Assembly (NCBI GenBank): GCA_017537905.1
Contig: JAFYJX010000023.1
Span: forward strand, 1-17,705
Direction: 5' to 3'
DNA from: Clostridiales bacterium
GTDB lineage: Bacteria; Bacillota_A; Clostridia; Saccharofermentanales; Saccharofermentanaceae
Length of the DNA: 17,705 nucleotides
Shown in pieces: positions 1-17,705 of this stretch (position 1 is the stretch's first letter; the number at the start of each line of letters is the position of its first letter). The notes beneath the pieces are model-generated. The model had not been told where the DNA came from. It did not search any database and saw nothing but the letters and a program-made list of their open reading frames with translations. Made by a program: the position numbers and the translations under genes.

Positions 1-509
1 ACAGCGCAGTTTATTATCTTCGAATTGCCCATATATCCTGCGATCGTTCCAGCAAAGCAGGGCTCGTCAGTCTCATGATCAACATAGACAGAAGTGAGAG
101 TAAGGTCTCTTATGGTAGCATTCTCGATCACGTCGAAAAGGCCGACGAGTGAAGTGGAATAAGACTTCATATTGCCGTCGTAAGTATCCCTTACGGCACT
201 GCCTTTGGTATTAAGGCTTAAGTTCTTTATTTCGTGTTTATTGCCGTCCAATGTTCCGTTGAATGTAAACGGAGTCCATTCTTTTCCTGCCATATCGATA
301 TCGCAGGCGAGGTAATATTTCCCGTCAGGCTTATTGGAAATTGCTTTGAGGTCTTCGTAGGATGTGATCTTCGTATAAGTCAGAAGCGCGATACTGTGGC
401 CTAAGTCAAAGAAGCCGAACAGCAGAACGAGAAGCAGTATAACTGCGGCGGATACGACGCCTATAAGAAGGACTCTGGTCCTGGAATTGTTGTTCTTATC
501 TTTGCCCAT
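1..509 (-). CDS. GLUG-type membrane-anchored surface protein (partial, C-terminus missing)
   Basis: I translated this by hand from the ATG at 509; the frame stays open to the left edge (169 codons seen). Residues 1-11 are short and charged, and about 12-33 form one hydrophobic helix, so this is a signal anchor or N-terminal membrane segment. From about residue 46 the protein reads ITSYEDLKAIS, then YYLACDIDMAG, EWTPF, FNGTLDGNKHEIKNLSL and LVGLFDVIENATIRDL. That pattern (an item list, then a filled-in 'F.G.lDGN...I.nL' strand and a 'GLF..i..a.I.nL' strand) is typical of GLUG/beta-helix surface proteins of Firmicutes. The role is probably extracellular adhesion or wall association, which is inference. 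It starts 2 nt after the stop of the preceding membrane protein gene, so the two are almost certainly cotranscribed. AGAGGACAGG inside the end of that gene is the likely ribosome site. Confidence 0.75.
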   Translation of the reverse strand, partial: MGKDKNNNSRTRVLLIGVVSAAVILLLVLLFGFFDLGHSIALLTYTKITSYEDLKAISNKPDGKYYLACDIDMAGKEWTPFTFNGTLDGNKHEIKNLSLNTKGSAVRDTYDGNMKSYSTSLVGLFDVIENATIRDLTLTSVYVDHETDEPCFAGTIAGYMGNSKIINCA

Positions 510-511
510 AT

Positions 512-2002
512 TTAAATACCTGTCCTCTTATAGAGATAGAAAGCATCAGTTCCGATCGTGGAATTGAAATCCTTTGTAGTATATTCGCAAGTCTTTACGA
601 TCTCATAGCCTTCCCAATCGTAAGTCTTGTTCTTGGTGACGATAAAGTCAACGCGCTTTTCGCTGATGGCTTTATCTTTCGAGATCCTGGCTTCATCAAA
701 GACCGAATCGATATTAAGGCCGCAGAAATATTTTTCCGTAGGAGCAATGCCTGAGACCATATAGAAGCCCTGGTCGAGGAAGCCGTAGTTCAGCATTTTT
801 GCATCAGGATAATCCTTCAGATATTCAGCGAAAACGTACTGCGGCATCTCATCTCTGCTCCTGAAGATATTCTCAGTGGCAAATGAAGAGATGAACGCGA
901 TGACGGCCAAGCCTACAGCCAGAGGCACTACGATAAATGTCCTGACCTTAAGGCGCGCGAGCAGGTTTTCTATGGCTGCCAGAACGGGCATCGTTAAGCC
1001 GCCGAGAGCGAAAATATAGTAGAAGCCGATAAAGCTTCCCTGGAATATGAATACTATCGTGAAGATATAAAGCGTCAGGTAAGATACGAGTTCTGCAAAG
1101 CGCTTTTTTGCTGCGAAGTAGATTATGGAGATCGCGAGAGCTGCCGCTATATATCCGTTGTCCGTAAGTTTTAAGGCTGAGATTATGAGCGTGTAGGGGA
1201 GAATGCCCGTAAGCGGGATTGAATCGCTCACGTTCCTGTAGAGGAAGATGTTGTTGTAGAAGTAAGCGGTGAAGAGGTCGCCAAGCGCGTTGTTGCAGGC
1301 AAAATATGCCAGCACGGGCAATGAAGCCGCTACGAATGCTGCGATGAATATAAGCATAAGAGGCAGGAGCTTTTTAAACTGCCTTTTTCTGATGGAGAAC
1401 ACCAGGAAGATCAGGACCATGCCAAGGAAGAATCCGCACAATGTGTACTTGATCCAGAAGGCGCAGGCTGTGCCTTCGGCGATAAAAGCTGTTTCTTTCC
1501 TGCTCGGAAGCGCCTTGTTCTTCAGCGTTTTAAGAAGAATGTAGAGGGATATGACATAGAAGGGCAGGATCATTTCCTCGGCGCTGTCGCCGTAGAAATA
1601 TGAGTTGGAAGAATAGAGCAGCATCATGGCAGGGATCGACAGTACGAAAAGGCGCTTTGTGATCTCCACATAGAGGCTTGCGATCTTGAGCGAATAATAG
1701 TGGGTTACAGTGCAGATGATTATCTGGATGAAGAAAATACCGAGATAAGTCTTCTGCGATATGAGAGCCGCGAGTGCATGGATGAAATAAAGAAGAGGGC
1801 CTTTCTGCTCGTAAAGATCCCTGTAGGGGACCTGTCCTCTTAAGATCCCTGAGCCTACAGTAAAAAAGCAGTTAGGATCTTCCCAATAGTTAAAAGGGTA
1901 GAGGGGCGATGAACACGAGAAGAACATGATAACAGCCACGGCAACAACGAAGGAGAACAATATCCTTCTTAAAAAAGCTTTTCTGTTGCCTGTATCTGAC
2001 AT
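512..2002 (-). CDS. Multi-pass membrane protein, GT-C/GT39-like glycosyltransferase
   Basis: 496 aa with roughly ten hydrophobic segments. After the first helix (about residues 14-31) an external loop carries WEDPNCFF (D42) followed by ILRGQVPYRDLYEQKGPLLY (53-72). This 'acidic residue, then ml.G..pYrDl...KGPlly' layout is characteristic of GT-C enzymes of the PMT/ArnT-like group. These transfer sugars from polyprenyl-phosphate donors on the outer face of the membrane; the acidic residue in the first loop is the usual catalytic base. A C-terminal soluble tail ends in a small alpha/beta-like stretch. A longer reading from TTG at 2044 is possible, but ATG 2002 is preferred: it has GAGGTCAG at good spacing, and the promoter-like -10 boxes lie between the two starts. 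The gene runs divergently from the 2145 membrane protein and is followed 2 nt later by the GLUG protein. Substrate unknown. Confidence 0.7.
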   Translation of the reverse strand: MSDTGNRKAFLRRILFSFVVAVAVIMFFSCSSPLYPFNYWEDPNCFFTVGSGILRGQVPYRDLYEQKGPLLYFIHALAALISQKTYLGIFFIQIIICTVTHYYSLKIASLYVEITKRLFVLSIPAMMLLYSSNSYFYGDSAEEMILPFYVISLYILLKTLKNKALPSRKETAFIAEGTACAFWIKYTLCGFFLGMVLIFLVFSIRKRQFKKLLPLMLIFIAAFVAASLPVLAYFACNNALGDLFTAYFYNNIFLYRNVSDSIPLTGILPYTLIISALKLTDNGYIAAALAISIIYFAAKKRFAELVSYLTLYIFTIVFIFQGSFIGFYYIFALGGLTMPVLAAIENLLARLKVRTFIVVPLAVGLAVIAFISSFATENIFRSRDEMPQYVFAEYLKDYPDAKMLNYGFLDQGFYMVSGIAPTEKYFCGLNIDSVFDEARISKDKAISEKRVDFIVTKNKTYDWEGYEIVKTCEYTTKDFNSTIGTDAFYLYKRTGI

Positions 2003-2024
2003 GTTAATTCTGACCTCATTGGAA

Positions 2025-2041
2025 ATTGTACCATTATTATA
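2025..2041 (-). promoter_or_regulatory. Candidate promoter -10 boxes for the leftward GT-C/GLUG pair
   Basis: On the minus strand two -10 candidates sit close together: TATAAT (2041-2036) and an extended -10 TGGTACAAT (2033-2025). No good -35 is visible for either. Transcription from either box would begin upstream of ATG 2002 but downstream of the alternative TTG 2044, which supports the shorter protein. Confidence 0.4.
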
Positions 2042-2086
2042 CAAGTATTAGTTATAAGGCGCCCGACTGCCCGCCTGTCAGAATAA

Positions 2087-2095
2087 TGGTATAAT
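2087..2095 (+). promoter_or_regulatory. Extended -10 promoter for the rightward membrane protein pair
   Basis: TG-G-TATAAT at 2087-2095 is a perfect extended -10 element. The expected -35 position is GC-rich and does not match, which extended -10 promoters tolerate. The predicted start near 2102 leaves a leader of about 40 nt before the 2145 ATG. Confidence 0.5.
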
Positions 2096-2118
2096 CAAAC
2101 GGCAGACATCAAAGAATT

Positions 2119-2148
2119 ATGAGCAGCCTCTGGCATATAGATTTATGA
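2119..2148 (+). CDS. Possible 9-residue upstream ORF overlapping the next start codon
   Basis: ATG at 2119 encodes MSSLWHIDL and stops with TGA at 2146-2148, which overlaps the ATG of the membrane protein (2145-2147) in an ATGA arrangement. The main ATG has no visible Shine-Dalgarno sequence, so termination-reinitiation from this mini-ORF is a plausible route to its translation. The mini-ORF has only a weak AAAG upstream itself. It is very short and may be chance. Confidence 0.25.
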   Translation: MSSLWHIDL

Positions 2149-3719
2149 ACACGACCGACACCTTAAAGACAGGCTTCTTGCAAAAAGAAACGAAGATCAC
2201 ATTAAGCAATTTCTTCCTTGCTTCCATGATCTATCTGACGTTGCCGGTCGTTATATTTTTCATCGGTTATCTGAAGTTCGGATGGGCGGTGCTTTTTTCT
2301 TCGCTTACGATCTTTTCAGCCTGGTGGGCATGGCATGACATATCGAAGAAAAAAGCCGGTGTTAATGCTCTTAATGAGAGATCCGTTACGATCAAGAATT
2401 CTTATTTTCTGTTCCTGATCCCGCTTGTGCTTTTATTCCTCTATCTGGGCGGTGTCGGCGAGTTCTCATGGTGCGTAGGCGATCACCGTGTTCGCTACGC
2501 GATCTTAAACGATCTTATCGAATACAAGTGGCCTGTTGTCTATGACTTCTCCACGCAGAGCAATCCCGTTGTTGCTGAATCGCTTGGTGCAGGCAAAGTC
2601 GCATTCGCATATTATTTTGTCTTCTGGATGATCCCGGCGGTTTTCGGAAAAGTCTTCGGTCTTATGACCGCGAGGATCGTCCTCATGATATGGTCTGCGA
2701 TAGGATTATCTCTCGTCGCTTTGGGCGCGAATCTCCTCTACGGAAAGCAGTCCAGGTTCTTATTTGTAGCTCTGATGCTCTTTGCGGGATTTGACGTATT
2801 CCCATACTTCTATAACCAGTTCTCAGGCTTCGGATCCACATGGGAAGACTGGACATGGCATTTCAGGGTCGTCGGTAATTTCTATCAGATAATGAACGTG
2901 TTCCACCAGTCGATCCCGGGATGGCTCATCACGATATTGCTGCTTCTGTGCGCGAACTCCAGATGCATCGGATTACTGGGTTCTCTGATGTTCTGTTATT
3001 CGCCCTGGGCTGCTATAGGCATCTTCCCGATGTGCGTCGTAAAGTTCTTTGTAACGAACAAAGGCCTTAAGGCAAAAGAAGTTCTCAAGAATATATTTAC
3101 TCTGGGCAACATGATCGCGCCGGTCGTATTTTTCGCATGCTTCGCATCATTCTATCTGGCAAATTCCAATGCGACTTACGATTACGGATTCATCTGGAAA
3201 TTCTATGAGACATGGTACGGCCTCTTGATAGATTACGCCGCATATATAGTTTTCGAATTCGGCATCTGGGTATTGCTGATATTCAGAAAATATAAGAAGG
3301 ACTGGATGTTCTATTCGGCGATCGCGACGCTCCTCATTATCCCGATCTACAAGATGAGCGGCCCTAACGATCTTCTCATGAGAGGTTCGATGGCGCCTCT
3401 GTTTACGATCGCGCTCTATGCCGTCATGTTCGTAACCGACAGCTTCAATGAGATGATGGAAAAGAACAACAGGAAGGTAAAGCCGAGGCTTATTGTTCTG
3501 ACGCTCCTGGTAGCAGCATATACAAGCATTAATTTCCTTATCACATCTGTTATGCTGACATCGATGATCTATGCCAAGATCGAGCCCGCTCAGGACATGA
3601 CGACCGGTATTGTCTCATTCGGCGACATCCGCGACGAGCAGTATCTCGAGATGGTTCAGGTCCAGTTCTATGTCTACGATTATCAGGACAAAACGTTCTT
3701 TAAATATTTCGCGAAATAA
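2145..3719 (+). CDS. Multi-pass membrane protein, possible GT-C glycosyltransferase relative
   Basis: 524 aa, strongly hydrophobic, with about ten to twelve membrane segments. Two N-terminal helices (about 24-42 and 46-63) are followed by a charged cytoplasmic stretch, a third helix (88-104), and a loop with GEFSWCVGDHRVRYAIL (104-120, D113/H114) ending in EYKWPVVYDF. This acidic loop after early helices, with 'R.aIL.dL....WPV', resembles the first external loop of GT-C sugar transferases. I cannot assign a named family and treat this as a distant resemblance. The C-terminal tail (about 475-524) is soluble. The next gene, a PIG-V-like protein, begins 12 nt after the stop, so the two form an operon and probably act in the same surface-polymer or glycosylation process. 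No clear ribosome site precedes the ATG; see the overlapping mini-ORF. Confidence 0.65.
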   Translation: MNTTDTLKTGFLQKETKITLSNFFLASMIYLTLPVVIFFIGYLKFGWAVLFSSLTIFSAWWAWHDISKKKAGVNALNERSVTIKNSYFLFLIPLVLLFLYLGGVGEFSWCVGDHRVRYAILNDLIEYKWPVVYDFSTQSNPVVAESLGAGKVAFAYYFVFWMIPAVFGKVFGLMTARIVLMIWSAIGLSLVALGANLLYGKQSRFLFVALMLFAGFDVFPYFYNQFSGFGSTWEDWTWHFRVVGNFYQIMNVFHQSIPGWLITILLLLCANSRCIGLLGSLMFCYSPWAAIGIFPMCVVKFFVTNKGLKAKEVLKNIFTLGNMIAPVVFFACFASFYLANSNATYDYGFIWKFYETWYGLLIDYAAYIVFEFGIWVLLIFRKYKKDWMFYSAIATLLIIPIYKMSGPNDLLMRGSMAPLFTIALYAVMFVTDSFNEMMEKNNRKVKPRLIVLTLLVAAYTSINFLITSVMLTSMIYAKIEPAQDMTTGIVSFGDIRDEQYLEMVQVQFYVYDYQDKTFFKYFAK

Positions 3720-3731
3720 CGGAGAGCACAG

Positions 3732-4844
3732 ATGGAAAAGAAGCAGAGTCTGATAAAAAAATATTCCGACGTGATCGCCCTTTTCCTGGCATCGCGTGTC
3801 TGCTTTGCCGTGATCTTACTGATCTCCGGAAAGACAGTCCACGAGCTCGTTTACATGTTCGACAGCGAGCTTTACCGCCAGATAGCAGAGAATGGTTATT
3901 ACAAAGATTTCCTGACGGCATTCTTCCCCATGATCCCGCTCATTATGCGCTTTGTGACTGGATACGGCCTGGTCGTTATTAATCAGATCTGCCTGTTCAT
4001 ATCGATGGTGCTCTTGAAAAAGCTTTTGGAGGATGAAGCGAAAAGTCCGTCTGCAAAAAATATCCTCCTCATCTTTTCATTCTCGCCCGTCGCTTATTTC
4101 TCGCTCGTCGGATATACCGAGAGCATATTCTTCGTCTTGACGCTCGGTGCGTTCTATCTGTTCGTGAAGAATAAGCTGCCGTGGCTTATGGGAATTCTTT
4201 TAGGACTTTCAGTGTTCACGAGAAATACCGGTTCTATCGTGTTTTTCGCGCTCTTCGTTGGAATGGTAATAAGATGGATCAGGAAAGAAACGAAGTTAAT
4301 CGACATCATTCTCGCTTATGTTCCTGCGACTTTGATCAGCGTTCTCTATCCGATCTATCTGCAGGTTAAATTCGGCAACTGGAAGATATTCGTCGACTGC
4401 CAGTACAACAACTGGCTGAAGATCCATTCGAATTTCTTCAAGACGTATTTCATCAGCTTTAAGATGATATTCACCAACGAATACGGTTACGATATCTACA
4501 CGCTGACGCTCTTCAGGATCAACGAGATAATCACGATCTTAATGACTGCTTTCCTGATCTTTCTGTGTATCAAGGAATTCAAGAAACTTAAAAAGCTTGA
4601 TGTCATTTCAGTCGTGTCTGTTCTCGTAACGTTGATGTCTGTAGTGATCTTTGCAACGACCATAATGGATCCTGCATACAATTCTCCCACGAGGAGCTTT
4701 TACAGATACTACTGCGGCATGTTCCCGGCGTTCACGCTGCTCTCGGATCTCAATCCGAAGCTGATAAACGCGCTGGTCATTATATCGATATTTGCCGGTG
4801 GCGTGATATCAGCGATATTCTTCAGGGGAACGTTCTTCTATTGA
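3732..4844 (+). CDS. PIG-V/GPI mannosyltransferase 2-like membrane glycosyltransferase
   Basis: 370 aa with about eight to nine hydrophobic helices. Key features are FDSELYRQIAENGYY (43-57), which matches the 'WD..hf..IA..GY' loop of PIG-V enzymes with D44 as the likely catalytic acid, then FSPVAYFSLVGYTESIFF and LLGLSVFTRNTGSI. These correspond to the family's 'S.a.yf...YTEslf' and 'lla.l...tRs.G' motifs. In eukaryotes PIG-V adds mannose from dolichol-phosphate-mannose during GPI assembly; bacterial members are membrane sugar transferases of mostly unknown acceptor. GGAG seven bases before the ATG supports the start. It lies 12 nt behind the larger membrane protein gene, in the same transcript. 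The sugar and acceptor are unknown. Confidence 0.75.
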   Translation: MEKKQSLIKKYSDVIALFLASRVCFAVILLISGKTVHELVYMFDSELYRQIAENGYYKDFLTAFFPMIPLIMRFVTGYGLVVINQICLFISMVLLKKLLEDEAKSPSAKNILLIFSFSPVAYFSLVGYTESIFFVLTLGAFYLFVKNKLPWLMGILLGLSVFTRNTGSIVFFALFVGMVIRWIRKETKLIDIILAYVPATLISVLYPIYLQVKFGNWKIFVDCQYNNWLKIHSNFFKTYFISFKMIFTNEYGYDIYTLTLFRINEIITILMTAFLIFLCIKEFKKLKKLDVISVVSVLVTLMSVVIFATTIMDPAYNSPTRSFYRYYCGMFPAFTLLSDLNPKLINALVIISIFAGGVISAIFFRGTFFY

Positions 4845-4890
4845 TATTTTGGTTGTCCAGGTAATGGCAGCCAATGAGCGCAAAATGCAA

Positions 4891-4998
4891 ATTTGAGGCT
4901 AAATGTGAGGGCATAGCCTCAAATTCAGCCTCAAATTCAGTCACGTTTAATAGATTTGAGGCTAAACGTGAGGGTATAGCCTCAAATTCAGCCTCAAG
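4891..4998 (+). repeat. Two tandem ~46-bp palindromic repeat units (REP-like element)
   Basis: Unit 1 is 4891-4936 and unit 2 is 4954-4998, differing at about three positions. Each unit has a left arm ATTTGAGGCT, a 14-nt loop, a right arm AGCCTCAAAT, two bases (TC), and a second right arm AGCCTCAA(A/G). The 17-nt linker between units holds TCACGTTTA (4941-4949), a perfect reverse complement of TAAACGTGA (4963-4971) in unit 2. Several hairpins are therefore possible and mutually exclusive. The element fills most of the space between two convergent genes. Small size, internal dyads and intergenic location suggest a dispersed repeat family, but other copies cannot be seen here. Confidence 0.8.
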
Positions 4999-5003
4999 TT
5001 TTT
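4955..5003 (+). terminator. Likely terminator formed by the second repeat unit
   Basis: TTTGAGGCT (4955-4963) can pair with the distal right arm AGCCTCAAG (4990-4998, one G-U pair), followed directly by TTTTT (4999-5003). This would end the rightward transcript of the PIG-V-like gene. The proximal right arm (4978-4987) competes for the same left arm and would give a hairpin without an adjacent U-tract, so the terminator may be imperfect. Confidence 0.5.
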
Positions 5004-5030
5004 GTTGTCATTATGTGGAAGGTAGAAAAA

Positions 5031-6533
5031 CTAGTTCTCTGTCGGTTTTGCAGGAGGCTCTTTGCCGTCTGTTCCGGGGAAACCGTCCGGCGGATCACCT
5101 GAGGGCTTTTCGCCTGACGGCGGATCACCGGGGAAGTCGCCAGAGGGCTTTTCACCCGAAGGTTTTTCGCCTGATGGTTTTTCACCTGAAGGTTTGCCTC
5201 CTGAAGGAGGTTCGCCGGGCATTCCGTCCGGCTTGCCGTTTGAAGAAGATTCAGTTGCTATCGTAATTGCCGTTCCTTCTGAAGCGGTTCCTTCGCTGTA
5301 CTTGTTTCCGCCTATGTAGAGGGTGTGTCCGTTAAGGTCTATAGCATCCTTATCGCAGGTAAGGCCAGTAATGTATGAGTCGCCTGTAAGTACCCATTTC
5401 GAGCCTGATTCGATCTCGACATAGACTTCGCCTTCGTTACCGGCATTTACCGCGCCTGTATATGTGGAGTTTGAAGATAGATAGAGATTAAGCGCAGAGA
5501 CTTTGTCTACTACGATATCGCCTGTCTGGGTCTGTTTTTTTAAGTAGAGATTTACCTTGCCGCCGTTGGAGCCTTCAGAACCCCAGCCTGCTGCAGCAGC
5601 TCTTAAAAAGACACCGTTTGCATCCTGATTTACTATCTGTGCATTCTCGATTGTGATCGTCGTTGCTGTATTGTTTACGAAGAAAACATCACCGTTCTTA
5701 TTGATGAGCGAGCCGCCTGCCATTGTGAATGTTGCAAGGCCCACAGATGCGTCGCCTGACATCGACTGGTAGATCATTACGGCGTTATATGTCGTGGACT
5801 TGTCGCTGTTATGAGTGCTGTTGTTAGCTGTAAGATCAACGTTATTGAGCGTTACCGAATTCTTGCCTTCGACGACTACGCCTTCGGATTTGGTGGACTC
5901 TAAGGTGGCATTGCTCACCGTGATGTCTGCGGTGGAGTAGATGGCAGGGGAGCCCTGGCCGTCTGTTATGTAGGTGCCGCCGTCAACGTTTACTGTTCCG
6001 CCGCCCCTGTCAGATCTGATCGCTGCAGATGAATTGCCTGTTGTGTGAATGTCGAGATTTGTGGCGATCATCGTTCCGCCGCCGGTCGTCATGAGTCCGC
6101 CTGAGCAGTTGCCTGATGTGGTTATCTTGGAATTGCTGATGTTTACCGTCGTGCCTTCACCGTATGAGAATACAGCGTTGGCATGCGTGCCGTTAGTGTC
6201 GACCTCGATGTCCGTGAGTGTTAATGTTGCACCGTCAGTTGCGAAGATCGCTGAATTCTCGCCATAGAAATCTGCTTCATCTCCGGAATCTGAATCGCCG
6301 GTCTTTGTTACTTTAATGTTTGAATAATCGGCAGTTTTTCCGCTTACCTCTATGGCATGTTCGCCGTTATTGGAGTTTGTGATCTCCTCGCCGGTCACGA
6401 AATCATTTTCCGCCTGTGTTTCCTGTCCTGTGACATTGTTTGTATTTCTGGACGCCAGACAGGCGGTAATTGAGAATGACATTGATACGGCAGCTATTAT
6501 TGCCATAATGAAAAGAACTTTTTTCCTGATCAT
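5031..6533 (-). CDS. Secreted beta-helix lipoprotein with Pro/Gly-rich repeat tail
   Basis: 500 aa. The N-terminus has a charged start (MIRKK), a hydrophobic core and lipobox ITAC with C25, so it should be lipid-anchored on the outer membrane face. Residues about 55-425 are a series of short Thr/Asn/Gly-rich strands such as GATLTLTDIEVDTNG, GTTVNISNSKITTSG and GGGTVNVDGGTYITDG, typical of a right-handed parallel beta-helix. The phrases VVEGKNSVTLNNVDL and MIYQSMSGDA recur in a widespread, uncharacterised family of Firmicute surface beta-helix proteins (recalled, not searched). Residues 429-500 are low complexity, built on PSGEKPSG-type repeats, probably a flexible spacer. AAGGAGGA nine bases before the ATG fixes the start. 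Function is probably adhesion or polysaccharide binding. No enzyme motif is seen. Confidence 0.8.
   Translation of the reverse strand: MIRKKVLFIMAIIAAVSMSFSITACLASRNTNNVTGQETQAENDFVTGEEITNSNNGEHAIEVSGKTADYSNIKVTKTGDSDSGDEADFYGENSAIFATDGATLTLTDIEVDTNGTHANAVFSYGEGTTVNISNSKITTSGNCSGGLMTTGGGTMIATNLDIHTTGNSSAAIRSDRGGGTVNVDGGTYITDGQGSPAIYSTADITVSNATLESTKSEGVVVEGKNSVTLNNVDLTANNSTHNSDKSTTYNAVMIYQSMSGDASVGLATFTMAGGSLINKNGDVFFVNNTATTITIENAQIVNQDANGVFLRAAAAGWGSEGSNGGKVNLYLKKQTQTGDIVVDKVSALNLYLSSNSTYTGAVNAGNEGEVYVEIESGSKWVLTGDSYITGLTCDKDAIDLNGHTLYIGGNKYSEGTASEGTAITIATESSSNGKPDGMPGEPPSGGKPSGEKPSGEKPSGEKPSGDFPGDPPSGEKPSGDPPDGFPGTDGKEPPAKPTEN
5034..5249 (-). repeat. Coding repeat: PSGEKPSG-type tail of the lipoprotein
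   Basis: About 216 bp encode a Gly/Pro/Ser/Lys/Glu-rich tail in which the five-residue unit PSGEK recurs, interrupted by PGDPP and PPDGFPG variants. The DNA repeats are imperfect but close enough for slippage, so tail length may vary between strains. The antisense strand is also open here purely because of the repeated codons. Confidence 0.75.
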
Positions 6534-6558
6534 TGCCTTATTCCTCCTTTTGGGTTCT

Positions 6559-6581
6559 ATAGCCTAACAATACAAGGCTAT
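6559..6581. promoter_or_regulatory. Inverted repeat upstream of the lipoprotein gene
   Basis: ATAGCCT (6559-6565), 9-bp spacer, AGGCTAT (6575-6581), a perfect 7-bp dyad 26 bp before the lipoprotein start codon and just upstream of its ribosome site. It could be an operator or a 5' leader hairpin. I could not identify a convincing -35/-10 pair in 6534-6610. Confidence 0.35.
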
Positions 6582-6610
6582 CCTTAAACGAACCTGAAAT
6601 GAATTGTGGC

Positions 6611-6646
6611 AAAAAATAAAGAAACTGCTCCGTTTGGAAGCAGTTC
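6611..6646 (-). terminator. Rho-independent terminator of the lipase-like gene
   Basis: Reading leftward, GGAACTGCTTCC, a short loop, and GGAGCAGTTTC form a stem with one unpaired base (6646-6622), followed by a U-rich tract CTTTATTTTTT (6621-6611). It lies about 30 nt past the lipase stop codon and separates that gene from the downstream lipoprotein. Confidence 0.75.
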
Positions 6647-6675
6647 CTTGATTGCAGCTTACATGAAGTATTTTT

Positions 6676-7500
6676 TTAATATCCCATTTCCTTAAGTCCT
6701 TTTACGACCTCCACATAGAAGGGAACGATGTCGCTGACTTCGTTATCGGCAGAAGGAGATTTCTTTGTAAAACGCATGCGTCTCATGTCTACCACGTCAG
6801 CGTGCGAAATGCCCCTATGGGTAGTAGATGTGCGGACACCTTTGAAATCTGCCCAGCGCATGGAAGCGGTGGAGACCATACCATCGTTGTCACCGTCGAA
6901 TTTTCTTACGAGCGGATAAGTTAAGCAGAAGACGGAATCCGAGAAAGAACCCTTGCATTTGAAGCCGTAGCTCTGGCAAAGGATGTTGTCGGGCGTGGGG
7001 TTATCGATATTGAACTGCTCTGCTGTCTTGGTGGTGAGGATGTCGAAGCAGGCCATGCTGTCGGGATGCTTGTCGCCCAATATCTTATGCCATACGTCAT
7101 TTCCTTTGGCAGCAACTGTTACCATCCACTTCGGAGCCCTCATAAGGAAGTCCACAGTCTTGGAGCCGTGGTGCGGCGTATCGATCGTGGTGATGGATGC
7201 GATCTTATCGCTGTAGCCGTGGTTAAAGAGATATCTGGATTCGAGACCGCCCTTGGAGTGCGCCAGGATATTTACCTTCGGAGCGCCGGTGATCTCTAAG
7301 ACCTCATCAAGGCTCTTTGCGATGATGTCTGCGTTGCCTTCGACAGAACCTACTGCGTCCTGGTGACCGAAGAAGACGTTGGTGCCCATGGATTCCAATG
7401 CCTTCGGGATCCTGCCCCAGTAGCACAGATGCTTTCTGTCGCGGAATCCCATTCCGTGGACCATCAATAAAGGGTATTTCAAACTACAGTCATTATTCAT
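6676..7500 (-). CDS. Cytoplasmic lipase-like alpha/beta hydrolase
   Basis: 274 aa. The strand/oxyanion motif LLMVHGMG (11-18), the nucleophile elbow ILAHSKGGLESR (S82) and TPHHGSKT (108-115) are classic for triacylglycerol lipases of the LipA/Pseudomonas family I type. The acid is probably D206 in DGDNDGMVS (D204 is an alternative) and the base H233 in ISHADVVD. Known family members hydrolyse acylglycerols or other esters. There is no signal peptide or membrane segment, so this one should be intracellular, unlike most true lipases. Start: ATG 7500 has GGGAGA at good spacing; the in-frame ATG at 7515 has no ribosome site. Downstream of a well-formed promoter and ended by its own terminator, so it is probably monocistronic. 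Substrate unknown. Confidence 0.8.
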   Translation of the reverse strand: MNNDCSLKYPLLMVHGMGFRDRKHLCYWGRIPKALESMGTNVFFGHQDAVGSVEGNADIIAKSLDEVLEITGAPKVNILAHSKGGLESRYLFNHGYSDKIASITTIDTPHHGSKTVDFLMRAPKWMVTVAAKGNDVWHKILGDKHPDSMACFDILTTKTAEQFNIDNPTPDNILCQSYGFKCKGSFSDSVFCLTYPLVRKFDGDNDGMVSTASMRWADFKGVRTSTTHRGISHADVVDMRRMRFTKKSPSADNEVSDIVPFYVEVVKGLKEMGY

Positions 7501-7537
7501 ATAAATCTCTCCCATAAGGTTTCCGGCCTATATGGGG

Positions 7538-7566
7538 AGTATAACGCGGTATTATACAATGTTCAA
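7538..7566 (-). promoter_or_regulatory. Sigma-A promoter of the lipase-like gene, with internal dyad
   Basis: On the minus strand TTGAAC (7566-7561), exactly 17 bp, then TATACT (7543-7538). Within it the dyad GTATAA (7539-7544), 7 bp, TTATAC (7552-7557) overlaps the spacer and -10, where a repressor could bind. The promoter begins 9 bp downstream of the MFS gene's stop codon. Confidence 0.65.
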
Positions 7567-7575
7567 TACTGAATT

Positions 7576-8775
7576 TTATTTAACAGCACTTTTCCTCGAG
7601 ATTGCCACAACTTTGAGGGCGAGGAAAGCGATAACCAGGCCTATCGCCGTAACCGCAAGGCTCACGATCAGCATGAAGTGAGGACCCTTGATATCAAGGA
7701 GTCTGCCGCAGATAAGGCTTGAGAAGACACCGCCCAGCGTAATAGAGCAATTGATATATGCCTGGCCTTTGACCTGGTCTAATCTCTCCATCGTCTGGTT
7801 TACGAAATAAGCGCCGGCAGGGATGAAGACCGCATAGGCGAACATCTGCATCGCCTGGCTGATATAAACGACGACCATGTTGGGTGCAACGAGCATGAGG
7901 AGGGTCTTGATAAGGAAGGCCGTGCCGGAGATGAGAAGGAGGTTCTTAACAGAGATCTTCTTCATGATCTTATCAATCAGGGCCATTGTCGGGAGTTCGA
8001 GGAGCGCTGCGATAAATACCGCCGTGCCCATCTGTGCTTCTGTGCCGCCCAGGGGAGTTATTATCTGGATCATGTAATCGTTGATCGCGTTGTGCGCAAA
8101 GAAGAAGCATACTGCAGCTGCTACGAAAAGCATGAATCCGGGATATGTCTTTATGAAACTGATGAGGTTGTTGTGAGCGACTTCGTTTTTCTCAAGAGCA
8201 GGAGAATCAACCTTCGGCTTTTTGAAGAAATACAGAACAATGAGCGCGACCGTAAGGAAGATGATGTCCAGTATCATGAGGATGTTTACGCCGAATCTGC
8301 CGATCGCTCTTCCGGTAAAGAAAGATACTACCGCAAAACCGCATGAGCCCAGGCCCCTTGCCAGGCCGTAGTAGATATGGCATCCTGCCGCTTCATATTC
8401 GAAATACATCGCAGTTATGATCGGCTGGTATACCATCTGAACCATATATATCAGCGCGAAGATTATGAATATCACGGCTATTCCGCTCTTGATCAGGAGC
8501 AGGAGGACAGAGCCGATGAGAAGGAGAGCCGTAGATGCCATTGAGACATTGCGGTTCGTGAGCTTTCCCTGCTTATCGATCAGGCCTGCGACGATCGGCT
8601 GGAATATTACTGACAGGATATTGGCGAGAGCCAAAGTAATGCCGATAAGAGTGTTGGAGAAACCCTTTTCGAGCAGGAAAACGGAGGCATACGCATGAAT
8701 GCCGCTATATACCGCGAAGTATGTAGCGTTGATGATGATATATCTTAATGTCCAGAACTGTTTTTTGCTTGTCAT
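7576..8775 (-). CDS. Major facilitator superfamily transporter (MFS_1-like/LacY-like)
   Basis: 399 aa with about twelve hydrophobic helices in two halves separated by a charged loop near residues 190-205 (FFKKPKVDSPALEKNE). The N-terminal stretch RYIIINATYFAVYSGIHAYASVFLLEKGFSNTLIG and the helix 4-5 region YGLARGLGSCGFAVVSFFTG resemble the MFS_1-like and nucleoside/oligosaccharide symporter groups. In those groups an 'R.wGS.Gf' motif lies at the equivalent place. It is likely a proton-coupled importer of a small sugar, oligosaccharide or nucleoside, but the substrate cannot be read from sequence. The ATG at 8775 has only a weak GGCGG upstream. A TATAAT box lies 28 bp before it. No terminator is seen before the lipase promoter, so some read-through into that gene is possible. 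Confidence 0.8.
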   Translation of the reverse strand: MTSKKQFWTLRYIIINATYFAVYSGIHAYASVFLLEKGFSNTLIGITLALANILSVIFQPIVAGLIDKQGKLTNRNVSMASTALLLIGSVLLLLIKSGIAVIFIIFALIYMVQMVYQPIITAMYFEYEAAGCHIYYGLARGLGSCGFAVVSFFTGRAIGRFGVNILMILDIIFLTVALIVLYFFKKPKVDSPALEKNEVAHNNLISFIKTYPGFMLFVAAAVCFFFAHNAINDYMIQIITPLGGTEAQMGTAVFIAALLELPTMALIDKIMKKISVKNLLLISGTAFLIKTLLMLVAPNMVVVYISQAMQMFAYAVFIPAGAYFVNQTMERLDQVKGQAYINCSITLGGVFSSLICGRLLDIKGPHFMLIVSLAVTAIGLVIAFLALKVVAISRKSAVK

Positions 8776-8799
8776 GAGGAACCGCCGTCTGTGATTTGG

Positions 8800-8815
8800 C
8801 TCATTATACTATGAG
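8800..8815 (-). promoter_or_regulatory. Candidate -10 box and dyad of the MFS gene
   Basis: TATAAT on the minus strand (8808-8803) lies inside a small dyad CTCAT-6-ATGAG (8800-8815). No good -35 is present at the expected distance, so the promoter is tentative and may depend on an activator. Confidence 0.35.
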
Positions 8816-8897
8816 ACCTTATTGATTTTCCCGATGCAGCCCCAAATCCAAAAGGATTCAACAAAAATGACCTGTTTAATTATATGAAATACAAGGT

Positions 8898-8926
8898 TTG
8901 AATATATAGATAAACATCTATATAAT
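8898..8926 (+). promoter_or_regulatory. Promoter P1 of the phosphate transporter gene, with embedded operator
   Basis: TTGAAT (8898-8903), 17 bp, TATAAT (8921-8926). A perfect 9-bp dyad, TATATAGAT-aaac-ATCTATATA (8903-8924), fills the spacer and overlaps the -10. A protein bound there would block RNA polymerase. A near-identical site precedes trmL at 10786. The leader from P1 would be about 130 nt. Confidence 0.7.
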
Positions 8927-8972
8927 TCCCCGCCTGATAACCAAAAAAGACTTTGATATTTATTCCAAAACC

Positions 8973-9001
8973 TTGAAAACCATCTTCCTAATAAATATTA
9001 T
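8973..9001 (+). promoter_or_regulatory. Promoter P2 of the phosphate transporter gene
   Basis: TTGAAA (8973-8978), 17 bp, TATTAT (8996-9001), close to sigma-A consensus in both boxes. It lies 75 bp downstream of P1 and outside the palindrome, so the gene may have one regulated and one less regulated promoter. No riboswitch-like fold was recognised in the rest of the leader. Confidence 0.6.
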
Positions 9002-9062
9002 ATTGGGGTGAATCAGAGGTATTTCGTTTTTTTGTGGTAGCCATTTGGAGGCAAGTTAATTT

Positions 9063-10784
9063 ATGGTAGATATATGGCCGGCATTGTTGGGGCTTTGCTC
9101 CGGTATGGCCTTGTTCTTGTATAGCGTTAAGATCACCAGCGCAAGTTTGCAGGCGGTTGCAGGAGAAAAGTTAAAGAACGTTCTCGCAAAACTCACGGGA
9201 AACAGGATTATCGGTGTTCTGGTCGGTGCAGGCATCACTGCGCTCATTCAGTCTTCGACCGCGACATCGGTAATGTCGGTAGGATTCGTTAATGCCGGAC
9301 TCATGAACCTTTATCAGGCTTTGTGGGTCATTATGGGCGCCAATATCGGTACTAACATTACGGCACAGATCATCGCCTTCGATGTCGGAGCCGTAGCGCC
9401 TATCATCGCTCTCTTAGGTACTTTCTTCTGCCTTCTCGTGAAGGATAAGAAATTAAGGAGCATCGGCGAGGCAATCGCCGGATTGGGTTTTATCTTCGTA
9501 GCGATGTCGCTGATGAAGGATTCCATGGAGCCTTTGAGCACGCTTGATATCGTAAAGGAGACTATCGCTTCTATCAACAATCCGTTCATCGGAATCATCG
9601 TAGGAATCATCTTCGTTGTCATCATCCAGAGTTCAGCTGCCGGAGTCGGTATGCTCCAGGCAATGGCGATGTCTGCATCAGGCTCACACCTCATGTCTCT
9701 TGACCAGGCGATGTTCATCATCTTCGGTCTTAATATCGGAACATGTGTTACTGCGGTATTTGCATCGATCGGAGGTTCCAGGAACGCCACCAGAGCAGGT
9801 ATGCTCCACATGACGTTTAACGTTCTCGGAACAGCGATCTTTACGGTAGCATATTATGTGCTTCCCATAACCACATGGGTTGCTGCCCTGTCACCGAACG
9901 ATGTTGCAAGACAGCTCGCTAACGTGCACCTTGTATTCAATCTTGCTTCAACGATAATACTGCTTCCTTTCGGCAAGCTCATCGTTAAGCTCGTTAAGCT
10001 CATGGTTCCTGACAAGAAGGGCGGAGATGACAGCGTTCAGTGTCTTAAGTACCTTAACCCCAGCATGATCAGCAACAACAACCAGGTCGGTACTGAAGTT
10101 CTCATCAGAGCTCTCTGCAATGAGATCAGCAGAATGCTCGAGATGGCAGGAAACAACGTCCAGAGAAGTATCGAGGCTGTCCTCGAGAACAATGAGAAGA
10201 CGCAGACCCAGATCAACGATACAGAGGAATATGTCGACTATCTGAATAAGGAGATCTCTTACTATATTTCGCATGCCATGGTTTTCGACATGTCCGAAAA
10301 GCACGCGATCGCAATGAGTGCCCTGTTCAAGATAACGGGCAATATCGAGCGTATGGGTGACCATGCCACGAATATCTCAGGCTACGCTAATATGCTCGAG
10401 AGCAAGGGATTAAAGCTCTCTGACAAGGCGAGGGCGGAAGTAAGCCAGATGGTCGCAACGACCAAGGATGCATATAACATTCTCTTAGGCAGCAAGCCCG
10501 GTTCAGTCCATATCAAGATGGCCCAGATGGAGCAGAAGATCGATGACATGACTGAAGACTACAGAGAGCACCAGTTAGAGAGACTTAAGTCAGGAAGCTG
10601 CTCCGGTGATGCATGCGTTATCTATTCCGAGATGCTTACAGACTTCGAGCGTCTGGGCGATCACATGCTCAACATAGCTGAAGCAGCTGCAGAGTCCAAT
10701 CTCATCACTCTGAAGATCCCTGAAGACGTTAATGACGTCGAAGAACCTAAGAGCAGAAAGAAGATCGCGGCTGCAAAGGCATAA
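9063..10784 (+). CDS. nptA: Na+/phosphate cotransporter, NptA/YjbB family, with PhoU-like C-terminal domain
   Basis: 573 aa. The membrane part (about 1-315) holds the two inverted repeats of the Na/Pi (SLC34-like) family. Repeat one has QSSTATS (63-69) and GANIGTN (92-98); repeat two has QSSAAG (189-194) and GLNIGTC (222-228). The paired QSS motifs bind phosphate and sodium in known members. Residues about 345-550 are helical and soluble with the PhoU-type signatures 'ERMGDHATNI' and 'ERLGDHMLNI', each the metal-coordinating E..R.GDH motif, so the domain may sense or gate phosphate transport. It probably imports phosphate with sodium, or exports it, as proposed for E. coli YjbB. GGAGG at 9047-9051 supports the start. 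Two promoters and a palindromic operator lie upstream. trmL follows 49 nt downstream. Confidence 0.92.
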   Translation: MVDIWPALLGLCSGMALFLYSVKITSASLQAVAGEKLKNVLAKLTGNRIIGVLVGAGITALIQSSTATSVMSVGFVNAGLMNLYQALWVIMGANIGTNITAQIIAFDVGAVAPIIALLGTFFCLLVKDKKLRSIGEAIAGLGFIFVAMSLMKDSMEPLSTLDIVKETIASINNPFIGIIVGIIFVVIIQSSAAGVGMLQAMAMSASGSHLMSLDQAMFIIFGLNIGTCVTAVFASIGGSRNATRAGMLHMTFNVLGTAIFTVAYYVLPITTWVAALSPNDVARQLANVHLVFNLASTIILLPFGKLIVKLVKLMVPDKKGGDDSVQCLKYLNPSMISNNNQVGTEVLIRALCNEISRMLEMAGNNVQRSIEAVLENNEKTQTQINDTEEYVDYLNKEISYYISHAMVFDMSEKHAIAMSALFKITGNIERMGDHATNISGYANMLESKGLKLSDKARAEVSQMVATTKDAYNILLGSKPGSVHIKMAQMEQKIDDMTEDYREHQLERLKSGSCSGDACVIYSEMLTDFERLGDHMLNIAEAAAESNLITLKIPEDVNDVEEPKSRKKIAAAKA

Positions 10785-10785
10785 A

Positions 10786-10808
10786 ATATAGATAACCGTC
10801 TATATAAA
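10786..10808 (+). promoter_or_regulatory. Second copy of the palindromic operator, before trmL
   Basis: ATATAGA (10786-10792), 6 bp, TCTATAT (10799-10805). Over 22 positions it differs from the site at 8904-8925 at only two, both in the central spacer. A TATAAA -10-like box (10803-10808) stands at the same distance from the dyad centre as the TATAAT of P1, but the -35 position reads ATAAAA-like sequence and is poor. It begins 2 nt after the transporter stop codon. Confidence 0.55.
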
Positions 10809-10833
10809 TTGACTTTTCAAGTGGAGAAAGAGC

Positions 10834-11406
10834 ATGAGCAAATCAGGTAAAAGCATAGTAAATGTCGTGTTGTTCGAACCGGAGATCCCGCAGAATACCG
10901 GCAACATCATGCGCACCTGCGTTGCTACAGGAGCTGCTCTTCACATCATTGGCCCGGTCGGTTTTGATATCGAGAATCCCGAATTCAGAAGGGCATCCAC
11001 GAACCACATAACATGGGCTGATTACACGCTCTACGATTCCTGGCAGGATTTCGCGGACAGGAACGACGGCGAGTATTTCTTCATGACACGTTACGGCAAA
11101 GTGCCGCCTTCAGATATCGATTTTAAGAAGGCATCTGAGAACTCAGAGATATACCTTATCTTCGGCAAGGAGAGCACGGGTATTCCGGGCGAGATCTTAA
11201 GAGCAAATCTCGACAGGTGCTTCAGGATCCCGATGGCCGCCGACTGCAGGTGCCTTAATGTTTCCAATGCAGCTGCTGTAGCCATCTACGAGGTTTTGAG
11301 ACAGCTTAATTATCCCGGCCTTTCGTTTACAGAAGAACAGAAGGGCGAGGATTTCCTTGAAGAGAATTATTCCTACGACGAGACCTTAAGAAGGAAGCAC
11401 AAATAA
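10834..11406 (+). CDS. trmL: tRNA (cytidine/uridine-34-2'-O)-methyltransferase TrmL (SPOUT family)
   Basis: 190 aa, close to the usual 155-190 of TrmL/YibK/CspR. It uses S-adenosylmethionine to methylate the 2'-O of the wobble nucleotide of tRNA-Leu species, acting in the cytoplasm as a homodimer. All three SPOUT motifs are intact: PEIPQNTGNIMRTC (16-29, with N21 and R27), FGKESTGIP (110-118), and the knot end RIPM plus LNVSNAAAVAIYE (131-134 and 141-153). A C-terminal extension of about 30 residues (FTEEQKGEDFLEENYSYDETLRRKHK) is acidic then basic and is longer than in E. coli TrmL. GGAG nine bases before the ATG supports the start. It is convergent with a zinc-ribbon protein gene; their stop codons lie only 8 bp apart with no separate terminator visible. 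Confidence 0.93.
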   Translation: MSKSGKSIVNVVLFEPEIPQNTGNIMRTCVATGAALHIIGPVGFDIENPEFRRASTNHITWADYTLYDSWQDFADRNDGEYFFMTRYGKVPPSDIDFKKASENSEIYLIFGKESTGIPGEILRANLDRCFRIPMAADCRCLNVSNAAAVAIYEVLRQLNYPGLSFTEEQKGEDFLEENYSYDETLRRKHK

Positions 11407-11414
11407 GCTTCAGA

Positions 11415-11930
11415 TTACTTGTCGCTTGCAATGTAATATGCGAGGACGAGAATTCCGAGCAGTATTCCGGCGCATGAAGTAATGATGCCGGCAATTGCCT
11501 TGCCTTTACCGCCACAGTCTTTCCTGGTAAGACCGATGATCGAGAATATTATTCCGAGGATACCGGGAATCATATTAAATATCGTAGTCCAATATGTAGC
11601 AGCGGTAACAATACCGAGGACCATACCTACGGTTGCCATAGTATTACGCTTTGGCTGCGCAAAAGGAGTGATAACCACACCCTGCTGGTAAGCAGGTGTC
11701 TGGTAAATAGGCTGCACCGGCTGCTGGTAAACAGGCTGTACAGGCTGGGCTGCAGGCTGCTGGTAAACGGGCTGTACGGGCTGAGCCTGGACTATAGGCT
11801 GGACTACAGGACCGGGTGCCGGTTCAGGTCCGGGAGCTGCAGCAGTCTTTGCAGCCGGAGCAGGAGCACCACAGTTTGTGCAGAAAGCTTCACCATCCTG
11901 AATAAAAGAACCGCATTGTTCGCAATACAT
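11415..11930 (-). CDS. Zinc-ribbon protein with PVQPVYQQP linker and DUF4190 membrane domain
   Basis: 171 aa in three parts. Residues 1-23 are a zinc ribbon with C3, C6, C17 and C20 (MYCEQCG...FCTNCGAP). Residues about 24-105 are a Pro/Ala/Gln-rich linker with repeats of PVQPVYQQP. Residues about 112-168 are two membrane helices with the DUF4190 signature (GMVLGIV, IPGILGIIFSIIGLTRK, GKGKAIAGII). DUF4190 proteins are common in Firmicutes and Actinobacteria, and their function is unknown; the ribbon probably faces the cytoplasm. The start at 11930 has GGGGG ten bases upstream and begins directly with the ribbon. A longer in-frame reading to 11981 adds no recognisable sequence. It is a paralogue of the protein encoded just upstream (12038-12784) but lies beyond that gene's terminator, with its own candidate promoter. 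Confidence 0.8.
   Translation of the reverse strand: MYCEQCGSFIQDGEAFCTNCGAPAPAAKTAAAPGPEPAPGPVVQPIVQAQPVQPVYQQPAAQPVQPVYQQPVQPIYQTPAYQQGVVITPFAQPKRNTMATVGMVLGIVTAATYWTTIFNMIPGILGIIFSIIGLTRKDCGGKGKAIAGIITSCAGILLGILVLAYYIASDK
11711..11785 (-). repeat. Coding repeats for the PVQPVYQQP linker (copy in the 171-aa protein)
   Basis: Imperfect 27-bp units reading GGCTGCTGGTAAAC plus GGCTGTACGG on the plus strand recur about three times. They closely resemble the repeats at 12473-12620 in the neighbouring paralogue and could support recombination between the two genes. Confidence 0.7.
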
Positions 11931-11971
11931 AAGATCTATCCCCCATATCAAAATATGTTTATCAATTGCAG

Positions 11972-11980
11972 ATTGTACCA
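11972..11980 (-). promoter_or_regulatory. Candidate extended -10 promoter of the 171-aa zinc-ribbon gene
   Basis: TGGTACAAT (11980-11972 on the minus strand) is an extended -10 box identical to one near the 2002 start. It lies directly after the U-tract of the upstream terminator, so the second paralogue can be transcribed independently. The -35 region overlaps the U-tract and is not convincing. Confidence 0.4.
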
Positions 11981-11983
11981 CAC

Positions 11984-12013
11984 AAAAAAACTGCCCGCAT
12001 TGGTTGCGGGCAG
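11984..12013 (-). terminator. Rho-independent terminator of the ABC transporter/DUF4190 transcript
   Basis: A perfect 9-bp stem, CTGCCCGCA (11991-11999) with TGCGGGCAG (12005-12013), and a 5-nt loop; leftward it is followed by seven T residues (11990-11984). It lies about 25 nt after the stop of the 248-aa DUF4190 gene. It is the only strong terminator after the transporter genes. Confidence 0.9.
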
Positions 12014-12037
12014 AAAGTTTTTGAATTTGCGAAAAAC

Positions 12038-12784
12038 TTAGAAATCTACTCTGTATCCGTCGATATGAAGGACGCCGCTTACATAGCCGTCATCCGTATT
12101 AACGAAGTCGCCGTCAATAAAGAATGCGTTAGCGTCGTTATTGGAGTAGCTGGTGTCATACATAGTTGCAATAGCTTCGTCCCACTGCTTCTGGAATTCA
12201 TTGCCTACCATGGTCCAGAATGTCTCCTGGATAACAATGCCTAAGGCAAGACCGACAACAGAGAGGATAAGTCCTGCGATTGCCTTGCCCTTACCGCTGG
12301 CGTTTCTCTTAGCTACACCGACAATGGAGAAGATCAGTCCGAAAAGCGCGAAACCCCAGAACAGGAACGGGATCCAGCAGAAAACTAATGTGAGGATACC
12401 GAATACGAGACCTGCTGTGGCGGGACCGTTGCCGCGCTTTGCAGGGGCTGCGGGAGCTACCTGCTGGTACATGGGCTGAACCGGCTGCTGATACATAGGC
12501 TGCTGGTAAACGGGCTGTACCGGCTGGGGCTGCTGATAGACAGGCTGTACGGGCTGGACTGCAGGCTGCTGGTAAACAGGCTGCTGATAAACAGGCTGAA
12601 CGGGCTGAACGGGCTGAGCTGCAGGAGCGGGTGCTGCCGCAACAACGGGAGCTGCCGCAACGGGTGCGGGAGCAGGTGCTGCTGCCGGAGCCGGCTGAGC
12701 CTGAGGTCTAGTTACAGGTGTACCGCAATTGGAGCAAAAAGAATGACCATCAGGAATTAACGAACCACATGATTCACAATACAT
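12038..12784 (-). CDS. Zinc-ribbon protein with Pro/Gln repeat linker, DUF4190 domain and extracytoplasmic tail
   Basis: 248 aa. Zinc ribbon at 1-22 (C3, C6, C17, C20; MYCESCG...FCSNCG), an Ala/Pro stretch (26-55), then a PVYQQP-type repeat linker to about 115. Next is a DUF4190 unit of two to three helices with ATAGLVFGILTL, GFALFGLIFSIVGVAKR and GKGKAIAGLILS. Unlike its shorter neighbour it carries a further 50-residue soluble tail (about 199-248) with Trp, Asp and aromatic residues (FWTMVGNEF, GYVSGVLHIDGYRVDF). AAGGAGGGG before the ATG fixes the start. It begins 21 nt after the stop of the ABC transporter ATPase gene with no terminator between, so it is probably the last gene of that operon. 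Molecular function unknown; a sensor or membrane scaffold is a guess. Confidence 0.82.
   Translation of the reverse strand: MYCESCGSLIPDGHSFCSNCGTPVTRPQAQPAPAAAPAPAPVAAAPVVAAAPAPAAQPVQPVQPVYQQPVYQQPAVQPVQPVYQQPQPVQPVYQQPMYQQPVQPMYQQVAPAAPAKRGNGPATAGLVFGILTLVFCWIPFLFWGFALFGLIFSIVGVAKRNASGKGKAIAGLILSVVGLALGIVIQETFWTMVGNEFQKQWDEAIATMYDTSYSNNDANAFFIDGDFVNTDDGYVSGVLHIDGYRVDF
12473..12620 (-). repeat. Coding repeats for the PVQPVYQQP linker (copy in the 248-aa protein)
   Basis: About 148 bp of imperfect repeats built on GGCTGCTGGTAAAC and GGCTGAACGGGCTG on the plus strand. They match the shorter array at 11711-11785 in the paralogue. Repeat number is likely to vary between strains. Confidence 0.7.
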
Positions 12785-12805
12785 AATCTACCCCTCCTTG
12801 TTTGA

Positions 12806-13555
12806 TTACAAAACTTTTTGTAAGAATGCCTTAAGTCTCTCGTTCTGAGGATTTGTGAAGATCTGTTCAGGCGTGTTCTCTTCGATGATTTTACCACAGT
12901 CCATGAATATAACGCGAGTGCCGACTTCTCTTGCGAAGCCCATCTCGTGTGTTACGCAGACCATCGTCATACCTGCTTTCGCGAGATGCTTCATAACATC
13001 AAGAACCTCGCCGACCATCTCAGGGTCAAGAGCGCTCGTGGGTTCATCGAAAAGCATTACATCAGGATCCATCGCAAGAGCTCTGACTATTGCGATCCTC
13101 TGTTTCTGACCGCCTGAGAGCTGTGAAGGATATGCGTTTGCGCGGTCTGCAAGACCGACTCTCTCGAGAAGAGACAATGCCTTTTTCTCAGCATCTTCCT
13201 TTGAAAGGCCATGAAGTTTCATGGGTGCGATCGTCATGTTGCGGAGAATCGTAAGGTGAGGGAAGAGGTTGAAGTGCTGGAACACCATTCCCATCTTCTG
13301 TCTTAACTTGTTGATGTCCGTCGAAGGAGACATGATGTCTTTTTCTTCGAAAGTGATAGTTCCGCCGGTCGGACGCTCGAGGAGATTCAGGGATCTTAAG
13401 AATGTCGATTTACCTGAACCCGAAGGTCCGATAACTACGACAACTTCGCCCTTTTTGATGTCCGTGGTAACGCCGTCTAAGGCCTTTACCTCTCCATCGT
13501 TATAGTATTTCTTAAGATCCTTAACGGATATGATCACATTATTATCAGCGCTCAC
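12806..13555 (-). CDS. Polar amino acid ABC transporter ATP-binding protein (GlnQ-like)
   Basis: 249 aa, the normal length for GlnQ/HisP-type ATPases. It hydrolyses ATP to drive amino acid import with the permease encoded just upstream. Walker [10 protein letters not shown] (43-51), Q-loop Q93 in [10 protein letters not shown], signature LSGGQ (146-150), Walker B VMLFDE (166-171), D-loop SALD (174-177) and switch H203 are all intact. 'FQHFNLFPH' and '[12 protein letters not shown]' are typical of the polar amino acid subclass. The start is taken as GTG 13555, which has AAAGGAGG ten bases upstream. A longer reading from TTG 13588 would place that ribosome site inside the gene. The GTG lies inside the permease gene (11-nt overlap), so translation is probably coupled. 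The amino acid carried cannot be told from this subunit. Confidence 0.92.
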
Positions 13556-14414
13556 TGTTCTTAAGCCTCCTTTCGAGAATCGATACAAGCCAGCTGAAGA
13601 ACATTACGATCACAAGATAAATGATCGCAACTGCAATAAGCGGCATGAACGCAGAATATGTTCTGGATCTTATGATGTCGCCGCCTTTTGTAAGTTCCTG
13701 GAGTCCGACGTAACCTGATACTGAAGTCTCTTTAATGAGAACGATAAATTCGTTAGCAAGTGCGGGAAGAACAGTCTTGAATGCCTGCGGAATGATGATG
13801 AAAGCCATCGTTCTTACATAGCCGAAGCCCAATGAACGGCCTGCTTCAAACTGCCCCTTATCGACACTCATGATTCCGCCTCTGATGATCTCGGCAACAT
13901 ATGCTCCGGAGTTGATACCGAAGGCAAGTGTTGCTACAAGGATCTTGTTATTGGATGAAGCGAAAATGACGAAATAGATGATCATGAGCTGGACTACAAC
14001 AGGGGTTCCTCTGATGACCGTAAGGTAAACTCCGCAGAGTTTATAGAAGAAGTAGAGAACAGCTTTGCCTAAGCCGCCTTTAAGCTCTTCTTTCAATGTG
14101 TCATAAGAAGATCTGACGAGGGCAACGATAACGCCCAAAACGATACCCAGAAGGACCGCGAAGAACGTAACCTGGAAAGTGACGCCGAGACCTTTGAGAA
14201 TATAGGTATAGCGCTTGTCCGTAATGAAGTTGTTTTCAAAGTCAAGCCAGAATGCGCTTGCAAAGAATGCTTTTCTGATATTAGCGATCCATGAAGGCGG
14301 ATTGCTAATAGGCATGGCCAGCAGCACATAAACAATAGCTACGGCGATCAATATCAAGCCGATAACTATAAGCGCGTTTCTGACCTTGGTTTTATTTGTC
14401 TTTTTCCCGCTCAT
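13545..14414 (-). CDS. Polar amino acid ABC transporter permease (HisM/GlnP family)
   Basis: 289 aa. A single N-terminal helix (12-33) and a 30-residue external segment precede the standard permease core of about five helices (from about 70). Core motifs are the [16 protein letters not shown] start, [11 protein letters not shown] (133-143), and the EAA loop [23 protein letters not shown] (189-211), which docks onto the ATPase. This matches the His/Glu/Gln/Arg/opine family (HEQRo) of permeases. One gene presumably forms a homodimer, since no second permease gene is present. The start is taken at ATG 14414 with GAGGA eight bases upstream; a GTG at 14444 is possible but lacks a good ribosome site. 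It lies 126 nt after the binding protein stop, across a strong hairpin, and overlaps the ATPase gene by 11 nt. Confidence 0.9.
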
Positions 14415-14475
14415 TTGTTGTTCCTCGAAATTTTTAGTAGTCACCCTAAAAAAGCAACTTTAATTATAAATAATG

Positions 14476-14510
14476 AAAGAGCGGAAATACAGACCATATT
14501 TCCGCTCTTT
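14476..14510 (-). terminator. Long perfect hairpin between binding protein and permease genes (partial terminator)
   Basis: A perfect 14-bp stem, AAAGAGCGGAAATA (14476-14489) with TATTTCCGCTCTTT (14497-14510), and a 7-nt loop. Leftward it is followed by CATTATTTATAATTAAA, T-rich but not a clean U-tract. Such a structure after a binding protein gene usually protects the upstream mRNA and limits read-through, giving more binding protein than permease. No separate promoter for the permease was recognised. Confidence 0.65.
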
Positions 14511-14540
14511 GTTTTCGAATTTTATCGAATTAAGACTTAA

Positions 14541-15371
14541 TTATTTGTTTGCTGCTGCAACAAATGCCTTAGCAGGCTCGTTGTCGATAACAACTGCGTC
14601 GATCTTGCCGGACTGGAGTGCGATAACTGCATCGTTACCCTTTGCGAAACGCTCAACTCTGTTTTCACCTACGCCGCCGTTCTCAGGTGTGTCAGACATA
14701 TAGATGTCGCCTGTTGTACCTGTCTGGACGCCTACTTTGTAGTTGCCTTCAAGAAGCTTATCTACGTCTGTGATCTCAGAACCTTCAACTACGATAACGG
14801 ACTGAACGCCTGTAGCATAAGGTGTAGAGAAGTTAACGGACTTAAGTCTGTCTTCTGTAACGGTCATGCCTGCGCAGCCGATGTCGTACTTGCCAGCCTG
14901 AACGCCTGCGATGATGGAATCGAACTCAACGTCCTCGATAACGAGCTCAAGGCCGAGCTTGTCAGCAACTGCCTTAGCGATCTCAGGGTCGATACCTACG
15001 ATGTTATCACCTTCGTGATACTCATAAGGCTGGAAGAAAGCGTTTGTAGCCATGATGAGCTTGCCCTCTTCGATAGTTGTGAATTCGGGATAAGTACCCT
15101 TTACAGATTCTTTCTTCTCGATCTGAGCGCCTGCAGGAATGTACTTCTCGATGATGGAAGGAATTGTGCCGTCTTCTGTGAGCTCAGCGAGAGCCTGGTC
15201 GATAGCTGCCTTAAGACCTTCGTTCTCCTTGCTGATTGCCATAGCATAATCTTCAACAGCATAAGCTGTGTCAAGGATCTTGAGGTTCTTCTTAGCCTGT
15301 CCGCATGATGTCATTCCGAGCAAAAGTGCTACAGAAAGGAAAGCTGCTGCGAATCTTGAAAGTGTCTTCAT
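14541..15371 (-). CDS. Amino acid ABC transporter substrate-binding lipoprotein with circularly permuted SBP_bac_3 domain
   Basis: 276 aa lipoprotein: charged start, hydrophobic core, then C23 in GMTSCG as lipidation site. The domain order is abnormal. Residues about 29-79 (LKILDTAYAVEDYAMAIS ... DGTIPSIIEKYI) are what normally forms the C-terminal end of SBP_bac_3 proteins. After a linker of about 25 residues, the usual beginning (EGKLIMATNAFFQPYEY, 102-118) follows. It runs through GIDPEIAKAVADKLG, GMTVTEDRLKSVNFS (R175, expected to hold the ligand carboxylate), VGVQTGTTGD (213-222) and DAVVIDNEPAKAF (D263, expected for the amino group). The protein then stops exactly where the displaced segment would normally follow. 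No frameshift and no leftover C-terminal code lie downstream, where a hairpin begins. AAAGGAG eight bases before ATG supports the start. The ligand is probably a polar amino acid. Confidence 0.9.
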   Translation of the reverse strand: MKTLSRFAAAFLSVALLLGMTSCGQAKKNLKILDTAYAVEDYAMAISKENEGLKAAIDQALAELTEDGTIPSIIEKYIPAGAQIEKKESVKGTYPEFTTIEEGKLIMATNAFFQPYEYHEGDNIVGIDPEIAKAVADKLGLELVIEDVEFDSIIAGVQAGKYDIGCAGMTVTEDRLKSVNFSTPYATGVQSVIVVEGSEITDVDKLLEGNYKVGVQTGTTGDIYMSDTPENGGVGENRVERFAKGNDAVIALQSGKIDAVVIDNEPAKAFVAAANK

Positions 15372-15423
15372 AACAATCTCCTTTTGTAATAGTTTGGATA
15401 ACGGTATCTTACGCTATGAAAGG

Positions 15424-15440
15424 GTGCAAGGTATATGCAC
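15424..15440. promoter_or_regulatory. Small dyad in the binding protein/oxidoreductase intergenic region
   Basis: GTGCA-7-TGCAC (15424-15440) is the only dyad noticed between the divergent binding protein and saccharopine-dehydrogenase-like genes (15372-15533). A TTGCAC with 17 bp and TACCGT could serve as a poor leftward promoter for the binding protein. Weak evidence. Confidence 0.25.
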
Positions 15441-15470
15441 AAAAACTCCTAAAATTTGTGTATTTTTCGT

Positions 15471-15499
15471 TTGCTCATTGGTGTTTTTCTGAATATAAT
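15471..15499 (+). promoter_or_regulatory. Sigma-A promoter of the saccharopine-dehydrogenase-like gene
   Basis: TTGCTC (15471-15476), 17 bp, TATAAT (15494-15499). The predicted start near 15506 leaves a leader of about 28 nt, with GGGAGGA just before ATG 15534. This also rules out the longer reading that begins upstream of the promoter. Confidence 0.65.
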
Positions 15500-15533
15500 A
15501 ATTTTAGAATATAAAAGGTCTTGGGGAGGATCT

Positions 15534-16808
15534 ATGAAGAGGGTATTAATTCTCGGTTGCAATGAATTAACAAAGCGTTTGCTCATTGAACTTTGCAAAT
15601 ACCAGTCTTATGTCTCGGGTATCTGTCTTGCTTCCCGCAACAAGGAAGATTGTGACGAGCTCAGAGAGCTTGCATTAAGCATGGGCGTCAGAGTCACAAC
15701 AGCAGGAATCGATCTGAATAATGTTGAGGGTGCCATGATGATGGTTCGTATCTTTGCGCCTGATATGGTCGTAAATCTCCTGCCGCCTGAACTCGCACTT
15801 TCTGCTATGGATCTTGCGATAAAAGCAAAAGCAGATTACATCGATGCGACGCTTTTCGGCGTGCCCGAATTTCCGTCGCCGATCTCACTTCTCTCGAAGC
15901 AGTTTGAGAAGTTTAAGGATTTCCAGAATAACGGCAACACTGCTGTCTGCGGTGCAGGACTTGTTCCCGGCGTTGCCAATACGATCATAAGACATGCCGG
16001 TCTCTATCATTTCAAGAAGATCGAGAGCATTGATATCATTTCCGTTTCCGGCGAGCAGAAGGAAACTGCGAAGGGTAAGAAGAAGGATATCGACGATAAT
16101 CTTTATTCGGAGGACATCAAACCTCCGCTCATTCCGTTAAAGAAAGCGACCAACGACAAGAAGGTATTCTATGTCGATAAGGGCAAGGTCATAGAAGCAG
16201 ATCCTCTTTCCATCGAAGGAAAATCTGACGGCGGAAGCAAAGTTTATCTTTCTTCCAGCCCGATGCTTACGGATCTTCTCAAGGAATTCCCTGATGCTAT
16301 CAGCGTAAGGTATTTCAAGCTTGGAAGGAAACCTGCAAAGGAACATATTCCGCCCCAGAAGAAGATTGACTTCTTAAAGGAGATGGGACTCTTATCCACA
16401 GTGCCCGTTAAAGTCAATAATGTTGAGGTCGCTCCTATAGACCTTATCGCAGCCATGCTTCCGAAGCAGGCAGACCTTGATGTTGAGAAGGATGAAGAGG
16501 AGAAGGCAAAGGGAATGGCTTCTTTCGAGATCTACATCACCGGCCAGAGCAAGAAGGAAGACAAGGAAGTTACCAAGTCCTATGTCATCAAGGGCGATAA
16601 TGACGAGTGCTATGAGAAGAACTATAACAGCGCTTTCGAATATCTGAAGGGTTCAGCTCTCATTGCAGGCGTTAAGCTCATGTGCAAGGACAAGTGGAAG
16701 AAGCCCGGAGTATTTACCCCTGCTGCTTTCGACTGCAATTCATATTATGAGGCCTTTGTAATGGAAGGCATTGAAATAAGAGAGGGCGTAGGCAAGCGCT
16801 TCAACTAA
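15534..16808 (+). CDS. Saccharopine dehydrogenase family oxidoreductase
   Basis: 424 aa, the usual length for bacterial members. The N-terminal Rossmann fold begins MKRVLILGCNELTKRLLIEL, with the glycine loop reduced to GCNELT rather than GxGxxG. It continues with a basic residue after strand 2 (ASRNKED, suggesting NADP), DLNN (60-63), the 'FAPDMVVNLLPPELALSAMDLAIKAKADYIDAT' stretch, and the family motif CGAGLVPGVANTI (139-151). The middle and C-terminal part forms the substrate domain. Relatives include saccharopine and carboxynorspermidine dehydrogenases, acting in lysine or polyamine metabolism; many bacterial homologues are uncharacterised, so I do not name the reaction. GGGAGGA before ATG 15534 fixes the start. 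A region of about 16 charged residues near 318-330 (DVEKDEEEKAKG) looks like an insert. The GGDEF gene follows 36 nt downstream. Confidence 0.82.
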   Translation: MKRVLILGCNELTKRLLIELCKYQSYVSGICLASRNKEDCDELRELALSMGVRVTTAGIDLNNVEGAMMMVRIFAPDMVVNLLPPELALSAMDLAIKAKADYIDATLFGVPEFPSPISLLSKQFEKFKDFQNNGNTAVCGAGLVPGVANTIIRHAGLYHFKKIESIDIISVSGEQKETAKGKKKDIDDNLYSEDIKPPLIPLKKATNDKKVFYVDKGKVIEADPLSIEGKSDGGSKVYLSSSPMLTDLLKEFPDAISVRYFKLGRKPAKEHIPPQKKIDFLKEMGLLSTVPVKVNNVEVAPIDLIAAMLPKQADLDVEKDEEEKAKGMASFEIYITGQSKKEDKEVTKSYVIKGDNDECYEKNYNSAFEYLKGSALIAGVKLMCKDKWKKPGVFTPAAFDCNSYYEAFVMEGIEIREGVGKRFN

Positions 16809-16844
16809 GAGCTTCCCCCAACCTCTCGATCCAAGGAGTAATAA

Positions 16845-17705
16845 ATGGTAAATTCCAATATTTTGAAAGATATGCAGATCAACGACCAACTCGTAATAGA
16901 TACGATACGAAGAGACGGTAAAGATACCATTTATTTCAAGGATAAGGATTCAAGATTCATTTGGAATAATGCAATGCATGCGAAGCAGTTTGGTTTTGAT
17001 GATCCTAATGAGATCATTGGAAAGACCGACAGGGATTTCTTCCCGGCAGAGTTTGCCGATAAGGCCAGAAAACTTGAATTAGAGATCATGAGGACTGGAA
17101 AGCCTGTCCTTAATATTGAAGAAGCAGTCCCGCTTGATGAAGATACCATTAAGTATTACAGCGCTTCAAAGTATCCTCTCTACGACAAAAATAATAATAT
17201 CGTAGGAACATGGGGCATCAGCCGTGATATCACAGAGCAGAAGAAGCTTGAATTGGAGCTCGAGCGTTCCTATCACAGGATGGAACTCTTAGCACGTGTC
17301 GATGACTTAAGCGGACTTTATAACAGACGTTATTTCTACGAGACTCTCGAAAAATATGCGAGCCTCTATGAGAAGAGATCTGACGGCAGCACTTTTGCAC
17401 TTCTGGTAATTGACGTTGATGACATGACTCACGTTAACGATCAGTATGGCCAGCAGAACGGAGATATCGTTTTAAGAAGCATCGCAGAAGCCTGCATGGC
17501 AAATGTCAGGACTGAAGATACATGCTTCAGAACGGGCGGTGACGAATTTGCGATCGTACTTCTTGATACTGAGAAGATCGCCGCTATAGGCATGGCAAAA
17601 AAGCTTGTTGAGCACATAGCAAGCGAACCTGTCATCCTTGACGGCAGGAGAGAAAGAGTAACTATCTCAGCGGGTCTCGCAATGTTTGATAACGAAGAGC
17701 CTGAC
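16845..17705 (+). CDS. PAS-GGDEF diguanylate cyclase (partial, C-terminus cut by window edge)
   Basis: 287 codons are seen, open to the right edge. Residues about 12-130 are a PAS domain of the 'FKDKDSRFIWNN ... GKTDRDFFPAEFA ... GTWGISRDITEQKK' type, common in two-domain sensor cyclases, with no membrane segment, so it is cytosolic. A short coiled linker (133-147) leads to the GGDEF domain: DDLSGLYNRRYF (153-164), metal ligand D190 in LLVIDVDD, VND (197-199), and an intact GGDEF (231-235). RTED (222-225) is an RxxD inhibitory site at the usual distance. It should make cyclic di-GMP from two GTP and be feedback inhibited. AAGGAG (16833-16838) six bases before ATG 16845 fixes the start. It lies 36 nt behind the oxidoreductase gene in the same direction, so the two may be cotranscribed. 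An additional C-terminal domain cannot be excluded. Confidence 0.92.
   Translation, partial: MVNSNILKDMQINDQLVIDTIRRDGKDTIYFKDKDSRFIWNNAMHAKQFGFDDPNEIIGKTDRDFFPAEFADKARKLELEIMRTGKPVLNIEEAVPLDEDTIKYYSASKYPLYDKNNNIVGTWGISRDITEQKKLELELERSYHRMELLARVDDLSGLYNRRYFYETLEKYASLYEKRSDGSTFALLVIDVDDMTHVNDQYGQQNGDIVLRSIAEACMANVRTEDTCFRTGGDEFAIVLLDTEKIAAIGMAKKLVEHIASEPVILDGRRERVTISAGLAMFDNEEPD

What the first reader, a model, noticed from the sequence alone, without database searches (positions are those of the whole stretch)
14541..15371. Circularly permuted ABC transporter substrate-binding protein
The protein carries all parts of an SBP_bac_3 domain in the wrong order. The C-terminal segment (LDTAYAVEDYAMAIS ... 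IIEKYI, residues 29-79) sits directly after the signal peptide. The normal N-terminal part follows, and the chain ends at DNEPAKAFVAAANK, exactly where the moved segment would usually begin. In type II binding proteins that segment crosses back from lobe 2 to lobe 1. The permuted chain should therefore have lobe 1 contiguous, then lobe 2, with a single covalent hinge crossing instead of two. It sits in an otherwise normal operon with intact permease and ATPase, and expected ligand residues R175 and D263 are kept, so it is probably functional. Origin by tandem duplication and trimming of both ends is plausible. I am not aware of a described example, but cannot exclude that it is a known clade.
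Basis: partly seen in the sequence, partly recalled or inferred. Interest (0 to 1): 0.8.

Follow-up and report, generated by a model that had tools for sequence, protein, structure and literature searches.

The report
Reordered amino-acid-binding transport protein
A rumen-type bacterium's amino-acid-catching transport protein is built with its tail end moved to the front, close relatives carry the normal version at the same place in their chromosomes, and similar reshuffling turns up repeatedly in related bacteria.

Summary
ORF 14541-15371 (-) encodes a lipoprotein-type signal, then the canonical C-terminal segment of an SBP_bac_3 protein (residues 29-79), a ~20-residue linker, then the canonical N-terminal core, ending where the moved segment normally begins. 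It is no assembly artefact: 22 of 115 species genomes of the family carry it, 76 match in canonical fashion, none listed shows both. Both versions sit at the same locus, so the permutation happened in place. The linker keeps the ancestral C-tail and N-lead, as expected from in-frame tandem duplication and trimming. dN/dS is 0.09, ligand Arg and Asp are kept, and the better AlphaFold2 model has pLDDT 91.6, pTM 0.82. The same order occurs in two further groups that the tree places apart (AU p 0.003 or lower; groups named after seeing the tree), and two other cut sites exist. Naturally permuted binding proteins are known in other families; eight paper searches found no SBP_bac_3 case. New variant of a known kind.

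The parts
14541..15371 (-). permuted SBP_bac_3 substrate-binding protein, 276 aa (order: signal, S, linker, A, B)
   Evidence: ribosome-binding-like AAAGGAG upstream of the ATG
15303..15371 (-). signal peptide with lipobox Cys23 (residues 1-23), like that of canonical sister genes (MKT..LLLGMTSC)
   Evidence: (C23 invariant in 17 rows); lipoprotein processing inferred from pattern
15288..15302 (-). 5-residue tether, residues 24-28 (canonical loci L022-L035: median 18)
15135..15287 (-). moved segment S, residues 29-79 (canonical C-terminus): 29-37 last strand of lobe 2, 38-42 hinge 2, 43-79 end of lobe 1
15075..15134 (-). S-to-A linker, residues 80-99; keeps the canonical C-tail (KYIPA) and N-lead (FTTIEEGKL)
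14775..15074 (-). block A, residues 100-199: lobe 1 N-terminal part, R175, hinge 1 about 185-188, start of lobe 2
14544..14807 (-). lobe 2 remainder, residues 189-276, with block B and D263; chain ends at the position equal to GlnBP 170
14476..14510 (-). hairpin with T-rich tail between binding-protein and permease genes (possible transcript end or attenuator; weak)
   Evidence: 1 found, shuffles mean 0.8, sd 1.1
13545..14444 (-). amino-acid-type ABC permease (TIGR01726 49.7 bits against cut-off 42.2)
12806..13588 (-). ABC ATPase, best NCBIfam match GlnQ (below its cut-off)
15534..16808 (+). divergent gene (saccharopine-dehydrogenase-like; name recalled, not tested) marking the conserved locus
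   Evidence: synteny

Best explanation
The gene encodes a working, lipid-anchored polar amino-acid binding protein of an ABC importer whose chain has been circularly permuted. An ancestral canonical gene at this locus was duplicated head to tail in frame; the first copy then lost everything between the signal peptide and its C-terminal segment, and the second copy gained a stop just before its own C-terminal segment. The product folds as a normal type II binding protein: lobe 1 is contiguous, lobe 2 is split, and both hinge strands are kept. Its N- and C-termini, and so its lipid anchor, now lie in lobe 2 beside the hinge instead of in lobe 1. It binds an amino acid in the cleft, closes, and delivers it to the adjacent permease and ATPase. 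Shown: order, clade, same-locus replacement, purifying selection, linker fossils. Inferred: fold (from a model), ligand class, lipidation, duplication route, transport.
Against: No experiment. Coordinates of the model were not available, so contacts of residues 29-79 were not measured; in most rows the aligners matched only residues from about 93 on. No relic of the lost second segment lies downstream (74 permuted ORFs, some the same gene, best E 3), and no S-A-B-S or tandem intermediate was seen in the window's own family. GlnBP D10 is N110 here. A 5-residue tether at the back of the protein (GlnBP N170 lies with the C-terminus at the domain interface, opposite the pocket: PMC9022810, passages) is hard to square with ordinary docking on the permease.
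Confidence: 0.86

Rival explanations
1. Assembly artefact, truncated gene or decaying pseudogene.
For: Metagenome contigs seem to yield chimeras of these genes: 37 of 357 listed clusters read B-S-A-B-S, and those I read, such as P0117, look like a B-S-A gene joined to a canonical gene inside the shared block.
Against: Same order and same two ends in 22 of 115 species genomes, among them AB4001 and YAD3003, whose record titles bear strain names and no MAG tag; one conserved locus; dN/dS 0.087.
Confidence: 0.01
2. The moved segment does not pack on its own chain but is exchanged between two molecules (segment-swapped dimer or chain).
For: A ~20-residue linker allows it. That T. maritima ArgBP exchanges its C-terminal helix is recalled, not looked up.
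Against: The single-chain model is confident throughout the segment. Monomer prediction cannot exclude a swap.
Confidence: 0.1
3. All S-A-B groups share one old permutation; the canonical relatives are reversions, or the tree is misled by transfer or recombination.
For: The S-A-B groups open the chain at about the same place. Groups were named after seeing the tree; the search was quick and long branches are present.
Against: One-clade tests: SAB1+SAB2 dlnL 62.8, p 0.0028; SAB1+SAB3 132.9, p 3.5e-9; SAB2+SAB3 94.7, p 0.0013. The window clade is nested in canonical orthologues at one locus, and its moved segment is up to 77% identical to canonical ones, against at most 53% to B-S-A ones.
Confidence: 0.12
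4. It has left transport and serves as a receptor or scaffold.
For: Short tether at an odd place.
Against: Permease and ATPase genes lie downstream in 30 of 30 permuted loci; R175 and D263 kept.
Confidence: 0.04

Closest known systems
TpMglB-2 (Tp0684), circularly permuted glucose-binding protein, 'Type Ic' (PMC4990184, passages read)
   Same: Natural circular permutation of a lipoprotein-type ABC binding protein, present in a clade, ligand binding and conformational change retained; its authors also suggest a link to membrane tethering.
   Different: Type I sugar-binding fold; the permuted part is only 13% identical to its counterpart and adds a fourth hinge crossing; no same-locus canonical orthologues in the passages that I read. 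Here the fold is type II, the parts are up to 77-94% identical to canonical relatives, and the number of crossings stays two.
Glycine betaine binding proteins 2B4L, 1R9L, 1SW1 (PMC2395249, passages read; that 2B4L is OpuAC and the others ProX is recalled)
   Same: Permutation between members of a binding-protein family.
   Different: Detected by structure at under 24% identity, in another family; no recent event visible in what I read.
Canonical SBP_bac_3 proteins (GlnH/ArgT/HisJ type)
   Same: The same parts, ligand Arg and Asp, operon and, in related species, the same locus.
   Different: Order of parts, position of termini and anchor, tether length.
Engineered circularly permuted binding proteins for sensors (Clifton et al. 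2017, seen only as a title in a reference list)
   Same: By its title, circular permutation was applied to binding proteins by design.
   Different: Artificial.

Membership tests
SBP_bac_3 (PF00497) | profile match above the gathering score | tested here: met
   119.4 bits against 26.4, E 1.2e-34, two stretches
SBP_bac_3 (PF00497) | canonical order of the parts along the chain | tested here: not met
   order S-A-B instead of A-B-S; it is a permuted relative
SBP_bac_3 (PF00497) | ligand Arg and Asp of amino-acid binding proteins | tested here: met
   R175 and D263 align with GlnBP R75 and D157, invariant in 17 rows; GlnBP D10 is N110
PAAT-type amino-acid ABC importer | adjacent permease and ATPase of that type | tested here: met
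   TIGR01726 49.7 bits over cut-off 42.2; ABC_tran; GlnQ best but under its cut-off
PAAT-type amino-acid ABC importer | amino-acid binding and uptake | not testable with these tools
   needs the purified protein
Bacterial lipoprotein | signal peptide with lipobox Cys | tested here: met
   loose pattern found in 82 of 83 window-type entries, not de-duplicated, and 20 of 21 loci L001-L021; processing not shown
Type Ic permuted binding proteins (TpMglB-2) | circularly permuted relative to its family | tested here: met
Type Ic permuted binding proteins (TpMglB-2) | Type I fold | tested here: not met
   the only Pfam family above its gathering score is SBP_bac_3, a type II family by recall; best fold matches ArgBP, GlnBP, ArtJ

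The most novel reading that the evidence does not exclude
In Clostridia the chain opening of type II amino-acid binding proteins is evolutionarily labile: in-frame tandem arrays are trimmed again and again into permuted single proteins. At least three groups opened independently at the same place (S-A-B), another architecture is opened near the start of lobe 2 (B-S-A), and a third inside lobe 2 (B2-S-A-B1). Each of the three cut sites found maps to lobe 2, so each moves both termini and the lipid anchor from lobe 1 to lobe 2, which suggests selection on which lobe is tethered or which end is exported first.
Probability: 0.4. Interest if true: 0.85.

Novelty: new variant of a known kind. Interest (0 to 1): 0.74.

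Why it matters
The natural permutants of binding proteins that I could read about were recognised between distant proteins. Here permuted and normal orthologues, with blocks up to 77-94% identical, stand at the same locus in related species, with the fusion scar still readable, and living tandem proteins elsewhere resemble the first step. That makes a classic question of protein evolution directly testable: how a fold changes its chain opening without losing function, and what the change does to hinge motion and membrane tethering. It also warns annotators: profile searches name these proteins correctly and hide the rearrangement, and metagenome assemblies may create false long versions.

Tried and rejected
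Assembly artefact: rejected. Pseudogene: rejected. Single hinge crossing: rejected. Relic of the lost segment downstream of the stop: five hits at E 3 to 10 in 74 permuted ORFs, none credible. B-S-A-B-S proteins (37 of 357 clusters) as true duplication intermediates: not relied on; those I read (P0117, P0113, P0122, P0126 and others) look like joins of a B-S-A gene and a canonical gene inside the shared block, many on short contigs. P0109 and P0119 (order A-B, no S) fit the same explanation with a window-type gene; P0108 is a fragment. I did not test the chimera reading with reads.

The first structure model was poor and was replaced by a second with a broader alignment; both are told. In one search the dehydrogenase query was translated one base out of frame; that column is void and was redone. 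The GGDEF-gene query was also out of frame and gave nothing. Absence of a permuted SBP in the fold lists says little, since those aligners follow chain order.

Rows dropped before counts: the 107-row tree kept representatives at 86% identity out of 508; proteins of orders B-S-A-B-S, A-B-S-A, A-B, S-A-B-S-A and L180 were not in it; tandem copies went in singly. The 51-row tree came from 75 rows. The tether counts are not de-duplicated; the recount by locus agrees (L001-L021 median 5, 20 of 21 with a lipobox; L022-L035 median 18, 13 of 14).

Literature: eight searches of the held open-access library on the question gave no described SBP_bac_3 permutant in their listings; a ninth was for GlnBP's hinge. 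Subscription papers and preprints are not held. Of the papers I read passages only.

Full report
Observation. ORF 14541-15371 on the minus strand encodes 276 residues as reported. I call the parts A (canonical N-terminal part up to the first strand of lobe 2), B (middle of lobe 2) and S (canonical C-terminal segment). A normal protein reads A-B-S; this one reads S-A-B. phmmer against AncQR (4zv1) puts query 103-272 on chain 10-176 and query 29-78 on chain 182-231. Opening the chain near residues 99-102 and restoring the usual order raises the global alignment score to GlnBP from 199 to 256-257.

Not an artefact. Of the 120 relatives listed by the first protein search, the best 60 share the window's order at 73-93% identity; of the other 60, 55 are canonical, 3 read A-B and 2 B-S-A-B-S. 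L015 and L017 come from records AB4001 and YAD3003, whose titles bear strain names and no MAG tag; P0057 is named Butyrivibrio sp. AE2032. Of 115 species genomes in the family of L015's genome, 22 have the full-length permuted match, all 22 confirmed block by block; 76 have a match that starts in the core at E below 1e-40, of which I checked 17, all A-B-S; 12 have only distant matches and 5 none. In the listed rows no genome has both (tallied by me from the rows).

In place. With the window's neighbours as queries, the divergent dehydrogenase-like gene, SBP, permease and ATPase occur together in 18 of 18 permuted loci L001-L018 and 14 of 14 canonical loci L022-L035. Two zinc-ribbon genes follow in 18 and 9, trmL in 17 and 13; some loci end at a contig end. 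L019-L021 matched only permease and ATPase (gene names are mine by reading, apart from the transporter). In a careful tree of 51 rows the 21 window-type rows are one clade (99/95) inside 28 canonical rows, next to P0066, whose own place is weak (89/66).

Scars. The signal peptide matches that of canonical sisters. The linker starts like their C-terminus (KYIPAEG, KYIPVEG) and ends like the start of their mature domain (FTTVESGKLIMA); L018 has KYIPVEG...TYPEFTTIESGKLIMA. The chain ends AKAFVAAANK where sisters continue AKAFVAAN-EGLKIL. This is what in-frame tandem duplication, deletion of the first A-B and loss of the second S would leave. In-frame tandems A-B-S-A-B-S exist: P0127 (531 aa, repeats 181 of 223 identical), P0152 (140 of 220), the permease-fused P0151, P0153 and P0189, and L192 (772 aa; its tail not examined). 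None was seen in the window's own family, and nothing credible of a second S remains downstream in 74 permuted ORFs.

Function. Median dN/dS is 0.087 among 22 window-type genes (230 of 231 pairs), 0.107 among 14 canonical ones (90 of 91), 0.092 for the moved segment alone (223 of 231), and 0.193 in 9 genes of the second S-A-B group (36 of 36). R175 and D263 align with GlnBP R75 and D157; GlnBP D10 is N110 here. Permease and ATPase are of the polar amino-acid type. A hairpin with a T-rich tail separates SBP and permease genes (1 found, 0.8 expected). The exact amino acid is not known.

Topology. PMC7400645 (passages) gives GlnBP's lobes and hinges. The cut lies at GlnBP 170/171, inside lobe 2. 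The permuted chain therefore still crosses the hinge twice; what changes is that lobe 1 is contiguous, lobe 2 is split, and both termini lie in lobe 2. The tether from the lipobox cysteine to the first block is 5 residues here; the median is 5 in loci L001-L021 (20 of 21 with a lipobox) and 18 in L022-L035 (13 of 14). PMC9022810 (passages) places GlnBP N170 and the C-terminus together at the domain interface, opposite the pocket. How such a short tether allows docking is open.

Beyond the window. A second S-A-B group (L036-L040, L047, L053, L055, L056, L134 and the 119 new proteins of a search seeded with it) and a third (16 loci: L163-L169, L171-L178, L182) open at about the same place. In a tree of 107 representatives (60 A-B-S, 29 S-A-B, 18 B-S-A) S-A-B needs at least 5 changes, 3 forced by starred branches; B-S-A likewise 5 and 3 (quick search, several long branches). 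One-clade tests reject SAB1+SAB2 (p 0.0028), SAB1+SAB3 (3.5e-9) and SAB2+SAB3 (0.0013). Groups were named after seeing the tree; L135 (S-A-B, outside all three) and L180 (S with a split A) were left out of the groups. B-S-A, opened near the start of lobe 2, is found in 62 of the 357 clusters listed by three searches, for example P0167 (longest contig 3.18 Mb) and P0170 (named Eisenbergiella), and in 11 of 12 regions that I fetched as candidates, the twelfth (L192) being a canonical tandem. P0124, P0125 and P0148 are B-S-A tandems fused to a permease.

Sampling. In 197 genomes of the order of G006 (L056's genome) I confirmed 20 with S-A-B (including the seed, and L180) and 11 with B-S-A; only picked candidates were examined, so these are lower bounds. 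In 299 genomes of the phylum of G001, 31 matched the S-linker-A profile at E 1e-30; 30 were given loci. Of these, L203 (the seed) and L204 are S-A-B, L205 and L210 B-S-A; L215, L216 and L231, labelled S-A-B by the script, have their B block split between both ends on reading (B2-S-A-B1, a third cut); L228 reads as a permuted tandem and L227 as a canonical tandem, each followed by a permease-like stretch; 18 are A-B-S and 3 A-B with no S detected. That all three cuts lie in lobe 2 is inferred from alignments.

What is known. TpMglB-2 is a natural permutant of a type I sugar-binding protein (PMC4990184, passages), and glycine betaine binding proteins include permutants of each other (PMC2395249, passages). 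I found no description of permuted SBP_bac_3 proteins in eight searches of the held library. So the kind is known; the family and the recurrence appear new.

Noticed in passing
P0128, P0167, P0170, L183-L191, L193, L194: A second circular permutation of the same family, B-S-A, opened near the start of lobe 2; tether median 54 residues (69 of 73 entries with a lipobox).
   Followed up: partly
L215, L216, L231: A third cut site: chain starts in the middle of block B and ends just after the GVQ.GTTGD motif (B2-S-A-B1), by reading.
   Followed up: partly
P0124, P0125, P0148, L228: Permuted tandem binding domains fused to the permease (B-S-A-B-S-A-permease); repeats in P0125 are 221 of 223 identical, so recent duplication or gene conversion.
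   Followed up: partly
P0113, P0117, P0122, P0126 and 33 further B-S-A-B-S clusters: Long forms; those read look like assembly joins between permuted and canonical genes at a shared block; a possible hazard for protein catalogues.
   Followed up: partly
L189 (G228): A B-S-A protein placed inside the third S-A-B group; possibly a second re-opening of an already permuted chain, or a misplaced long branch.
   Followed up: no
window 11415-12784 (-): Two adjacent zinc-ribbon-like proteins with QPVQPVYQQP repeats directly after the ATPase gene; matched in 18 of 18 permuted and 9 of 14 canonical family loci.
   Followed up: no
window 5031-6533 (-): Secreted repeat protein with a Pro/Gly/Lys-rich tail (GEKPSGEKPSG).
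   Followed up: no
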